Shown here in pieces: positions 1 to 64,000 of a stretch of 64,000 bases of DNA. The position numbers and the translations under genes are program-made. How positions within the stretch are numbered: position 1 is the first letter of the stretch; every line of letters starts with the position of its first letter. The DNA comes from Chloroflexota bacterium (lineage in GTDB: Bacteria > Chloroflexota > Anaerolineae > Anaerolineales > Villigracilaceae). The notes beneath the pieces were generated by a model. It was not told the DNA's origin, made no database searches, and saw only the letters and a program-made list of their open reading frames with translations. Location: contig JACPVF010000013.1 in NCBI GenBank assembly GCA_016191845.1, forward strand, positions 248,001-312,000, in the 5' to 3' direction.

Positions 1-705
1 GAGAAAGACCGCTTCGATGTGATCGTGACGAACCCGCCCTTTGGCGGCGAGGAGGAGGCGGGCATCCAGTTGAACTTCCCCGAGAATACGCGCGCCAGCG
101 AGACCGCGCTGTTGTTCATGCAGTTCGTGATGCGTTCGCTCAGGCATGGCGGTAGATGCGGCGTGGTGGTGCCGAATGGATTTCTGTTCGGCGACGGAGT
201 GGCGGCGCGGGTGAAGGCGCAGATGCTGCGGGACTTCAACCTGCATACGATCATCCGACTGCCCAACGGGGTGTTTGCGCCGTATACGTCCATCCCGACC
301 AATTTGCTGTTCTTCGATCGTCCTGGTCTCGATACGCCCTTCGCAAAGAGCGCTCAGGGCTACTCGACTAGCGAGATTTGGTATTACGAGCATATTCTCC
401 CCGAAGGCGTGAAGAACTATACCAAGACGCGCCCGATGCAGTTCGAGGAGTTCCAGCCGATTTTAGATTGGTGGGATGCTCGTGTCGAAAACGAACGCGC
501 ATGGAAAGTGCGCGCCGCAGACGTGATCCAGACTAACGGGGGCGGCGATGTGGTGAGCGTCAATCTCGATATCAAGAACCCCAGTCGCAAAGAGGACTTG
601 GAACACCTGCCGCCTGTCGAGTTGGCGGAGAGTATTCTCGCCAAAGAGAAACAGATTGCGGCGATTATGGATGAAATCAAGTCTTTGCTGGCAAAGGAAA
701 ATTAG
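1..705 (+). CDS. hsdM: Type I restriction-modification DNA methyltransferase subunit HsdM, 3' part (runs off left edge)
   Basis: The reading frame is open from base 1, so this is the C-terminal part of a larger protein; the GTG at 19 is internal. The first residues carry the catalytic N6-adenine methylase motif IV (TNPPFGGEE). Next comes the usual HsdM stretch with a beta-strand and loop (GRCGVVVPNGFLFGDG) and the RLPNGVFAPYTSIPTNLLFF segment typical of the N6_Mtase family. The extreme C-terminus is helical and charged, as expected for contact with HsdS. The SAM-binding motif I lies outside the window. The stop codon overlaps the hsdS GTG start by one base, so the two are translationally coupled. 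HsdM methylates adenine in the target chosen by HsdS. No hsdR is visible, and it may lie upstream. Confidence 0.93.
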   Translation, partial: EKDRFDVIVTNPPFGGEEEAGIQLNFPENTRASETALLFMQFVMRSLRHGGRCGVVVPNGFLFGDGVAARVKAQMLRDFNLHTIIRLPNGVFAPYTSIPTNLLFFDRPGLDTPFAKSAQGYSTSEIWYYEHILPEGVKNYTKTRPMQFEEFQPILDWWDARVENERAWKVRAADVIQTNGGGDVVSVNLDIKNPSRKEDLEHLPPVELAESILAKEKQIAAIMDEIKSLLAKEN

Positions 706-2081
706 TGAGCAGTTCTATTTTCCCAACGCCTTACAAATTAACGCGTGAAGAATTATTACTTTCTTCAGCGGCTACTGTTATTTTCAAAACCCTTTTAGAT
801 TCTGGTCGCGAAAATTTATCCGTATCTGATATTTGTGAACATCCACAATATGGATATACCGCTTCGGCAGAAACTATAGCAAATGGTCCAAGATTTGTTC
901 GTATTACAGACATAAAAGGTGGAACCATAAATTGGGATACCGTCCCTTATTGCACTTGTGACGAGCCTGATAATTACCTAATCAAAAAAGGCGACATCCT
1001 AGTTGCAAGAGCAGGCTCAATTGGGAAATCCTTTCTTGTAAAGGATGTTCCAGAAATTGCTGTATTTGCTTCCTACATGATTCGATTGCGGGCAAGAGAT
1101 GGAATTATGCCTAATTATGTATATTGGTTTTTTCAATCTCAGCAATTTTGGCTTCAAATAGAATCTACTCATAGAGGCTCAGCAATGAGCAATATCAACG
1201 GCAAAATGTTGGCGAGCCTGATTTTGCCCAAGTCATCATTTGCTGAACAGCAGAAAATATCAGAGTTTCTTGGTGTTTTCCGAAGAAGGCTTTTTGGCGA
1301 GAAAATTGAATTACCTGAATTACCTTCTCCCATGCAAGATGTACGCCGCATTGTGGCACACATCGAGTCGCTGGCGGCGCGGGTCAATGAGGCACAGCGT
1401 CTGCGGGATGAGGCTGATAAAGAAGCGGGAAACCTTCTCAAGGCAACACGAAATGCAATAGTTGAGAAATTACGTAACACTTATCAGACTATGGCTTTGA
1501 ATGACCTGTGTACAAAAATAACAGATGGTCCTCATGTTTCGCCCGCCTATGTTTCAAAAGCGGAAGGTGTAGCCTTTATTTCAGCCAGAAACATTTCTGA
1601 AACAGGTTATGATTTTTCAACTGCTCAATATGTCTCTCGAAAAGATCATGAAGAGTTTTCAAAAAGGGTGAATATTGAGAAAGGGGATGTGCTGTTAATA
1701 AAAGTTGGAGCAACAACTGGAACTGCTCGTCGGGTTGACATTGATATAGAGTTCAATATCTGGGTAAATGTAGCGCTATTGAAACTACGTCAAGATATTA
1801 TTATTGATGCCTTCATGGAGCACATGCTAAATGCACCATCCATAAAAGAACACACTTTATCAATGACCTTTGGTTCGGCAACGCCATATATCGGTTTAGG
1901 GAAAATCGGCAAGATAGAAATGCCCGTTCCCCCGCTCGACGAACAGTGGCGCATTGTCGCTTATCTGGATGGGTTGCAGGCGAAGGTCAATGTGTTGCGG
2001 GAGTTGCAGTCGCAAAGTCAAGAAGAATTGGACGCTTTGTTACCGTCCGTGCTGGATAGGGCGTTCAAAGGAGAATTGTAA
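705..2081 (+). CDS. hsdS: Type I restriction-modification specificity subunit HsdS
   Basis: This is a 458-residue protein with the two-TRD layout of HsdS. The first target-recognition domain covers roughly residues 40-190 (GDILVARAGSIGKSFLV motif region) and is followed by a conserved coiled-coil region near 190-250. The second TRD covers about 265-410 (GDVLLIKVGATTGTARR), and the terminal helix ends LLPSVLDRAFKGEL. It starts at a GTG that shares its first base with the hsdM stop. The TRD portions are visibly AT-rich compared with hsdM, as is common for exchangeable specificity domains. It determines the DNA target of the M2S methylase. The last 36 bases recur, degenerated, at three other places within 4.5 kb (see repeat entries), which suggests past recombination at this tail. 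Confidence 0.93.
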   Translation: MSSSIFPTPYKLTREELLLSSAATVIFKTLLDSGRENLSVSDICEHPQYGYTASAETIANGPRFVRITDIKGGTINWDTVPYCTCDEPDNYLIKKGDILVARAGSIGKSFLVKDVPEIAVFASYMIRLRARDGIMPNYVYWFFQSQQFWLQIESTHRGSAMSNINGKMLASLILPKSSFAEQQKISEFLGVFRRRLFGEKIELPELPSPMQDVRRIVAHIESLAARVNEAQRLRDEADKEAGNLLKATRNAIVEKLRNTYQTMALNDLCTKITDGPHVSPAYVSKAEGVAFISARNISETGYDFSTAQYVSRKDHEEFSKRVNIEKGDVLLIKVGATTGTARRVDIDIEFNIWVNVALLKLRQDIIIDAFMEHMLNAPSIKEHTLSMTFGSATPYIGLGKIGKIEMPVPPLDEQWRIVAYLDGLQAKVNVLRELQSQSQEELDALLPSVLDRAFKGEL

Positions 2082-2082
2082 A

Positions 2083-2316
2083 ATGGCAAATCACAAAGTC
2101 TATTCTGCTATTGTGCAGGCAGTCAAAAGTGGTCAACTCAAAGAACCATTTGGACAAGATGATTTTCGCCGTGCCTGTCCTGGTCTTGGAGTTGGAACTT
2201 ATCAAGCATTTCTACATAAACACAGAAAAGGAAATCCAGGCGGTGCTTCAGAATTGTTTGAAATGGTTTCATCGGGAAAATTCCGATTACTGCGTCCTTT
2301 TCGCTACAGCCTATGA
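2083..2316 (+). CDS. Small conserved-looking protein downstream of hsdS (77 aa)
   Basis: The ATG lies two bases after the hsdS stop, so it is almost certainly co-translated. The product is a basic 77-residue protein with no membrane segment. Its helix-rich N-terminal half (VYSAIVQAVKSGQLKEPFGQ) and glycine-rich centre (CPGLGVGTYQAFLHKHRKGN) suggest a small winged-helix-like fold, but I cannot assign a domain. From memory, similar small proteins occur next to type I restriction genes, and no function is established that I can cite. Its last codons overlap a following small ORF through an ATGA junction at 2313. It could be a regulator or accessory factor of the restriction locus (inference). 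Confidence 0.7.
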   Translation: MANHKVYSAIVQAVKSGQLKEPFGQDDFRRACPGLGVGTYQAFLHKHRKGNPGGASELFEMVSSGKFRLLRPFRYSL

Positions 2317-2495
2317 CGAAGCAGGCGAAGGTCAAGGCGTTCCCACTCGCTGCGCTCGGAGACGATGTGCGGGAGTTACAGGTCAAGAGCGGGGCACCCA
2401 AAGGGTGTGATAAGGAGTTGCGCCTGCTCTTTGGGCGGACGTTGATGGCGTCAATTCTTGATAAAGCATTCAAAGGCGAATTGCAGGAGAAATAA
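2313..2495 (+). pseudogene. hsdS-tail-like 60-codon ORF (copy b of a local repeat)
   Basis: This short ORF begins in an ATGA overlap with the preceding gene. Its beginning and end match the end of HsdS: QAKV, then RELQ, then an EL pair and SILDKAFKGEL align with QAKV, RELQ, EL and SVLDRAFKGEL of the authentic tail. Two stretches of about ten residues are inserted between these blocks (FPLAALGDD and PKGCDKE). A near-identical 54-codon ORF stands at 6215-6379. It is either a decayed, duplicated hsdS 3' end interrupted by inserts, or a small translated product kept open by selection. The open frame in both copies leaves the second option possible. Confidence 0.6.
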
Positions 2496-2499
2496 ATCC

Positions 2500-3513
2500 A
2501 TGGAAATTGGAACTATAAAACGTATATACTGCAATACTTGCAAAGGTCAAACAAACCACGAGCTTATTTCCATCCGAGAAAGAAAAAGCTCAGATGCCGA
2601 TTTTGAAAAAGATCCACTAAACGAGATCGGGAAATATGATGAGTGGACATATCTTTTTTTGATATGCAGAGGTTGCGAGACGGCATTACTTCAGGAAGAC
2701 CATGTTGCCTATGTAGACGGCAAAGAACAATATGTTAGGGTTTACTATCCGCCACGGGAGAGGAATAGCTTAACCGCAAAAACCTTTATCCAGCTTGACG
2801 AAAAGCTGACTGATATCTACGAGGAAGTGATAAAGTGTTTTAATAACGAGGCTTGGATTCTATGTGCAATAGGATTACGTGCCCTCCTGGAAGGAATATG
2901 TGCGGACAAGAACATATCTGGACGATCGTTGTTCAATAAGATCGAGGGATTGAATAAACACTTACCGTCCAATATAGTAGAAAGCTTGCACCGTTTCCGA
3001 TTTATTGGTAATGATGCTGCGCATGAGTTGCAAGCGCCGCTACAAAAAGATCTTCAGGTAGCAATTGAGGTAATGGAAGATCTTTTGAATTTCCTTTATG
3101 AATTGGATTACAAGGCTCGGAGCATTTCAATGGGCTTGGTCGATAAAGACATGAAAGTGAAGCGGCCATCAAACGAAATTATTCGACGCATACTTGAACG
3201 CAATCCACCAATTCAACAATCTCAAAAAGATCTATTTAGAGCGCTGTTTAATTCAGCAGATAAGGGGCTCAAAATATCTCAAATAGCAACCTCTCTTGGT
3301 ATAACCAAAGAACAGATCTATGGTGTCTTAGGAGCGTTGGGGAGGCGCATCAACAACACCAAAGGTGTAGAAGGAAAACCAGGCATTTTGTTACTATTTG
3401 AAGTCAAGCGATATGATTCAGACGAAAATAGTGACAACTGGGGATGGGCTCTGAGATCCGAGGTAAGGTCTTGTTTGGGAACAGCTAACTATGTTTGGCT
3501 AAAGGGTGATTAA
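2500..3513 (+). CDS. DUF4145-domain protein with N-terminal zinc-binding cysteines
   Basis: The product is 337 residues long. The N-terminus has a YCNTCKG pair and a later ICRGCE pair, a likely zinc-binding four-cysteine arrangement. The central part (about 85-205) has the DUF4145 signature: long helices with CAIGLRALLEGIC, then RFIGNDAAHE, which contains the conserved N-x-x-AH. The C-terminal third resembles a helix-turn-helix (KISQIATSLGITKEQIYGVL). DUF4145 is frequent in restriction-modification operons and is sometimes fused to HsdR. The start is the ATG four bases after the preceding ORF, because upstream in-frame codons fall within that ORF. Co-transcription with hsdMS is likely. I infer an accessory role in the restriction locus; the biochemical function is unknown. 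Confidence 0.8.
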   Translation: MEIGTIKRIYCNTCKGQTNHELISIRERKSSDADFEKDPLNEIGKYDEWTYLFLICRGCETALLQEDHVAYVDGKEQYVRVYYPPRERNSLTAKTFIQLDEKLTDIYEEVIKCFNNEAWILCAIGLRALLEGICADKNISGRSLFNKIEGLNKHLPSNIVESLHRFRFIGNDAAHELQAPLQKDLQVAIEVMEDLLNFLYELDYKARSISMGLVDKDMKVKRPSNEIIRRILERNPPIQQSQKDLFRALFNSADKGLKISQIATSLGITKEQIYGVLGALGRRINNTKGVEGKPGILLLFEVKRYDSDENSDNWGWALRSEVRSCLGTANYVWLKGD

Positions 3514-3619
3514 TTTTTATCAATAAAGATGCCAAACAACGAATGCGGATGAGCCTCATCGGTGCATTGTTGCTTATCAGGATGAGTCCCCTTTTCGCTC
3601 CACTACAGGGATGCATCCG

Positions 3620-3676
3620 CGTTGATGCCTTCAATTCTTGATAGGGCGTTCAAAGGCGAACTATGAAATGGCAAAG
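3620..3676 (+). repeat. hsdS 3'-end remnant (copy c) including the start of the downstream small gene
   Basis: This intergenic segment repeats the end of hsdS (LDRAFKGEL coding bases, stop codon) and then ATGGCAAA, which also follows the true hsdS stop at 2083. It therefore contains a hsdS-end/next-gene-start junction outside any gene. This looks like a duplication or recombination scar. The rest of the 3514-3714 gap holds nothing else I can name apart from the ribosome-binding region of the GTPase gene. Confidence 0.65.
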
Positions 3677-3714
3677 TTGAGACCCACCCGGCGATAATAG
3701 GAGACAAAGTCGAT

Positions 3715-4995
3715 ATGTCCACCATTGATGAAGTTCTAAGTGAATTCTCGCCTCGCACCCGAGAAAAGGTAAAGGCCGCCTGGGAAGCTTTGCCTAAGCC
3801 CCTCCAGGATGAACTCGAAACTATCCTTAAAGCCGTGCCCATTCAGCCGCAATTACTCAGGCGGCTCATTGACATTGCTTTGCGCCAATATCAAACTATC
3901 TCAGGTAAAAAGAACAAGATCACGATCGTCGGTCCCGCCAATGTCGGGAAATCCACTCTATACAATCATCTTATTCGCTCCAAAACCGACCAGGCCGAAG
4001 TCGGTCCGTTGCCTGGCACCACCCGCATTAATCAGGAAGCCGACGCTGGTTTCTTCTCCATTATAGATACCCCCGGCGCGGATGCCGTAGGCGACGTTGG
4101 CGAGATCGAAAAACAGCGCGCGTTAACTGGAGCCAGGCAAGCCGATTTCCTTATAATCGTGTTCGATGCGATTCAAGGAGTCAAGAAGACCGAACAGGAA
4201 CTTTTCGAAGAACTTGCGGAATTCGATAAACCCTTCCTGGTCGTACTCAACAAAATTGACCTGGTAAAGCGATCCGAAGAGCGGGTCATTGCCAAGGCAG
4301 CAGCCACCCTCAACCTGGAGCCGAGTCAAATAGTGGCAACCAATGCCAAAGATGGCAAGAATATTGAGCATGTTGTGATGGCCATTGCCAAGATTGACCC
4401 TGAAACCATCACCGCGTTGAGCCGGGCCTTGCCCGAGTTTCGCTGGCAACTAGCCTGGGGCGCGATTGTCAGCGCAGCTTCAACGGCCGGGCTGATCGGG
4501 GCAGTCCCTCTTCCATTTGTAGATTTTGCGCCATTAGTCGCGGTCCAAGGGGCAATGGTATTATCCATTGCACGCATCTACCAATACGAAATCACTCTGG
4601 AAAGAGCCAAGGAATTAACTGTCACTTTTGGCCTTGGCTTCCTGGGACGGGCTTTGTTTCAAGAACTCAGCAAATTAGGAGGGCTGCCCGGTTATGTTTT
4701 AGCAGCCGCCATTGCAGCTTCTACCACTGTAGCCATGGGCTACGCCTCGATTGTCTGGTTCGAAAAAGGTGAAAAACTTACCTCCGAATCGCTTCAGAAG
4801 ATGACCAAGGATATTACTGATATTTTGCTCAAATCGTTCAAGAATTTGGGAAAATCCCGACCTAGCAAAACTGCTTTGCAACAAGCCATCCAAAATGGGT
4901 TGGAGAACTCAACTCTCGCCAGTCAGCAGCCTGATCTTGGCCAATCTCCCCTGCCTTACCCGCCTCCAACAGGTCCGAATACTCAGTCCCCATGA
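3715..4995 (+). CDS. Era/EngA-like GTPase with C-terminal hydrophobic DUF697-type domain
   Basis: This is a 426-residue TRAFAC-class GTPase. G1 (GPANVGKST) is at residues 73-81, G3 (DTPG) at 118-121 and G4 (NKID) at 179-182; the T of the PLPGTT switch is present. The N-terminal 70 residues are helical. After residue 240 there are hydrophobic stretches (LAWGAIVSAASTAGLIGAVP and GYVLAAAIAASTTVAMGYAS) of the DUF697 type found in membrane-associated GTPases such as YcjF/YfjP relatives. The C-terminus is proline-rich. It likely binds and hydrolyses GTP at the membrane; the process served is unknown. Standing inside an accessory region next to restriction genes, it may be a stress or defence gene (inference). 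It uses ATG with a modest upstream purine stretch (ggagac). Confidence 0.85.
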   Translation: MSTIDEVLSEFSPRTREKVKAAWEALPKPLQDELETILKAVPIQPQLLRRLIDIALRQYQTISGKKNKITIVGPANVGKSTLYNHLIRSKTDQAEVGPLPGTTRINQEADAGFFSIIDTPGADAVGDVGEIEKQRALTGARQADFLIIVFDAIQGVKKTEQELFEELAEFDKPFLVVLNKIDLVKRSEERVIAKAAATLNLEPSQIVATNAKDGKNIEHVVMAIAKIDPETITALSRALPEFRWQLAWGAIVSAASTAGLIGAVPLPFVDFAPLVAVQGAMVLSIARIYQYEITLERAKELTVTFGLGFLGRALFQELSKLGGLPGYVLAAAIAASTTVAMGYASIVWFEKGEKLTSESLQKMTKDITDILLKSFKNLGKSRPSKTALQQAIQNGLENSTLASQQPDLGQSPLPYPPPTGPNTQSP

Positions 4996-5061
4996 TGATT
5001 TAGCTTTCCTGGCAAGTCGCATAACAGGATTCCCAAACTTCTTTGTAATGGAAGGAACATC

Positions 5062-6102
5062 ATGCCCGATTCGATCATCGATCAAATGCTCAACAAAAGC
5101 ATTGCCGCCTACAAAGCAGATGACTTAACCACCGCTTCGAAACTTTTAGCCCAGGTAATCAAGCAAGACCCCAATAACGAACGCGCATGGCTTTGGCTTT
5201 CTGGCATCGTATCTTCAGACGCGGAGCGCCTTTTTTGCATTAAACGTCTGCTGGCAATCAATCCAGAAAATGAAATTGCGAAACACGGTCTTTCTTTACT
5301 TCCGAACAATCTAGACCCTGTGCTTCCTTCCCTTGAAAAAGTGAAACGGGGAAACGTAGAAATTTGCACCTTCCCTGGCTGCGATCAACCGGTCACACGC
5401 ATTGGTTTCAAATTCTGCTATAAACACTGGAAGGCGGTCAACGCCCCCATCGAGCCGAACGCCACCCTCACAGCAACTGCCATCGGCGAGAAATTTAATT
5501 TGAACAACCGCAGAATGAACCTGGTGTTCTCAGAACTTGGCTGGATAACAAGAGACAGAAAAGGCTGGGTCCTTACTCCACAAGGAAAAGCATTGGGCGC
5601 AGTGAACAAAACCCACCATCAAACTGGCGTTCCTTATGTGCTATGGCCCGAGTCGATCCTGAACAATAAGGTACTTCGATCTACAATAAAAAGTCTGTCG
5701 GGCGAAAGTGACGAACCTGCCGCAAAGAATGATAAAGAAAGTACAAGTTTCCGTGAAAAGTTCACGCCCACGCATCGTGCAACAGACGGTCATTGGGTCC
5801 GCTCCAAGGCAGAAATGCTGATTGACAACTGGTTATACATGTCTGGCATTGTCCATGCCTACGAACGTCAACTACCTGTAGAAGAGGAGTTGTATTGTGA
5901 TTTTTATATTCCTGAAGGGAAGGTTTATATAGAGTATTGGGGCCTGGAAAAAGACCCCAAATATGCTTCTCGCAAAAAAGAAAAGATCGAAATCTATCAG
6001 AAATATGGTTTCAACCTGATTGAACTTACAGATGAACATGTCAAAAATCTGGATGATCATCTGCCAAAAATTTTATTAAAATTCAATATTGTTGTGAGTT
6101 AA
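5062..6102 (+). CDS. TPR / zinc / winged-helix / PD-(D/E)XK-like nuclease protein
   Basis: This is a 346-residue multidomain protein. Residues about 8-75 look like a TPR pair (LLAQVIKQDPNNERAWLWLS). Residues about 103-124 have a possible zinc site (CTFPGC, then FCYKHW). Residues 133-182 form a winged-helix-like unit (AIGEKFNLNNRRMNLVFSE, then GWVLTPQGKALG). Residues 240-345 match a restriction-endonuclease-like fold: RSKAE on the first helix, CDFYIP and IEYWG on the core strands, then a long helix rich in lysine. The E-x-W in place of E-x-K resembles a known variation in this superfamily. The ATG has an upstream GGAAGGA. It lies 66 bases after the GTPase gene in the same direction. Nuclease activity is inferred from the motif order only. 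Confidence 0.7.
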   Translation: MPDSIIDQMLNKSIAAYKADDLTTASKLLAQVIKQDPNNERAWLWLSGIVSSDAERLFCIKRLLAINPENEIAKHGLSLLPNNLDPVLPSLEKVKRGNVEICTFPGCDQPVTRIGFKFCYKHWKAVNAPIEPNATLTATAIGEKFNLNNRRMNLVFSELGWITRDRKGWVLTPQGKALGAVNKTHHQTGVPYVLWPESILNNKVLRSTIKSLSGESDEPAAKNDKESTSFREKFTPTHRATDGHWVRSKAEMLIDNWLYMSGIVHAYERQLPVEEELYCDFYIPEGKVYIEYWGLEKDPKYASRKKEKIEIYQKYGFNLIELTDEHVKNLDDHLPKILLKFNIVVS

Positions 6103-6117
6103 CATAATTTATTTGAA

Positions 6118-6210
6118 GACCCTAAAGGTTTTTCCCGCTGACCTTCGTCCCGATGGGCAAAACCGTCCCGCCTGACAGGTTGACCGATGGTCAAGGAAAC
6201 CTTTAGGGTC
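6118..6210 (+). repeat. Palindromic element with perfect 14-bp arms
   Basis: GACCCTAAAGGTTT (6118-6131) is repeated in perfect inverted orientation at 6197-6210, with a 65-base GC-rich centre that contains its own smaller repeats (ccgatgg). It lies directly after the nuclease-like gene, so it may act as a terminator, but there is no T-run. It looks more like an interspersed REP/MITE-type element. Confidence 0.75.
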
Positions 6211-6214
6211 TCGG

Positions 6215-6379
6215 ATGGCGAAGGTCAAAGCGTTCCCACTCGCTGCGCTCGGGGACAATGTGCGGGAGGTACAGGTCAAGAGCGGGGCACCCAAAGAGTG
6301 TGATAAGGAGTTGCGCCCGCTCTTTGGACGGACGTTGATGCCATCCGTGCTGGATAGGGCGTTCAAGGGAGAGGCGTGA
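6215..6379 (+). pseudogene. hsdS-tail-like 54-codon ORF (copy d of the local repeat)
   Basis: This open frame runs from an ATG inside the end of the previous palindrome to TGA. It is almost identical to the ORF at 2313-2495 over about 160 bases, with the same blocks (KVKAFPLAALGD, VREVQVKSGAPK, then PSVLDRAFKGEA). The end again matches the HsdS C-terminus. No good ribosome-binding site is evident. It is probably a second duplicated hsdS tail carrying the same inserts, with a small translated peptide as the alternative. Confidence 0.6.
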
Positions 6380-6384
6380 AAGAG

Positions 6385-6447
6385 CCCCCTCTGTCCTTCG
6401 GACATCTCCCCCAAATACGACGGTGGTGCCGTCGAATTTGGGGGAGA
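6385..6447 (+). repeat. Palindromic repeat with CTCCCCCAAAT arms
   Basis: A leader (CCCCCTCTGTCC) is followed by inverted arms CTCCCCCAAATACGACGG (6406-6423) and CCGTCGAATTTGGGGGAG (6429-6446). The same architecture recurs inside the coding region at 13905-13962, and a shorter relative is at 6516-6554. It appears to be a mobile, REP-like palindromic family. The whole 6103-6570 gap contains only this element, the two neighbouring repeats and the hsdS-tail copy. Confidence 0.7.
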
Positions 6448-6515
6448 ATTGGAAACTGAGATTTTTATAAACGCTGAGAATGTTTCTAAAATTTTGATTT
6501 CAAGAGCAACCGTCC

Positions 6516-6554
6516 CTCCCCAATTTCGACGTGCTCTTCGTCGCAATTGGGGAG
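6516..6554 (+). repeat. Palindromic repeat with CTCCCCAATT arms
   Basis: Inverted arms CTCCCCAATTTCGACG (6516-6531) and CGTCGCAATTGGGGAG (6539-6554) surround a 7-base loop. The sequence is related to the element at 6406-6446. It ends 17 bases before the start of the DUF559 gene, so the transcript leader may fold into this hairpin just before the ribosome-binding site. Confidence 0.7.
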
Positions 6555-6570
6555 GTTAGGAGGGGAAGAA

Positions 6571-6930
6571 ATGCTACGCCCGCCCAGAAGTAACTCAAAA
6601 ACCAGAACCCATGCCATTGAATTGCGAAAAGAATTAACTCCCACCGAGCGAAAACTCTGGGCAATCATTCGTAATGACCAGTTGGGCGTCAATTTCCGAA
6701 GGCAACATGCCATTGGAAAATATATCGCCGACTTTTGTGCGCCGCGTAAAAAATTAATCATTGAACTGGACGGCAGTCAACACTTGGAGCAAGAGGCGTA
6801 CGATGAAGAAAGAACCAAATATCTCGAATCCCAAGGGTACAAGGTGATCCGTTTCTGGAATAACGATGTAACCAACAACATCGAGGGGGTTATACTTGTC
6901 ATCATGAACACATTGGAGAAGCAGGAATGA
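6571..6930 (+). CDS. DUF559-family, Vsr-like endonuclease domain protein
   Basis: The product is 119 residues. It has the complete DUF559 pattern: the first helix with ELTPTERKLW, then FRRQHAIGKYIADF, then KKLIIELDGSQH, which holds the acidic D-x-n-E-x-D core of the restriction-endonuclease-like fold, then YKVIRFWNNDV. The family is related to very-short-patch-repair endonucleases and is common as a single-domain gene in bacteria; its role is not settled. The start chosen is the ATG at 6571 with AGGAGG-like bases (taggagggg) upstream, rather than the TTG at 6547 that lies inside the palindrome. Confidence 0.85.
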   Translation: MLRPPRSNSKTRTHAIELRKELTPTERKLWAIIRNDQLGVNFRRQHAIGKYIADFCAPRKKLIIELDGSQHLEQEAYDEERTKYLESQGYKVIRFWNNDVTNNIEGVILVIMNTLEKQE

Positions 6931-6991
6931 TTCTCGGGGACGAATAGCGGCGTCCTGTCGCTGATCTGGAGGGGTTGGGCCTCCCCCCCGT

Positions 6992-7013
6992 CCCCTCTCC
7001 TACAGGAGAGGGG
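6992..7013 (+). repeat. Short palindrome CCCCTCTCC-TACA-GGAGAGGGG
   Basis: This is a perfect 9-bp hairpin with a 4-base loop between the DUF559 and VF530 genes. It has no T-run and probably belongs to the same class of intergenic REP-like sequences seen upstream. Confidence 0.6.
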
Positions 7014-7119
7014 TGCTTGCTGGCGAGAATCACCCCCGCAAGCCAAAAAGAATTTGTTCTTTCTTCTAAAAACGTCGAATGACCATCCTCTGCACACAAA
7101 CACAAATGAAAGTTACAAA

Positions 7120-7341
7120 ATGACGAACCCGCAGCCGAATAATCCCTTACATGGAATTACGCTTGAAATGCTCCTCACCCAGCTTGTGGAGCAGTATGGC
7201 TGGGCGGAGTTGGGCAGGCGTATTCCCATCCGCTGCTTCAACGAGAACCCCAGCATCCAATCCAGTTTGAAGTTCTTACGTCGAACTCCCTGGGCAAGAA
7301 AGAAAGTGGAAGACTTGTTCCTGAAGTCAAGTGTAAAATAG
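7120..7341 (+). CDS. VF530-type (DUF2132) small DNA-binding protein
   Basis: This 73-residue protein matches the VF530/DUF2132 family over its full length: [20 protein letters not shown], then [20 protein letters not shown], then [18 protein letters not shown]. The family has an all-helical fold and has been proposed to bind DNA; its cellular role is unknown. The start is the ATG at 7120, because the family begins near this point and the upstream in-frame codons are not family-like. It is followed ten bases later by another small gene in the same direction. Confidence 0.9.
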
Positions 7342-7351
7342 AAGGGAAGCC

Positions 7352-7606
7352 ATGGCTGGCAAATACACTCCGCTCGAAAATTACCTTCTGGCCCTTCCGA
7401 AAAACAAAAGAGAAGTCACACTTTCCTTCGAACAGATCGAAGGCATATTGAAGTTCAAGCTGCCCGCGTCCGCGTATGAAGATGAGCGCTGGTGGCGGCG
7501 CGAGAAGGAAGGCAACCATGTCCACCTGCGGGCGTGGATCCACGCGGGCTGGAAGGTCGAGACCGTGGAAGTCGACAAGAAACTGGCAAGGCTGGTTCGA
7601 GTGTGA
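7352..7606 (+). CDS. Small conserved protein, DUF7662-like (84 aa)
   Basis: This 84-residue soluble protein has a pattern I associate with DUF7662: YTPLENYLLALPKNKREVTL, then FEQIEGILKFKLPASAYEDE, then a tryptophan-rich WWRREKEGNHVHLRAWIHAG, ending WKVETVEV. The family function is unknown to me. It begins with ATG after a GGAAG stretch, ten bases downstream of the VF530 gene, so the two are probably one transcript. The domain name is from memory and is less certain than the reality of the gene. Confidence 0.7.
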   Translation: MAGKYTPLENYLLALPKNKREVTLSFEQIEGILKFKLPASAYEDERWWRREKEGNHVHLRAWIHAGWKVETVEVDKKLARLVRV

Positions 7607-7703
7607 GAGCGCAGGCCAATATCCGCGGGAACCCGCCAGGCAGATGACCTTGAAGTCCGCCCCTTGAAAAGGTAAGTATAATAAATGGAAAAGGATCAAA
7701 CCA

Positions 7704-8072
7704 ATGGCAACAAGCATTCGAATTGTCGGGGTCCCCGTGCAGGGCGGAAGTGAAGTATGGGTGGTGAGCCACGTGATCTGGTGGCCCGTGGATGATTATG
7801 TCGGGAAAATCGGGCGCGAAAATGCCGTCCCAGGATTTCGGGAAAGCGTGGACAGCACGCTTTATCTCGACCAGGTGGGCATTTTCAACGTGGAAGAGTT
7901 TGTCCGCCTGAATGAGGGCCACAAAACCGAATTCCTGGCGGATGCCAGCAGGAAACCCCTCCATGACGAACAGCAAAAACGCATGAAAGAGGTCGACCAG
8001 CATCTAAAGCAGCGCCCGGACACCAAATGGATCCTGGTGGAACGGTATGAATGGGAAACCGGTATGAATTGA
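7704..8072 (+). CDS. Hypothetical soluble protein (122 aa)
   Basis: I do not recognise this family. The 122-residue product has a beta-rich N-terminal half (IRIVGVPVQGGSEVWVVSHV) and a helical, lysine-rich C-terminal part ending in KWILVERYEWETGMN. There is no signal peptide or membrane segment. It starts with ATG; a TATAAT-like box lies at 7677-7682 without a well-spaced -35. Codon use resembles that of the flanking GC-rich genes, so it is probably part of the core chromosome and not the accessory region just upstream. Confidence 0.6.
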   Translation: MATSIRIVGVPVQGGSEVWVVSHVIWWPVDDYVGKIGRENAVPGFRESVDSTLYLDQVGIFNVEEFVRLNEGHKTEFLADASRKPLHDEQQKRMKEVDQHLKQRPDTKWILVERYEWETGMN

Positions 8073-8200
8073 GAGATCTCAAAGCGCCAAGAGAGGATTT
8101 TTTGTTGATATAACTCCTGTATGCACTGTGCCTCAACTTATCAATGATATAAGACAGATGTGCGATATCAAGAGAAACGAATTCGCGAGAGAATCACCCC

Positions 8201-8746
8201 ATGCCCTACGATCCCTCCGACCCCACCGCCAGAGACAGCGCCCTGCAGCCTTCCGAGCAGCGCAGGCTCGAAGAAGCCAATTTCTATCTCGAAAATAACA
8301 AGCCTGCACAGGCCGCTCCCATCTTCGCCAAACTGGCCGAGGTGCTCCGCTCCGCCAACCAACCCAAACGCGCCGCAGCCCTGCATTCCCAGGCGGCGCT
8401 GGCCTTTGCCAGGAGCCGCAATGAAGCCGCCGTGACGCAGGCCCGCGCGGCATTGACCCTGCTGCTGCAATACGACCGCGACCAACAGGCTTCGATGTTT
8501 TACAAAGACCTGACGGGCGAATTGACCAAACGCGGCATGAAGTCGGCGGCCGAGACGCTGACCAGGGAATTCGGCGACAAGATCCCGCAGCCCGCCCCGC
8601 TCGATCCGCGTGCCGCGCAACTGAGCCGCCTCCCCAGCAACTGTCCCAATTGCGGCGCGCCCCTTCGCCAGAGTGAAGTGACCTGGACGGAGATGGGCAC
8701 CCTCGAATGCGGATTTTGCGGCACGCCCATTCGTCCCACCGCGTGA
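8201..8746 (+). CDS. Helical-repeat protein with C-terminal zinc ribbon
   Basis: The product is 181 residues. Residues about 15-110 are alanine-rich helices resembling TPR-like repeats (QPSEQRRLEEANFYLENNKP, then LAKLAEVLRSANQPKRAAAL). The C-terminus has a zinc-ribbon with two knuckles, NCPNCGAPL and CGFCGTPIRP, at about 150-178. There is no signal peptide, so it is cytoplasmic. The combination suggests an adaptor or regulatory protein; no function can be assigned. The gene is preceded by a 128-base gap that holds no feature I can support. It is followed 14 bases later by the lipoprotein gene. Confidence 0.7.
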   Translation: MPYDPSDPTARDSALQPSEQRRLEEANFYLENNKPAQAAPIFAKLAEVLRSANQPKRAAALHSQAALAFARSRNEAAVTQARAALTLLLQYDRDQQASMFYKDLTGELTKRGMKSAAETLTREFGDKIPQPAPLDPRAAQLSRLPSNCPNCGAPLRQSEVTWTEMGTLECGFCGTPIRPTA

Positions 8747-8760
8747 TGGAGCTAAGAATC

Positions 8761-9180
8761 ATGAAAAAACATATCGGGTTCACGGTGCTGCTCGTTCCAA
8801 TCCTCTCCTTTGCCTGCTCCCTGTTCCCCAGTTTCTCCCGCGCAGAAGCGACGCCCACCTTCGACTATATTTTTACACCTTCCACCGTTGTGCTCAAGAT
8901 CGATCCTGCTTCCCTGCCAGATGCACAGGCAGGGGTGGAATACAAAGTCGATCTCCGTGTAAGCGATAACGTCACCCCCGTGGATGGCGTGTCCATTTCC
9001 AGCGGAGAGCTTCCCGCGGGGTTGGAATTGGTCTTCGTGGACGGCGAAGACGGCGCAAAGATCAGCGGCGTGCCCAGGCAGGCAGGGACCTACACTTTCA
9101 CGGTCTTCGTCGGCTGCAAGGGGACCATGGTCAGCGGGCAAACTCTGGAAAAGGAGTTCCAAATCGTCGTCAAGGAATGA
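8761..9180 (+). CDS. Putative lipoprotein with Ig-like (He_PIG) fold
   Basis: The product is 139 residues. It begins with a lipoprotein signal peptide: MKKHIGF, a hydrophobic stretch and the lipobox LSFAC, so residue 19 would be the lipidated cysteine. The mature part is a single beta-sandwich resembling putative-Ig (He_PIG) domains, with SGELPAGLELVF, then GAKISGVPRQAGTYTFTVFV. It is probably anchored on the outer face of the membrane. The ATG at 8761 was chosen because it gives the signal peptide; the longer upstream frame overlaps the previous gene. The ligand is unknown. Confidence 0.75.
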   Translation: MKKHIGFTVLLVPILSFACSLFPSFSRAEATPTFDYIFTPSTVVLKIDPASLPDAQAGVEYKVDLRVSDNVTPVDGVSISSGELPAGLELVFVDGEDGAKISGVPRQAGTYTFTVFVGCKGTMVSGQTLEKEFQIVVKE

Positions 9181-9241
9181 ACGTTCCAGGTCCTGCCAGG
9201 GCTCCCTCGCGTGGATGGCATGCGGAAAGGAAAGTCACGAA

Positions 9242-10114
9242 ATGGACAATTCATCCTTCCTGAATTTTCTGAGCGCGATCATCTCCGCGCTGATCACCAC
9301 CACGGGCGCTGTGCTGATCGCATATTTGGGCAGGAAGGGAGAGAAAAAAGCCGGGCAGGACAAAAGCGGGCTCATCCTGCCGCCTGGCTACGTCCCGCAT
9401 CGAAATCCGAAAACGGCCTGGGGGAAATGGGCATTCTTCATCCTGCTTTCGCTGGTCGTCCTGACCCTCCTGGTCCGCCTGACCATCACCGCCTATTTCG
9501 AGACTTCCACCGAGACCATCCCGTTCACATCCGACCATGACACGACCGCACTCCATCCGAGCCTGGAATGGGAGGCGGGCAGCTCCGAGATGGATGCCTA
9601 CCATCTGGTCGGCCAGTCCATCGAGATCACGGCGGGACCCTACACCTGGCCCAACTTCCCCATGCTTCATGACAAGCCGACCCTCACAGGAGACTTTCGC
9701 GTCAGCGTGAAAATGAGTTTCCTCCCGGATGCGCCCGTCCTCGAGACGGCCCAGATGGCGGGCATTCTGATCCACCCGCTCAATGGGCACCTGGCTCAGG
9801 GCGACGAGAAATTTCCAAACGACTGGATCGCTGTCAGCAAGAACGTCACCAATGAAGGAAGCCTGGTCGGGTGCCGCGGAGCCTGGGCGGACTATTCGTA
9901 TTCCGATCCCGTCTTCCTGCGGATCGAAAAGGTTGGAGATGTATGGCGCTGTGCCTATAGCAGCAACGGAGAAAATTGGACGTATCTGACTGCCTCGGTG
10001 GACAGCACACAATTGGGGGCCCAGCCCTGGGTGGTGTCGCTGTTTGCTTATTCAGGCACAGAGAACGCCATCCAGGTCACGTTTTCCGATTGGGTCATCC
10101 ATGTCGGGAAATGA
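9242..10114 (+). CDS. Membrane-anchored DUF1349/laminin-G-like protein
   Basis: The product is 290 residues with two predicted membrane segments (about 7-30, NFLSAIISALITTTGAVLIA, and about 60-82, AFFILLSLVVLTLLVRL). A large extracellular domain follows. This domain resembles DUF1349/concanavalin-like folds: a WEAGSSEMDAYH start, an AGILIHPLNG-type strand, WIAVSKNV, and then FLRIEKVGDVWRCAYSSNGE. Such domains often bind carbohydrates or other surface ligands. The ATG at 9242 was preferred because it gives the membrane segment at the N-terminus. It abuts the next gene directly (stop 10114, next start 10115). Confidence 0.7.
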   Translation: MDNSSFLNFLSAIISALITTTGAVLIAYLGRKGEKKAGQDKSGLILPPGYVPHRNPKTAWGKWAFFILLSLVVLTLLVRLTITAYFETSTETIPFTSDHDTTALHPSLEWEAGSSEMDAYHLVGQSIEITAGPYTWPNFPMLHDKPTLTGDFRVSVKMSFLPDAPVLETAQMAGILIHPLNGHLAQGDEKFPNDWIAVSKNVTNEGSLVGCRGAWADYSYSDPVFLRIEKVGDVWRCAYSSNGENWTYLTASVDSTQLGAQPWVVSLFAYSGTENAIQVTFSDWVIHVGK

Positions 10115-10801
10115 ATGATGCACATGTCACCCATTTTGTTACGCGTGGTTCAGCTCCTCGTCCTGGTTCTCATCCAGGCGGTCTTGCTCTTTGCCAGCGC
10201 AGGGACCTGGAAGTGGTCGGCGGGCTGGGGGTACATCGGCCTGTACCTGTCCATGCTGGCGGGGGCTTCCTTTCTCCTGATGCCGCGTCACAAGGAAGTC
10301 ATCGAAGAACGCAGCAGGGGCGCCAGGGGCGGGAAACGCTGGGATACCTGGCTGACCCAACTCATGATCCTCCCCTCGCTCGGGACGTTGATTGTCGCGG
10401 GACTCGACCAACGCCGGGGCTGGACCCTGCCTCTGCCCGCCTGGCTCCGCGCGCTGGGCGGGCTGGGCTTCGTATTCGGGTACGCGCTCGTACTGTGGGC
10501 CATGTATACGAACAAGTTCTTCTCGCAGGTGGTCCGCATCCAAACCGAGCGTGGTCATGTGGCTGTCACCGACGGTCCCTACCGCTTCGTCCGTCATCCT
10601 GGCTACCTGGGCATGCTCACTTCCCTGCTGGGAGCGGTCTTCCTGCTCGATTCGCTCTATGGGCTGGTCTGCTTCGGGCTCTACCTGCCGTTGCTCCTGC
10701 TCCGCACCCATCTCGAGGATCAGACCCTGCGCGCTGAACTGCCTGGGTACGCCGAGTATGCAGCCCGCACCCGATTCCGCCTGTTTCCAGGGGTGTGGTG
10801 A
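10115..10801 (+). CDS. Isoprenylcysteine carboxyl methyltransferase/PEMT-family membrane methyltransferase
   Basis: This 228-residue polytopic membrane protein has about five hydrophobic segments. The C-terminal half has the family signature: VAVTDGPYRFVRHPGYLGML, with the conserved R-H-P-x-Y-x-G, followed by two helices and the terminal EDQTLRAELPGYAEY with the conserved E and Y residues. Members methylate small lipophilic substrates with SAM at the membrane; bacterial homologues are mostly uncharacterised. It begins immediately after the previous stop, so it is translationally coupled. A second ATG nine bases in (MMHM) is an alternative start. Confidence 0.88.
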   Translation: MMHMSPILLRVVQLLVLVLIQAVLLFASAGTWKWSAGWGYIGLYLSMLAGASFLLMPRHKEVIEERSRGARGGKRWDTWLTQLMILPSLGTLIVAGLDQRRGWTLPLPAWLRALGGLGFVFGYALVLWAMYTNKFFSQVVRIQTERGHVAVTDGPYRFVRHPGYLGMLTSLLGAVFLLDSLYGLVCFGLYLPLLLLRTHLEDQTLRAELPGYAEYAARTRFRLFPGVW

Positions 10802-10857
10802 ATTCCCCACGGAAAAAATGCTATACTGAAACAACATCATCGAACAAGGAGACCTTC

Positions 10858-11196
10858 ATGAACCAGTCTGACTATCCGCAACCCCCGAATTATGGCGGCA
10901 TGCCGCCCATCGCCCTGCCCACCAGCACGCTGGCCCTGGTCAGCATGATCGCGGGCATCCTGGGCTTTACCTTCTTCCCTGTAGTGGCCTCCATTGTCGC
11001 CATCATTACGGGAAACATGGCCCGCAAGGAGACCCGTGCCGTCCCGCCCACCGCTTCGGGTGACGGCATGGCGACCGCAGGCATCATCATGGGCTGGATC
11101 CAGGTCGGCCTGGCCGTTTTGGGGATCTGCTGTGCCATCGCCTACTTCGTCTTTTTTATGGGGGTTGTCGGCGCTTCGGGCGGCTTCAACAACTAG
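10858..11196 (+). CDS. DUF4190-type two-TM membrane protein
   Basis: The product is 112 residues. A proline-rich cytoplasmic N-terminus (YPQPPNYGGMPP) is followed by two membrane segments (about 22-50, STLALVSMIAGILGFTFFPV, and about 75-105), with GNMARKE and GMATAGIIMGWIQV between. This is the DUF4190 arrangement. The function is unknown; such proteins often carry a Pro/Gly-rich tail that may interact with other proteins. The start ATG at 10858 has an excellent AAGGAGA at 10846-10852. A TATACT box at 10822-10827 could be its -10. Confidence 0.85.
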   Translation: MNQSDYPQPPNYGGMPPIALPTSTLALVSMIAGILGFTFFPVVASIVAIITGNMARKETRAVPPTASGDGMATAGIIMGWIQVGLAVLGICCAIAYFVFFMGVVGASGGFNN

Positions 11197-11272
11197 GTCG
11201 GCTCCCGCCCTCTTGCAGGCCGTCCGCTGCGAGGTCCAAACCTGACCGCGCAGGATGGTTTTTGTTCCGTGG

Positions 11273-11308
11273 AAACCATCGGAGATTTTTGCGAATCGCC
11301 GATGGTTT
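11273..11308 (+). terminator. Rho-independent terminator-like hairpin
   Basis: AAACCATCGG (11273-11282) pairs with CCGATGGTTT (11299-11308), followed by TCTTGTT. It lies between the DUF4190 gene and the promoter of the next unit and fits a terminator for the former. It could work weakly in both directions because the arms begin with A-runs. Confidence 0.7.
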
Positions 11309-11328
11309 TCTTGTTCCGCACCCTCATC

Positions 11329-11358
11329 TTGAATTCGGGCTTCCATTAACTGTATAAT
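11329..11358 (+). promoter_or_regulatory. Sigma70-type promoter of the two-gene unit
   Basis: TTGAAT (11329-11334), an 18-base spacer and TATAAT (11353-11358) stand 42 bases before the next ATG. A strong AAGGAGG ribosome-binding site lies at 11389-11395. This marks the following two genes as an independent transcription unit. Confidence 0.7.
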
Positions 11359-11400
11359 GACTGTAGCGAATCGTCCGTTGGCCTTCCCAAGGAGGTCCTG

Positions 11401-12333
11401 ATGAAAAGCATTACGATTTCCACCTATGTACTGCGGGTGAGAAACAACCAAAAGAATCTCGAATATCATAAGTTGAACAACCTGCCTGGGGGACGGAACC
11501 TGTTCGGCCTGCTCCTGGAATACCTCGACCACCTCGAAGAAAGGCCCGCCAACGACATCGATAACCAGTCCCTGTTGCGGGCCTCGCACCTGCATAAGAG
11601 CGGCCGCACCTTGAGCGGGCTCCTGGAAAAGGGCGAGTACGGCATCAAGAGTTCGCTGGTGAACATCCGAAAGCGCGAGATCACCCATGAGCGCTCGGTC
11701 AGCGAAGCGGAAATGCTGCCGTTCTATTTCCTGATGGTGGTCCCCAGCGCTGGGACCAAGGCCCTGGTCGCGTTCGAGATGGAAGGCAACGCGGGCATCA
11801 ACAGCCAGTTCGAGCGCGATTTCAGGAGCTTCCTCAGGCAGAAATGCGGCGAGTGCGACCTGGAACTCGACCGCTTGGTGCCCGAGCGGCTGATCAAGCA
11901 ATACTTCTCCAAGGGGCGGGTCACCAAGCTGCGTTTCGTGCGTTTCAAGGTGCCCACCGACATCGCAGACGCCGTCCAGATGGGGGTCGACGAACAGGGC
12001 AGCACCATCGAATTGCAGGTCAAAGCCAAACGAGGGGCAGCCTTCTCCATGGGCAGGGAAATTCAGGACGTGCTGCGCGGACAGATGAGCGCCAGGGAAT
12101 TCGTCCAGGTCAAGGGGCTGGACTATGACACGGTCAAGATCGAATTCGACATGAACGGCAAGCGCCGTACCATGGACCTGACCGAACCTGGCAGTTTCCG
12201 CGCCGATTACAACATCACGAACCGAATCGAGATGTACGGCGGGCACCCCACCTATTCCAGCATCGACCGCGTCGCCAGGGAGATCGTCAGGGAGATCCTG
12301 CCATCGATCGGCCTGGAGGCCAGGGATGTTTAG
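11401..12333 (+). CDS. Unassigned 310-aa soluble protein, first gene of a two-gene unit
   Basis: I do not recognise this family. The 310-residue protein has no signal or membrane segment and is rich in charged residues. The N-terminal part (TISTYVLRVRNN, then LEYHKLNNLPGG, then DIDNQSLLRASHLHKSGRTL) looks beta-alpha. The middle contains VKLRFV-like strands (RVTKLRFVRFKVP), and the C-terminal portion has DYDTVKIEFDMNGKRRT. It has its own promoter and a near-consensus ribosome-binding site. Its last eight bases overlap the start of a four-TM protein gene. A cytosolic protein coupled to a small polytopic membrane protein resembles the general plan of several antiphage systems, for example Kiwa, but order and sequence do not let me call it one. 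Confidence 0.7.
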   Translation: MKSITISTYVLRVRNNQKNLEYHKLNNLPGGRNLFGLLLEYLDHLEERPANDIDNQSLLRASHLHKSGRTLSGLLEKGEYGIKSSLVNIRKREITHERSVSEAEMLPFYFLMVVPSAGTKALVAFEMEGNAGINSQFERDFRSFLRQKCGECDLELDRLVPERLIKQYFSKGRVTKLRFVRFKVPTDIADAVQMGVDEQGSTIELQVKAKRGAAFSMGREIQDVLRGQMSAREFVQVKGLDYDTVKIEFDMNGKRRTMDLTEPGSFRADYNITNRIEMYGGHPTYSSIDRVAREIVREILPSIGLEARDV

Positions 12334-12853
12334 CAAGGTCAACATCTGGCAGATCGTCACCGACCACATTCAAACGCTCCGTAATTTTGCCAACAACAGG
12401 ATCTCGGTCGAGGATATCCTGCTGTTCCTGGTCACACCTGCCGCCGCCTCCCTGCTCCTGACCTTCCTCCTGCGCTTCACCCTCGACCTGGATGCCATCA
12501 ACGCGCTCATCACCTCCCTCTCGGTCTTCTCGGCCCTGTTATTCAACCTGCTGCTGCTCATCTACGATATCCTGCGCAAGGAAGGCGGCGCCCACGCACA
12601 GGCCACCCTGCGCAGGAAATTCCTCGGCCAGATCTACGCGAACATTTCGTTCTGCATCCTGGTGGCGGTCCTCTCCATTGCCCTGCTCCTGCTGCTCTTC
12701 ATCGAAGCGAATTGGCCGTATCTCACCCTCGCGCTCAACCTGGTGATCTACTTTCTGGTCATCAACTTCATCCTGACCCTGTTCATGATCCTGAAGCGGG
12801 TGCACATCCTGCTGGCCAGCGAAATCAATCCCCCCAAGAATTCCGTTCAGTGA
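12326..12853 (+). CDS. Four-TM membrane protein, second gene of the unassigned unit
   Basis: The product is 175 residues with four predicted membrane helices: about 31-51 (ILLFLVTPAAASLLLTFLL), 57-82, 103-126 (SFCILVAVLSIALLLLLFI) and 131-155. The N-terminus is short and amphipathic, and a charged loop (RKEGGAHAQATLRRK) lies between helices 2 and 3. I do not recognise the family. The ATG lies inside the upstream gene (8-base overlap), so the two proteins are probably made in fixed ratio and interact. Possible roles are a membrane effector or a regulated channel, but nothing catalytic is visible. The next gene begins 30 bases later with its own -10 box. Confidence 0.72.
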   Translation: MFSKVNIWQIVTDHIQTLRNFANNRISVEDILLFLVTPAAASLLLTFLLRFTLDLDAINALITSLSVFSALLFNLLLLIYDILRKEGGAHAQATLRRKFLGQIYANISFCILVAVLSIALLLLLFIEANWPYLTLALNLVIYFLVINFILTLFMILKRVHILLASEINPPKNSVQ

Positions 12854-12877
12854 GCCTTTGCGCTTATCCTTTATAAT
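12849..12877 (+). promoter_or_regulatory. Possible promoter giving a nearly leaderless YqeC-MocA transcript
   Basis: A perfect TATAAT box (12872-12877) ends six bases before the ATG at 12884, and no ribosome-binding site is visible in between. The -35 side is weak. If it is used, transcription would begin at or next to the start codon. Confidence 0.4.
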
Positions 12878-12883
12878 CTCCGC

Positions 12884-14266
12884 ATGAACCTCGCCCAGGC
12901 TCTGCGAACAATCCCTGTCGACCCCATCACGGTGGCGGCGGTCGGCGCGGGCGGCAAGACCAGCGCTTTGTTTCAGCTTGCGCGTGATTGGCTCTCTGCG
13001 CCGCACGGCCCATCCTCCGTGATTCTCACCGCCACCTCACACCTGGGCGAATGGCAGATCCCCCTGGCCGACCGTCACCTCATCGCACAATCTCCCGCCG
13101 ATTTGGATGACCTGCCCGCGACAGGCCTGACTCTGGTCACGGGGCCGCTGGATGGGACGCGTACCCGTCCCCTGGACCCCGAGCTGCTCGCCCGTTTACG
13201 CGCGGAATGCGCCGCCCGCGGTTGGCCCCTGCTGATCGAAGCCGACGGCTCACGCCGACATCCGCTCAAGGCGCCTGCCGGGCACGAACCGCCCCTGCCC
13301 GATTTTGTGGACCTGGTTCTCGTGGTCGCAGGGCTGACGGGGTTGGGCCGTCCGCTGACGGATGAGTTCATCCACCGCCCCGAGATCTTCTCCCACCTGG
13401 GCGGACTTCCGCTCGGCGCGGCAGTCACGCCCGAGGCCCTGGCGCGTGTCTTGACTCATCCGCAGGGTGGGTTGAAGAACATCCCCGCCTCTGCGCGCAA
13501 GGTTGCCTTACTCAATCAGGCCGACACGCCCGAGTTGCAAGCCCTGGGTGGAAAGCTCGCCAACCTGCTCCTGCCCGCCTTCGACTCTGTCATCGTCGGC
13601 GCACTGCAATCCCCCACAACGTTCCAAACCTTCGAACCCATCGCAGGCATCGTCCTTGCGGCGGGTGCATCCACGCGCTACGGTCAGCCCAAGCAGCTGC
13701 TCGACTGGCGCGGGACTCCCTTCGTACGCGTCGTGGCACAAACGGCCTTGTCTGCTGGCCTCACGCCCGTGCTGGTCATCACGGGCGCACATGCCGAGGA
13801 AGTGGAAGATGCGCTGCAAGGCTTGCCCGTGCAGATCGTCCGCAACGAAGCCTGGCAGGAGGGACAGGCCAGTTCGATTCGTGCAAGCATCAATGCATTG
13901 ACCTCCTCCGTCCCTGCGGGACACCTTCCCCATTTTCAAAGAAAATGGGGAAGGACGGGAGGGGGCATCTTCCTGCTGGCCGACCAACCGCAGGTGACCG
14001 TCCCCGTGCTGCAAGCCCTGGTCGAGCGCCACCGCCTCGACCTGCCGCCCGTGCTCGCGCCAATGGTGCAGGATGCGCGCGCCAATCCCGTGCTCTTCGA
14101 CCGAGTCACCTTCCCCGATTTGCTTTCCCTGCAAGGCGACGTGGGCGGACGTGGCATCTTCCATAAATATCCGCCCGCGTACCTGCCCTGGCATGACGAC
14201 CGTTTATTGCTGGACGTGGACACCCCCGAACAATATCGCAGGCTGGTGGATGATGAAACGCTTTAG
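12884..14266 (+). CDS. Fused YqeC - MocA-like protein (molybdenum hydroxylase maturation)
   Basis: The product is 460 residues. Residues 1-245 match YqeC, the selenium/molybdenum hydroxylase accessory protein: P-loop-like VGAGGKTSALF, LTATSHLG, EADGSRRHPLKAP, and GLTGLGRPL. Residues about 255-460 match the MocA/CTP:molybdopterin cytidylyltransferase fold: LAAGASTRYGQPKQLL, VITGAHAEEV, GIFLLADQPQV and LLDVDTPEQY. MocA transfers CMP from CTP to molybdenum cofactor for xanthine-dehydrogenase-type enzymes. The two are usually separate genes. A palindromic element lies in frame at 13905-13962 (about residues 341-360), giving an odd SVPAGHLPHFQRKWGRTGG insertion before LLADQPQ. The stop overlaps the next gene. 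Confidence 0.9.
   Translation: MNLAQALRTIPVDPITVAAVGAGGKTSALFQLARDWLSAPHGPSSVILTATSHLGEWQIPLADRHLIAQSPADLDDLPATGLTLVTGPLDGTRTRPLDPELLARLRAECAARGWPLLIEADGSRRHPLKAPAGHEPPLPDFVDLVLVVAGLTGLGRPLTDEFIHRPEIFSHLGGLPLGAAVTPEALARVLTHPQGGLKNIPASARKVALLNQADTPELQALGGKLANLLLPAFDSVIVGALQSPTTFQTFEPIAGIVLAAGASTRYGQPKQLLDWRGTPFVRVVAQTALSAGLTPVLVITGAHAEEVEDALQGLPVQIVRNEAWQEGQASSIRASINALTSSVPAGHLPHFQRKWGRTGGGIFLLADQPQVTVPVLQALVERHRLDLPPVLAPMVQDARANPVLFDRVTFPDLLSLQGDVGGRGIFHKYPPAYLPWHDDRLLLDVDTPEQYRRLVDDETL
13905..13962 (+). repeat. Palindromic repeat inserted in frame inside the MocA domain
   Basis: Nested inverted arms are present: outer CCTCCGTCC (13905-13913) with GGACGGGAGG (13953-13962), inner CCTTCCCCATTTTC (13924-13937) with GAAAATGGGGAAGG (13941-13954). 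Its layout, including a short leader resembling CTCTGTCCTTCGGACAT, parallels the intergenic element at 6385-6447. The reading frame passes through without a stop. Confidence 0.75.
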
Positions 14267-14852
14267 CATCGCCGCCCTGATCCTTGCCGCGGGACAATCG
14301 AAGCGCATGGGCCAGCCCAAGATGCTGCTGCCCTGGGGGGAAAGTACCGTACTGCAAACCGTCGTCACCGCCTTCCGCACGGCAGGCACGGACGAAATCG
14401 TCGTCGTCACAGGCGCGCTGCACGATTCGATCACAGCCCTGGTCGGCGACACGGCACACACCGTTTTCAACCCCGAATATGCCAGCGGCGAAATGATCTC
14501 CTCCATGCAGTGCGGGCTGCGCCGCCTGCTTGCGGAAGCAACCGAGGCGGAGGCCGTTCTCATCGGGCTTGGCGACCAGCCTCAGGTCCAGGCGCAAAGC
14601 GTAGAGGCGGTGTGCGCGGCCTTCCACCAAAGCGGGGCAAGCCTGGTCGTGCCTTCCTATCAAAAACGGCGTGGACATCCCTGGCTGGTGGCGCGTCCAT
14701 TGTGGGAGGCGCTGCTGGCGCTCGAATCCTCCCAGACGCCGCGCGATTTCCTCAACGGGCACGCGGACCAGATCCAATATGTGGACGTGGACACGCCCAC
14801 CATCCTGGCAGATCTCGACACTCCCGAAGACTACTTGAAATCCAGACCCTGA
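14250..14852 (+). CDS. MocA-like nucleotidyltransferase (second copy)
   Basis: The product is about 200 residues and a member of the MobA-like NTP transferase family, closest in pattern to MocA. It has LILAAGQSKRMGQPKMLLPW at the N-terminus, VVTGALHDSI, FNPEYASGEMISSMQCGL, LIGLGDQPQVQ, then RGHPWLV and YVDVDTPTILADLDTPEDY at the end. It lacks a YqeC domain. The start is ATG-ATG at 14250/14253, overlapping the end of the YqeC-MocA gene by up to 17 bases, so the two are translationally coupled. Two MocA-like domains in tandem may serve different cofactor clients, or one may have drifted. Cytidylylation of molybdopterin is the family activity; specificity is inferred. Confidence 0.88.
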   Translation: MMKRFSIAALILAAGQSKRMGQPKMLLPWGESTVLQTVVTAFRTAGTDEIVVVTGALHDSITALVGDTAHTVFNPEYASGEMISSMQCGLRRLLAEATEAEAVLIGLGDQPQVQAQSVEAVCAAFHQSGASLVVPSYQKRRGHPWLVARPLWEALLALESSQTPRDFLNGHADQIQYVDVDTPTILADLDTPEDYLKSRP

Positions 14853-14900
14853 CGTGCTATCTTAAATATGGAACGGTTCGGTTCCAGGAAGGAGTTCACC

Positions 14901-15185
14901 ATGACTGACTGGGACATGATGACCGAGAACATCCGCCTTGCCATGCAGGCCATGGACGAGGCCCAGCGCGCCCGCGATGCGCTGCAGGCCCAGCCCACAC
15001 CCGACAAGTTCGATGCATTCCGCGCCCAGATGCAGGAATTGATCGAACACCTCTCCAACCTCCAGACTGTGCTCGATGACGAAGAGAAGTACGCTGTGGA
15101 TGAACTGGCCGACTGGCTCAGTTCGGTCTTCACAGGCCATCGCGCGGACTATCGCCATACGCCGCGCATGGAGCGTCAGGTTTGA
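14901..15185 (+). CDS. Small helical hypothetical protein (94 aa)
   Basis: This 94-residue, almost entirely helical, acidic protein has heptad-like spacing (MAMDEAQRARDALQAQ region, then AQMQELIEHLSNLQTVLDDE). It may form a coiled coil. There is no signal peptide or membrane segment, and I do not recognise the family. The ATG at 14901 is preceded by AGGAAGGAG, a strong ribosome-binding site, and so was chosen over the ATG at 14868. It is followed 55 bases later by the PH-like gene in the same direction. Confidence 0.65.
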   Translation: MTDWDMMTENIRLAMQAMDEAQRARDALQAQPTPDKFDAFRAQMQELIEHLSNLQTVLDDEEKYAVDELADWLSSVFTGHRADYRHTPRMERQV

Positions 15186-15240
15186 TCTGCCTGGAGGCCT
15201 GAACATTCGAGACGGGCAACATTGCCCCACGGAGGGAAGT

Positions 15241-15759
15241 ATGTCTTATATCGAGTCCCATTTGCAATCGGGGGAGCGAATCCTCTACCGCGCCAACCGC
15301 GGCCATGCCTGGTATGACGTCCTGCTCGCCATCGTCCTGGCATTTCTGGTCACCCCGCTGGCGCTGGCTCTCTACATGTTTGCAATGAACTACTTGATAC
15401 AGATCATCGCCGCCATCCTGCCCAGCGGTCCTGAAAGTCAACTGCTCCTGGTACTGTTGATCATCGGGCTGATGGTCATCACCCCGCTGCTGGCGATCTA
15501 CTCCCAGATCGTGGATTTCGTCGCCTTCTGGCAGACGGACGTGGCGCTGACCGACCGCCGCCTCTTCGGGCGCGCCTTGGGCAGGAATCGCTTCCGTCTG
15601 CGCACCATCGATATCCCCACCCAGGATATCGCCTGTGCCCATCGGTACCGCCTGTCAGCGCTCCTGTGCGTGGACCGTAAATCCACCCGCCATTCCGAGG
15701 TGTTTGGCCCATTCAAAGGCCTCCGCCACCTTGTGGACGAATGTAAACGCTGGGAATGA
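15241..15759 (+). CDS. Bacterial PH-like (YdbS/YdbT-type) membrane protein
   Basis: The product is 172 residues. The N-terminus (HLQSGERILYRANRGH) is typical of membrane-associated bacterial PH proteins. Two membrane segments follow at about 27-52 and 63-88. The C-terminal domain has the characteristic DVALTDRRLFGRALGRNRFR and IDIPTQDIA strands. The start ATG is preceded by GGAGG (ggagggaagt). The family function is unknown; it is thought to act at the membrane. The gene ends just before a strong hairpin terminator. Confidence 0.78.
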   Translation: MSYIESHLQSGERILYRANRGHAWYDVLLAIVLAFLVTPLALALYMFAMNYLIQIIAAILPSGPESQLLLVLLIIGLMVITPLLAIYSQIVDFVAFWQTDVALTDRRLFGRALGRNRFRLRTIDIPTQDIACAHRYRLSALLCVDRKSTRHSEVFGPFKGLRHLVDECKRWE

Positions 15760-15772
15760 GACCAGCCGCCAA

Positions 15773-15803
15773 AGAGACAGCCACCGTAACAGTGGCTGTC
15801 TCT
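15773..15803 (+). terminator. Terminator-like 12-bp hairpin
   Basis: AGAGACAGCCAC (15773-15784) and GTGGCTGTCTCT (15792-15803) surround a 7-base loop, followed by TCATTTATT. It closes the unit ending with the PH-like gene. Confidence 0.8.
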
Positions 15804-15870
15804 TCATTTATTCAAAGACGGGGACAAAATATGATAAACTCGCCCCATTCCATTTTCGGGAGTCCTCTTC

Positions 15871-16797
15871 GTGAAGTATCTCATCATTGTCAACCCCACC
15901 TCGGGACGCGGCCACGCTGAAAAGATGGTCCCACAGATCGAGGAACTCATGCATCGCCACCACCTGGACTTCGAGTTGGTCCGCACCGAGCGGCCCTGGC
16001 ACGCCGCCGACCTGGCCGAGCGCGCCGCGCGCGAGAAGTTCGATGTGGTTGTCACCGCCAGCGGCGACGGCACCGCCAACGAGGCTCTCAACGGTTTGAT
16101 GCGCGCCCGTGCGGCGGGTTTCAATCACACAGCCATGTACATTCTGCCCGTCGGCACAGGCAACGATGCGGCCTACGGCCTGGGTGTCCCCACCGACCTC
16201 GAAGGGGCGATCCAGGCCCTGGCAGCGGACAAGCGCCTCAGGGTGGATGTGGGCATTGTGCGCGGCGGCGAATATCCCGAGGGGCGTTATTTCGTCAACG
16301 GCGTGGGCATCGGCTTCGACGCGGCGGTCGGCTTCGTCGCCATCGAAGTCCGCTGGGCGCGCGGCCTGCTGGCCTACCTCATCGCGGTGCTGCAAACCGT
16401 CTTCCTTTATTACAAGGCTCCCACCGTGGAGATGACCTACAACGGCCAGACCATCGTCCAGCCTTCGCTGATGATCTCGATCATGAATGGGAAACGCATG
16501 GGGGGAGGCTTCCACATGGCTCCCAAGGGGAATTCCTCCGACGGCAAACTGGATCTGTGCATTGCTTCTGAAGCAGGGCGGCTGCGCATCTTCGGGCTGG
16601 TTCCATACTTTATCAAGGGCACGCAGGAAGGCCAACCCGAGATCCGCATGGAACGCACCGACCGCATCGCGGTCAAGGCAGTCAAGGGCAGTCTGCCCGC
16701 TCATTGCGATGGCGAGACGCTCTGCCGCGAGGGACAGGAACTCGCCGTGGAATTGATCCCCGCCGCACTGGATTTCATCACCGCGGAGAGCGCTTGA
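15871..16797 (+). CDS. Diacylglycerol kinase-family lipid kinase
   Basis: The product is 308 residues and starts with GTG. The DAGK catalytic domain is at the N-terminus: IIVNPTSGRGHAEKMVP, then VTASGDGTANEALNGL with the conserved GDGT, then LPVGTGNDAAYGLG. A second lobe follows with GVGIGFDAAVGF and NGKRMGGGFHMAPKGNSSDG, as in the YegS/BmrU branch. It would phosphorylate a lipid such as diacylglycerol at the inner face of the membrane. It ends one base before the start of a PlsC-like acyltransferase, and such pairing supports phospholipid metabolism. Exact lipid specificity cannot be read from the sequence. A TATGAT-like box upstream (15830-15837) may be its -10. Confidence 0.9.
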   Translation: MKYLIIVNPTSGRGHAEKMVPQIEELMHRHHLDFELVRTERPWHAADLAERAAREKFDVVVTASGDGTANEALNGLMRARAAGFNHTAMYILPVGTGNDAAYGLGVPTDLEGAIQALAADKRLRVDVGIVRGGEYPEGRYFVNGVGIGFDAAVGFVAIEVRWARGLLAYLIAVLQTVFLYYKAPTVEMTYNGQTIVQPSLMISIMNGKRMGGGFHMAPKGNSSDGKLDLCIASEAGRLRIFGLVPYFIKGTQEGQPEIRMERTDRIAVKAVKGSLPAHCDGETLCREGQELAVELIPAALDFITAESA

Positions 16798-16798
16798 G

Positions 16799-17470
16799 AT
16801 GGGTCCGCTTGGATTGTTCCTGGGCTATGCCTGCCGCCTTGGGCTGGAGGTGATGTGCCGTGTCGATAAATCGGACCTGCACAAGATCCCGCAAAAAGGG
16901 CCCGTCATCGCCTACTCGAATCACACGGGCTCCATCGAGGTGCCGATCATCTTCACCGAACTGTTGCCGCGTCCCGTGACGGGTCTTGCCAAGGTCGAGA
17001 CCTGGGACGGCTGGTTCCTGAATTTCATCTTCAATCAATGGGAGATCATCCCCATCCATCGCGGGGAGGCGGACATGGCCGCCATGCGCAAGTCGTTGGA
17101 GGCGCTGGAGAAGGGCTGCATCCTCGGCATCGCCCCCGAAGGCACGCGCAACAAGACGGGTGCGATGATCAAGGCCCAGCCTGGCATCGTCACCCTGGCT
17201 CAGCGCAGCGGCGCGACACTGATCCCGCTCGGCAACTGGGGCGGCGAAAATTTCCTCAAGAACCTCAAACACCTCAAACGCACCGAATTCAATATCCGTG
17301 TGGGCGAGCCGTTCAAGGTCAACACTCGCGGCGAACGCGTGACCGGTGAGCTCCGCCAGCGCATCGCCGACGAGATGATGTACAAGGTGGCCGAGTTACT
17401 GCCCGAAAGATATCGCGGCGTCTACGGAGATCTGGAAAACGCCACTTCGAACTACCTGGAAAAACTATAA
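16799..17470 (+). CDS. PlsC-like 1-acyl-sn-glycerol-3-phosphate acyltransferase
   Basis: The product is 223 residues. The acyltransferase block I is NHTGSIEVP near residue 41 (N-H-x4-E; the usual D of HX4D is replaced by E). Block III is APEGTRNKTGAM near residue 114. The hydrophobic strand with GLAKVETWDG lies between them. Family members acylate lysophosphatidic acid to phosphatidic acid at the membrane. The Glu-for-Asp change in the HX4D charge relay is unusual but chemically conservative. Its start is one base after the lipid kinase stop, so the two are coupled and probably act on related lipids. It is followed by a perfect hairpin terminator. Confidence 0.88.
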   Translation: MGPLGLFLGYACRLGLEVMCRVDKSDLHKIPQKGPVIAYSNHTGSIEVPIIFTELLPRPVTGLAKVETWDGWFLNFIFNQWEIIPIHRGEADMAAMRKSLEALEKGCILGIAPEGTRNKTGAMIKAQPGIVTLAQRSGATLIPLGNWGGENFLKNLKHLKRTEFNIRVGEPFKVNTRGERVTGELRQRIADEMMYKVAELLPERYRGVYGDLENATSNYLEKL

Positions 17471-17473
17471 ACA

Positions 17474-17503
17474 AAACCGCCCGCATTCGAATGCGGGCGG
17501 TTT
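17474..17503 (+). terminator. Perfect 15-bp palindromic terminator
   Basis: AAACCGCCCGCATTC (17474-17488) is directly followed by its reverse complement GAATGCGGGCGGTTT (17489-17503). It separates the plus-strand lipid genes from the minus-strand gene and could act in both directions. Confidence 0.85.
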
Positions 17504-17522
17504 CCATATAAACACGATGACC

Positions 17523-17846
17523 TTATCCAACCATCCACCTGCTCCCGTCTCCCGACAGGAACAACTCAAAAGGATGCCCTTGATATTTCAATTGCACATA
17601 CAAACGTCCATCCGATGCAGTAAACAACTTTGCAATAGGGCACTCCCCCCCAAAGCCCATCTGCTTCTGCCAGGATTGTCCCTGATCCTCTGAGATGTGG
17701 ATGTCACCATCCCGCAGCCCGCGGTAGATCCGCCCGTTATACTCCACCTCTACGGGGGCCAGAGCCAACTCCGCCAATTTCCAAACAGGGAATGCCAAAG
17801 CCAAAGACGAAATGGCTGCGATCTTGAGAAAGTCGCGACGGTGCAT
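17523..17846 (-). CDS. Tat-exported protein with Asp-box/BNR-like motif
   Basis: The product is 107 residues. It begins with a twin-arginine-like signal (MHRRDFLKIAAISSLALAFP), so it is probably exported folded through Tat. The mature part has EYNGRIYRGLRDGDIHISED and SEDQGQSW, an Asp-box (S-x-D-x-G-x-x-W), followed by GHPFELFLSGDGSRWMVG. This may be a single unit of a larger propeller-type fold, and the protein is too short to be a full sialidase. Family not recognised. It is oriented against the genes on both sides. Confidence 0.7.
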   Translation of the reverse strand: MHRRDFLKIAAISSLALAFPVWKLAELALAPVEVEYNGRIYRGLRDGDIHISEDQGQSWQKQMGFGGECPIAKLFTASDGRLYVQLKYQGHPFELFLSGDGSRWMVG

Positions 17847-18038
17847 AAGGCCTCCAAAGGAAAGGGTGCAGAAAAAGAATACAGATCAGCTATTAAGTAT
17901 CCTGCATTTGAAGATATCTTAGCCTAATCTCATTTAAATGTCCAGATATTAATTACAAATCTAATAGGATTTTTCATTCCGCTATATATTCAAAAGTGAA
18001 ATATAATCATAGATATACTTATTAACCCATCTGGGGGG

Positions 18039-18066
18039 TTGTATATTCAAAAAAAGAAAGTATAAT
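18039..18066 (+). promoter_or_regulatory. Promoter candidate upstream of GNAT gene
   Basis: TTGTAT (18039-18044), a 16-base spacer and TATAAT (18061-18066). It lies about 160 bases before the GNAT ATG, leaving a long untranslated leader. The 17985-18007 motif is a near-duplicate of the box region. Confidence 0.45.
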
Positions 18067-18176
18067 GCATTCATCAAATGGGACATACTTTATCCTATTT
18101 TATCGAGACCACTGTCACAATTTACCCAGGAATTAGATGAATACCTTCGGCGTTCAGACTCATCGCACAAGTCATA

Positions 18177-18205
18177 CCCCTGCCATCGCAAGGGGGATTT
18201 TTGTT
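18177..18205 (+). terminator. Attenuator-like hairpin followed by a T-run
   Basis: CCCCTGC (18177-18183) pairs with GCAAGGGG (18188-18195, one bulge) around a four-base loop, then GATTTTTGTTTT. It lies after a promoter candidate and before the GNAT ORF, so it would stop transcription in the leader. Either it attenuates the gene or the upstream 110 bases are a small RNA. Confidence 0.55.
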
Positions 18206-18228
18206 TTCCAGGTGAGGTCGCAAATACA

Positions 18229-18726
18229 ATGACGCACGGAACAGAAGGCGCCTATGCACTCCGTTCTGTCACCGCACAGGATGAAGATTTCCTGCTCCGC
18301 GTATATGCCAGCACCCGTGCCGAGGAAATGGCTCTGGTCAATTGGACCGAACAACAAAAAGCGGATTTTCTGCGCATGCAATTCGACGCCCAGACCGTCC
18401 ACTACAAAAGGCACTACCCAACTGCCGAGTACATGATCGTCGAACAACATGGCACAGCAGTTGGCCGCTTGATCCTGGAACACACCGACAGGCAGCACCT
18501 GATCATGGACATCGCCATTCTGCCAGAGTATCGAAAGCTAGGCATTGGAACTGCCGTCATCAAGGATTTGATGGAACTGGCCCGCAAGGACAATCTCCCG
18601 CTTGTCTTGCGGGTCGAGTTTTTTAATCCCGCCATCAGTTTATATTCGCGCCTGGGATTTGTCAAAACACGAGAGGTCAACAGCGTCTATCACGAAATGA
18701 TCTGGACGCCGCGTAACGCATCATAA
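18229..18726 (+). CDS. GNAT-family N-acetyltransferase
   Basis: The product is 165 residues. It has the GNAT acetyl-CoA site: the beta4 strand LIMDIAILPEYRKLGIGTAV, with the Q/R-x-x-G-x-G/A-like R-K-L-G-I-G-T, and the downstream FNPAISLYSRLGFVKTRE typical of the C-terminal half. It transfers acetyl from acetyl-CoA to an unknown amine. It starts at ATG 18229 with GGTGAGG upstream. It is followed 28 bases later by the DUF6916 gene and may be the first gene of the tail-collar cluster transcript. The leader contains an attenuator-like hairpin. Confidence 0.9.
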   Translation: MTHGTEGAYALRSVTAQDEDFLLRVYASTRAEEMALVNWTEQQKADFLRMQFDAQTVHYKRHYPTAEYMIVEQHGTAVGRLILEHTDRQHLIMDIAILPEYRKLGIGTAVIKDLMELARKDNLPLVLRVEFFNPAISLYSRLGFVKTREVNSVYHEMIWTPRNAS

Positions 18727-18754
18727 TATAGGGTATTGCAGAGAAAGGACAAGG

Positions 18755-19051
18755 ATGCTCGAACAGATCAGACCACAGCAGATGAGCGAATATATTGGGT
18801 CGGAGTTCGATGTTTCGATCGACTCCTCCCACACGATCCACCTGACCCTGACCGGTGTCGTGGAAAGCGTCAAAACCGAACACAGTGAGGCGTTTTCCCT
18901 TTTCTTCCACGGCCCGTCAGATACGTTCCTTCCCCAGAGAACTCGCAAGGTACAACATCCAGCTCTGGGGGAATTCGAACTTTTCCTTGTTCCTGTTGCA
19001 CAGGATAAGGATGGCTTTCAGTACGAAGCTGTTTTCAATTTGATGCATTAA
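18755..19051 (+). CDS. DUF6916-like protein (98 aa)
   Basis: This 98-residue beta-rich soluble protein has a pattern I associate with DUF6916: EQIRPQQMSEYIGSEFDV, then HLTLTGVVESV, SLFFHGPSDTFLPQRTRKV, then HPALGEFELFLVPV. Genes of this type occur regularly beside tail-collar (microcystin-dependent-protein-like) genes, as here, and the function is unknown. It starts with ATG and has the purine-rich GAGAAAGGACAAGG upstream. It is separated by 70 bases from the first tail-collar gene. Confidence 0.75.
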   Translation: MLEQIRPQQMSEYIGSEFDVSIDSSHTIHLTLTGVVESVKTEHSEAFSLFFHGPSDTFLPQRTRKVQHPALGEFELFLVPVAQDKDGFQYEAVFNLMH

Positions 19052-19121
19052 GCCGCTCCACCCGGTCGTTTCCCCGCTCGGGACAGGCCCGCGCAGGGTT
19101 CATTTTATCAAGGAGAAAAAT

Positions 19122-19622
19122 ATGGCAGAACCGTTCTTAAGTGAGATTCGCATTATGTCCTTCGGCTTTCCACCGAAAGGATGGGCCCTGTGTGACGGGC
19201 AATTATTGCCCATCAACCAGAACCAGGCACTCTTTTCCCTGCTGGGAACGACCTTCGGTGGAGACGGACGAGTGAACTTCGCCCTGCCTGACCTGCGGGG
19301 TCGTGTCCCGATTCACATGGGGAATCACACCCTTGGTGAACGCGGCGGCGAACAGGCTCATACACTTTCGATCTCCGAGATCCCAACCCATGTGCATGTT
19401 GCGCAGGCGTCCTCCGTGGCGGCCACTGCCATCGTCCCTTCCAATAGTACCGTACTGGCGCAATCGGGTTTCGATGCCTACCATAGCGCCACGAACCTGA
19501 CCAGCATGATCCCTGGCAGCATCGGTAACATCGGTGGAAGTCAGGCGCATCTCAATTTGCAACCCTTCCTCACATTGAATTTCTCCATTGCCCTGCAGGG
19601 CATCTTCCCCAGCCAGACCTAA
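19122..19622 (+). CDS. Tail-collar (Mdp/microcystin-dependent) protein, copy 1
   Basis: The product is 166 residues. The N-terminal phage tail-collar domain has the hallmark EIRIMSFGFPPKGWALCDGQ, LLPINQNQALFSLLGTTFGG, and LPDLRGRVPIHMG. The C-terminal region has the HLNLQPFLTLNFSIALQGIF motif. Such proteins are found both in phage tails and as chromosomal operons of three tandem copies linked to DUF6916. They lack other phage genes and are thought to be surface or extracellular particles of unknown role. ATG with AGGAGAAA upstream. Copies 2 and 3 follow immediately. Confidence 0.92.
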   Translation: MAEPFLSEIRIMSFGFPPKGWALCDGQLLPINQNQALFSLLGTTFGGDGRVNFALPDLRGRVPIHMGNHTLGERGGEQAHTLSISEIPTHVHVAQASSVAATAIVPSNSTVLAQSGFDAYHSATNLTSMIPGSIGNIGGSQAHLNLQPFLTLNFSIALQGIFPSQT

Positions 19623-19635
19623 AGGAGAATCAAAC

Positions 19636-20139
19636 ATGGCACAACCTTATGTCGGTGAGATTCGAATGTTCGCGGGCAATTTTGCACCCGCTGGCTGGAT
19701 GTTCTGCGAAGGACAACTCCTGCCCATCTCTGAATACGAGACCCTCTTCAATTTGATCGGCACCACCTATGGTGGAGACGGGCAATCCACGTTTGCCCTG
19801 CCCGACTTGCGCGGGCGGCTGCCGATCCACATGGGAAACGGTTTTACCCTGGCCGAGACAGGCGGCGTGGAAACTGTCACGCTCACAGTGAGCCAGATCC
19901 CTGCCCATTCCCATCCCATGTTGGCCTCCCTGGACCAAGGCAATACCGTCAACCCCGGCGGAAACGTGCTTGCAGCCACGGCCACAGCCACTCCATATAT
20001 TGCCATCCCGCCTAATGTCCCCCTCTCCTCGCAGTCGGTTTCGTCGGTTGGAGGCAGCCAGCCCCACACGAACTTCCAACCCTACCTGTGCGTGGACTTT
20101 ATCATTTCGTTATTCGGGATCTTCCCCTCGCAAACGTAG
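19636..20139 (+). CDS. Tail-collar (Mdp) protein, copy 2
   Basis: The product is 167 residues and homologous throughout to its neighbours: EIRMFAGNFAPAGWMFCEGQ, LLPISEYETLFNLIGTTYGG, LPDLRGRLPIHMGNG, and HTNFQPYLCVDFIISLFGIF. The start is ATG 19636 with AAAGGAG upstream, 13 bases after copy 1. The central loop (residues about 85-140) diverges strongly from the other two copies while the collar domain is conserved. This suggests that the loop carries the individual specificity. Confidence 0.92.
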   Translation: MAQPYVGEIRMFAGNFAPAGWMFCEGQLLPISEYETLFNLIGTTYGGDGQSTFALPDLRGRLPIHMGNGFTLAETGGVETVTLTVSQIPAHSHPMLASLDQGNTVNPGGNVLAATATATPYIAIPPNVPLSSQSVSSVGGSQPHTNFQPYLCVDFIISLFGIFPSQT

Positions 20140-20181
20140 CATTAGCGTAACGTAAACACGAAAGAATTCAAGGAGAAAATC

Positions 20182-20700
20182 ATGGATCCATTTGTGGCCG
20201 AAATCCGCATCTTCCCTTTCAACTTTGCTCCTAAAGGTTGGGCGTTTTGCGACGGGCAGATCCTGCCACTCTCACAAAACACGGCGCTTTTCTCACTCCT
20301 CGGCACCACCTACGGCGGGGATGGGAAATCGAATTTTGCGCTTCCCAACATGCAGGGCAATGCCCCCATGCACCCGGGACAGGGTCCCGGACTTTCGCTG
20401 CACGATCTTGGCGAAACCGGCGGCTCGGAAACAGTCAGCCTGCTCGAGTCGGAAATTCCCAGCCACAGTCACGCATGGAATACAGATGCTGCCGACCCTG
20501 GCGAGGATCGCATCCCCACCAATGAGGCGTTGGCCAGGTCCGTTGGCGGGAATTTATATGGAGCAGCTGGCAGCCTGGTTGCCCTATCTGGCAACGCTCT
20601 GGTACCCGCGGGCGGTGACCAACCCCACAATAACATGCAGCCTTATCTGACCCTCAATTTCTGTATTGCGCTACAAGGGGTCTACCCGCCGCGCACCTGA
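20182..20700 (+). CDS. Tail-collar (Mdp) protein, copy 3
   Basis: The product is 172 residues. It has the same pattern: EIRIFPFNFAPKGWAFCDGQ, ILPLSQNTALFSLLGTTYGG, LPNMQGNAPMHPGQGPG, and NNMQPYLTLNFCIALQGVYP. It begins after an AAGGAGAAAA ribosome-binding site and is followed by a strong hairpin terminator, so the GNAT/DUF6916/three-collar set ends here. Arg-Gly of the usual LRGR element is changed to MQGN in this copy. Confidence 0.92.
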   Translation: MDPFVAEIRIFPFNFAPKGWAFCDGQILPLSQNTALFSLLGTTYGGDGKSNFALPNMQGNAPMHPGQGPGLSLHDLGETGGSETVSLLESEIPSHSHAWNTDAADPGEDRIPTNEALARSVGGNLYGAAGSLVALSGNALVPAGGDQPHNNMQPYLTLNFCIALQGVYPPRT

Positions 20701-20710
20701 TGATCCACAG

Positions 20711-20747
20711 GCCATACAGCATGCTGTCCCTTGGCATGCTGTATGGC
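20711..20747 (+). terminator. Terminator hairpin after tail-collar genes
   Basis: GCCATACAGCATGC (20711-20724) and GCATGCTGTATGGC (20734-20747) form a perfect 14-bp stem with a 9-base loop, followed by TTCTT. Confidence 0.88.
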
Positions 20748-20861
20748 TTCTTGCAAGTCCAGGAAGTGAATGAACGTGCCCGCCTCCTTCAGGGCAGGAA
20801 ATAAAGTACTAACGAAATCATTGTTACTGCCGGCCATCTGCATTCACATAAAGGAGTTTCC

Positions 20862-23800
20862 ATGGCTACTACAAAACGCTCAGGACAGACTCGGCGCGGA
20901 CCACTCGCTCGAATTCGGTCGCGCATCATGCGGGGATCGGTCATGCTCCTCGTTGCGGCGGTAGCCGCATTCGGAACCTACGGCATCGTACGGGCCGCCC
21001 CAACCATCGTTGCGACCATGACCGATGCATTCATCGGCGGCGACGGAGATGGCAAAGCCGACCCCGGCGAAGTCATTGAGTATACGGTCTCGATCCCCAA
21101 TACGGGATCGGACGCAACCGGCGTCACCTTCAATGACATCATCGACGCCAACACCACCCTGGTGGGTGGTTCAGTCAACGTCTCGCCATTGGCTATCAAC
21201 GACAGCTACGACACCATCGGAAATACCTTGTTGGAGGTCGGCGTTGCGGCAGGCAGTGCCCCAGCCGTACACATCTCCAGCAACCTATTTGCCAATGATG
21301 TGGAGTTCCTGGGAGATGCTGGGACATTCACCCTCACCGCCCATACCAACCCGTCCAACGGGACCCTGAGTGTGTTCGACAGCGCCAGCGGGACCTTCAG
21401 CTACCTCCCCAATCCAGGCTTTACCGGCACGGACACATTCACCTACACCTTGACCGATTCCGGTGGCCTAAGCGACACGGCCACTGTCACGATCAACGTC
21501 ACCACTCAGCGCATCTGGTATGTGAAAAACGATGCAACCGCAGGCGGTCAGGGTCGCTCGACCGACCCATTCGATACCCTGGTCGAGGCACAAACCGCTT
21601 CGGCCGCCAACGATACGATCTACGTCTTCGCAGGCAACGGAACGACCAGCGGCCAGAATGCAGGCATCACCCTCAAGGCCGGTCAACGGCTATTGGGAGA
21701 GGGGGTGGCATTGACAATTCCGGTCAGTGTCAACGGCGGCGCGAATCCCACCACCCTGCGCGCGGCAGGAACAGCCCCACTGATCGACAATACTGCTGGG
21801 AACGGTGTCTCCGTCACCGACATCAGCAATGTGGAAATCCGCGGGTTGAACATCGCAGGCACCCCCAACGCCGTCAACGTGACCACCACCGCAGCGAATA
21901 GCGGCAGTTTCGAGCTGGCCAATAACACCATTCGATCTGCCACCGCAAATGGCATCGATGTGAATGGCGGCGGCAGCGGTACGCTGACCGTGAGCATCCA
22001 CGGTAATGCCGTCACAGCAAGCGGAAACGGCATCGACATCCAGCGCACGGCAGGCAGTGTTGTCGTTACCGCCTTCGACGATAACACGATCAGCGGGAAC
22101 ACCGTCGGCATCGGCATCAATGTCGTGGGGACTGGTGCGACCATCCTCTTCGACACCAATCCCGCTACGGGCACCTTTGACACTGTCCCAGGCGGTACGA
22201 CAGCCATTGGGCAATCAGGCAACGGGGTCGGGACCTCGGGCTTGGTCCTGAGCAACGTACGCGGCGACTTGAACTTTGCCGACCTCGATATCTACGCCGA
22301 CAACGGCACGGCCCTGTTCATCGACGGGACAAGCTCCAACTACACCGGCACGACGGGAACCCGCGTCGTGGCGAACACCAACTCGACCACCCTGTCTGCG
22401 ACAAATGGCCCGGCGGCGGATTTCAAGGAAACGGCTGTCAATTTCTCGGGAGTGGCCCTCACGAGTTCCACCAGCGCGACCACGGGGGTATCCATGGTCG
22501 AGGTCAGCGGGACCTTCCCGATCTCGACAGGCAGTTCGATTACCAACGCCACAGGGACTGACTTCTTTGTCAACAACAACAGTGTCGCCACTGCAGTTCC
22601 CGCTGTCACTTATGATGGTACGATTTCAGACGACCAGGGCTCACTGATACAGATCCAAAATGCGCCTGGTGGCTCATACACGTTCACAGGCTCGATCACG
22701 GACCTCGACAATGGCACCGGCAACGGCGTCAGCCTGACCAACAATACGGGCGCAACCATCACCTTTGCCGGTGGACTGGTGCTATCCACCGGGGCGAATG
22801 CAGCCTTCACAGCCACCGGCGGCGGGACAGTCAATGTCTGCGATGAGTCCCCTTGCGCACCAGGGTCGACCGGCGCGCTGGTCAATAAGCTCACCACCAC
22901 CACCGCCACTGCGCTTAACGTCAATGGAACCACGATTGGCGCGAATAACCTCGAGTTCAAGAGCATCTCATCGAACGGCGGCAGCGCCACAGGCATCATC
23001 CTGGTCAATACCGGCGCGAGCGGCTCCCTGGTCGTCAAAGGAGATGGCGGTACCGCAAGAGGTGGAAACAGCTCAGGCGGCACAATTGCCAATAAAACAG
23101 GCGGCGCCGACGGAGATGGAACCACATCCTCAGGCGTGTATATCAACAACGGGTCGGCCATCCTGCGCAATATGACCATGTTCCGCCTCGATAATTACGG
23201 TGTGTATGGCCTTGGCGTCAGGAATGTTACTGTGCAATACAGTTCCATCGGCGCCATCAGCGGAGCGGCCTGCGCCGACGGCGATGGCGACATCGGCTCG
23301 ACCTCGGCCTCCGGCGACGCAGCCCTGGTCTTCGGCGTTAGCAATCCCAGCGGCTCGAACGGCTTTACCAGCAGTGGCACCCTGCTGCTCGACAATCTGA
23401 AGGTATATTGCTCCATCGAGCATCAGGTCGAGATCTACCAGCAAAGCGGAACCTTCACTGCCACCATCTCGAACAGCGACATCAAGGATGCCAGCAGCCT
23501 GCTTGGCGGAGACGGCGTGCAGACAGAGATGCAAGGCACCGCCACCGCCACCATCACAGTGGACACTGTCAGCTTCGACGATAACAAATCGCAGGCGGTC
23601 CAGGCGGCCGCCAACGACAGTTCCACCCTCGACATGACGGTGAAGAATTCCACGCTGGTGCGCAGCACGCAGGGAAACGAGGGCATCCTGTTATCCAACG
23701 GCAGCAATGGTCATCTGACGGCGCACGTCACCGGGAACAACATCAGCGGAATCCCTGGTGCCAACATCTATGTGGGCCAGACCGCCGGGAACGCCACCAG

Positions 23801-26800
23801 TTCCTCCTACCTGACCGCTTACATTGCCAACAATACCATCACGCATCCCACTTCGGCGACGAACAGCGCGATCCTCGCCTTCCTGACCAGTTGTAATGGA
23901 AGTTCCTGCACGGCACAGTCGGCTCCGGCCAATATCATGATCACCAACAACACCGTCTTCGAGAACTCCACAGGCGGAGTTTCACGCGGTATTCTCGTGG
24001 ATACACCGGACGCCAGCAGCCTTCCTAATTTCTCTGCTTCGGTTATATCCAACACTGTTCATATATATGACAATGTGCTTGGCCTGCAAGGTATCGCAGT
24101 TCAGGGACGCCAGTCATCCACGGCCTGCTACGATGTGCGCAGCAACCTCGTAGATTTTCCCAATGGCGTGCCCGCCGGAATCAACGGGATTCGCATCCGC
24201 CAGGCGAATACAGCTACCGTGAATCTTGCCCAGGGAGTCTCGGGCTCGACTGCAGCTGCGACCGTGCTTGCCAACAATAACACCGCCACTACGGAGGCGC
24301 TCGGCACCGTGAACGTCGTTTCCAACGGGACCTGCCTCGCCCCGCCTGTTGCGGCACAACCTTCCAGCCAGACCCTGGCGAACACACAACCATCCGACGA
24401 TGCGGTGGCTGTTGCTCCGGCCGCCCTCAACACGCTGACGACTACCATGTCTGCATCCGTTGAACGCAGCAAGCAGACCGAGCCGTCCGCTGTTGCGAGC
24501 GGTCCCACCATCCAGGCCTCGACCGGCGTCGGCGGCGGCAAGCCGCTCTTCATCATCGAACCCGCACCCGCTCAATCGGGAGAAACCGTCAATGTGACCA
24601 TCGGCACCCTGCCCGCAGGGGAGACGGTCACCATCAAGTATCGCGTAACAGTCAACGGCCCCTCGTTGCCGCTCGGTACCACCAAGATCACCAATCAAGG
24701 CACGGTCTCGGGCAGTAATTTCAGCGATGTTCTCACGACCAACGGCGGTCCAGTGGACTGCGAAACTGGTTCCGAGACCTGTACCCCGGTCGACCGCCCC
24801 GACACAACCGTCACATCCATTAACCGCACCAGCGCCAACCCCACCGGCGCCGCCTCCGTTAGCTGGCAGGTGATCTTTGCCGACCCGATCTCGGGGCTGA
24901 CGGCCAGCAACTTCAGTCTGGTGGCGGGGGGCTCGGTCAGCGGTGCATCCATCACCAGCGTCACACCTTCAAGCGGATCTCCCTCCGCTACCTGGACCGT
25001 CACAGCCAACAGCGGCACGGGGGATGGGACTCTCGGCCTGAACCTGGTCAACGACACGGTCCTGTCGCACGATGTGACCAACCTGCCCTTCACAGGACAG
25101 GTGTATACACTCGACCACACGCCGCCCACTGTGACCATCAACAAGGCGACGGGCCAGGCTGACCCCACCGGAATCAGCCCGATCAACTTTACGGTCGTAT
25201 TCAGCGAACCTGTCACAGGGTTTGCCACTGGTGATGTGAGCCTGGGTGGCACGGCCAACCCGACGACGGGCACCGTCACCGAGATCACACCCAATGACGG
25301 GACCACGTACAACGTGGCTGTCAGCGGCATGACCACCGACGGAACCGTCACAGCCACCATCGGGACGGGCGTAGCCAAGGATGCAGCGGGCAACGATAAC
25401 GCTGCCTCGACCAGCACCGACAACAGCGTGTTGTACGACACGGCGGTGCCCACCGTCACGATCAACAAAGCGACAGGACAAGCCGACCCGACCAACATTG
25501 GCCCGATCCACTTCACGGTCGTCTTCAGTGAACCCGTCACGGGCTTCGCCACTGGCGACATGACCCTAAGCGGTACAGCCAACCCCACGACAGGCACCGT
25601 CACAGAGATCGCGCCCAATGACGGAACCACTTTCGATGTGGCTGTCAGCGGAATGAATTCCAACGGCACGGTTATCGCCACGATCGGCGCTGGTGTAGCT
25701 CTCGACGTAGCCAATAATGGCAATACCGCCTCGACCAGCACCGACAACAGTGTGTTATTCGACGATATTCAGCCCGTTGCACCAGTGGTCACTACACCTG
25801 CCAATGGTAGCTACACGAATAGCCCCTCGCCTGTTGTCACCGGCACAGCGGAGCCCAATAGCACGGTCACCGTATACATAGACGGGTCTTCGGTCGGCAC
25901 CACCAGCGCGGACGCCAGCGGAACCTGGTCCTTCTCCTCGGTCCCGGCCCTTTCCGCAGGCCTGCACAACGTCAAAGCCACGGCAACCGACGCGGCCAAC
26001 AACACCAGTTCCTTCTCCAACACCAACACCTTCACCGTGGACCTGACTGCGCCGGGCGTCACGATCAACAAGGCAACGGGCCAGGCCGACCCGACCGGTG
26101 TCAGCCCGATCCACTTCACGGTTGTCTTCAGCGAACCCATCACAGGCTTCGCCACCGGCGACGTGACCTTGGGCGGCACCACCGGTGCGACAACGGCCAC
26201 CGTGACCGAGATTGCGCCCAACAACGGCACCACCTTCGACGTGGCCGTCAGCGGAATGACCAGCGATGGCACCGTCACCGCCACACTCGGAGCGGGCGTC
26301 GCAAAAGACCTGGCAGGCAACGACAATACCGCCTCGACCAGCACCGACAATTCCGTCGTGTACGATACGGTCGTTCCATCTGTGACCATCAACCAGGCCA
26401 GCGGCCAGGCCGACCCGACCGGTGTCAGCCCGATCCACTTCACGGTCGTCTTCAGCGAACCCGTCACAGGATTTGCCACCGGCGATGTGACCTTGGGCGG
26501 CTCGGCCAACCCGACCACGGGTACGGTCACCGAGATTGCCCCGAACAACGGCACCACTTTTGACGTAGCCGTCAGCGGAATGAACACCAACGGCACTGTT
26601 ACCGCCAGCCTCGGCGCAGGTGTGGCCAAGGATGCGGGCAATAACGACAATACCGCCTCGACCAGCACCGACAATACGGTGACCTACGACGCCACTGCTC
26701 CGAGCGTCACCATCAACCAGGCCAGCGGACAGACCGACCCAACCAGCACCAGCCCGGTCAACTTCAAGGTTGTGTTCAGCGAACCCGTCACGGGCTTCGC

Positions 26801-28415
26801 CACGGGCGATGTGACCCTGGGCGGCACGGCCAACCCCACGACGGGCACCGTCACCGAGATCGCACCCAACGACGGCACCACTTACAACGTGGCCGTCAGT
26901 GGAATGACCACGGGCGGCACAGTCACTGCCAGCATCGATCCCAACAAGGCACAGGATTCAAGCGGCAACGGGAACACGGCTTCGACCAGCACTGACAACA
27001 TGGTCAAGTTTACGTTCAACACCACCACCGCCATCACTTCCGACACGCCCGATCCGTCCATCATCGGTGAGTCGGTCGCCTTCAACTACACTGTCAGCGT
27101 CAATGGCGGCAGCGGCACGCCCACCGGTAACGTGACCGTCAGCGATGGTGCGAATAGCTGCACAGGCACGGTCGCGGCGGGCACCTGCTCGATCACGTTC
27201 ACCAGCCTTGGCACCAAGACGTTGACCGCCACCTATGAAGGAGACACCTACTTCAACACCAGCACCTCGGCCAGCGTCAGCCACCAGGTGGTCAACGCCA
27301 ACACGACCACGACCATCACCTCCGACACACCCGACCCGTCCCTGACGGGCGATGCAGTAACCGTCAACTACAGCGTGACAGTGGTCGCCCCAGGCACGGG
27401 AATCCCCACTGGCAACGTGACCGTCAGCGATGGTACGAATAGCTGCACAGGCACGGTCGCGACAGGCACCTGCTCGATCACGCTGACCACGCCCGGGGTC
27501 CGCACCCTGACCGCCACCTACGCGGGTGACAGCAACTTCGGTGGCAGCACCTCGGCGGGCGTATCCCACACGGTCAACGCGGCCCCCGCGATCACCTCTG
27601 CTAACACGATCACCTTTATGGTTGGAATAAACGGCAGCTTCACCGTGACCGCCACGGGATATCCCACGCCCAGCCTCTCCAGCAGTGGAGCCCTGCCCAG
27701 CGGAGTCACCTTTGTAGACAATGGGGATGGCACCGCCACCCTGAGCGGCGCGCCCGCCTTCGGGTCGAGCGGCACCTACCCCTTGACCTTCACCGCCTCG
27801 AGCGGGTTCGGCACGGATGCGACTCAAAACTTCACTTTGATCGTCAGCATCGACCCGATTTTCGTGGACGTCCCAAATGATTACTGGGCCGCACCATACA
27901 TCAACGCCATCTACTATGCGGGCATCACCAGCGGCTGTTCCAGCTCTCCGATGAGTTTCTGCCCGACCGCGTTCGTCACCCGCGCCGAAATGGCCGTCTT
28001 CCTGAAACGCGGGTTGCATGGCGGGGCCTACCAGCCTCCACTGCCAGCCTCCTTCCACTTCACGGACACGGTCGGCCACTGGGCCCAGAACTGGATCGAG
28101 GACCTTTATAACGAAGGCATTACGGGCGGATGTGGCCCCACCACGTTCTGTCCCGACGTGCAAGTGGATCGCGCCCAAATGGCGGTCTTCCTGCTGCGCC
28201 TGAAATACGGAGCGAACTACACACCTCCGTCTGCCACAGGCACGGTGTTCACAGATGTGCAGTCCAGCTACTGGGCGGCAGCCTGGATCGAGCAACTCTA
28301 CAACGAAGGCATCACCTCAGGCTGCGGCGCAGGGATGTACTGTCCCAATGCGCCCGTCACCCGCGCCGAAATGGCCGTGCTGCTGGTTCGAACGTTGAAC
28401 CTGACCCTGCCGTAA
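20862..28415 (+). CDS. Giant repeat-rich surface protein with C-terminal SLH domains (2517 aa)
   Basis: It has an N-terminal membrane/signal segment (MLLVAAVAAFGTYGIVRAA), then a DUF11-like domain (GEVIEYTVSIPNTGSDATGV) and a cadherin-like/VCBS-type domain (GTFSYLPNPGFTGTDTFTYT). Residues about 216-1160 look like a pectin-lyase-like right-handed beta-helix (repeated NNTI turns). At residues about 1421-2050 are five near-identical Ig-like repeats (TINKATGQADPTG, FTVVFSEPVTGFATGD) interrupted by one different Bap-type Ig domain (1637-1730). Two Ig_3-type repeats (ITSDTPDPS) and one He_PIG domain follow. Residues about 2330-2517 hold three SLH domains (YWAAPYINAIYYAGITSGC, RAEMAVFLKR) that would anchor it to the cell wall. 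ATG with AAAGGAG upstream. It is likely a cell-surface adhesin-like protein. Confidence 0.9.
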   Translation: MATTKRSGQTRRGPLARIRSRIMRGSVMLLVAAVAAFGTYGIVRAAPTIVATMTDAFIGGDGDGKADPGEVIEYTVSIPNTGSDATGVTFNDIIDANTTLVGGSVNVSPLAINDSYDTIGNTLLEVGVAAGSAPAVHISSNLFANDVEFLGDAGTFTLTAHTNPSNGTLSVFDSASGTFSYLPNPGFTGTDTFTYTLTDSGGLSDTATVTINVTTQRIWYVKNDATAGGQGRSTDPFDTLVEAQTASAANDTIYVFAGNGTTSGQNAGITLKAGQRLLGEGVALTIPVSVNGGANPTTLRAAGTAPLIDNTAGNGVSVTDISNVEIRGLNIAGTPNAVNVTTTAANSGSFELANNTIRSATANGIDVNGGGSGTLTVSIHGNAVTASGNGIDIQRTAGSVVVTAFDDNTISGNTVGIGINVVGTGATILFDTNPATGTFDTVPGGTTAIGQSGNGVGTSGLVLSNVRGDLNFADLDIYADNGTALFIDGTSSNYTGTTGTRVVANTNSTTLSATNGPAADFKETAVNFSGVALTSSTSATTGVSMVEVSGTFPISTGSSITNATGTDFFVNNNSVATAVPAVTYDGTISDDQGSLIQIQNAPGGSYTFTGSITDLDNGTGNGVSLTNNTGATITFAGGLVLSTGANAAFTATGGGTVNVCDESPCAPGSTGALVNKLTTTTATALNVNGTTIGANNLEFKSISSNGGSATGIILVNTGASGSLVVKGDGGTARGGNSSGGTIANKTGGADGDGTTSSGVYINNGSAILRNMTMFRLDNYGVYGLGVRNVTVQYSSIGAISGAACADGDGDIGSTSASGDAALVFGVSNPSGSNGFTSSGTLLLDNLKVYCSIEHQVEIYQQSGTFTATISNSDIKDASSLLGGDGVQTEMQGTATATITVDTVSFDDNKSQAVQAAANDSSTLDMTVKNSTLVRSTQGNEGILLSNGSNGHLTAHVTGNNISGIPGANIYVGQTAGNATSSSYLTAYIANNTITHPTSATNSAILAFLTSCNGSSCTAQSAPANIMITNNTVFENSTGGVSRGILVDTPDASSLPNFSASVISNTVHIYDNVLGLQGIAVQGRQSSTACYDVRSNLVDFPNGVPAGINGIRIRQANTATVNLAQGVSGSTAAATVLANNNTATTEALGTVNVVSNGTCLAPPVAAQPSSQTLANTQPSDDAVAVAPAALNTLTTTMSASVERSKQTEPSAVASGPTIQASTGVGGGKPLFIIEPAPAQSGETVNVTIGTLPAGETVTIKYRVTVNGPSLPLGTTKITNQGTVSGSNFSDVLTTNGGPVDCETGSETCTPVDRPDTTVTSINRTSANPTGAASVSWQVIFADPISGLTASNFSLVAGGSVSGASITSVTPSSGSPSATWTVTANSGTGDGTLGLNLVNDTVLSHDVTNLPFTGQVYTLDHTPPTVTINKATGQADPTGISPINFTVVFSEPVTGFATGDVSLGGTANPTTGTVTEITPNDGTTYNVAVSGMTTDGTVTATIGTGVAKDAAGNDNAASTSTDNSVLYDTAVPTVTINKATGQADPTNIGPIHFTVVFSEPVTGFATGDMTLSGTANPTTGTVTEIAPNDGTTFDVAVSGMNSNGTVIATIGAGVALDVANNGNTASTSTDNSVLFDDIQPVAPVVTTPANGSYTNSPSPVVTGTAEPNSTVTVYIDGSSVGTTSADASGTWSFSSVPALSAGLHNVKATATDAANNTSSFSNTNTFTVDLTAPGVTINKATGQADPTGVSPIHFTVVFSEPITGFATGDVTLGGTTGATTATVTEIAPNNGTTFDVAVSGMTSDGTVTATLGAGVAKDLAGNDNTASTSTDNSVVYDTVVPSVTINQASGQADPTGVSPIHFTVVFSEPVTGFATGDVTLGGSANPTTGTVTEIAPNNGTTFDVAVSGMNTNGTVTASLGAGVAKDAGNNDNTASTSTDNTVTYDATAPSVTINQASGQTDPTSTSPVNFKVVFSEPVTGFATGDVTLGGTANPTTGTVTEIAPNDGTTYNVAVSGMTTGGTVTASIDPNKAQDSSGNGNTASTSTDNMVKFTFNTTTAITSDTPDPSIIGESVAFNYTVSVNGGSGTPTGNVTVSDGANSCTGTVAAGTCSITFTSLGTKTLTATYEGDTYFNTSTSASVSHQVVNANTTTTITSDTPDPSLTGDAVTVNYSVTVVAPGTGIPTGNVTVSDGTNSCTGTVATGTCSITLTTPGVRTLTATYAGDSNFGGSTSAGVSHTVNAAPAITSANTITFMVGINGSFTVTATGYPTPSLSSSGALPSGVTFVDNGDGTATLSGAPAFGSSGTYPLTFTASSGFGTDATQNFTLIVSIDPIFVDVPNDYWAAPYINAIYYAGITSGCSSSPMSFCPTAFVTRAEMAVFLKRGLHGGAYQPPLPASFHFTDTVGHWAQNWIEDLYNEGITGGCGPTTFCPDVQVDRAQMAVFLLRLKYGANYTPPSATGTVFTDVQSSYWAAAWIEQLYNEGITSGCGAGMYCPNAPVTRAEMAVLLVRTLNLTLP
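25123..27010 (+). repeat. Five tandem Ig-like repeat units (~320 bp) inside the SLH protein gene
   Basis: Unit starts are near 25123, 25450, 26050, 26371 and 26701; an unrelated Ig-like insert lies at about 25771-26049. The units share long stretches of near-identical codons such as those for NKATGQADPTG and EPVTGFATGD. This predicts copy-number change by recombination and makes this gene a likely assembly hot-spot. Confidence 0.85.
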
Positions 28416-28430
28416 TCCGGTTTTCAAGAA

Positions 28431-28466
28431 TCAAAAAGGCCGACCACAAACGGTCGGCCTTTTTGA
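28431..28466 (+). terminator. Bidirectional terminator between the SLH gene and the GNAT gene
   Basis: TCAAAAAGGCCGACC (28431-28445) pairs perfectly with GGTCGGCCTTTTTGA (28452-28466), with a six-base loop. The A- and T-runs at either end allow termination in both directions, which suits the convergent genes. Confidence 0.92.
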
Positions 28467-28478
28467 TTTAGCTGGGAG

Positions 28479-28907
28479 TCAGAATTTATATACGTACGCA
28501 TTGGTCTCGCGCCTGAGAAAGCCCATGCGCTGATACAGGCGGTTGGCGGCCTCACGCTTCGGGTTCGAGGTCAGGGTGACGGCAGGAGCACCCTTCTCAC
28601 GGGCGATCTCCAGGCAACGGCGGACCAATGCCTCGCCGATGCCCTGCCCGCGCGCAGATCCATCCACGATGACGTCTTCGATGATGGCGCGCGTGCCTGT
28701 TGGGACGAGGTAGACCGTCAGCGCGGCCGCGCCGAGGATGGAACCATCGTCCGCTCGTGCAATCAACAACGTGGACGCCTCAGATTCCACAAGGGCGGTC
28801 AGCAGGTCCAGCGAGGGCGGCGGGTTGTTGTTCGTCAGTTGCGGCACAAGGCGCTGAAAGGCAACCCATAGTTCCTGTGTCGCTATGCTTGCAATCTCAA
28901 TCAGCAT
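28479..28907 (-). CDS. GNAT-family N-acetyltransferase
   Basis: The product is 142 residues. It has VIVDGSARGQGIGEALVRRC, the acetyl-CoA-binding R-G-Q-G-I-G-E of GNATs, and then VTLTSNPKREAANRLYQRMG, the Asn-x-x-Leu-Tyr element of the C-terminal half. It is a soluble acetyltransferase with unknown acceptor. It is a single gene, convergent with the SLH gene and separated from it by a strong terminator. Codon use is GC-rich, unlike the next genes on this strand. Confidence 0.9.
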   Translation of the reverse strand: MLIEIASIATQELWVAFQRLVPQLTNNNPPPSLDLLTALVESEASTLLIARADDGSILGAAALTVYLVPTGTRAIIEDVIVDGSARGQGIGEALVRRCLEIAREKGAPAVTLTSNPKREAANRLYQRMGFLRRETNAYVYKF

Positions 28908-28986
28908 TACTTACCACCAGCAGAAAAATGTACAGATGAAGCACGATTATACAGAAGCTCGCACGAGCAATTGATTAACATCAAGG

Positions 28987-30120
28987 TCAGCTAGAGGGGT
29001 CATTTTGAATATTCATGTCGACTCTAAAACCTTCCGAAATTTTTTCGAGACGGTTCATAATATACTTTGGAACAACCAGACCCAATATATATTTTACGGG
29101 CACTTTTTCAAAAAAGAGCCTCCAAGCAACGATACCTATGCCCACGATCGCGGCGGTCAGGATGTTTCCGTACCCGGTCGCAATCTTAAGAAATACCCAC
29201 CGCAAATCGTGGTCCTCCAATGTCTTTTGCATAGAAAGCACGTCACCAAGATGATCGGGATAAATTAAATCATAGGACATCGACTCGATACTGTCCTGAA
29301 TACGCATGTGAATTGAGTCATATTGATTAGGCAAAACAATCAGCGAAAAACTAACAGTAAAGATGAGTCCAGCCCAGACAAAATACTTAAGTCTTTCAAC
29401 GCTTGTATCCAGAATGGTATTATGCATCGATGAGCGCTGCTCAATAATTACATACAAAAAAATCAATGCAGTTGTAAGTACATATTTTTGGGATATTTCA
29501 GAAATCAGATCGCCAAATTCTATCAAACGGATCGTCGCATATTGAATATGCTCAATATCCGTCAATAAGATACTATTGATTTGCCCGGCATACAACCTTA
29601 CAGCATCCGTATCAGATATTATTCCCTCGACTATCATGACAAATGTTAATATACCTATTCCGCCAAAAATAAGCAAAGGATAAGGAAACCATGCCCAGTA
29701 AGGCCTGATATATTTTCTAAAATGGGTGTTCGAAAAATATCTGTAGCTTCCACAGTGCCTCAAGGCAAAAAAACGGGGGCCGAGGTAGAAACACCACAAA
29801 AAAGAAATGATAAACACACCCAGAAACGACCAGCGAAAAAATGGGCTCAACAATACATTCTCAACTTTTATTGATGCTGAGTAAAAAGGCAATACCAACA
29901 GGCAGAAAGCCGTGATCAGAAATGCCCTCAACATTTCAGCCATCATGCCAGCTTTTCTTTTCCTTTCATGCAAGGCTTTTTCAGCCATTTTTTCTTTTGC
30001 ATTAATAGGCGGGCCAAAATAATCAACCATTTCACTGCTTGTTAGAGGGCCCCAGGTTAAATAGCTACTAACCATTGATGTCACAAAAAAGACAATTATG
30101 ACGAGGACGATTGTTATCAT
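28987..30120 (-). CDS. AT-rich multi-pass membrane protein of unknown family
   Basis: I do not recognise this family. The product is 377 residues with membrane segments near residues 1-22 (ITIVLVIIVFFVTSMVSSYL), 64-84, 95-115, 148-170, 215-232, 247-268 and 318-340, with basic loops between. No catalytic motif stands out. Base composition is clearly lower in GC than that of the flanking GNAT and ileS genes. It lies nine bases after the EEP-family gene on the same strand and is probably co-transcribed with it and the YdjM-like gene. Transfer as a unit is plausible. Confidence 0.65.
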   Translation of the reverse strand: MITIVLVIIVFFVTSMVSSYLTWGPLTSSEMVDYFGPPINAKEKMAEKALHERKRKAGMMAEMLRAFLITAFCLLVLPFYSASIKVENVLLSPFFRWSFLGVFIISFLWCFYLGPRFFALRHCGSYRYFSNTHFRKYIRPYWAWFPYPLLIFGGIGILTFVMIVEGIISDTDAVRLYAGQINSILLTDIEHIQYATIRLIEFGDLISEISQKYVLTTALIFLYVIIEQRSSMHNTILDTSVERLKYFVWAGLIFTVSFSLIVLPNQYDSIHMRIQDSIESMSYDLIYPDHLGDVLSMQKTLEDHDLRWVFLKIATGYGNILTAAIVGIGIVAWRLFFEKVPVKYILGLVVPKYIMNRLEKISEGFRVDMNIQNDPSS

Positions 30121-30129
30121 AGCATTATC

Positions 30130-31194
30130 TTAAAGGCTAAGGACTGCTACAACCGGCAAGTGATCCGACAACAGGCGAGTATCGCTCTGACGAACGTACC
30201 CCTCAAGGAACCTTAAGTTATCCGAATAAACGATATAGTCCAGGGTACGATCCGGTCCTTTTAGTTTCGGATCATTTCCAGAATAAGTGAACCACTTATC
30301 GGCAGGTTCTTGCATAACATCAAGCAGAGGTGGGACAACATTATGCTCTTCATAAAAATCCTTAATTTCAGTATCAGGGTTGTAGTACGCACGATGAGAA
30401 GTCTCCAATTTCTCATATTGTCCAGGAGGCAATAGATTGAAGTCCCCAGCTAATATCCAAGGGACTCCTCTTTCATTTAAGGATCCAGTTTGTGCCTGTA
30501 CACTTCCCAATTGACTGGTCATTATGTCAGAACCAACTGTAAATGCATCCAAATGCGTACTCATAACAGACAACTGAGATCCATCGTCAACAGGCAAAAA
30601 AGCCTGAAGGATTAATTTTTTTCCGCTAAATTGGCTCAAGAAGAAGTTTAGAGGTAGAGACGGAAGGTTCCGCCTTACGGCGCGATCGATCTTGTATTTT
30701 GAGATTACTGCCGTTTTCATACCCAAAGAACCAAATATTTTTGGGTGCGGGATAAATTTAACCTTCCAATAAAACGCCGAAGTATAACAACAATACTCGG
30801 ACGGAAGTCTATCCAAGAGCAGCTTCAATTGATCTACATAACCAGTACGGCGGGACCCGTCATCAATTTCCTGCAAACAGATAAAATCTGGCATCTCATC
30901 AATAATTACTTGCGCGATACCATCAGCAGTAGCAAGGACATCTTTGGTATCCACAACAGAATCTTTACCTGAAAGATCAGGAACATCGTGAAAGAAGACA
31001 TAATTCTTTCCAGCTAGAAACTGAATATTGTAGGTCATGATCTTTATTTTTTGCCCGCGTCTAAGCGTGGGAGCATGCGGTGCACAAAAAACAGGTAATT
31101 CGCTGTCATCCTGGGGATGGTCGGCGTTTAGCCAAGGCAGCACAAAAAACAAAATAAATATAAGTAAAATTAACCCAAGGAACAATGGGGTCAT
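30130..31194 (-). CDS. Endonuclease/exonuclease/phosphatase (EEP)-family protein with membrane anchor
   Basis: The product is 354 residues. An N-terminal hydrophobic segment (FLGLILLIFILFFVLPWL) probably anchors it. The EEP fold follows with all signature elements: IKIMTYNIQFLAG (N), FICLQEIDDGSRR (E), VMSTHLDAF (H), GDFNLLPPG (D-x-N) and SDHLPVVAVL (final DH). Relatives are DNases, phosphodiesterases and sphingomyelinases. The anchor suggests an extracytoplasmic or membrane lipid/nucleotide target (inference). The start is ATG 31194, one base beyond the upstream gene's stop and preceded by GAGG within that gene. AT-rich like its neighbours. Confidence 0.88.
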   Translation of the reverse strand: MTPLFLGLILLIFILFFVLPWLNADHPQDDSELPVFCAPHAPTLRRGQKIKIMTYNIQFLAGKNYVFFHDVPDLSGKDSVVDTKDVLATADGIAQVIIDEMPDFICLQEIDDGSRRTGYVDQLKLLLDRLPSEYCCYTSAFYWKVKFIPHPKIFGSLGMKTAVISKYKIDRAVRRNLPSLPLNFFLSQFSGKKLILQAFLPVDDGSQLSVMSTHLDAFTVGSDIMTSQLGSVQAQTGSLNERGVPWILAGDFNLLPPGQYEKLETSHRAYYNPDTEIKDFYEEHNVVPPLLDVMQEPADKWFTYSGNDPKLKGPDRTLDYIVYSDNLRFLEGYVRQSDTRLLSDHLPVVAVLSL

Positions 31195-31195
31195 T

Positions 31196-31705
31196 TTAAA
31201 TATTCCTCTTCTCTCTAACTTTTTCAATAACAAGAACCAGGATCCAGAGAACCAGCCACACGGCAGGATAATACAAAGGATTCCATGCCCAGGCATCGGT
31301 AAATCCATTAACCATAAATTGAAGCGGGAATAACGGTTTTACACCCCATTCCCCAGTATGCGTAAATAAGTCCAGGAATATATGCAAAAAATACGAAAAT
31401 AACACCAGCTTATTCATTTTAAGCAAACTCACCAACGGCAAAACAATAAAAAGAAGAGTTAACAAACTATGCGGAATATCCCACCACAAAAGCCATCCCG
31501 AGTTACTTGCACGAAAGCCAATCCAATCTGAATTATATGGCCAGAAAAATGGGCGATGATTAATATATCCCAAATATAAATACAGGGGTATTTGAAATAA
31601 ATCCGGTAAAGCACCAAATAACACTACGAGCCAAAAATCACTCGGTTTGTTTTTCTTTTTTGTCACAAGCATACGCCCCACGATGGCATGACTTACTATA
31701 TCCAT
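31196..31705 (-). CDS. YdjM-like membrane protein (metal-dependent hydrolase-type fold)
   Basis: The product is 169 residues with several membrane helices. The conserved residues of the YdjM/DUF457-type group are visible: MDIVSHAIVG (D..SH), FGALPDLFQ (PD), DIPHSLL (H) and LDLFTHTGEWG (D..TH). The group was named for YdjM and has histidine/aspartate clusters in membrane helices; biochemical function is uncertain. The start is ATG 31705, with AAGGAG seven bases upstream; the TTG at 31711 is an alternative. It is the first gene of the AT-rich three-gene cluster. Confidence 0.78.
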   Translation of the reverse strand: MDIVSHAIVGRMLVTKKKNKPSDFWLVVLFGALPDLFQIPLYLYLGYINHRPFFWPYNSDWIGFRASNSGWLLWWDIPHSLLTLLFIVLPLVSLLKMNKLVLFSYFLHIFLDLFTHTGEWGVKPLFPLQFMVNGFTDAWAWNPLYYPAVWLVLWILVLVIEKVREKRNI

Positions 31706-31759
31706 TTCCAATCTCCTTTTTAGCAGAAGTTTTAATTAAAAATTATTTATCCTAAAAAA

Positions 31760-31832
31760 ATAAAGGGATGTCCTGGTACTTAAGGGCGTAACACTTGAAC
31801 ATTACACTCAGTAGTAACAGACATCCCTTTAT
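31760..31832 (-). terminator. Long-loop inverted repeat between ileS and the YdjM-like gene
   Basis: ATAAAGGGATGTC (31760-31772) is complementary to GACATCCCTTTAT (31820-31832), with a 47-base interior. It lies just after the ileS stop on the minus strand and before the YdjM-like gene, and probably ends ileS transcription. The loop length is unusual for a simple terminator. Confidence 0.6.
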
Positions 31833-31865
31833 CTTCACGTCAAGGAGGATATTGGATTCATTTTA

Positions 31866-34800
31866 TCACGATCTTTCCAAGCCAATTCTAACCTTCTCGC
31901 CTTCGAACTCGTCTTCGACAACGGATGCCTCGGCAGGCGGAACCGCGAACTTGAGGTTAGCGGTCAGCGTTTCGGTGGTGATGTAGTCCTTATACGCCTC
32001 CACCGCGGATTTGAGTCCAGCGCTGGCCTCGACGAACAGGTTCACGCGGTCGGCCACGTCCAGATCAGCAGACTTGCGCAGGTCCTGTACGCGGCGGACA
32101 AACTCACGCGCCAGGCCTTCCTGCACCAGTTCGGGCGTCAGGTCGGTGACGAGGGCGGCTACGTAGGCGCCTTCCTCAGCCACGGCGAATCCGCTCTTCG
32201 CGTTGGCCTTGACCTCGACCTCCTCGGGCAGGATGCCGTACTCCGCGCCATCCACGCTGACTTTGAGCGGCTGGCCCGAAAGCAGGGTGCGCGCCACGTC
32301 TTCTGTATTCATGGCCAGGATGGCCTTCTGCAAGGCGGGGAACTTGTTGCCATATTTCTGTCCAAGCTGCTTGGGCAGCGGCTTAACGGTGTGGGTTAAC
32401 GCTTCGGCGCTGGCGTCCAGCGCGCGCACACGCTTGACGTTCAACTCGTCAGCGACGATGTCAGCGTGGGTCTCGAGTGCCTTGCGTTCCGCGGGGCTTC
32501 CGACTGAGAAGGCGGCTTCTGCCAACGGCTGACGAACCTTGCGGTTGGCCTTTTGGCGCGCAGCGTGACCGAGCGAGACCAGGCGCATGACGGTGGCCAT
32601 GTCACGGTTGAGCGACTCGTCGATGAACTCAGGCATGGTCTTGGGCCATTCGGCCAGGTGCACCGACTCGGGCGCGGTTTCGTCTACAGAGCGGACCAGG
32701 TTTTGGTACAACTCTTCAGCCAGGAACGGCATGGCAGGCGCCAACAGCTTGGCCACAGTCACCAGCGCAGTATACAGCGTGGAATAAGCCGACTGCTTGT
32801 CCGAGTCGGATTCGTTCTTCCAGAAGCGGCGGCGCGAGCGGCGCACGTACCAGGTGGAGAGGTTCTCGACGAACTTCTCGATCGGGCGCGTGGCGTTCGG
32901 CACGTCGTAGGTCTCGTACGCGTTCGTCACGTCACGGACGAGCACGTTCAATTCCGAGAGCAGCCAGCGGTCGAGCTCGTTGGTGGCTGCGGGGACGGTT
33001 GTCAGGGTGGGTTTGTCGAGGTTCGCATACGTCACGAAGAACGAGTAGACGTTCCACAACGTGAGCGTGAAGCTGCGGATAACCTCGCCCACCAGGTCGG
33101 AAGAGAAGCGGCGTTCCTGTCCAGGCGGGGTGGCGGTGTAGAGATACCAGCGGAAGGCGTCGGCCCCGTGAGCAGAAAGCACTTCCCAGGGCGCGATGAT
33201 ATTGCCCTTCGACTTGGACATCTTCTGGCCTTCGCCGTCGAGGATCAGGCCGAGGCTGATGACGTTCTTGAAGGATGGTTTGCCGAACAGCAGCGTACTG
33301 ATGGCGTGCAGCGAATAGAACCAGCCGCGCGTCTGGTCCATGGCCTCGCAGATGTAATCGGCGGGGAACTGCGACTCGAACTTTTCCTGATTCTCGAATG
33401 GATAGTGCCATTGCGCCACAGGCATCGAGCCCGAGTCGAACCACACGTCGATCAGGTCGGGAACACGCTGCATTTTGCCGCCGCAATCCGAGCAGGCCCA
33501 GTTGACGTTGTCCACATACGGGCGGTGCAGGTCGAGCTCGCTCAGGTCGCGGCCCGCCTTGGCAGAAAGCTCCGCCACTGAGCCGACGCACTCACGATGC
33601 TTGCAGGACTCGCATTCCCAGACGGGCAGCGGCGTGCCCCAGTAACGCTCGCGGCTGAGGGCCCAGTCGATGTTGTTCGAGAGCCAGTTGCCGAAGCGGC
33701 CTTCTCTGACATGCTCAGGCACCCAGTTGATCTGATTGTTCAGGTTGACCAGGTCATCGCGATGCACACTGGTGCGGATGTACCAGGACTCACGCGCATA
33801 GTACAGCAACGGAGTCTTGCAGCGCCAGCAGAACGGATAAGTGTGCGTGTACGCCTCGGACTTGAACAGCAATCCACGCGCCTGCAGGTCCTGGATAATA
33901 AGCGGGTCGGCATCCTTGACGAAGACTCCGCGCCAAGGCGTGACCTCAGGGATGAAGGTGCCGTCAGGCTGGACGGTCATCAGCACAGGCAGGTTGTAGG
34001 CCTTGCCTGTTTCCATATCTTCCTGACCGAAAGCGGGCGCCGTATGAACCAGACCCGTGCCATCCTCGGTGGTGACGTAGTCAGCGGTCACCACGTAGTA
34101 GGCGGGTTTGTCGGGAGGCAGGAAGGTATACAGCGGATGATATTTCAGGCCTTTGAGCTTCTTGCCCTTGAAGGTCTCCACCACCTTGACCGCCTCGCCC
34201 TTGAAGACCTTCTCGACCAGGGCTTTGGCAAGGATCAGTTTTTCCTTCGTGCCGTTGTTATCGCGTTCGACCGTCACATAATCCACATCGGGGTGTGCGA
34301 CGACGGCCACGTTGCCAGGTAAGGTCCACGGGGTGGTCGTCCACACCAGCAGCGAGGTGCCAGGCTTGTCGACCAGCGGCATGCGCACGAAGACCGAGGG
34401 GTCGACCGCTTCATCGTAGCCGAGGGCCACTTCATGGTCGGAGAGAGGCGTGCCGCAACGCGGGCAGTAAGGCACAACCTTGTAGCCCTTGAAGAGCAGG
34501 TCCTTCTCCCAGAAGTTCTTCAGGATCCACCACACCGACTCGATGTAGTCATTGGTGTAGGTGACGTAGGCTTCTTCCAGATCGACCCAGTAGGCGATGC
34601 GATCGGTCAGGCGTTCCCAATCCTGGATGTAGGTGAAGACCGATTTCTTGCACAGCTCGTTGAACTTGTCGATACCGTATTCTTCGATCTGCTGTTTATT
34701 GGTAAAGCCAAGCTGCTTCTCAACCTCAATCTCGACGGGCAGGCCATGGGTATCCCAGCCGCCGCGGCGCGAGACGTGATAACCGCGCATGGTCTTGTAG

Positions 34801-35012
34801 CGCGGGAACATATCCTTGAAGGCGCGCGCCAAAACGTGGTGCACACCGGGCTTGCCGTTGGCGGTCGGCGGACCCTCGAAGAAAACGTACTCAGGCGCAC
34901 CCTGACGTTGCTCCACGGTCTTCTTGAAGGTTTGGTTTTGCTTCCAGAACTTCAGCACGCCCTCTTCCAGCGAGGTCACGTCGAGTTTTGGAGAAACGGG
35001 TTTGAAGGTCAT
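31866..35012 (-). CDS. ileS: Isoleucyl-tRNA synthetase
   Basis: The product is 1048 residues. The class I HIGH-equivalent is GVHHVLAR near residue 57, in the context PTANGKPG. The KMSKS loop is KMSKSKGN near residue 598. WDTHGLPVE and the large CP1 editing insertion are present, and DIDVWF-type WFDSGSMPVAQW is recognisable. Its length and N-terminal pattern fit the longer, eukaryote-like IleS2 type and not the ~930-residue bacterial type. It charges tRNA-Ile with isoleucine in the cytoplasm. The start ATG has AAGGAG upstream (minus strand 35017-35022). Expression is governed by a T-box leader. Antisense ORFs over it are frame shadows. Confidence 0.97.
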   Translation of the reverse strand: MTFKPVSPKLDVTSLEEGVLKFWKQNQTFKKTVEQRQGAPEYVFFEGPPTANGKPGVHHVLARAFKDMFPRYKTMRGYHVSRRGGWDTHGLPVEIEVEKQLGFTNKQQIEEYGIDKFNELCKKSVFTYIQDWERLTDRIAYWVDLEEAYVTYTNDYIESVWWILKNFWEKDLLFKGYKVVPYCPRCGTPLSDHEVALGYDEAVDPSVFVRMPLVDKPGTSLLVWTTTPWTLPGNVAVVAHPDVDYVTVERDNNGTKEKLILAKALVEKVFKGEAVKVVETFKGKKLKGLKYHPLYTFLPPDKPAYYVVTADYVTTEDGTGLVHTAPAFGQEDMETGKAYNLPVLMTVQPDGTFIPEVTPWRGVFVKDADPLIIQDLQARGLLFKSEAYTHTYPFCWRCKTPLLYYARESWYIRTSVHRDDLVNLNNQINWVPEHVREGRFGNWLSNNIDWALSRERYWGTPLPVWECESCKHRECVGSVAELSAKAGRDLSELDLHRPYVDNVNWACSDCGGKMQRVPDLIDVWFDSGSMPVAQWHYPFENQEKFESQFPADYICEAMDQTRGWFYSLHAISTLLFGKPSFKNVISLGLILDGEGQKMSKSKGNIIAPWEVLSAHGADAFRWYLYTATPPGQERRFSSDLVGEVIRSFTLTLWNVYSFFVTYANLDKPTLTTVPAATNELDRWLLSELNVLVRDVTNAYETYDVPNATRPIEKFVENLSTWYVRRSRRRFWKNESDSDKQSAYSTLYTALVTVAKLLAPAMPFLAEELYQNLVRSVDETAPESVHLAEWPKTMPEFIDESLNRDMATVMRLVSLGHAARQKANRKVRQPLAEAAFSVGSPAERKALETHADIVADELNVKRVRALDASAEALTHTVKPLPKQLGQKYGNKFPALQKAILAMNTEDVARTLLSGQPLKVSVDGAEYGILPEEVEVKANAKSGFAVAEEGAYVAALVTDLTPELVQEGLAREFVRRVQDLRKSADLDVADRVNLFVEASAGLKSAVEAYKDYITTETLTANLKFAVPPAEASVVEDEFEGEKVRIGLERS

Positions 35013-35130
35013 TCAGACTCCTTGTCGGTTGCTGCAAATATTTTTTGAATTCAGGGTCAAGCACATGCGCGGACTCACTCCGCAACGGGAATAATTCCTA
35101 TTTCTATGTCCATAACGGCCTCCGTGAAAT

Positions 35131-35396
35131 AAAAAACTCTCGCCTCATACAGAGACGAGAGCCAGGCTCACGCGGTACCACTCTGCTTCCCTTCAAGCGA
35201 AGGGCGCTTGGTCGGATACAACCATATCCGCAGGGCTGATAACGAAGCCTGACTCCGTCTCCCTTACTCTCCCTGGAAGGGATTTCAGTTCGCTGCTACG
35301 GGAGGATTTTCGGTCCGCTTCCATGACCTGGCTTTCACTCGGCCCAGGCTCGCTGACAGTTCGGCGGGCGTACTCGTTCCCATCCACGCATTTGAT
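35131..35396 (-). promoter_or_regulatory. T-box riboswitch leader of ileS
   Basis: On the minus strand, AGAGTGGTACCGCG (within 35171-35184) matches the conserved T-box antiterminator bulge sequence. It is followed by a terminator hairpin: GCTCTCGTCTC-like arms at 35152-35161 with 35137-35146, and a run of six T plus TATTT at 35126-35136. Uncharged tRNA-Ile would favour the antiterminator. Upstream, about 200 bases can form the stem I region with GCCTGGGCCGAGTGAAAGCC, an apical-loop-like segment. I cannot place the specifier codon securely; an ATC occurs in candidate loops. Confidence 0.88.
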
Positions 35397-35402
35397 TTTT
35401 TG

Positions 35403-35431
35403 ATTATGCCACAAATTAAAGGCTGGGTCAA
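35403..35431 (-). promoter_or_regulatory. ileS promoter (minus strand)
   Basis: Minus strand: TTGACC (35431-35426), a 17-base spacer and CATAAT (35408-35403). This is well placed to start transcription near 35396, immediately before the T-box leader. Confidence 0.75.
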
Positions 35432-35434
35432 CGC

Positions 35435-35463
35435 TTGCGGATTATGTTTCGCGCGTGGATAAT
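35435..35463 (+). promoter_or_regulatory. Divergent promoter for the alpha-galactosidase gene, probably leaderless
   Basis: TTGCGG (35435-35440), a 17-base spacer and GATAAT (35458-35463), then six bases to the ATG at 35470. Transcription would start at the start codon. The -35 boxes of this promoter and of the ileS promoter are almost back-to-back. Confidence 0.5.
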
Positions 35464-35469
35464 AGGCGT

Positions 35470-37068
35470 ATGGAAACCACCCTCGAGATCGGGAACGACA
35501 TTTTGACACTTTCGGCGGATGAAATCCGCAAAATGGATCATGAGATGCGCCTGGTCGGCGCACATGTGACCGTGGGCCTGCCCCGCCCTCCCAGACGCTA
35601 CCTGCGCCACGGCTGGCAGTCCTGGTCCCTGGCCGCGTGGACGGATTCCACGCCCCTTCCCACCCAACGCCCGCGCCTGTTACAGCCGATGCAGACCGAC
35701 CCTGTCTACGTCCACGACGAAGGGCCGCACGGCTCGTGGGTCGGTGCGATTGAGTTTGAGGACGGCAAGATTCTCCTGCTGGGAGCGCTCGGGCTGGAGA
35801 CCCACGTCCGCTTGAACGGGACCAGGCTGGAGGGCTGGAGCGAAGCGGAGTCTGTCGAGTGGCTGGTCGCCTACGGAGAGGAGTCCGCAATCTTCGCCCG
35901 CTATGCCGACCTGCTGGGCGACATCTTCGGTCGCGTGGAAAAGAAGCCCGCGCCGCGCATCTGGTGCTCGTGGTACAGCCTATACACCGCCATCGACGAG
36001 CCAACCCTGGGCCGCATCTTCGACGGTCTGGGCGACCTGCCCTTCGATGTGCTGCAAGTGGACGACGGCTGGCAGGTCTCCATCGGCGATTGGGAGGCGA
36101 ATGCCAAGTTCCCTGCAGGGATGAAGGCCCTGGCCGAGCGAATCAAGTCTACGGGGCGACAGGCGGGGTTGTGGCTCGCGCCGCTGATCGCGGTCAAATC
36201 ATCCAAGCTGTTTCGCTCGCATCCTGATTGGTTCCTAAAAGACGACCAGGGCCGCTTCATCTCGGCGGGATTCAACTGGGGCGAACCGCTCTTCGCGCTG
36301 GATACCACCCACCCCGCCGCGCTCGACTGGCTGGCGGCGCTGATGAAACAGGTGCGCGCCTGGGGCTTCGATTATCTCAAACTCGATTTCCTCTACGCGG
36401 GCGGATTGCCTGGCAAACGCCACGTGGATATGCCGCGCGAGGCGGCCTATCGAAACGGGATCAGGGTCATGCGCGAGGCGATGGGCGCGGATGCCTTCTT
36501 CCTGACCTGCGGCGCGCCGATCCTGCCTTCGCTGGGATTGTGCGACGCGCTCCGCGTCGGCCCCGATGTGGCGGGCGAATGGGAGAGTCACCGCGATGCC
36601 GTCCTGCTGTACAACCCGACCACACCTGGAGCGAAGAACGCCGTCCGCACCACCCTGCATCGGTTGTGGCTAAAGCCGCTGGTGCAGACCGATCCCGATG
36701 TGGCCTATTTCGCAGCGCGCGGCAACTCGCTGAGCCCCGAGCAAAAGCGGATGCTGCAAGACCTGGCATTGGTCTGCGAATTTCGCGCCACCTCCGACCT
36801 GCCGCAATGGCTGACGAACGAAGAACGCGAGTCGCTACGCGATTTCCTGGGAGACCAACCCGAACCGCGTCAGATCGGGCGGACCCAGTTTCAGCTTGGT
36901 CCGCGGACCGTGGACTTTGCGTCTGCCATGTCCATGCCCGAACCTCCGCGCGGCCTCACGTCCATGCAGGGTGCGCTCACAGGCTGGCTGGGGAGCCAGG
37001 GTTGGGTGCTGAACTTATTGAATAAATTAGGTCAGCGTGCATTAGAAAAGATGAAAAAGGAACTATGA
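35470..37068 (+). CDS. Alpha-galactosidase, glycoside hydrolase family 36
   Basis: The product is 532 residues. GH36 signatures: RYLRHGWQSWS near the N-terminus, VLQVDDGWQ, RQAGLWLAPL, then YLKLDFLYAG, whose D306 is the expected nucleophile. RVGPDVAGEW follows with D366 as the likely acid/base. It hydrolyses alpha-linked galactosides; there is no signal peptide, so it is cytoplasmic and would need an oligosaccharide importer. The start ATG at 35470 was chosen over GTG 35455, because a -10 box occupies that region. It overlaps the next gene by ATGA. Other GH36 specificities, such as alpha-N-acetylgalactosaminidase, cannot be excluded. Confidence 0.92.
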   Translation: METTLEIGNDILTLSADEIRKMDHEMRLVGAHVTVGLPRPPRRYLRHGWQSWSLAAWTDSTPLPTQRPRLLQPMQTDPVYVHDEGPHGSWVGAIEFEDGKILLLGALGLETHVRLNGTRLEGWSEAESVEWLVAYGEESAIFARYADLLGDIFGRVEKKPAPRIWCSWYSLYTAIDEPTLGRIFDGLGDLPFDVLQVDDGWQVSIGDWEANAKFPAGMKALAERIKSTGRQAGLWLAPLIAVKSSKLFRSHPDWFLKDDQGRFISAGFNWGEPLFALDTTHPAALDWLAALMKQVRAWGFDYLKLDFLYAGGLPGKRHVDMPREAAYRNGIRVMREAMGADAFFLTCGAPILPSLGLCDALRVGPDVAGEWESHRDAVLLYNPTTPGAKNAVRTTLHRLWLKPLVQTDPDVAYFAARGNSLSPEQKRMLQDLALVCEFRATSDLPQWLTNEERESLRDFLGDQPEPRQIGRTQFQLGPRTVDFASAMSMPEPPRGLTSMQGALTGWLGSQGWVLNLLNKLGQRALEKMKKEL

Positions 37069-37586
37069 CCAACGCCATCCTCTTCGAAACGGAATGTCTT
37101 TGCCTGCGTAAATTTACATTAGACGACGCGGACTTCATCCTCGCGATCCTGAACGAGCCCGCCTTCATCCGCTTCATCGGTGACCGACATGTGCGGACGA
37201 CCGAAGATGCCCGCCGTTACATTCAGGAAAGGGTCATCCACAGCTACGAGCGGAATGGCTTCGCGATGTTTCGGGCCGCACTAAAAGAGGACGACACGCC
37301 CATCGGCATGTGCGGACTGGTCCGCCGCGACACGTTGGAGGATGTGGATATCGGGTTCGCCTTTCTGGAGCGCTACTGGTCGAAGGGCTATGCCAGCGAG
37401 GCCGCGCGGGCCGTGATGGAGTATGCCCGAGACGAGTTGCACATCCCACGCATCGTCGGCATCGTGGACCCTGCCAACAGTGGGTCGATCCGTGTACTGG
37501 AAAAGCTCGGCCTGCAGTTTGCGCGCATGGTCCGTCTCTCAGAAGATGACATCGAACTGAAATTGTTCACACCAGACGGCAAATAA
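37065..37586 (+). CDS. GNAT acetyltransferase of the RimJ/RimL (Acetyltransf_3) type
   Basis: The product is 173 residues. LFETECLCLRKFTLDDADFI is the typical start of the RimL group. FLERYWSKGYASEAARAVME holds the acetyl-CoA loop, and GIVDPANSGSIRVLEKLGL holds the N-x-x-S-x-R-V-L-E-K-L-G motif of this subfamily. It modifies an amino group of a protein or small molecule; the target is unknown. ATGA overlap with the alpha-galactosidase gene implies coupling, though a functional link is not obvious. Confidence 0.92.
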   Translation: MTNAILFETECLCLRKFTLDDADFILAILNEPAFIRFIGDRHVRTTEDARRYIQERVIHSYERNGFAMFRAALKEDDTPIGMCGLVRRDTLEDVDIGFAFLERYWSKGYASEAARAVMEYARDELHIPRIVGIVDPANSGSIRVLEKLGLQFARMVRLSEDDIELKLFTPDGK

Positions 37587-37601
37587 CAGAAACGGAGAAG
37601 C

Positions 37602-37961
37602 ATGTCAGTCTACAACGGGTACGATGAAGAAGGCTCGGGCTGGACAGCGTCGAAGATCGTGGGCGTCGCATTGACCTTTCTGGGCGTGGTCGTGGTCATC
37701 TGGACCGTGGTGGAAATTTTTCAACTGTTCACCCAGGGCAGTGCTTTTATCGTGCTGGATGGCATCGTCCCCCAGCGCATCGTCCTGACCGAACTGAGCA
37801 AGGACAGTTTCCTGCTCCTGCCGCGCGAACTGCTGGTCTTCGGAATTCCCGTCTGGGCGTTGAGTGTCACTACCAAGATCGGCGTCATGTTGATGAAAAG
37901 TGGCCTACAATATGTGGAGCTGCCGCGCCGCAGCGGATTGAAATCCGCAGATACAAAATAA
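37602..37961 (+). CDS. Two-TM hypothetical membrane protein (119 aa)
   Basis: I do not recognise the family. The 119-residue product has membrane segments at about 18-40 (ASKIVGVALTFLGVVVVIWT) and 76-98 (PRELLVFGIPVWALSVTTKI). The acidic tail-facing loop between them has FIVLDGIVPQRIVLTEL. It starts with ATG with AACGGAGAAG upstream and lies 15 bases after the GNAT gene, so it is probably in the same transcript. No catalytic residues are apparent. Confidence 0.6.
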   Translation: MSVYNGYDEEGSGWTASKIVGVALTFLGVVVVIWTVVEIFQLFTQGSAFIVLDGIVPQRIVLTELSKDSFLLLPRELLVFGIPVWALSVTTKIGVMLMKSGLQYVELPRRSGLKSADTK

Positions 37962-38001
37962 AGTCACACCGATCTACTTTTACCGTTAGAAAGGAAACCC
38001 C

Positions 38002-38559
38002 ATGACTACCCCCGCTCATTTATCGTATGAAGAATTGCAAGCCTCGCTGTCTCCCATCCGACAGTCGCCCAGGGAAACGGGCAGACTGGAATGGATCGTG
38101 CGCCGCCCAAGCGTGGACGAGCGCGAGGTGCTGACCGAGGCCCAGCTCACCCTGGACGAAGGCCTGGTCGGCGACAACTGGCAGCCGCGTGGCAGCAACC
38201 GCACCCCCGATGGTTCCGCCAGCCTCGAAAGACAGATCACCTTGATGAATGTGCGTGTCATCGCCCTGCTGACTCAGAGCCAGGAGCGCTGGGCGCTGGC
38301 AGGCGATCAGCTTTATGTGGACTTCGACCTAAGCGTGGAGCACCTGCCAGTGGGCACACAGATCCAAATCGGGGAAGCCATCCTCGAGGTTTCGGCCCCG
38401 CCGCACACAGGCTGTAACAAATTCGCCGAACGCTTCGGCGCAGACGCGCTCAAGTTCGTCAACTCGCCAGAGGGCAGGGAATTGCGCCTGCGTGGGATCA
38501 ACGCGCGTATCGTCCGTGCAGGGACGGTCCACGTGGGGGATACAGTCAAAAAATTGTGA
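38002..38559 (+). CDS. MOSC-domain protein
   Basis: The product is 185 residues. It has the MOSC beta-strand pattern: IVRRPSVDEREVL, then DEGLVGDNW with the conserved G-D, RQITLMNVRVIALL, DFDLSVEHLPVG and SAPPHTGCNKFAERFG. The PHTGC cysteine is the position proposed to bind sulfur or cofactor in this superfamily. MOSC proteins serve molybdenum cofactor sulfuration or metal-sulfur delivery. The stand-alone form here lacks the N-terminal MOSC_N domain. It has GAAAGGAAA upstream of ATG. It is relevant to the MocA genes elsewhere in the window, but not adjacent. Confidence 0.88.
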   Translation: MTTPAHLSYEELQASLSPIRQSPRETGRLEWIVRRPSVDEREVLTEAQLTLDEGLVGDNWQPRGSNRTPDGSASLERQITLMNVRVIALLTQSQERWALAGDQLYVDFDLSVEHLPVGTQIQIGEAILEVSAPPHTGCNKFAERFGADALKFVNSPEGRELRLRGINARIVRAGTVHVGDTVKKL

Positions 38560-38574
38560 CCAGTGCCAAAGCAC

Positions 38575-38719
38575 TTGAATGAGATTTATAGATGTGCTAG
38601 ACTTCAAATAGCGGGTGTCACAAAAGAATAACCCCTCTCCAGGATTCAGACATTGGTATTCGTCTAACCGACGTCCTGGCAGCAAAAAAAGCGGAACTTG
38701 TCTCAGGTTTCGCTTTTTT
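38575..38719 (+). ncRNA. Promoter followed by structured leader or small RNA ending in a terminator
   Basis: TTGAAT (38575-38580), a 17-base spacer and TAGACT (38598-38603) form a promoter candidate. The following ~110 bases contain stem P1 (CCAGGA 38639-38644 with TCCTGG 38674-38679) enclosing P2 (AGAC 38648-38651 with GTCT 38662-38665). A terminator-like hairpin follows at 38684-38719 (AAAAAAAGCG against CGCTTTTTT). The lipoprotein ORF begins 39 bases later. I cannot match it to a known riboswitch class; it may be an attenuator or an sRNA. Confidence 0.45.
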
Positions 38720-38758
38720 ATTTTCCTTCGGATGATTCGGCAAGAGAAGAAGGTAAAC

Positions 38759-39307
38759 ATGAAGACAAGAATTGTGCGCAGTGTAAGTTTGTTGACCACC
38801 ATCCTGTTCCTATGCGCTTGTGGAACACTTGCACCAGAAGAGACTTCCACTCCCATCCCACCGACGCCAACACAGATAATGCCCGCCTCCACCGCAATCA
38901 ACTCCGTTGCCGCGACGGCTACATCGATCCCGCTCCCGCCGTATGCCGGGGCCACCTTCGTTGGGACTTTCAACATGGGTGACAAAGCCCAAAAAGCGGA
39001 ACTCACCCTCAAGGCTTCTGAGGATGGGCGGGCATTTGTTTATGTCAAACTCGACTTCACCGACATCACCTGCGAAGGGTTCACTTCGGGATTCACCAAG
39101 GCTAGCGTAAAAATCGAAAACAATAAGATCGTATCGTCCATCACAGATGGAACCTTTGAAATCAAAATGTCGAACCTGGCCGAGATTGTCGGTTCCTTTG
39201 ACAGTCCAACAACCCTTAAAGGCACCATCCACTTGATGGGCACTTCTGGCCCCCTGGGTATGCCTGCCGAGTGCGGAACCTGGGAGTGGACTGCTCAAAT
39301 GCAATAG
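38759..39307 (+). CDS. Putative lipoprotein with beta-rich domain
   Basis: The product is 182 residues. The lipoprotein signal ends with lipobox-like LFLCAC (MKTRIVRSVSLLTTILFLCA). A Thr/Pro-rich linker follows (STPIPPTPTQIMPASTA), and then a beta-sandwich-like domain with GTFNMGDKAQKAELTLKASE, and ending WEWTAQMQ. It is probably exposed on the outer face of the cytoplasmic membrane. The ATG at 38759 (AAGGTAAAC upstream) was chosen because it begins the signal peptide. Transcription may pass through the hairpin leader upstream. The nearest partner gene is convergent. Confidence 0.7.
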   Translation: MKTRIVRSVSLLTTILFLCACGTLAPEETSTPIPPTPTQIMPASTAINSVAATATSIPLPPYAGATFVGTFNMGDKAQKAELTLKASEDGRAFVYVKLDFTDITCEGFTSGFTKASVKIENNKIVSSITDGTFEIKMSNLAEIVGSFDSPTTLKGTIHLMGTSGPLGMPAECGTWEWTAQMQ

Positions 39308-39315
39308 CTGAGAGC

Positions 39316-40554
39316 CTACTTCATCAATTCCTTATACACGTCCACGATCTGGGCGGCGATGCGCTCCCAGGCGTAGTCCTGGGCATGCGTCACGGCGCGC
39401 AGGCCCATCGTCGCGCGCAGGTCGGGATTCCCCAGCAGCAGGGTCAGCTTTTCGCACAGGGCGTCGGGGTCGTTATCGGGAATGGTGAAACCCGTCTCCC
39501 CATCCCGAACGAGATAGGCCAATCCGCCCACTTGCGAGGCAATCACGGGCGCGCCGCAGGCCATCGCCTCCAGCGCCACCATCCCAAAGGACTCATATAA
39601 GGACGGCATGACCAGTACCTCGGCCGCTGAGTAGTAATACGGCAGCGTGTCCTGGCCGCGCTTGCCGAGAAAGACCACCATGCCGCCCATGCACAGGTCG
39701 TCGCACAACTTTTGCAGGCGGGCCATCTCTGCGCTCATCTCACGCGGACTGGCGGCTGGCTCGCCGCCGATGATGGCCAGATGCACGGGCCGCGCCGCGT
39801 CCAACGAGCGGATGCACGACATGGCACGGATCAAGGTGTCCACGCCCTTGAGCGGCTCGATGCGCCCCACGAACAGCACCATGCGGTCTTCGGGCTTCAA
39901 GCCGATGAACTGCTTGGCCTCGTCGGGCGCGATGGGATAGAAGTGGCCCACATCCACCCCGGGCGGGATGATCGCGATATTACGTTTCCCGTTTCGATAG
40001 AGGAAGCGCAGTTGCGTCTCCTCGGCCTGGGTGGCGGCGATGATGCGGTCGGCCCGCGCCAATACCTGCTTCTCGCCCTGGATGCGATACTGTCCCTCGC
40101 GCTCCTCGTCCGAGCGGGCGATGCGGTTCTTCATCTCGCCCAGGGTGTGGAACATGTGCACGATGGGCGTCCCGCCCCAGGCATCGGACAGGGCTTCGGC
40201 CGCCAGACCAGACATCCAGTAATGGCTGTGGATCACGTCGTAGCGGATATCCTTCTCGGCGGCAAACTGCTTGATGCCCTCCACGAACTGCGGGATGTAG
40301 CCCGCCAGCTCCCGTTTCGGCAGCGGATTCTCGGGCCCCGCGGGGACGTGGACTACGCGGTTGCCATAGCCCAATTGGTGGACGACGTGCGGCACGTGCT
40401 CGTCCTGCGAGCGCGTGAAGACATCCACGTGGATACCCATCCGCCCCAGCTGACGGGTCAACTCGCGTACGTAGACGTTCATCCCGCCCGTGTCCTTACC
40501 GCCCAGGGTGGCCAGCGGACAGGTGTGATAAGAAAGCATGGCAATTCGAAGCAT
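39316..40554 (-). CDS. GT4-family glycosyltransferase (GT-B fold, MshA/sucrose-phosphate-synthase-like)
   Basis: The product is 412 residues. The N-terminal domain begins LRIAMLSYHTCP and contains GGMNVYVREL, the pattern of the D-inositol/sucrose-phosphate branch of GT4. The C-terminal domain has VGRIEPLKGVDTL and the E-x7-E nucleotide-sugar site ESFGMVALE. It transfers a hexose from a nucleotide sugar to an acceptor; MshA-like, sucrose and other acceptors are possible. The start ATG at 40554 has GGAAGGAA upstream. It stands alone and converges with the lipoprotein gene. A divergent promoter for tRNA-Thr lies just upstream. Confidence 0.9.
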   Translation of the reverse strand: MLRIAMLSYHTCPLATLGGKDTGGMNVYVRELTRQLGRMGIHVDVFTRSQDEHVPHVVHQLGYGNRVVHVPAGPENPLPKRELAGYIPQFVEGIKQFAAEKDIRYDVIHSHYWMSGLAAEALSDAWGGTPIVHMFHTLGEMKNRIARSDEEREGQYRIQGEKQVLARADRIIAATQAEETQLRFLYRNGKRNIAIIPPGVDVGHFYPIAPDEAKQFIGLKPEDRMVLFVGRIEPLKGVDTLIRAMSCIRSLDAARPVHLAIIGGEPAASPREMSAEMARLQKLCDDLCMGGMVVFLGKRGQDTLPYYYSAAEVLVMPSLYESFGMVALEAMACGAPVIASQVGGLAYLVRDGETGFTIPDNDPDALCEKLTLLLGNPDLRATMGLRAVTHAQDYAWERIAAQIVDVYKELMK

Positions 40555-40598
40555 GGAAGTTCCTTCCCGCGTTATAGATGACATGACCTGTCAAAAAC

Positions 40599-40627
40599 TT
40601 GCGAGATTACGCGTTCTCCTGTATAAT
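40599..40627 (+). promoter_or_regulatory. Promoter of tRNA-Thr
   Basis: TTGCGA (40599-40604), a 17-base spacer and a perfect TATAAT (40622-40627), ending 18 bases before the mature tRNA 5' end. Confidence 0.8.
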
Positions 40628-40645
40628 CCCGCCCGCTGAAAATTT

Positions 40646-40718
40646 GCCACCGTAGCTCAGCTGGCAGAGCAGACGATTCGTAATCGTCAGGTCGTGGGTT
40701 CGTATCCCACCGGTGGCT
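40646..40718 (+). tRNA. tRNA-Thr (anticodon CGT)
   Basis: A 73-base cloverleaf. The acceptor stem GCCACCG pairs with CGGTGGC, with T as discriminator. The D-arm is GCTCAGCTGGCAGAGC. The anticodon arm has stem GACGA/TCGTC and loop TTCGTAA, giving anticodon CGT (reads ACG). The T-arm is GTGGGTTCGTATCCCAC. The CCA tail is not encoded. It has its own promoter and terminator. Confidence 0.96.
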
Positions 40719-40726
40719 CTCGCACG

Positions 40727-40754
40727 AAAGCAGTACTCGCAGGAGTGCTGCTTT
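40727..40754 (+). terminator. Terminator of tRNA-Thr
   Basis: AAAGCAGTACTC (40727-40738) pairs with GAGTGCTGCTTT (40743-40754) with one G-T pair, followed by TTTG. It is the last feature before the AT-rich island. Confidence 0.88.
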
Positions 40755-40915
40755 TTTGTTGGGAATTGTACCCTATTGATTTTTAAAGAGAGGGAGTGAC
40801 AAGAAAAGCCTACATAGAGAGAATGCTTAGAGATTCAATCCAAGAACTCAGAACCGCTGAATTATCTTTTTGATGAATTCCACCCGAATTGCAGGTATAG
40901 CTTTACTCCTGTGCT

Positions 40916-41443
40916 TTAGGAGGGTTTATATTTAGTCACAATTTTAGGCTCTATTAGTTCCTGTAAATCTTCTTTTCCCACAGCTTCTTTCATTACCTTT
41001 TTACTCAATTTTCCGTTTTTCAAATTATCTGAAACAGATTTTATAAAAAATAATCCATATTTTCTAATTAACTCCCCATGATTCTTTTGTGAAAATGTCG
41101 AAGGCTGTAGCATAAAATTAATCCAATAATAAACAGCATCAATAGAAATTACATCGTCCAGCCGATAATATTCCCCAACATTATGCTCAAGGATATTTTT
41201 ATAACATTTATTAGAAACAACTGTATTTGAAAGTTCCGATATTATTGTCTCATCAAAAGCGCCAATAGTTCTACGAATATTAAAAGCATTTTGGGCAATT
41301 TCTTTATAAAGGGATAACCTTATACTATTTAATTTATTTTTCTCTGCAAACCAATTCTTTACAGGCTCAGAAAAGAAGGTTGTCATAGCGGCAGTAATAA
41401 AAGCCGCTATCATGCCAAGAATTGTTAGTGCCGTATCACTCAT
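40916..41443 (-). CDS. AT-rich membrane-anchored protein of unknown family (175 aa)
   Basis: I do not recognise the family. The product is 175 residues. One N-terminal membrane segment (ALTILGMIAAFITAAMTTFF) is followed by a helical, lysine- and asparagine-rich cytoplasmic portion (SIRLSLYKEIAQNAFNIRRT). It overlaps the upstream gene by eight bases. Its membrane-anchor start resembles that of the next gene (FSEPVKNWFAEK here; LKEPLDNSLSK there), so the two may be related by duplication or interact. Base composition is far more AT-rich than in the flanking glycosyltransferase and PadR genes. The gap 40755-40915 contains no gene I can support. Confidence 0.6.
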   Translation of the reverse strand: MSDTALTILGMIAAFITAAMTTFFSEPVKNWFAEKNKLNSIRLSLYKEIAQNAFNIRRTIGAFDETIISELSNTVVSNKCYKNILEHNVGEYYRLDDVISIDAVYYWINFMLQPSTFSQKNHGELIRKYGLFFIKSVSDNLKNGKLSKKVMKEAVGKEDLQELIEPKIVTKYKPS

Positions 41444-41948
41444 TTGATTTTCCTAAAGGGAGTTTAGTTTTAGGGGGAATACTACTATTAGATTTTGCTG
41501 CCAATCTTGCATTACGTTTATCTATTGCTAAATACATAAGACGGAATCTATAGAAAACATAGAAAAATATTGTAGTTGAAAAAATACATATAAATAAGAT
41601 TATTATTGTAGAAACAATATATCTGAAAGTGTCGGCAGGATTACCGCTTACTCCAAATGTCAGAAATGTAATACTACCAATCAGTACAGTGAAAGCTAAT
41701 ATAGTAAGAATTATTATTCTATTAAATTCTACAAGAATAGCAAATTCATCTTGACTGTATAAATTACTGATAGATTCATCTTTTGCTTTTTGCTTCTCGC
41801 TCCTAAATCTCCACCAACTAGAGACTTTAGACAGGCTATTATCTAATGGCTCTTTCAGATACGACGAAGCAAGGTTTATGATGATAGCCACAACAACAGC
41901 TGTGAACCACCATGCGGGAGAGTTTAGATTGCCAAGGATTTCAATCAT
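41436..41948 (-). CDS. AT-rich three-TM membrane protein of unknown family (170 aa)
   Basis: I do not recognise the family. The product is 170 residues with membrane segments at about 13-30 (WWFTAVVVAIIINLASSYL), 76-98 and 108-135. A basic/acidic stretch lies between the first and second (SEKQKAKDESISNLYSQDEF). The start ATG at 41948 has GGAGG spaced eight bases upstream on this strand; the alternative TTG at 41963 is within that site. It overlaps the downstream gene by eight bases. It is AT-rich and part of the three-gene minus-strand island beside tRNA-Thr. Confidence 0.62.
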   Translation of the reverse strand: MIEILGNLNSPAWWFTAVVVAIIINLASSYLKEPLDNSLSKVSSWWRFRSEKQKAKDESISNLYSQDEFAILVEFNRIIILTILAFTVLIGSITFLTFGVSGNPADTFRYIVSTIIILFICIFSTTIFFYVFYRFRLMYLAIDKRNARLAAKSNSSIPPKTKLPLGKSNE

Positions 41949-41968
41949 TTTAATTTCCTCCAATACAT

Positions 41969-42628
41969 TTATTGGTTTATGGGTAGAGGTGAAGGCAAGA
42001 GTATTTCAATCTTAACTGTTGGGTCTATATCACCAGCCCAAATAATTGGCTCAAGCAAAAATCTTAAGTTATTTCGTAATGCAACTTCGGGAATTTCATA
42101 AACAATTGCACCCGCCCCCGAATCTCCATAAAGAAGAGCAGGCAATTCAGGCAAACCAAAATCAACGGCCATAATTTTAGGAGCATATCTGTTCCCCAAA
42201 TCATCTGCAATTACTGTTTGAAGCGAGTCCATGTAATGATGACTGCCATTCACTATCCGAATCTTTACTACAACAAAGATATAACCCTCCCTTGGAGGAA
42301 ATCCATGATTGGTCTTGCGGTAAGCATTTACTTCATCAATGACCAATGTAATATTTCCAGCAATAACTGTAAAACCTACTTGTCCACGGGCACTAATTTC
42401 ATACTCACCAAAATCAACGGGTGTCCCTACAACTGTAGGTTTCGGAGTTAATGAGGGGATTACCGATGGTAATTGCAAAATAACATTGTTATTTATTGGC
42501 TGGCTTTTTAATACTGTAAATACAGTTACTAAAATAAGAGCACCAGCACCTATTAAAGAAGCTATTACTGTTGCTACAGGGTTTGTGAGTTTCAGCGTAT
42601 CTTTTTTTATTCCCGGTCGGTTTTGCAT
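41969..42628 (-). CDS. AT-rich membrane-anchored DUF4352-like protein
   Basis: The product is 219 residues. A single membrane segment (VATVIASLIGAGALILVTVF) follows a short cytoplasmic tail. The external part begins with a Pro/Thr-rich linker (PSVIPSLTPKPTVV) and then a beta-rich domain resembling DUF4352 (GYIFVVVKIRIVNGSHH, YAPKIMAVDFGLPEL). The start ATG at 42628 has AGGAGAAG upstream. It is the first gene of the AT-rich island; its promoter would lie in the 42629-42760 gap, which I cannot resolve further. Confidence 0.65.
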   Translation of the reverse strand: MQNRPGIKKDTLKLTNPVATVIASLIGAGALILVTVFTVLKSQPINNNVILQLPSVIPSLTPKPTVVGTPVDFGEYEISARGQVGFTVIAGNITLVIDEVNAYRKTNHGFPPREGYIFVVVKIRIVNGSHHYMDSLQTVIADDLGNRYAPKIMAVDFGLPELPALLYGDSGAGAIVYEIPEVALRNNLRFLLEPIIWAGDIDPTVKIEILLPSPLPINQ

Positions 42629-42760
42629 AATAACTTCTCCTGAAAAAAATTTTACCACTAAGTAATTTAAAAAAACACATGTTCTGTTTTTAGCCATATG
42701 GATTTACTCACTTTGGAATTTCAGAGGCCTTAGTGAAAACATCAGACTTTTGTTTTTCCT

Positions 42761-42801
42761 TTGACTCAATATAGTATTAATACTATAATACTAGTACTAT
42801 A
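42761..42801 (+). promoter_or_regulatory. padR promoter with two overlapping palindromic operators
   Basis: TTGACT (42761-42766), a 17-base spacer and TATAAT (42784-42789). A perfect 18-base palindrome TATAGTATTAATACTATA spans 42770-42787 in the spacer and -10 region. A second, imperfect one (TATAATACTAGTACTATA) spans 42784-42801, ending five bases before the ATG. PadR-type repressors bind such TACTA/TAGTA-type inverted sites, so this is a likely autoregulatory operator. No ribosome-binding site separates it from the ATG at 42806. Confidence 0.75.
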
Positions 42802-42805
42802 AATT

Positions 42806-43375
42806 ATGTCCCTAAAACACGCCATCCTCGGGTTTCTCTCCTTTGCCCCGCTCACGGGCTATAACCTCAAAAAAGCCTTCGACCGCTCGGTGCAGCATTT
42901 CTGGCCCGCCAACCAGAGTCAGATCTACCGCACGCTGGCCGAACTGACCGAAGAAGGCCTGGTCGAAAAGGAAGTCATCGAGCGCGAAGAGCGGCTCGAC
43001 ATGAAGGTCTACACCATCAGCGAGGCGGGCCGCGCCGAACTGCATGCCTGGCTGTCCACGCCCCTGCCCGAGCAGGACGACCGCGAGCCATTTCTGATCC
43101 AGGTCTATTTCGGCGGGCAGCTCTCCGACGGAGAACTGCTGAACGTGATGCGTCAGCGACTGAGGTCCACGCAGGAGCGGCTGGCTGTCTACGAGGCGGT
43201 CTTCCAGTCCGTGCAGAAGACGCCCAGCCAGATCGACGATCCGCGCGCGGTGTTCCTGTCGGTGCTCACGCTCGAAGCGGGCTACGTCAACAACAAGTCC
43301 ATCGCCGCCTGGCTGGCCTCCGCCATCGAGCGCATCGAACGCAAGGACTATTCCATCCACATAGGAAATTCATGA
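42806..43375 (+). CDS. PadR-family transcriptional regulator
   Basis: The product is 189 residues. The N-terminal winged helix begins with SLKHAILGFLSFAPLTGYNL, the typical PadR start; SQIYRTLAELTEEGLVEKEV is the recognition-helix and wing region. EAGRAELHAWL follows, and then a helical dimerisation domain that fits the Vir-like PadR C-terminal form. It likely represses itself and the linked protease gene through the palindromes on its promoter. The start codon follows the -10 box closely, so the message may be leaderless. It overlaps the next gene by ATGA. Confidence 0.93.
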   Translation: MSLKHAILGFLSFAPLTGYNLKKAFDRSVQHFWPANQSQIYRTLAELTEEGLVEKEVIEREERLDMKVYTISEAGRAELHAWLSTPLPEQDDREPFLIQVYFGGQLSDGELLNVMRQRLRSTQERLAVYEAVFQSVQKTPSQIDDPRAVFLSVLTLEAGYVNNKSIAAWLASAIERIERKDYSIHIGNS

Positions 43376-44214
43376 ACAAAATCATCCGCAACATTCTCAT
43401 CGTCGCGCTCTTCACTGTGGGCGGCGGCTGGCTGGGCATCTGGCTCAACCAGGTCACAAGCAACACCCAGCCGCCCATGCAAAGCCTGGGAGTGCTGGTC
43501 TGGCTGACCACGCCCGCACTGGCGGGGATTCTGTTGCGGGCCTTCGGCGGGGATGGCTGGAAGGATGCGGGCTTCGGGCTGGCCCTGCCCTCAGGCTGGA
43601 TCTGGTACCTGGTGTCGCTCCTGGTCTATCCGCTGGCCGCGTTGCTGACCTTTGGGCTGGGTGCGCTCCTGGGCGTCGTCCACGCGGACGGGTTCGCCGC
43701 GCAAGGCTTCGGCGCGTATCTCTCCGCCGCGGGCGTCATGTTGGTCGGCTCGCTGATGAAAAACATCTTCGAAGAATTCGCCTGGCGCGGCTACCTCACC
43801 CCTCGCCTGGACGCGGCCAAGGTCCCACCGATGTTGAATCATCTCATCGTCAGCCTGCTGTGGATGACCTGGCACCTGCCCTATTACTTTTATTACCTTG
43901 ACCGTCAAACACTGAACAGCGCACTCACCGTCAGCCTGCCTGTGTTTCTGCTCATGGGCTACCTCGTCATGTTCCCCACGGCGATCCTGTTCGGTGAACT
44001 GCGTCTGCTGAGCAAATCCGTCTGGCCCGTGTTCCTCCTGCACAACGTCATCAATGCGTTGAGCATGCCTTTACTGATCAATGGTTTCATTCATGTGGAT
44101 GGTCCGCTGGGAACGATCCTCACCCCCACCAACGAAGGCCTCTTTGTCTCCCTGCTGTTTGGCCTGGCAGGCTGGATGCTGTATCAACGCCGCATGAAAC
44201 TTCAGAACCCCTAG
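43372..44214 (+). CDS. CPBP-family intramembrane metalloprotease
   Basis: The product is 280 residues with about seven hydrophobic segments. The glutamic motif is EEFAWRG at residues 134-140 (EExxxR), and a conserved histidine lies in WMTWHLPYYF near residue 168. A third motif region (FLLHNVINAL) supplies the later H. These are the zinc-ligand positions of the CAAX-prenyl-protease-2/CPBP family, whose bacterial members process small peptides or signal proteins. It overlaps padR by ATGA, so expression is PadR-controlled. Substrate unknown. Confidence 0.93.
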   Translation: MNKIIRNILIVALFTVGGGWLGIWLNQVTSNTQPPMQSLGVLVWLTTPALAGILLRAFGGDGWKDAGFGLALPSGWIWYLVSLLVYPLAALLTFGLGALLGVVHADGFAAQGFGAYLSAAGVMLVGSLMKNIFEEFAWRGYLTPRLDAAKVPPMLNHLIVSLLWMTWHLPYYFYYLDRQTLNSALTVSLPVFLLMGYLVMFPTAILFGELRLLSKSVWPVFLLHNVINALSMPLLINGFIHVDGPLGTILTPTNEGLFVSLLFGLAGWMLYQRRMKLQNP

Positions 44215-44298
44215 TACAAAAAACCCGTCTGCTCGCTCCGATGGGGGTGCTACAATCCATGTGACATCACACACCTTTTTTGTTGCGGCGGTGGACAC

Positions 44299-45468
44299 AT
44301 GGCAAGATTCCCGAGCAAGCCCGAAACCCAAAGACTGACCAGCCAGGCAGATCATCTCTATCGAGCGGGGCAGCGTTCTGAGGCCATCCGCCTCTACAAC
44401 GAAGCCTTGCGACTGGAGCCAGACTGCGTTTATGTGCTGGTCCAATGCGGCATGGCCCTGCAGGAAAGCGGTTCGCCCGACCAGGCTGTGCGCAGATACA
44501 ATCGCGCCATCGACCTGGATCCGCAATACGCCCCCGCCTACTACGGCCGCGCCTGGGCCAAAGGCTGGAAGAAGGATTTCAAGGGTGAGCTTCAAGATGC
44601 CCAAAAGGGCTATCAACTCGACCCCAATCATCCTGGCATGTACTTGAGGCGCATCGGCGCGGCCCTGACAGGCATGAAACGCTTTCAAGAAGCCATTAAT
44701 GCCTACACGAAAGCTATCGAGACGAACCCAAGCGATGAAGGTACCCTGCTCAATCGCGCCATCTGCTACAGGCAGATGAAACAATATGACTTAGCCTTGC
44801 GGGATCTGGATCGTGCCTTGCAGCTTGACCCCGATTGGGATTGGGCCTTTGCCCAAAAGGGATTGGTCTACGAGGAGATGGGCCAACCGAAAGAGGCCCT
44901 GGTCAACTACGACAAAGCCTTGTTCTATAATCCCAGATATGGCCCCGCCCTGGAAGGACGGCAACGGGTCCAAGGTGGAGCCAGAAGCACATTCAGGGCC
45001 AACGCCAGGGCAGGCAGGCCTGCTCAAGGGTCAGGTTGCGTTGACGTGGTTATGTTTTTCCTTTTATGCCTGATCGTTGCACCCCTCCTTTTATATTTGG
45101 GGATTTCAACCATCTACGATGACAACGAACTCCATGACCACGGGCGAACCGTCAATGCAGTCATCACAAATAGCAGGTCAGAAAATCAAAATGGCCGCAC
45201 ACTTTACGAGGTCCAGTTTAAATACAGTGTGGACGGCGGCTACATCTGGTACACCTGCTCGGACAATACAGGCAGGGTCAATTTGTGGTGCACGCTTCCC
45301 GAAGCGGAATGGGGGTCGGCCCTCGCTTCAGGGCAACGGCTGTGCTCTACCTTCCCGAGCGTCCCTGGGTCAGCCGTTTGGCCTATTCCACCCCCCTTTT
45401 CCATACGTTTGATAATCTGGTCGCAGTGGGAATGGGGATCTCGATTTGGGTACTCTTCCTCCTCCTGA
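44299..45468 (+). CDS. TPR protein with C-terminal DUF3592-like domain, apparently frameshifted near 45330
   Basis: The product as read is 389 residues. Residues about 10-235 contain at least six TPR units (for example EAIRLYNEALRLEPDCVYVL and EAINAYTKAIETNPSDEGTL). A membrane segment follows (VDVVMFFLLCLIVAPLLLYL), and then a DUF3592-like strand region (VNAVITNSRSENQNGRTLYE). The frame then becomes odd (RLCSTFPSVPGSAVWP) up to 45468. In the other frame the next bases read AVLYLPERPWVSRLAYSTPL followed by a membrane segment to 45503, as expected for the end of the family. A one-base loss around 45325-45345 is the simplest explanation. ATG, no strong ribosome-binding site seen. Confidence 0.8.
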   Translation: MARFPSKPETQRLTSQADHLYRAGQRSEAIRLYNEALRLEPDCVYVLVQCGMALQESGSPDQAVRRYNRAIDLDPQYAPAYYGRAWAKGWKKDFKGELQDAQKGYQLDPNHPGMYLRRIGAALTGMKRFQEAINAYTKAIETNPSDEGTLLNRAICYRQMKQYDLALRDLDRALQLDPDWDWAFAQKGLVYEEMGQPKEALVNYDKALFYNPRYGPALEGRQRVQGGARSTFRANARAGRPAQGSGCVDVVMFFLLCLIVAPLLLYLGISTIYDDNELHDHGRTVNAVITNSRSENQNGRTLYEVQFKYSVDGGYIWYTCSDNTGRVNLWCTLPEAEWGSALASGQRLCSTFPSVPGSAVWPIPPPFSIRLIIWSQWEWGSRFGYSSSS

Positions 45469-45497
45469 GCCTCTCCAGACGCCAAAAAGGAACTTCT

Positions 45498-45539
45498 CAT
45501 TAAGCAAAAAACGCCAGGCCTGGCGTTTTTTGCTTAATG
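45498..45539 (+). terminator. Perfect 42-base palindromic terminator
   Basis: The 21-base arm at 45498-45518 (core AAAAAACGCCAGG) is followed at once by its exact complement to 45539. It lies between the convergent TPR gene and AOR gene and works for both directions. Confidence 0.92.
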
Positions 45540-45540
45540 A

Positions 45541-47268
45541 TTACTCAATTCCATCAAAGATGTGGTCGAGTGTTTCCTCGCTCACATCGAAGACTGCGCC
45601 ATTTTCGGGCAGGGCCTCGCGGGTCATCCACTCGGGCAGGCGGTCGTCCTTGGCGGTGAAGCCAGCACGACGATTGAACTCGCGCTCCAAGCGGATGGCC
45701 TGCTTGCCTAATTCCTGCAGGATATTATCGGGCAGGTCGTCCCAACCGTAACGTGCCTTGAGCAGGCGTTTGACTACGCCGTCGGGCGTGGCGGCATAGC
45801 CAAAGCCCGCGAAGATGCAGGCCCCGATGGTGTCGTAGCCTGCCATGTTCAACTGCGCGTTGCGCGAAACATCGCGCTGCACATTCGGGTCGAGGTGGTT
45901 GATCTGCGCGCGGATGGTCAGGCCGCAGGTGTGGTCCGCACCCTGTGGTGTGGTGGCGTAGGTCACGCCCGTGCCCTTGATGGAGCGCGGTTCGTAAGCT
46001 GACATGGCCTGTCCCTTCACGGCAGGTACATGCTCGATGTTGTACTTCTTGCCGACCGTCACCGCCCCGTCGCCGAGGATGTGACCCAACTCCGTGCCCG
46101 CGCGGATCTCGTCGATCAACTTTTGCGCGTCCTCTTCGCTGCCCCAGCGCATCAAGCCTGCCTCGGCAGCCACCCCCAACGAGCCGCCAATTTCGATGGA
46201 GTCCAGCCCCAGGTCGTTGACGTGCCAGTTCAGGCGTCCGATGGCATCCAGCGAGTCGATGTCCACGTTGGTACCCATCAGGCCGATGGTCTCGTACTCG
46301 AGCGGCGAGACGATGATCTTACCATCCTCCCCGCCGAAGACGTTCGAGCATTTGATGGTGCAACCCGCCATGCAGGCATGTGACGGGTCGGATGGTTTGC
46401 CGCGCGTCAACGTGAACTCGCGCAGGGTCTCGCCGCTGATGGCTTCCACGTTGTCGCAGGTGCCACGCGAGAAGTTATGCGCGGGCAGCGCCGCAAAGCG
46501 CTGGGTCATCTGCGCCATGGCGGCTGTGCCATAGTCCCGATACGTGACCGACTGCGGGTGCTCCATGACGGCTTTGGTGTAATCCTTCTGCGCGATCTTG
46601 AAGGCCTCGGGGTCGGCGATGGGCGGTTTCTGCCCACCTGTGTTGTCGAACACGATGGCTTTGAGCCCCTTCGAGCCCATGACCGCACCCAAACCGCCCC
46701 GTGCAGCGATGCGCGAGGGGATCTTATCCTTGTCGAGATTCTGGATGCCTGCAGACTTCATGCGCATCTCGCCGCCTGGGCCGATCAGCGCAATGGCCAC
46801 CTTGTCACCATATCGTTCAAGCAGTTTGGGCGCAGTGGCGTACACGCCCACACCCGCGAGTTCGTCGGCCTTCTCCCATTTCGCACCGTGGAGCGAGAAA
46901 TGCAGGACCCAAGTTCCATCCTCGGTAGGCTGGTCTTCGAGGATCAACGCGTGGATGCCCATGGTCGCCATGTGCAAGCCTGTGCGCCCGCCCGCATTGG
47001 CTTCCTTGATGCCGCCCGTCAGCGGGGACTTGCCGCCGATCGAGATGCGGTCCGTGGACGAGAGCATGTGTCCCACCAACAGGCCCGGGGCGAAGATCAG
47101 TTTGTTGCCAGGGCCAAGCGGGTCACAGGTCGGGTCGACTTCGTCGAGCAGGATGTGATCGAGCAGGCCACGCCCTCCTAAACGGGACCAGGATTCAGGA
47201 ACGGGTTCGCGTTTCAGTTCCTGGGTGCGAACGTTGACGCGCCAGACCTGGGATCGATTTTCCGTCAT
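45541..47268 (-). CDS. Aldehyde:ferredoxin oxidoreductase family protein (AOR), copy 1
   Basis: The product is 575 residues. The AOR N-terminal domain has RLGGRGLLDHILLDEVDPTC, NKLIFAPGLLVGHMLSSTDR and ISIGGKSPLTGGIKEANAGG, the pterin-binding pattern. Iron-sulfur ligands appear near residues 291-300 as CMAGCTIKC, a C-x3-C-x3-C rather than the usual C-x2-C-x3-C. DTIGACIF supplies the fourth cysteine region. The enzyme oxidises aldehydes to acids with a tungsto- or molybdo-bispterin centre, passing electrons to ferredoxin. The start is ATG 47268 with GGAGAG upstream. The stop touches the bidirectional terminator. It follows a transaminase gene by 50 bases on the same strand. Confidence 0.93.
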   Translation of the reverse strand: MTENRSQVWRVNVRTQELKREPVPESWSRLGGRGLLDHILLDEVDPTCDPLGPGNKLIFAPGLLVGHMLSSTDRISIGGKSPLTGGIKEANAGGRTGLHMATMGIHALILEDQPTEDGTWVLHFSLHGAKWEKADELAGVGVYATAPKLLERYGDKVAIALIGPGGEMRMKSAGIQNLDKDKIPSRIAARGGLGAVMGSKGLKAIVFDNTGGQKPPIADPEAFKIAQKDYTKAVMEHPQSVTYRDYGTAAMAQMTQRFAALPAHNFSRGTCDNVEAISGETLREFTLTRGKPSDPSHACMAGCTIKCSNVFGGEDGKIIVSPLEYETIGLMGTNVDIDSLDAIGRLNWHVNDLGLDSIEIGGSLGVAAEAGLMRWGSEEDAQKLIDEIRAGTELGHILGDGAVTVGKKYNIEHVPAVKGQAMSAYEPRSIKGTGVTYATTPQGADHTCGLTIRAQINHLDPNVQRDVSRNAQLNMAGYDTIGACIFAGFGYAATPDGVVKRLLKARYGWDDLPDNILQELGKQAIRLEREFNRRAGFTAKDDRLPEWMTREALPENGAVFDVSEETLDHIFDGIE

Positions 47269-47318
47269 GAATTCTCTCCATTCCATCATGGCCTCGGGCT
47301 GACGCCCTCGCCATGATA

Positions 47319-48689
47319 TCAACCGAACAAACTTTGCACCGCCTCGCGGAAGACTTGCGTGTGATAGTCCACATCAGCCTGGGTGGTCTCGGGTGAGATA
47401 AGCGCCATGTTGTGGAACGGGGTCATCAGGATACCGCGGTTGAGCGCGTACAGGTGCATATAGCGGTCCAACTCGGGGTCGACGGCAGCGTGGGCCTCGC
47501 CGCCGTTCTTCGGCGGCCTGGGGCGGAACCAGTACTCGGAGCGGTTGCCCAGCCGCTTGACGATCCACGGCAGGTTGAATTCCTGGATGACCGACTCGAC
47601 GCCTGCGGTGAATTGCTCCTGTAGTTTGGTGGCCTTGACATAGAAATCGTCGGTCAGGACATTTTGCAGGGTGGCTTTCATCGCCGCAATGGACAGGGCA
47701 TTGCCCGCCAGGGTCCCACCGATGCCGCCGACATCCGCATCATCGAGATTAAGGCGTTCGGCAAAGGCCTGCGAGACTTGCTCGGTGAAACCATAGATCG
47801 CGGCGGGAACACCGCCAGCCAGGGGCTTGCCGAGGGTCAGGAAGTCAGGCTGGAGACCGTGGGCGGCGGTGTATCCGCCAGGCCCTGCACAAATGGTATG
47901 CGTCTCATCAATGATGAGATAGGTACCATATTTGCGGGTCAACTCGCGCAGCGCCTCGTGGTAACCAGGCTCGGGGTGGATGATACCGATGTTGGTCATG
48001 ACAGGTTCGGCCAACACAGCGGCCACGTCCCGCGCAGAGAGCGCTGTTTCGAGTGCGGCGATGTCGTTGAACTCGATGACCTTGGTCGTCTCGCGCGGGT
48101 CGATCTGTGGACCCATGTTGTTGGGGCGCGACATGGGCGTGCCTTCTTCGTCGAGAGTCATGAAGGTCTCGTCGACGGTGCCGTGATAGCAATAGTTGAA
48201 GACGAGGATCTTCGGGCGGCCCGTAATCATGCGCGCCATGCGCAGCGCAAAGCGATTGGCGTCGGTGGCGGTCAGTGCAAACTGCCAGTATGGCAGCCCG
48301 AAGCGGCGCTGCAATTCCTCGCCCACCCAGATAACGTCTTCGTACGGAAGCATGAGCGTGATGCCCTTCTGGGCCTGCTCAGTAATGGCCTGCACTGTGG
48401 CCTCGGGCGCGTGCCCCGTCATGGCACCTGTGTCGCCCAGACAGAAGTCGATGTAGGTATTACCGTCCATATCAGTGAAGCGCGCCCCCCTGGCGGACTG
48501 AACGAAAACAGGGAACGAGCCCGCCCAACGGATCATCCACAACATGGGCACGCCGCCGTGGAGCGACTTGCGGGCGCGCTGATACAGTTCATAGGATTTA
48601 GGGTGGCTTTTATGAAAGAGGGCTTCTTCAGATTGCAGTAGTTGAGTAAGTTTGTCGCGGTTGATGGATTGGGTCATGATGGTTTTCAT
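47319..48689 (-). CDS. Class III (glutamate-1-semialdehyde-type) PLP aminotransferase
   Basis: The product is 456 residues. It has the class III fold pattern with GARFTDMDGNTYIDFCLGDT, VFNYCYHGTVDE, IIDETHTICAG (the PLP aspartate-equivalent strand) and DFLTLGKPLAGGVPAA, whose lysine would bind PLP. It resembles the glutamate-1-semialdehyde 2,1-aminomutase-like subgroup more than GABA transaminases. The activity could be amine or amino-acid transamination or an aminomutase reaction; the substrate is not readable. It precedes the AOR gene by 50 bases and is probably in the same operon, so its aldehyde product may feed the AOR. An ATG at 48677 is an alternative start. Confidence 0.88.
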   Translation of the reverse strand: MKTIMTQSINRDKLTQLLQSEEALFHKSHPKSYELYQRARKSLHGGVPMLWMIRWAGSFPVFVQSARGARFTDMDGNTYIDFCLGDTGAMTGHAPEATVQAITEQAQKGITLMLPYEDVIWVGEELQRRFGLPYWQFALTATDANRFALRMARMITGRPKILVFNYCYHGTVDETFMTLDEEGTPMSRPNNMGPQIDPRETTKVIEFNDIAALETALSARDVAAVLAEPVMTNIGIIHPEPGYHEALRELTRKYGTYLIIDETHTICAGPGGYTAAHGLQPDFLTLGKPLAGGVPAAIYGFTEQVSQAFAERLNLDDADVGGIGGTLAGNALSIAAMKATLQNVLTDDFYVKATKLQEQFTAGVESVIQEFNLPWIVKRLGNRSEYWFRPRPPKNGGEAHAAVDPELDRYMHLYALNRGILMTPFHNMALISPETTQADVDYHTQVFREAVQSLFG

Positions 48690-48692
48690 GGC

Positions 48693-48745
48693 AGGGGCAC
48701 AGCAGAGCGAGGCTGATTTTGACCATCCCGCACCGCCGTGCCCCT
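48693..48745. repeat. Inverted-repeat element AGGGGCAC/GTGCCCCT
   Basis: The arms AGGGGCAC (48693-48700) and GTGCCCCT (48738-48745) flank a GC-rich centre with partial internal pairing. It lies between two transaminase genes and may be a REP-like element or a processing site. Confidence 0.5.
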
Positions 48746-48750
48746 ACAAA

Positions 48751-50037
48751 TTATTTTATGGTTACCTTCAGGGCTTCACTGAAAACCTGCAAGCCGTCAT
48801 TGATCTGTTGGCTGGTCACGTTCAACGGAGGGATCCAGCGCACGACGTTGTCGTAGGTGCCGCATGTCAATAGCAGCAGGTTGCGCTCCTCAGCCGCGTG
48901 GACGATCTCCTTGACCATCGGCTTGGCTTTGTCGGCATGACCATCAGCCACGAACTCGGTACCGATCATCAGGCCCAGCCCACGCACATCGCCGATCTGC
49001 GGATATTCCTCCTGCAGCTTGCGCAGCCCTGTCACCAGTTGGATGCCGCGCTCAGCAGCGTTCTCCAGCATTTTCTCATCACGCATGGCGCGGATGGTAG
49101 CCACGCCCGAGGCACAAGCCACCGCATTGCCGCCGTATGTCCCACCGATGGAACCAACATCCACCTTCTTCATGATCTCAGTGCGGCTGAACACACCCGA
49201 AAGCGGCATGCCCGAAGCCAGTCCCTTGGCGGCAGTGATGATATCGGGAACCACGCCGAAGTGTTCCAATGCAAACCATTTGCCTGTGCGACCGAAACCA
49301 GACTGGACCTCGTCGAAGATCAGCAGGATGCCGTGCTTGTTGCAGAGTTCGCGCAGTCCCTTCATGAACGACGTGGGCGGGACGATATACCCGCCCTCAC
49401 CCAACACTGACTCGACCAGGATGGCGGCCGTGTCCTTGGGCGCGGTCTGCGAAGCCAGCAGATATTCGAGTTGCTCCAGCGCGTACGCGGATGCCTGTTC
49501 CTCGCTCATGCCCAGGCGGAAGGCGTACGGGAAAGGCGAGACGAACACGCCTGCAGGCAACGGACCGAATCCCGTGCGATAGCCCGTCTTGGATGTGGTC
49601 AATGCCATCGTCATGGCTGTGCGTCCGTGGAAGGAACCGTTGAAGACGATGACATTCTGACGTCCCGTGGTGGCGCGCGCGATCTTGACCGCATTCTCCA
49701 GCGCCTCGGCGCCCGAGTTGGCGAAGTAGAAGCTGTCGATGGAAGGCGGGGCGATCTTGCGCAGTTCCTCGATCAGTTGCAGCATCGGCTTGTGGATGAC
49801 GATATTGGCCTGCGCGTGCAGGAACAACCCCGCCTGCTCACGAATGGCTTCCACCACCTTGGGGTGGCAATGTCCCGTGTTGGTCACGCCGATGCCGCTG
49901 GTGAAATCCAGCAGCTTGCGGCCATCGTCGGTGTAGATGTACGCTCCCTCGGCACGCTCCGCCACAAAATTGAAGATGCGGCTCCAGGCAGGGGTCATGT
50001 GCGGAAAGTTATCTTGATAGAGTTGACTGGTGGTCAT
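48751..50037 (-). CDS. Class III aminotransferase, GABA/acetylornithine transaminase-like
   Basis: The product is 428 residues. Signature parts: GAYIYTDDGRKLLDFTSGIG, FANSGAEALENAVKIARATT, SFHGRTAMTMALTT, LIFDEVQSGFGRTGKW and DIITAAKGLASGMPL, whose K binds PLP. The pattern is that of 4-aminobutyrate or acetylornithine-type transaminases acting on omega-amino groups. GABA would become succinic semialdehyde (inference). It is transcribed downstream of AOR copy 2, separated by a hairpin. The same gene pairing of transaminase and AOR is repeated next door. Confidence 0.92.
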   Translation of the reverse strand: MTTSQLYQDNFPHMTPAWSRIFNFVAERAEGAYIYTDDGRKLLDFTSGIGVTNTGHCHPKVVEAIREQAGLFLHAQANIVIHKPMLQLIEELRKIAPPSIDSFYFANSGAEALENAVKIARATTGRQNVIVFNGSFHGRTAMTMALTTSKTGYRTGFGPLPAGVFVSPFPYAFRLGMSEEQASAYALEQLEYLLASQTAPKDTAAILVESVLGEGGYIVPPTSFMKGLRELCNKHGILLIFDEVQSGFGRTGKWFALEHFGVVPDIITAAKGLASGMPLSGVFSRTEIMKKVDVGSIGGTYGGNAVACASGVATIRAMRDEKMLENAAERGIQLVTGLRKLQEEYPQIGDVRGLGLMIGTEFVADGHADKAKPMVKEIVHAAEERNLLLLTCGTYDNVVRWIPPLNVTSQQINDGLQVFSEALKVTIK

Positions 50038-50058
50038 GAATGATGATCCTGTTTACGC

Positions 50059-50098
50059 CTTGAGCGGAGTCGCCAGCTTGAAAGTGACTCCGCTCAAG
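50059..50098 (-). terminator. Perfect 13-bp hairpin between AOR copy 2 and the GABA-type transaminase
   Basis: CTTGAGCGGAGTC (50059-50071) and GACTCCGCTCAAG (50086-50098) flank a 14-base loop. There is no T-run, so termination may be partial or the hairpin may stabilise the mRNA end. Confidence 0.65.
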
Positions 50099-50110
50099 AT
50101 AAATTGACAT

Positions 50111-52018
50111 TTATGCGGGCAGGTATTCAGCCGCCCACTCGACATCATGCTTCTTCAAGGCATCGGGCGTCGGTATGCCATTGGAGGTCCAGCCCGCCAT
50201 CCTGTAGTAGGTATCGAGAGCGGTATCGACCTCCTCGTGTGTCAGGGCAAAGCCTGCGGTGGGACCTGTCCCCTGGAGTTGCTTGAAGAATTTCTTGGGC
50301 AGTTTGTCGGCCTTGCGGTCTAGGCCTTCGCGCGCATTGAACACGCGGAACAGGTTCAGGCGGCGGCGACCAACATCCATCAGTTCGTCGAGGGTAATAT
50401 CCCAGCCCGTAACCGCGCGGATCATCTTGGCCGTATCCTCGCCGTCGTACAACGTCCAGGTCGGACCATACACGAACTGACACAACTCAGCCGAGTCGAG
50501 CATCGAGTAGAAGACCTCGGTCTCGTACGCAAAACGGACCTTCTCCTCGCCCAGGCTGTAGGCGGGCTGCGGCGCACCCAGGCCGATTTGCTTCAGACGA
50601 TTGAGATTGAAGTCGCCCACGCCCTCTTCGTAGTAGGGATCATGTTCACTGGACTGATGATCCGCGCCGAAGGGATTAACCGCGTAGATAAGTGCCAGGC
50701 TTCGCTTGGCCTGGGGCATATGGGCAGGAGCCTCGGCACCCTTGACCGTGATCAGGCACTCGTCTGCGCCATTGCCCCAAACCTGGGCAGCGCGCTCAGA
50801 ACCCTGACCAAGCGTCCTGCCGAATGGCGTGCTGCCTGTCACGATCTGACGCAGGGTTTCGAGCATGGCTTCAGCATTGCCAAATTTCAGGTCGATTCCA
50901 CCCGTTTGTTCCTTGGTGATAATGCCTTTTTCGTAACACTCCATCGCGAAGGCAATGGTCGCACCGCAGGCGATGGTATCCACGGCGTATTCGTTGCAAA
51001 TCTGGTTGGCCAATGAAACGGCAGCCAAGTCGTCAATGCCACAATAGGAACCAAAGGTGCCAAGCGTTTCATACTCGGGTCCGCCATAATATGGATCGAC
51101 CTTGTACGGCCCATCCTTGATCTCGACCACGCGCTTGCAACGCACCACACAGGCATAACACGTGTCGCGTTCTTTCAAAACGGTCTCGGCCATCTTCTCG
51201 CCGCTGATCGGCTCACAACTTTCGAACTGACCTTCGTTGTAGTTACGGGTCGGCAGGGTGCCGATGGTATTGTTGAACATTACCACCACCGCCGTACCGA
51301 ACTTGGCCAGGCCGTCCATATCGCCGTTTTCAGGGATGGCTTTGGGACCAATGCGGTTCAACGCGGTTAGCGCCTTCGCGTCGAAGACGACAGGTTTCTT
51401 CGTGCCGCGCACAACCACTGCCTTGAGATTCTTGGAAGCCATCACCAGGCCCATCCCAGTGCGTCCATTGTGACGGTTCGACATCGACACCAGAGAGGAA
51501 AACAGCACCCCATTTTCTGCACCGATCCCGTGCTGGAGAATCTCAGCCTTCGGGTCCACTTCCTGGTGCAGGATGGAATCCACCTCGCCCGAAAGTTTGC
51601 CCATCAAACGAGCGGCGTCCCGCAGCTCGGCTTTGCCATCCACAATGGACAGGTACACAGGCTTGGGTGACTTCCCCTTGATGACGATGCCGTCATACCC
51701 TGCAAACTTCAACTCAGCAGGAAAGAATCCGCCACTCTGCGAATCGCCGATGCCGCCGCTGATCGGCGATTTGGCGTTGGCATTCAGGCGACTCTGGCCT
51801 GAGATGGCCGCGCCCGTGGCCACACCCGTAAAGAGGGTCAGCACATTTTCAGGTCCAAGCGGATCGGCACCTTTAGGCACTTCGCGCAGAATATAATGCA
51901 TTCCCATTGCGCTGCCACCCAGGTATTTTCGATAGAACGCCTCAGGGGGTTCCTCGACCGTCAACGTACCCTGGGTCAGGTCAACGTGCAGGATCTTGCC
52001 AATGTATCCGTAAGGCAT
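50111..52018 (-). CDS. Aldehyde:ferredoxin oxidoreductase family protein (AOR), copy 2
   Basis: The product is 635 residues. It begins MPYGYIGKILHVDLTQGTL, the usual AOR N-terminus, with LGGSAMGMHYILREVPKGAD and SPISGGIGDSQSGGFFP at the pterin region. The iron-sulfur motif CYACVVRC near residues 285-292 has canonical C-x2-C-x3-C spacing, and SAELCQF carries the late cysteine. It oxidises an aldehyde to the acid and reduces ferredoxin. The start is ATG 52018 with GAGGAG upstream. It differs strongly from AOR copy 1, so they are not recent duplicates and probably have separate substrates. Confidence 0.95.
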   Translation of the reverse strand: MPYGYIGKILHVDLTQGTLTVEEPPEAFYRKYLGGSAMGMHYILREVPKGADPLGPENVLTLFTGVATGAAISGQSRLNANAKSPISGGIGDSQSGGFFPAELKFAGYDGIVIKGKSPKPVYLSIVDGKAELRDAARLMGKLSGEVDSILHQEVDPKAEILQHGIGAENGVLFSSLVSMSNRHNGRTGMGLVMASKNLKAVVVRGTKKPVVFDAKALTALNRIGPKAIPENGDMDGLAKFGTAVVVMFNNTIGTLPTRNYNEGQFESCEPISGEKMAETVLKERDTCYACVVRCKRVVEIKDGPYKVDPYYGGPEYETLGTFGSYCGIDDLAAVSLANQICNEYAVDTIACGATIAFAMECYEKGIITKEQTGGIDLKFGNAEAMLETLRQIVTGSTPFGRTLGQGSERAAQVWGNGADECLITVKGAEAPAHMPQAKRSLALIYAVNPFGADHQSSEHDPYYEEGVGDFNLNRLKQIGLGAPQPAYSLGEEKVRFAYETEVFYSMLDSAELCQFVYGPTWTLYDGEDTAKMIRAVTGWDITLDELMDVGRRRLNLFRVFNAREGLDRKADKLPKKFFKQLQGTGPTAGFALTHEEVDTALDTYYRMAGWTSNGIPTPDALKKHDVEWAAEYLPA

Positions 52019-52158
52019 GTCGGTCTCCTCTTGAGTGGTTACGAACTTTTCTGAATTATACGGAAATTCGGCAAGGTAGGCAAACCTCATTTGCCGAAAG
52101 CGACAATAAACATAAAAAAACTGTTGTTACCTTGCATGGCATGTTCCGATTGGACGAA

Positions 52159-52188
52159 GCATCCCGCGAGAATCCTCCCACGGGATGC
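52159..52188 (-). terminator. Hairpin after the APC permease gene
   Basis: GCATCCCG (52159-52166) and CGGGATGC (52181-52188) form a stem downstream of the permease stop on the minus strand. There is no T-run. It lies in a 198-base gap that otherwise must hold the AOR copy 2 promoter. Confidence 0.5.
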
Positions 52189-52216
52189 CACTTTTCTGGA
52201 CCACAAACGGGTCCCG

Positions 52217-53815
52217 TTATTCGTCTTCGCCCGAAGCGACAAAGGGATCCACGTCTGGCACCCCGGGCTTGATCCACTTGCGAATCGGGAAGTACACCAC
52301 CGCGCCGATTACCATGGAGATCAAAGCCCATGAAATGGACGCCATACCCTCTTCCACGTATTGGCTGTAAATCGCCAGGGCAATGATCAGACCAGGGGCC
52401 AAAGTGACCAACAACAGTCCGACCCAACCGCCGGGCACGGCCTTGCGCGGAAGGTCGGGCAGGTCGAAGCGCAGTTTCCACAATGCAAAGAACTGTGCCA
52501 TCAACACCAGCATGTTGAGAAACACGTCGATCACAACCAGCGCGGCGAATGCCGATAACGAGAAGATGGAATAGATCAACCCGCAGAACAAGATCGCCAC
52601 CCACGGCGTGCCATATCTCGGATGAACCTTGACCATGAACTTCGGCATCATTCCGTCGGCTGCCATTGCAAACGGAATGCGCGTACCGCCGAGCCCGTTA
52701 CCGATGAACAGGCCAATCATGCTCAACACCGCAGAGAATGTCACCAACCCGCCCATGACTCGCGCAAGCATGCCATCCTTTTGGCCCATCAACTTGTCGG
52801 AAATGACGTGCGCAATGTCGGGAAACTCCCAGCCGACGGAACTGGAGGGATCTACGCCCCAGGACTCAGCCTGCTCGGGAGCCACGCCATACTCCTCCAA
52901 CACGGGACCGATCCCCGCGCCGCTCTCGTACTCCTCGATGCCCCAAACCTGGTAACGCCCATCCTCCCCAGCGCCACCATACAACCCAGCCAGGGTCGGC
53001 AGGGAATAGGTTGCAATGGCGGCAACCAGCACCAACACCATCGCCAGCGGATAGGTCTTCTTCGGATTGACGATCTCATCTCCAGCGGCGGCGGGCAACT
53101 CCCAGCCCATGAAATTCCACATGGCCACAAAGATGCCTGTGCTGAGCGCGCCCATCAGGTTTCTAAAATTGACTTCCTCACCGCCGGGCAGAAATGGCAA
53201 ATGGACAGGTGTCCCGCTCTTGATCCAAACCGCAAAGCCGATCACCGTCAGGGCGATCAGCGGAAGCAACATGACCAGCCCCAGCCAGTTGGTCGTCAGT
53301 CCCGCAAGGCGGGCGCCGCGCACATTTAAGGCCGAGACCAGCCAGATCAACACCAATGCCACCAGGAAGGACAGCCATGTGCTGCTGACAAACACGCCGC
53401 CGATGGTAGTACCCTCACGCAATGCGGGGATGAAATATCCCAGATAATAGGCGGCCAGTACAGGGTAGATCGATACATCCACCCAGGAGACCACCCAGTT
53501 CATCCAACCGCCCATGAAACCCGCGAACGGACCGAAAGCTTTCTTGAGCCAGTGATAATATCCGCCCTCCACAGGCATCATGGATTGCATCTCGCGCACC
53601 ATCAACATGTTGGGAATGCTGAAAAAGATCGGCGCAAGGATGAACAGCAATAGCGCCAGTCCTGGTCCCGACCAGCCAACCATCGGTTCTGCACCGAAAG
53701 CGCCGCCACACACAGTGAAATAGATGAGCCCGAACAACGGCAACAAGGTCAACTCTCGCTTGAGCTTCCTGGTCTCCGCATTAATGGCATGTTCGTCCCC
53801 AAAATTCCTGGTCAT
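52217..53815 (-). CDS. APC-superfamily amino acid/amine permease
   Basis: The product is 532 residues with about twelve membrane helices. The first helix has the APC-type glycine-rich unwinding stretch (FGLIYFTVCGGAFGAEPMVG), and PVEGGYYHWLKKAFGPFAGF follows as in amino acid permeases. A hydrophilic insertion of about 70 residues (AGEDGRYQVWGIEEYESGAG and following) stands in the middle and is unusual for the family. It likely imports or exchanges an amino acid or polyamine across the cytoplasmic membrane. The start is ATG 53815 with GGAGGG upstream. A terminator separates it from the upstream saccharopine-type gene. Confidence 0.9.
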   Translation of the reverse strand: MTRNFGDEHAINAETRKLKRELTLLPLFGLIYFTVCGGAFGAEPMVGWSGPGLALLLFILAPIFFSIPNMLMVREMQSMMPVEGGYYHWLKKAFGPFAGFMGGWMNWVVSWVDVSIYPVLAAYYLGYFIPALREGTTIGGVFVSSTWLSFLVALVLIWLVSALNVRGARLAGLTTNWLGLVMLLPLIALTVIGFAVWIKSGTPVHLPFLPGGEEVNFRNLMGALSTGIFVAMWNFMGWELPAAAGDEIVNPKKTYPLAMVLVLVAAIATYSLPTLAGLYGGAGEDGRYQVWGIEEYESGAGIGPVLEEYGVAPEQAESWGVDPSSSVGWEFPDIAHVISDKLMGQKDGMLARVMGGLVTFSAVLSMIGLFIGNGLGGTRIPFAMAADGMMPKFMVKVHPRYGTPWVAILFCGLIYSIFSLSAFAALVVIDVFLNMLVLMAQFFALWKLRFDLPDLPRKAVPGGWVGLLLVTLAPGLIIALAIYSQYVEEGMASISWALISMVIGAVVYFPIRKWIKPGVPDVDPFVASGEDE

Positions 53816-53845
53816 GTGCCCTCCATGAGCATGTATGGTCAAAAA

Positions 53846-53874
53846 AGCGGACAAACATAATATGTTTGTCCGCT
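53846..53874 (-). terminator. Terminator of the saccharopine dehydrogenase-like gene
   Basis: AGCGGACAAACATA (53846-53859) and TATGTTTGTCCGCT (53861-53874) form a 14-bp stem with a one-base centre. On the minus strand the hairpin is followed by six T. Confidence 0.88.
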
Positions 53875-53885
53875 CATATTCAACG

Positions 53886-55106
53886 TTACGCGATAGTCTC
53901 GGGGGTCATTTCCCTGATCCCATACGGGAAGCCGTAATCGGCCATCTTCTCCATAAAGGGATCGGGCGGGAAGGCCTCTGGCCCCAGCACACCCTTCCCC
54001 TGCCATCCGCCATGCTCAAGCAAGTCCATGGCGATGACGGCGCTGAAGGCCGTCTGTGCCACCACGGCCTGACACCCCCAAGCTTGCATACAAGCCTGGT
54101 TGTCGGCCACCTGATATAGATAAATCTCGCGCGGCTTACCATCCTTCACACCCCTGACCCAGGTACCCGCACAGGTCTTACCGTGCATTTTCTCGCCCAG
54201 GTGAGCAGGATCGGGCAGGCAGGCCGCCACCACATCACGCGGCGCCACCTGTACCCCTTTGACGTTGATCTTCCCTTTATTATCCAGGCCCAACATATGC
54301 AAAGTCTTGAGCACGCCAATGAACTGGTCGCCCAAACCGTATTTGAAGGTGACACGTTTAGTCTTCACCCAACGCGGCACGAGCAATACTTCCTCGTGCT
54401 CCACGTTGACCACTTCCACAGGGCCAATCTCTGGGAAGTCGAAGGTTTCGGGCTCGGAGAATGGCGGGGTCGTGAACCAGCCCTTGCCTTCTTCCCAGAT
54501 TACGGGCGGGTTGAGACATTCTTCGATGGTGGTCCAGATCGAAAAGTTGGGGGCAAACTCATAGCCGTCGATGGCAATATTTGCTCCATCGCGAATACCG
54601 ATCTCTTCGATTTCATCAAAGAGATGTTCCTGGGCGTAACGGGCGAAAACATCCGCCATGCCTGGTTCCACACCGATGCCGACCAGCGCCAGCAGGCCCT
54701 TCTTCTCCCAATCCGCAGCCCGCTCAAATTGATAATCCCCAAGTTTGATCCCCGACTTGTTGAAGGGATCGGTCGGGTGTGGCTCGGACAGGGTCATGGC
54801 CATGTCGAGGTATTTCACACCCACGTTGTAGGCTGCATCGAAGATTTGCTGGTTGAAAATCGGGTCCACGGAATTCATGATCAAGTCCACGCCGTATTTA
54901 CGGGCCAGGTCCTCGATCATCTTTTGGTTGCTGGCATCGATGAATTCCACTGGGAAGCGCCTGGGATCGCCCAGTTTTCTCTGGACCTCCTCGGCACGCT
55001 TGACATTGTAATCCGCCAACACCATTTGCTCCATCCAGGCGCGCGGCTTTGCAATGGCCGCGATCGCCTCCCCTACACCACCCACTCCGACGAGCAATAC
55101 TTTCAT
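53886..55106 (-). CDS. Saccharopine dehydrogenase-family (carboxynorspermidine/lysine-type) oxidoreductase
   Basis: The product is 406 residues. It begins with a Rossmann fold, KVLLVGVGGVGEAIAAIAKP (GxGGxG), followed by LADYNVKRAEEVQRKLGD. The second domain has MNSVDPIFNQQIFDAAYNVG, VGIGVEPGMADVFARYAQEH and the family's later cysteine-containing QACMQAWGCQAVVAQTA. Relatives include saccharopine dehydrogenase, lysine-epsilon-oxidising enzymes and carboxynorspermidine synthase. Given the polyamine genes around it, a polyamine or lysine-related role is attractive but unproven. A small ORF precedes it, and a strong terminator follows. Confidence 0.88.
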   Translation of the reverse strand: MKVLLVGVGGVGEAIAAIAKPRAWMEQMVLADYNVKRAEEVQRKLGDPRRFPVEFIDASNQKMIEDLARKYGVDLIMNSVDPIFNQQIFDAAYNVGVKYLDMAMTLSEPHPTDPFNKSGIKLGDYQFERAADWEKKGLLALVGIGVEPGMADVFARYAQEHLFDEIEEIGIRDGANIAIDGYEFAPNFSIWTTIEECLNPPVIWEEGKGWFTTPPFSEPETFDFPEIGPVEVVNVEHEEVLLVPRWVKTKRVTFKYGLGDQFIGVLKTLHMLGLDNKGKINVKGVQVAPRDVVAACLPDPAHLGEKMHGKTCAGTWVRGVKDGKPREIYLYQVADNQACMQAWGCQAVVAQTAFSAVIAMDLLEHGGWQGKGVLGPEAFPPDPFMEKMADYGFPYGIREMTPETIA

Positions 55107-55147
55107 AGAACGGTTCTCCGTTTGTTTTATAACCCGCAGATGGCGAG

Positions 55148-55246
55148 TTAGTATGACTTTTTCGTTGGACCGAATGGCAATGCCAGCAGATAGGCCTTTG
55201 CAACTGCTTCCCCCATCGCGATCACAACTTGTACGAGCTTTTTCAT
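55148..55246 (-). CDS. Possible 32-residue small protein upstream of the saccharopine-type gene
   Basis: The minus-strand ATG at 55246 opens a 33-codon frame ending TAA at 55148. The product starts MKKLVQVVIAMGEAVAKAYL, a lysine-led amphipathic or membrane-inserting helix, and ends FGPTKKSY. AAAGGAAC stands just upstream as a ribosome-binding site. It lies in the 267-base gap between the Lrp gene and the saccharopine-type gene, 41 bases upstream of the latter. It could be a leader peptide or small membrane protein. It is short, so chance cannot be excluded. Confidence 0.4.
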   Translation of the reverse strand: MKKLVQVVIAMGEAVAKAYLLALPFGPTKKSY

Positions 55247-55373
55247 AGTTCCTTTCGAATGGCTCTGCCCATCCGTCTCTCAGGGGGCAGACAAAGTATG
55301 GGTGCCAGGATCAGACGCGAGGTCCAGACCCAGGCGATTGAGTCACGCCGCAGGACGGCGAAAACATCCAAAG

Positions 55374-55841
55374 TTAGAAATAGACTTCCTTGATGATCTT
55401 GAGGTGCATGAAGGATTCGGTTTCCCGCACGCCTTCGATCACGGATAGCTTTTCGGTCAGGAAACGCAACAGGTCCTCATGATCGCGGCAAAAGACCTCA
55501 GCCATCAGATCGTAATGACCGCTCACCACGATCAGGTAGACCACTTCCTGCAACGCCGCAACCTGCTCCGCCACCTGTAACATGCGCTGGCCATCGGTGC
55601 GAATGCCGATCATAGCCATGGTCTTATAACCACGCTGAATGGGATTGGTGATGGCCACCACCTTCAAGACGCCCATCTCGACCAGACGGTTGTATCGCTG
55701 ACGGATCATCCCTGGAGAGACCTTGAGCTGCTCAGCAATCTGGGAGAACGCCTCGCGTCCATCCTTGCGCAGTGCATCCAAAATATATTGGTCGATCGGA
55801 TCGAGACCCCCCAGAGGCGTTGTAACAAATTCGCTTTCCAT
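55374..55841 (-). CDS. Lrp/AsnC-family transcriptional regulator
   Basis: The product is 155 residues. The N-terminal helix-turn-helix is DQYILDALRKDGREAFSQIA followed by QLKVSPGMIRQRYNRLVEMG. The C-terminal RAM ligand-binding domain has AMIGIRTDGQ, VAALQEVVYLIVVSGHYDLM and GVRETESFMHLK. Such regulators sense amino acids or small amines and typically control adjacent transport and catabolic genes. Here it lies between PotABCD/transaminases and the saccharopine/permease genes, so it probably controls one or both blocks (inference). It is separated from potD by a bidirectional terminator and must have a promoter in 55842-55936. Confidence 0.95.
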   Translation of the reverse strand: MESEFVTTPLGGLDPIDQYILDALRKDGREAFSQIAEQLKVSPGMIRQRYNRLVEMGVLKVVAITNPIQRGYKTMAMIGIRTDGQRMLQVAEQVAALQEVVYLIVVSGHYDLMAEVFCRDHEDLLRFLTEKLSVIEGVRETESFMHLKIIKEVYF

Positions 55842-55936
55842 CCTTCTATTTTATGATGATTTTTTATTTTTGTCAAATTATTATAACTATTTTGCATTTT
55901 TATAGTCAATAAATACATTTTTATTAAATCAAAAAA

Positions 55937-55963
55937 ACTCCCAAGAGAATTCCTCTTGGGAGT
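55937..55963 (-). terminator. Bidirectional terminator between potD and the Lrp gene
   Basis: ACTCCCAAGAG (55937-55947) and CTCTTGGGAGT (55953-55963) flank a five-base loop, with A- and T-runs on either side. It ends the potABCD operon. Confidence 0.9.
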
Positions 55964-55983
55964 TTTTACACACAGACTAAAGG

Positions 55984-57144
55984 CTAATTACTGCCTTTGA
56001 CCTCAACCCAAATGGCGTCATAGAGGGGCGTGGCATCGCCCACGTCCTTGATGCCGTGCCCATTCTTAATCGCCTCAGCAGGCGGATTCGTGACCGGGGA
56101 TTCAAAATAGGCCTTGTAGATATCAGGCTGGTTGGCCTTGGCATACTCCAACGCAGCGGTGTTCGGGTTGATATACGGGAAGTCGCGGATGGTCAACCAG
56201 AAGACATCGCCCTGCAACAGGTAGTTCATCCAGGCGTAAGCGGCATCCGCGTGGGATGCACCCTTGAGCATCGCCCAGTTATCCTGCCAGAGGATCGCGC
56301 CTTCCTTGGGATAGACATATGAGATGGAGGGCTTTTCCTGATGGGCGATAAAGGCTTCACCCGTCCAGGTAATACCCAAATCCACATCCCCGGCGATGAG
56401 TGCGGTCTTGGGGCTATCGCTGTCGAACACCTTGACATTGGGAATCAGTTGCGCCAGTTTGGCCTTGGCCTCATCCAGCTGGGCAGGGTCGGTGGTATTG
56501 GGGTCGTAGCCCAACGTGAGCAAGGTCATGCCAATCACCACGCGCGAATCGTCGAGGAAGATCATGCGGCCCGCATATTCGGGCTTCCACAGGTCAGCCC
56601 AGGATTGCGGCGGTTCCTTGACGGTATCGGCGTTATAGACAATGGCATCCGTACCCGCCAGATAGGGAATGGTGTATTTGTTGTCTGGGTCGAATTCCTT
56701 GTTCATCCAGTTCGGATCCAGGTTACCCATATTAGGCAGTTTGCTGTGATCGAGCTCCTGAAGGAGATCCTGGCGGATCATCAGGTTGACAATGTAGTCG
56801 GTGGGCTGGACCAGGTCATAGGAGGTGCCGCCCGCCGAGATCTTGGCGTACATCTCCTCATTGCTGGAGTACTCGTCACGGTTCAACTTGATACCATAGA
56901 CCATCTCGAAGCAGTCGAGCATATCCTGCGGAAAGTATTCCGTCCAAACGAAGATATTGAGTTCCTTCGAGGTGACATCGATGCGGGGATTCGGCTCAGG
57001 GCAGACGAATCCAGTGGACGTGACCTTCTGCCCATCCGCGCTCGGCTCACTGGAAGTCGTACTGCCTCCACCTCCACAGGCGCTCAATACCATGCTGACC
57101 ATGACCAACAGAGCCAGCAATTTGAATAAATTTGTAGTACGCAT
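55984..57144 (-). CDS. potD: PotD-type polyamine ABC transporter substrate-binding lipoprotein
   Basis: The product is 386 residues. The lipoprotein signal MRTTNLFKLLALLVMVSM ends in LSAC, followed by a Gly/Ser linker. The mature protein has the PotD fold: LNIFVWTEYFPQDMLDCFEM, YDLVQPTDYIVNLMIRQDLL, and DLGITWTGEAF, which is the hinge region near the ligand site. It captures spermidine or putrescine outside and delivers it to PotBC. It is the last gene of the potABCD operon on the minus strand, with AAAGGAG upstream of ATG and a terminator downstream. Confidence 0.93.
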   Translation of the reverse strand: MRTTNLFKLLALLVMVSMVLSACGGGGSTTSSEPSADGQKVTSTGFVCPEPNPRIDVTSKELNIFVWTEYFPQDMLDCFEMVYGIKLNRDEYSSNEEMYAKISAGGTSYDLVQPTDYIVNLMIRQDLLQELDHSKLPNMGNLDPNWMNKEFDPDNKYTIPYLAGTDAIVYNADTVKEPPQSWADLWKPEYAGRMIFLDDSRVVIGMTLLTLGYDPNTTDPAQLDEAKAKLAQLIPNVKVFDSDSPKTALIAGDVDLGITWTGEAFIAHQEKPSISYVYPKEGAILWQDNWAMLKGASHADAAYAWMNYLLQGDVFWLTIRDFPYINPNTAALEYAKANQPDIYKAYFESPVTNPPAEAIKNGHGIKDVGDATPLYDAIWVEVKGSN

Positions 57145-57210
57145 CTCTCACTCCTTTTACGAAATATTTCGATCACACGCGATAACCTCCATCGCGCGAG
57201 ATTCCAAAAA

Positions 57211-58107
57211 TTAGTGTTGCGGCTTGGCCTCGCGACTCTGAATCCACTGCAACAAAAGGACTGCCAGGAAGACGATCAGAATCCAGACCGTCGACAGCGC
57301 ATTGACCTGCGGGGTGATGATTCGGCGCAGCAGGCCGTACACGTAGATCGGCAGGGTCGTCGAGCCAGGGCCATTGGTAAAGAACGTGATGACGAAGTCG
57401 TCCAGCGAAAGCGTGAAAGCCAGCAAAGCACCCGAGAGCACACCTGGCAGGATCATCGGGAAAGTGACACGGCGGAAGGTGATCCACTCGTTGGCGCCCA
57501 GGTCCATGGCGGCCTCTTCATAAGCTTTATCGAAACCCTGCAGGCGCGCCTGCACCACCAGGGTCACGAACGGAACCATGAAAGCGATGTGGCTGATCGT
57601 AACGGTGACGATACCCATCGAGAGGCGCGCATCCCCCGTCAGCCCGAGCAGACCGTTGAACCATCCAAAGAACTGACTGAACAAGGTCAGGATGCCGATA
57701 CCCATCACGATCTCGGGGATCACGATCGGGATGTACAGCGAAAGCTGAGTAAACGGTTTGATCCTAAACTCATACCGCTGGAGTGCAAGGGCGGCCATCG
57801 TGCCGATGATGGTCGAGAGGATAATGGCGGTGAAGGCGATGGTCAGCGTGTTGCCCGCTGCTTCGAGCACGTCGGAATTCTTGGCCAGGTCGCAGTACCA
57901 GTGGAAGGGTCCACATGGAGCGGATTTGACCAGGCTGCCGTCCATCACCACACGACCGCTGAAGGAGGGGATGAATCCCTCAAATGTGACGTTGGTACGC
58001 GAGGCATTGAACGAATACAGCACCAAACCCACGATGGGAGCATACAAGAAGATGTATACCAGCACCATGGCAACCAGGATAAAAGGAGATCGGCGATGCG
58101 GATTCAT
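57211..58107 (-). CDS. potC: PotC-type polyamine ABC transporter permease
   Basis: The product is 298 residues with six membrane segments. The EAA loop is [20 protein letters not shown], with the conserved G at the expected place, the site of contact with the ATPase. The first helix is preceded by [20 protein letters not shown]. Start ATG 58107 overlaps the potB stop by ATGA. A hydrophilic insert of about 40 residues follows helix 1 ([20 protein letters not shown]), longer than in E. coli PotC. It forms the translocation pore together with PotB. Confidence 0.93.
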
Positions 58108-59027
58108 GCTGCAACGATCTCCTCTCCGAAGCCAAATTTGCGGGTGTAGAAGTAGGTCACGATCAGTGTCATCACCATCAGGATGAGGGACGCCGCTGAG
58201 CCAAAGGCGGGATCGCGCGCATCCAGGAATTGTCGCTGAATGAGGTTCCCAACCAGAATATACTGCCGTCCGCCAAGGATGTCGGACACGATGAACGTCC
58301 CCATGACAGGGATGAAGACCAGGATGGTTCCCGCCACTACGCCTGGCATGGAGAGCGGAAGTGTCACCCGCAGGAAGGTCTTGAACGGGCTGGCACCCAG
58401 GTCCGCGGCGGCTTCGTAAAGCGAATTTTCGATCTTCTCCAGCGAGGTGAAGATCGGCAGGATCATGAATGGCAGGAACTCGTACACCATACCCACCAAT
58501 ACCGCCCCGGGCGTGTAGAGCAACTCCAGTGGTACAAAGTTGATTCCCAGCCAATGCGCCACCGTACCAATGATGAGATTGATGGCGCCTTCCTTGCGCA
58601 GAAGCATCATCCAGGCATACACGCGGATGACGAAATTCGTCCATAACGGGATCAGCACCATAAACAGGAAGGTATTGCGGCGCTTCGGATCGGCGCGGGC
58701 AATGAAGTACGCCAGCGGATAGGCCATTGCGATCACGATGACAGTGGTGTTGAAGGCCAGCATTAAAGAGCGGCCCAGAATCTGCATGTACAGCGGATCG
58801 AAGCAGCTGGCCTGACCGCCAGCACAGTCACTGCTAAAGCCCAGCAAACGGATGTAATTATCCAGTGAGAAGGTGAAAATAACTTCGCCATCCGGGCTGC
58901 GCTTCCCAAAGCTGATGACCAACGTCAGCAACAAAGGCAGGATTAATAGGATGAACATCCAGATGGTGGTCGGCAGGGCCAACAGGGTGCCCTGCGCAGA
59001 TTTATTTTCGCGGAGACGCTTTAACAT
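58104..59027 (-). CDS. potB: PotB-type polyamine ABC transporter permease
   Basis: The product is 307 residues and spans the membrane six times. N-terminal helix [20 protein letters not shown], and EAA loop [20 protein letters not shown] with the following P-G-V. A cysteine-containing loop after helix 1 ([17 protein letters not shown]) is unlike E. coli PotB and probably faces outside. The start is ATG 59027, two bases after the potA stop. It pairs with PotC as the heterodimeric pore. Confidence 0.93.
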
Positions 59028-59029
59028 GG

Positions 59030-60139
59030 TCAGTCCTTCTTCAAGACCAGGGTGTTTTCGGGCATCAACATCAGGTCCACCTTTTGGCCGATGGTGTAGA
59101 AGGAACTCGGCTCGAGGCGCGAGATACGATTCTGCTCCCAAACCTTCAGGCGAACATCTCCTATATGAACCACTACATGGGTATTCGAACCGATGTAAAC
59201 TGTGCTCGTGATTTCACCTTCGAAAGTATTCAGACGTGCTGAATGCTCGGTCAAATGAATCTTTTCGGGGCGGATGGAGACGAAGACCTGCTCGCCATGG
59301 ACCAGGCCCTCCGAGGCGGGCGTCCCCGTCACTTCTGCGTTCAAAGCGGGGATGAAGACCGAAGCTTCGTTCGCCGACAGGGATTTGATCTGGCCTTCGA
59401 GGAAATTTGACTCACCGATGAACTCCGCCACAAAGCGGTTACGCGGACGCTCGTAGATTTCCGCGGGCGAGCCCATCTGCATGACCTTACCTTTGCTCAT
59501 GACCGCAATGCGATCAGACATGGTCAGGGCTTCCTCCTGGTCGTGAGTCACATAGATGAAGGTGATGCCCAATTGTTGCTGAAGTGCTTTCAATTCGAGC
59601 TGCATTTCCTTGCGGAGTTTCAAGTCGAGGGCGCCAAGCGGCTCATCAAGCAGGAGCACGTCGGGGGTCTTGACCAGGGCGCGGGCCAGGGCTACGCGCT
59701 GTTGCTGTCCGCCCGAGAGTTGTTTGGGACGGCGGTTTTCCATCCCGATCAATTGAACCATCTCGAGCGCACGCATCACACGTTTCTTGATCTCTTCCTT
59801 CTGGGCACCTTCCATTTCAAGGCCAAAGGCCACATTCTGGTACACAGACATGTGCTGGAAGAGTGCATAACTCTGGAAGACCGTATTGACCTTGCGCTGG
59901 AAGGGCGGCGTATGTCCCATCGGCTTGCCTTCGATGTATACCTCGCCTTCGGTAGGCCACTCGAAACCCGCAATCATGCGCAGGGAAGTCGTCTTGCCGC
60001 ACCCCGAGGAACCAAGCATGGAAAAGAACTCGCCGTTCCGAATCTGCATGTCCACATGATCGACGGCATTCAACTCGTTCCCCTCAGGGGTGATGAACTT
60101 CTTTACCACATCCCGCAATTCAACCGCAAACTCTTTCAT
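59030..60139 (-). CDS. potA: PotA-type polyamine ABC transporter ATPase
   Basis: The product is 369 residues. Walker A is [13 protein letters not shown], the ABC signature [15 protein letters not shown], Walker [14 protein letters not shown], with the H-loop VTHDQEEAL following. The C-terminal third has the TOBE domain ([20 protein letters not shown]) used in regulation by substrate. It hydrolyses ATP to drive uptake. Start ATG 60139 is one base beyond the upstream transaminase stop, which points to one operon with the amine-degrading enzyme. Confidence 0.95.
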
Positions 60140-60140
60140 C

Positions 60141-61502
60141 CTACTCGCTCCTGCCAATGGATTTGAGGGTGTCTTCCAGACGATCCAGCAAGGTATCCAA
60201 CTGCTCGTATGTGACCAACAACGACGGCTCGATGCGGATGGTTTGGGCACTTGTCAACGTGCCCGCCACCAGGATGTTCCGCTTGAACAATCCAGCCGCC
60301 ACCTGATAGCCAATCTCAGGTGTCTTGAAATGCATACCGATCAACAGGCCTCTGCCCGTTATTTTCTCATAAATTTGAGGATATTGGTCTGCCAGTTTCT
60401 GCAATCTGGGAATCAGGTATTCGCCTTTTTCAGCAGCCTGCTCCCACAACCTGTCACGCAGTGTTACATGGATGGCCGCAATTGCCGCCGAACAAGCCAG
60501 GGCATTCCCGCCCGTGGTGGTGGTATGCATAAATGGATTGGGATACATCATCGGCTGGAAGATCTCTTCGGTGGTGCACACCGCGCTGACAGGCATGACG
60601 CCCCCGCCCAGGGACTTGGCCACCGCCAAAATATCGGGGACCACGCCCCAGTGGTCTACGCCCCACAGTTTACCCGTGCGACCCAGGCCTGTCTGTACCT
60701 CATCGGCAATGAGCAGGGCACCGTGCTTCTTGGTTGCCTCGCGGACGCGCGGCCAGAAATCATCAGGCGGAACGATCCCACCCGCCTCCCCCTGGATGGG
60801 CTCGAACAAGACACCCGCCACACCAATACCGACTTTCTCGCAAATCTCCAATTGTTTCTCGACTGCTTCGGCGTCGCCAAACGGGACGTGGTACACGTGC
60901 CCGCCATAAAGGGTACCCAGCGGCGTGCGGTAATCAGACTTGCCCATCATCGAGAGCGAACCCATCGTCTTGCCGTGAAAAGCCTTGACCGCCACAATGA
61001 ACGCCGACTTCTTGGTGTACAGTTTGGCGATCTTGATGGCGGCCTCGATGGCCTCCGTGCCGCTGGCGGCGAACCAGCTATATTTCAGGTCGCCAGGCGT
61101 GATCTCCGCCATCAGGCGCGCCAGCACGCCGCGCAACGGGTCGATCAACTCCTGCGAGGGCATGGGCGTGCGTTCGAGCTGGGCACGCACCGCGCTCACC
61201 ACCTCGGGATGACTCCAGCCCAGGTCCATCATGCCGTAGCCACCGAGGAAATCCAGATACTCGCGGCCCAGTACATCCTGGAAGACCGCCCCCGAACCCG
61301 TCCACTCCACCGCAGCCCAATCCCCTGCTTCAGTCACCGACTTGCGATATTCCAACCAGTTGCGGTTGTAATACTCCGCAAAATTCTGCTTGGATTCTTC
61401 GATGATTTGATGCGCCTCCTCAATGCTGGGAAATTCAGTCCGTCTGATCATGTCCAACCAGCGGGATGAATAATCCAGTGCTCCTCCAAAATCCTTGGCC
61501 AT
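60141..61502 (-). CDS. Putrescine-type class III aminotransferase
   Basis: The product is 453 residues. VFQDVLGREYLDFLGGYGMM is the start of the fold, SWFAASGTEAIEAAIKIAKL follows, KAFHGKTMGSLSMMG, LLIADEVQTGLGRTGKLWGV, and DILAVAKSLGGGVMP holds the PLP lysine. The N-terminal extension and the MHTTTTGGNALACSAA element match putrescine-2-oxoglutarate transaminase (PatA/YgjG type) best. It would convert putrescine to 4-aminobutanal. It is directly upstream of potABCD with one base to potA. Start ATG 61502 has GGAGAG upstream. Confidence 0.9.
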   Translation of the reverse strand: MAKDFGGALDYSSRWLDMIRRTEFPSIEEAHQIIEESKQNFAEYYNRNWLEYRKSVTEAGDWAAVEWTGSGAVFQDVLGREYLDFLGGYGMMDLGWSHPEVVSAVRAQLERTPMPSQELIDPLRGVLARLMAEITPGDLKYSWFAASGTEAIEAAIKIAKLYTKKSAFIVAVKAFHGKTMGSLSMMGKSDYRTPLGTLYGGHVYHVPFGDAEAVEKQLEICEKVGIGVAGVLFEPIQGEAGGIVPPDDFWPRVREATKKHGALLIADEVQTGLGRTGKLWGVDHWGVVPDILAVAKSLGGGVMPVSAVCTTEEIFQPMMYPNPFMHTTTTGGNALACSAAIAAIHVTLRDRLWEQAAEKGEYLIPRLQKLADQYPQIYEKITGRGLLIGMHFKTPEIGYQVAAGLFKRNILVAGTLTSAQTIRIEPSLLVTYEQLDTLLDRLEDTLKSIGRSE

Positions 61503-61519
61503 ACTCGCTTCTCTCCAAT

Positions 61520-62986
61520 TTAGAATTTGCGCGACCATTCCTTCGGCCAACGCTCCACAACCACTTTCTTCTGCGTAAAGAATTCCACCGCATCCATCGA
61601 CTGGCCGTGCATGTCGCCGAAGAACGAATCCTTCCAGCCGCTGAACGGGAAGAAGGCCATCGGGGCGGCCACGCCAATATTGATGCCGATGTTGCCTGCT
61701 TCGACCTCATAGCGGAACTTGCGCGCCGCCGCTCCGCTCGACGTGAACAAGCTGGCCTGGTTGCCGTACGAGTGGCTGTTTGCCAGTGCAATAGCCTCGT
61801 CGATGGTGTTGACGTGCATCAACCCCAACACAGGGCCGAACACCTCGGTGCGCCACAATTCACTGCCTGGCTGGACATCCGCCACGATGGTGGGGCGCAC
61901 GAAATTGCCTTTTTCATAGCCCTTGATCGTGGTCCCGCGCCCGTCCACGCAGACGTTGGCCCCTTCCGACGCGCTGACGCCGATCAACTGCTCGACGCGC
62001 GCCTTGCTGGCAGGATTGATGACGGGACCCATCTGCACACCCGAGTCGAGGCCATAGCCGACCACACGGCTGGAGGCAGCGTCACAGATCAGCTCGGTAA
62101 ACTCGTTGCGCGCCGAACCAACCGTCACCGCCAGCGAGACCGCCAGACAACGCTGACCGGCACAGCCGAAGGCCGAATCCGCGATGATCTTGGTGGCCAT
62201 GTCCATATCCGCATCGGGCAGCACGATGACGGGATTCTTCGCCCCACCCTGGGCCTGGACCCGTTTCCCGTTGGCGGATGCGCGGCTGTAGATGTACTTC
62301 GCCACATTGGTCGAGCCGACGAAGGTGATGGCGCGGATGGCGGGATGGTCCAGGATGCCATCCACAGTCTCCTTCGCGCCGTTGACCATATTGACCACGC
62401 CCTTCGGAAAGCCAACCTGCTCGATCAGCTTGAAGATGTACTGCATCGTCATCGGGACCTTCTCCGAAGGCTTGACGATGTAGGTGTTGCCCGCCGCCAG
62501 CGCGTAAGGCAGATACCAAAACAGGATCATGCCAGGGAAGTTGAACGGCGCGATGGTGGCACACACGCCCACAGGCTGACGGATCATTAACTCGTCGATG
62601 CCAGGCGCGATGTCTTCCACCAGCTCACCCTTGCCGAGGTACGGCATGCCGCAGGCTACTTCGATGTTCTCGAAGGCGCGCACCATCTCAGCCTTGGCTT
62701 CCTCGAAGGTCTTGCCTGCTTCCTGCGTGATGAGCCTGGCGATCTCATCACCGTTCTCGCGCATGATGTTACGCAGTTTGAACAGATACTGCACGCGGTC
62801 CTGCACGGGAGTTCGCCGCCAGCCAGGGAAAGCTTCGCTGGCCGCTTTGGCCGCCGCATCCACATCGGCCTTACTGCACAGAGGCGTGCGCGCCACGACC
62901 TCGCCTGTAGCGGGATTGACCACATCGAAGTATTCGCTGACCTCGGGCTTGATCCACTCACCATTGATGTAATTCAGGATTTCCAT
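61520..62986 (-). CDS. Aldehyde dehydrogenase superfamily, methylmalonate-semialdehyde-dehydrogenase-like
   Basis: The product is 488 residues. ALDH signatures: [20 protein letters not shown] with the N of the active site, [30 protein letters not shown] and [20 protein letters not shown] with the catalytic cysteine in GQRC. The GQRC-x-A-x-S pattern and the absence of the usual general-base glutamate motif ELGGK (GGAKN here) fit the CoA-acylating methylmalonate/malonate-semialdehyde group. It would convert a semialdehyde to acyl-CoA with NAD. Start ATG 62986 with AGGAGAC upstream. It lies between two transaminase genes. Confidence 0.93.
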
Positions 62987-62999
62987 GATGTCTCCTGTA

Positions 63000-63021
63000 G
63001 GGGCGACCCGACGGGTCACCC
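63000..63021. repeat. GC-rich palindrome immediately upstream of the MMSDH-like gene
   Basis: GGGCGACCCG and its near-complement CGGGTCACCC surround a one-base centre (63001-63021). It is placed between the previous stop (63022) and the ribosome-binding site of the MMSDH-like gene. It could serve as an mRNA-processing or stability element, or be a copy of the intergenic palindrome family. Confidence 0.5.
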
Positions 63022-64000
63022 TTACTTAATATTCTTATCCGCAACTTCCAACGCCTTCTCGACAATCGCCAACCCCTCGTCAAGTTGTTCCTTCGTGATG
63101 CACAGTGGCGGCACAACGAAGACCATGCTGCCCATATTGTTCGCCATGATAAAGGTGAACAATCCGTTCTCGCGCAACACCTTCCCGACCTCCGCCATGA
63201 CCGCAGGCGCGAAAATCTCCTTCGTTTCGCGGTTGGTGACCAGTTCCAGCGTACTGAACAGGCCGATGTAGCGTGCGTCTCCGACCGAGGGATGGCGTTC
63301 CTTGATGTCTTCCAGGCACTCGCCGAGATAGCTGCCCATCGTCGCCGCATTCTCGATGAGATGGTCTTCTTCATACACGTCAATGGTGGCGAGCGCCGCG
63401 GCGCAGGCCAGCGCGTGACCGTTGTATGTGAGGCCCGCATAAAGATACTTGTCGTTGAAGAACGCAGCGATCTTGTCCGAGACAATCACTGCGCCGAGTG
63501 GGACGTATCCGCTGGTAATGCCTTTCGCGGTGGTGATGATGTCGGGCGTGACGCCCCAGTTGTCTACGGCGAACCATTTTCCCGTGCGACCCCATCCGCT
63601 CATCACTTCATCCGAGATCAACAGGATGCCGTATTTGTCGCACAATTCACGCACACGCGGCCAGTAATCATCAGGCGGGACGATCAACCCGTTCGAGCCG
63701 ACCACACCTTCCATGATAATGGCCGCGATCTTGTCGGGGCCTTCGTACTTGATGACCTCTTCGAGATGCGAAATGCACTCGCGCTTGCAGGTCTCCTTCT
63801 TCTGCCCGAACGGACAGCGATAGCAGATCGGGTCGAGGAAATGCACCCCGCCGGGCATGGTCGGCTCGACCGCCAGGCGGCGGTAGTCGCCCGTCAGCGC
63901 GATGGAGCCGTGGGTTGCACCATGGTATGAGCGGTAGCGGGCCAAAATTTTATGTCGTCCCGTATAAAAGCGCGCGATCTTGATGGCGTTCTCGTTGGCT
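63022..64000 (-). CDS. Class III aminotransferase (omega-amino acid/beta-alanine-type), partial at right edge
   Basis: The frame is open to base 64000, so the N-terminus lies outside. The visible 326 residues have [16 protein letters not shown], a cysteine-rich [17 protein letters not shown] insertion, [40 protein letters not shown] and [20 protein letters not shown] with the PLP lysine. The pattern fits beta-alanine, taurine or adenosylmethionine-type omega-transaminases. With the MMSDH-like gene 35 bases downstream, a route from beta-alanine through malonate semialdehyde to acetyl-CoA is plausible (inference). The cysteine-rich insertion may bind metal. Confidence 0.92.

Follow-up and report, generated by a model that had tools for sequence, protein, structure and literature searches.

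How a palindrome can come to lie in frame inside an otherwise typical gene, and what kind of element it would belong to, is the question raised by a window of 64,000 nucleotides (the whole stretch of DNA analysed) from a Chloroflexota bacterium of the Villigracilaceae. Palindromes within genes are best known from Rickettsia, and scattered cases exist among REP sequences. The open reading frame at 12884-14266 on the forward strand encodes a YqeC-MocA fusion of 460 aa, with the Pfam domains YqeC (PF19842, residues 17-167) and NTP_transf_3 (PF12804, residues 255-429), and the palindrome is located in its MocA half. As the original prediction held, the palindrome is in frame and without a stop, a single frame of 460 aa spanning the element. 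The gene is single in its genome, where the sole other match of the query is the adjoining 30% MocA paralogue. The second MocA-like gene of the window (14253-14852, forward strand), recognised by alignment and, on a longer frame, by Pfam NTP_transf_3, carries no insert.

The element has a 64-bp core at 13902-13965 on the forward strand (66 bp counting the flanking A and C), delimited by the sequence, by folding and by its match to a covariance model of the family (R1). It had been placed at 13905-13962, where the palindrome does lie, and its boundaries are slightly wider. The left and right outer arms (13902-13909 and 13958-13965, both from folding) enclose a small hairpin, GTCCC-TGC-GGGAC (13910-13922, from folding, with compensatory changes elsewhere in the family), and an inner hairpin found by inverted-repeat search (13924-13954), all on the forward strand; the 14-bp arms of the latter, 13924-13937 and 13941-13954, are exact and separated by a 3-nt loop. 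The whole is predicted to form a three-way junction, with an RNA folding energy of -44 kcal/mol (z -6.5) and a DNA folding value of -24.5 (z -6.2), and in both cases 0 of 200 shuffles were as good. With its exact inner arms and such a fold, the nested inverted repeat claimed for this cytidylyltransferase gene is real.

A chance palindrome at 13902-13965 is ruled out by the fold and the family, not by the inner arm alone. The longest arms in five simulated windows measured 10, 10, 11, 14 and 11, which leaves a 14-bp arm by itself within chance; the chance reading is rejected because the whole element folds far better than its shuffles and because a family of such elements exists. Inverted repeats with arms of at least 10 number 15 in the window versus 2-5 in simulated ones, and other strong ones are located at 45497-45540 (arm 22) and 20711-20747 (arm 14). 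A search of Rfam with positions 13000-15000 returned only matches far below the curated scores, and no curated family was matched.

At the protein level, the element encodes about 22 residues where the usual loop has 7, a net gain of about 15. The loop measures 24 residues in the orthologue alignment with the insert and 9 as usual; the alignment to PDB 2we9 has a 15-residue gap at the insert, and PDB 3d5n is likewise without it. A gain of 13-20 residues had been proposed from a comparison with the second MocA copy, which is exceeded by 12 residues. Matches to YqeC-MocA were obtained in 56 of 61 genomes, and the 30 orthologues whose loci were returned were aligned. More than half of them (16/30) have the 9-residue loop, e.g. 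PPETGAA, followed by IFLLADQP. Orthologues without the insert thus exist, as the alignment suggested in the original prediction was meant to establish, and a loop sequence shared by all orthologues, which would have spoken against an insertion, is not what is found. Another 7/30 have longer loops without a strong palindrome, hence the MocA loop is permissive in any case. The remaining 7/30 hold a palindrome with arms of at least 8 in the loop, and six of these seven belong to the element family (own genome, G007, G017, G036, G024 and G025; five genera), all six copies differing in sequence; the loop of G015 has a palindrome of another type.

The distribution of the insert among these orthologues is patchy. 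When the loop columns are left out of the tree, the family label needs 5 changes, at least 3 of which are forced by well-supported branches, and it shows no clustering, as 157 of 500 shuffles gave a count as low. G007 and G029 belong to one genus, and of the two only G007 has the insert. The orthologue in G001, which is of the same genus as the own genome, has a different 16-residue loop and not a clean empty site. Among the aligned orthologues no exact empty site or movement was seen, the loop being remodelled at the base level. Remnants of the element in same-genus orthologues were not significant (125/500 shuffles as good for locus L053, 188/500 for L055), and locus L068 of G035 is a likely remnant (1/500).

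The arms of the element are dispersed over its genome. A pattern search located 21 distinct places, of which about 18 belong to the family as judged by eye; the reversed control pattern gave none. The R1 model, built from 7 rows of which one is a typed consensus, gave 31 matches at E up to 0.5 in the same genome, which reduce to 19 distinct places, and it had matches in 32/41 genomes among the matches listed; the element of the window scores 87.9 bits, being itself one of the rows. Arms restricted to a single locus, the other finding that would have told against a repeat, are therefore not the case. A related palindrome between genes at 6385-6447 had also been pointed out, and it is an intergenic family copy with a degenerate right arm (R1 match at 6389-6458, forward strand, E 1.1e-4). 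Over 71 distinct copies, 96.2% of the cells are paired (93.3% in the 8-bp outer arms), 22 of 26 pairs have changed on both sides, and structures slid along the alignment are 59-74% paired; covariation is 0.343 versus 0.137 in shuffled data, a result that leans towards the R1 structure because the alignment was fitted to the model. Most of the 60 best copies end in purine-CCCCC...GGGGG-pyrimidine, and with the flanking purine and pyrimidine (48/60) the unit measures 66 or 57 bp. The 55-nt copy in a GMC oxidoreductase gene of the own genome (G000) recurs letter for letter in G024, where another gene holds it. The 60 copies showed no excess over expectation of equal flanks of 2-6 nt, such as a target-site duplication would leave. 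Among the papers listed for the element's own letters, none concerned bacterial repeats by title, and none contained the three small-hairpin words.

Many copies of the family reside inside genes. The open frames around the best 60 R1 matches were read and their proteins recognised by eye, and 28/60 were found inside proteins (24 before second frames were considered), with one more (L142) in an open frame without a nameable product. The hosts include valyl- and alanyl-tRNA synthetase, a UvrD-like helicase, RNA and DNA methyltransferases, xanthine-dehydrogenase-like, transaldolase/isomerase-like and ThyX-like proteins, dihydroorotase and glycosyltransferases, and by eye the in-gene copies are spread over at least 11 genera of a single family. 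For example, the insert is a gap in PDB alignments of valyl-tRNA synthetase (22 residues) and dihydroorotase (15 residues); those of alanyl-tRNA synthetase, xanthine dehydrogenase and the ThyX-like protein do not extend over the insert. The own genome has 8 of its 19 places inside genes by eye, one (L038) in a proline-rich linker, and none of nine copies in G051, of the same order and another family, is clearly intragenic. The in-gene copies are 55-76 bp long in 27 of 28 cases and 96 bp in the other. By eye, a copy (L042, G000:C13:3716-3768) is also seen in frame in a Cas4-type-looking gene, and a DNA-methyltransferase-like frame (L124, G017:C26) has two in-frame R1 matches, the second just before the NPPYG motif.

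A subfamily with at least one CCCCCC end was found only inside genes (18/18 copies versus 10/42 of the others; Fisher 1.4e-8). As this split was noticed in the same data, it was retested on copies found afterwards, by a search of 298 genomes of the class with a 30-base pattern, which gave 18 matches in 8 genomes and none in the own genome. All five copies in G036 are in frame (alanyl-tRNA synthetase, HemD-like, xanthine-dehydrogenase-like, ABC ATPase and RlmN), of which the alanyl-tRNA synthetase copy is not independent because it occupies the same site as in the congener G017. The single G066 copy, with 3 mismatches, is without a convincing host gene, and the matches in G005 and G218 fall outside the subfamily. 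Core lengths of 1 mod 3 occur in 23/28 in-gene versus 13/32 other copies (p 0.0015), and in-gene copies have on average 5.4 of 6 frames open (shuffled 3.6), the others 3.9 (shuffled 2.9).

Some loops of conserved enzymes have received unrelated palindromes in different genera. This is observed for the orthologues of YqeC-MocA, GMC oxidoreductase, valyl-tRNA synthetase and RlmN, the loop of the last sitting just before its CxxxCxxC motif. In the first three proteins taken together, 20/76 loops have palindrome arms of at least 8 versus 1.42 expected from windows of the same length in the same genes, three of the 20 being the seeds of the comparison; by a stricter test of folding energy the excess is smaller, with 18/76 loops reaching the 1% level of the gene that contains them or lying below it. 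At a glycosyltransferase site, copies are found in G000, G003, G006, G008 and G028, in both orientations. Such hot-spot loops are natural insertion-tolerant sites in conserved enzymes. In the valyl-tRNA synthetase loop, another palindrome type, GTAGGGGCG...CGCCCCTAC-like, was seen (L338, L341, L343, L344 (own genome)).

About 7 kb from the YqeC-MocA insert, the window holds a DUF559 gene framed by palindromes. The gene (6571-6930, forward strand, 119 aa; PF04480, E 3.2e-40) encodes a Vsr-like nuclease, the candidate enzyme of the family. A second C-rich inverted repeat, with arms of 11 and no R1 match at E <=1, lies just upstream (6515-6555, from the inverted-repeat search), and a C-rich palindrome lies downstream (6981-7029; inverted repeat at 6992-7013, arm 10; weak R1 match, E 0.13), neither with a strand assigned. 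A search of 12 genomes gave 43 DUF559 matches, spread over 11 of them, and the 24 best and near-complete matches were examined. Arms of at least 9 occur within 200 bp upstream of 18, downstream of 16 and on either side of 22 of them, compared with 9/160 distant windows; L449 and L450 have no arms of 9 on either side, and L438 has no C-rich palindrome. Of 44 named records with a hit, 14 were chosen by hand (cyanobacteria, Deinococcus, alpha- and gammaproteobacteria; pathogens left out), and in these arms of at least 9 were found upstream of 9, downstream of 7 and on either side of 11 (control 9/98).

Gene ends often carry terminators, and other genes were therefore taken as controls, with one DUF559 locus dropped for its short flank. 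Palindromes of any composition were found upstream of 27/37 DUF559 versus 25/106 control genes and downstream of 22/37 versus 15/83; for C-rich palindromes the counts were 25/37 versus 3/106 upstream and 18/37 versus 2/83 downstream. In 20/38 loci the two flanks of a DUF559 gene are inverted repeats of each other more strongly than any of 36 distant pairs; the other 18/38 do not exceed this bar, which was passed by 8.4% of 227 flank pairs taken from different DUF559 loci. In Deinococcus psychrotolerans, for example, the inverted repeat of the flanks is 71 bp long. A gene between palindromes or inverted flanks, the arrangement proposed for a gene-bearing element, is hence found (22/24 and 11/14; 20/38). 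At L448 (G008:C58) and L451 (G005:C19), the linker of a methionine-synthase-like frame contains an in-frame DUF559 domain that has a palindrome on each side; in G008, two parts of the enzyme between which PDB 8g3h has 5 residues are 189 residues apart. At L465 and L466, on Deinococcus plasmids, further mutually inverted flank sequence extends beyond the C-rich arms and differs between the loci, which looks as though the unit had inserted into a palindrome already there or had copied its flank in inverted form.

The explanation that we propose builds on a sequence family with a predicted and covarying structure, its in-frame position, its patchy occurrence, the hot-spot loops and the palindromes that flank DUF559 genes. 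These make it probable that the palindromes form a mobile family, the small ones being gene-less derivatives that DUF559 nucleases would move; the enzyme role, the derivation, the transposition and the translation are the inferred parts of this reading. The element at 13902-13965 would then be one copy of a dispersed palindromic unit of about 66 bp (purine + 64 + pyrimidine) with a three-way junction, which came to lie in frame in the permissive MocA loop and is presumably translated as about 22 extra residues, and the family as a whole behaves as a mobile repeat may be expected to. In full elements, inverted repeats would enclose two hairpins with the DUF559 gene between them. The small palindromes would be derivatives without this gene and may be moved in trans, possibly in the form of folded single strands, and the lack of a target duplication would fit single-strand insertion. 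The CCCCCC subfamily, found only inside genes, may survive there because its unit has a length of 3n and almost every frame is open. That this amounts to a distinct kind of mobile element, with a DUF559 gene between hairpins in inverted repeats in several phyla, gene-less derivatives moved in trans, a lineage-specific gene-dwelling subfamily and whole units in methionine synthase, is put forward tentatively, with less than even confidence. No description of such an element was found in the literature searched.

The same loci could be read with the DUF559 genes as bystanders that do not move the palindromes, being simply lodged within or next to them, or working on them as repair nucleases. A repair role has been proposed for the Vsr-like fold, and the available part of one report assigns a DUF559 protein of Caulobacter to mismatch repair (PMC12907096); likewise, G018 (99% complete) has 5 R1 matches among the matches listed, i.e., copies without a DUF559 match. 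A bystander does not account for the gene lying between mutually inverted flanks in over half of the loci, for the several different palindrome types around it or for whole units in frame in methionine synthase, and we consider this reading rather unlikely. The excerpts of the DUF559 literature that were consulted held no link to palindromes.

Mobilisation by RAYT, the Y1 tyrosine transposase proposed for GTAG REPs, is improbable. Y1_Tnp genes do occur (2 matches in the own genome; present in 8/8 relatives searched) and the absent target duplication would fit them. However, a copy of the element lies within 1.5 kb in only 2/32 Y1 loci, C-rich palindromes flank 0/26 Y1 genes, palindromes of other kinds accompany several Y1 genes, and the ends of the element are not GTAG. 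R1 matches at E <=0.01 are found at 12/30 DUF559 loci versus the same 2/32 Y1 loci, one of which (L183) is beside a DUF559 gene. Without association at the Y1 loci (2/32; C-rich flanks 0/26), RAYT mobilisation found no support.

A further alternative is that the inserts persist because they serve the host protein or its mRNA, for instance as a regulatory hairpin, in pausing or as a new loop. The strong mRNA hairpins (predicted), the recurrence at the same loops and the compensatory changes would all be compatible with it, but the inserts are patchily present among orthologues, different palindrome families occupy one site and both orientations occur at others, which makes a retained function quite improbable. 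Still less can be said for palindromes made locally by template switching in replication, without a mobile element: one sequence and architecture is common to copies over many genes and genomes, and the identical 55-nt copy lies in two different genes of two genera, which makes this origin very improbable even though several unrelated palindromes share the same loops and their arms stay complementary. Removal of the insert by RNA splicing or ribosome bypass, with a protein made without it, can hardly be credited, as most units have a length of 3n and are open in the frame used, neither of which removal would require. In favour of it, several inserts adjoin conserved motifs, e.g. before CxxxCxxC of RlmN. 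The mobile family with DUF559 as its mover is thus the preferred reading. If it is true, palindromic repeats that lack an enzyme would gain one in DUF559. The question of what moves transposase-less palindromes can be put to the test with a single small protein and a single hairpin, and DUF559, as a domain of unknown function, gains a concrete hypothesis. In-gene palindromes are seen here in tRNA synthetases, RlmN and other conserved enzymes, with one subfamily only inside genes.

The known palindromic repeats, taken from sources each available in part, share some of these traits. The Rickettsia palindromic elements (RPE), which the insert had been said to recall, are given as 100-150 bp long and known from Rickettsia and Wolbachia; different RPE groups occur at one locus of orthologues, and RPE-4, -6 and -7 share hot-spot behaviour (PMC3767692). 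The likeness lies in palindromic repeats in frame in unrelated protein genes (here 28/60 best copies by eye, with the PDB gaps of valyl-tRNA synthetase and dihydroorotase). The element differs in its length, 55-76 bp for most in-gene copies and 96 bp for one in place of about 100-150 bp, in its three-way junction and C-rich arms and in the bacteria that carry it. The comparison hence stands for in-frame palindromic behaviour (insert-free orthologues, 19 own-genome places with 8 in genes, 32/41 genomes among the matches listed) and fails for membership in the RPE, from which size and architecture set the element apart.

GTAG-tagged REPs, or REPtrons with RAYT, are short dispersed palindromes of which some are intragenic (PMC3733652), whereas the element has neither a GTAG end nor a link to a Y1 transposase, the copies at 2/32 Y1 loci not being flanks, and its candidate enzyme is DUF559. 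CGTC-tagged REPs are palindromes without a dedicated transposase, some intragenic, and include RPE-4 and RPE-6 (PMC3733652). They have stems of 8-9 bp, A-T first pairs and loops of 4-5 nt versus inner stems of 13-14 bp, C-G ends and a third helix in the element; their stem, loop, terminal CGTC and CCA tail were not found, CGTC occurring inside some copies only. Bacterial MITEs are non-autonomous, have terminal inverted repeats and can form in-frame fusions (PMC10969869). The 8-bp outer arms of the element are such terminal repeats, but it is without a target duplication, and its parent enzyme would be a nuclease and not a known transposase. Perfect inverted repeats of up to 284 bp inside protein genes are reported from Nematomorpha mitochondria (PMC6649704), which are animal organelles and resemble the present case in having palindromes within protein genes. 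REP counts have been tabulated for Anaerolinea (PMC12306157).

Among the matches listed, the motif CCCCTCNGTCNCTTCGNGACANCTCCCCC (L188-L306) was seen in Rhizobium, Caulobacter, Clostridia, Chloroflexota, Bifidobacterium and others. Of the 119 named loci listed for the palindrome motif, only 2 hold DUF559, both <=50 bp from the palindrome, a count that tells against the DUF559 reading. A palindrome with AGGTGACAGTCACCTT adjoins one of the Y1 transposase genes in the own genome (L088) and is also located downstream of a DUF559 gene in G001 (L429).
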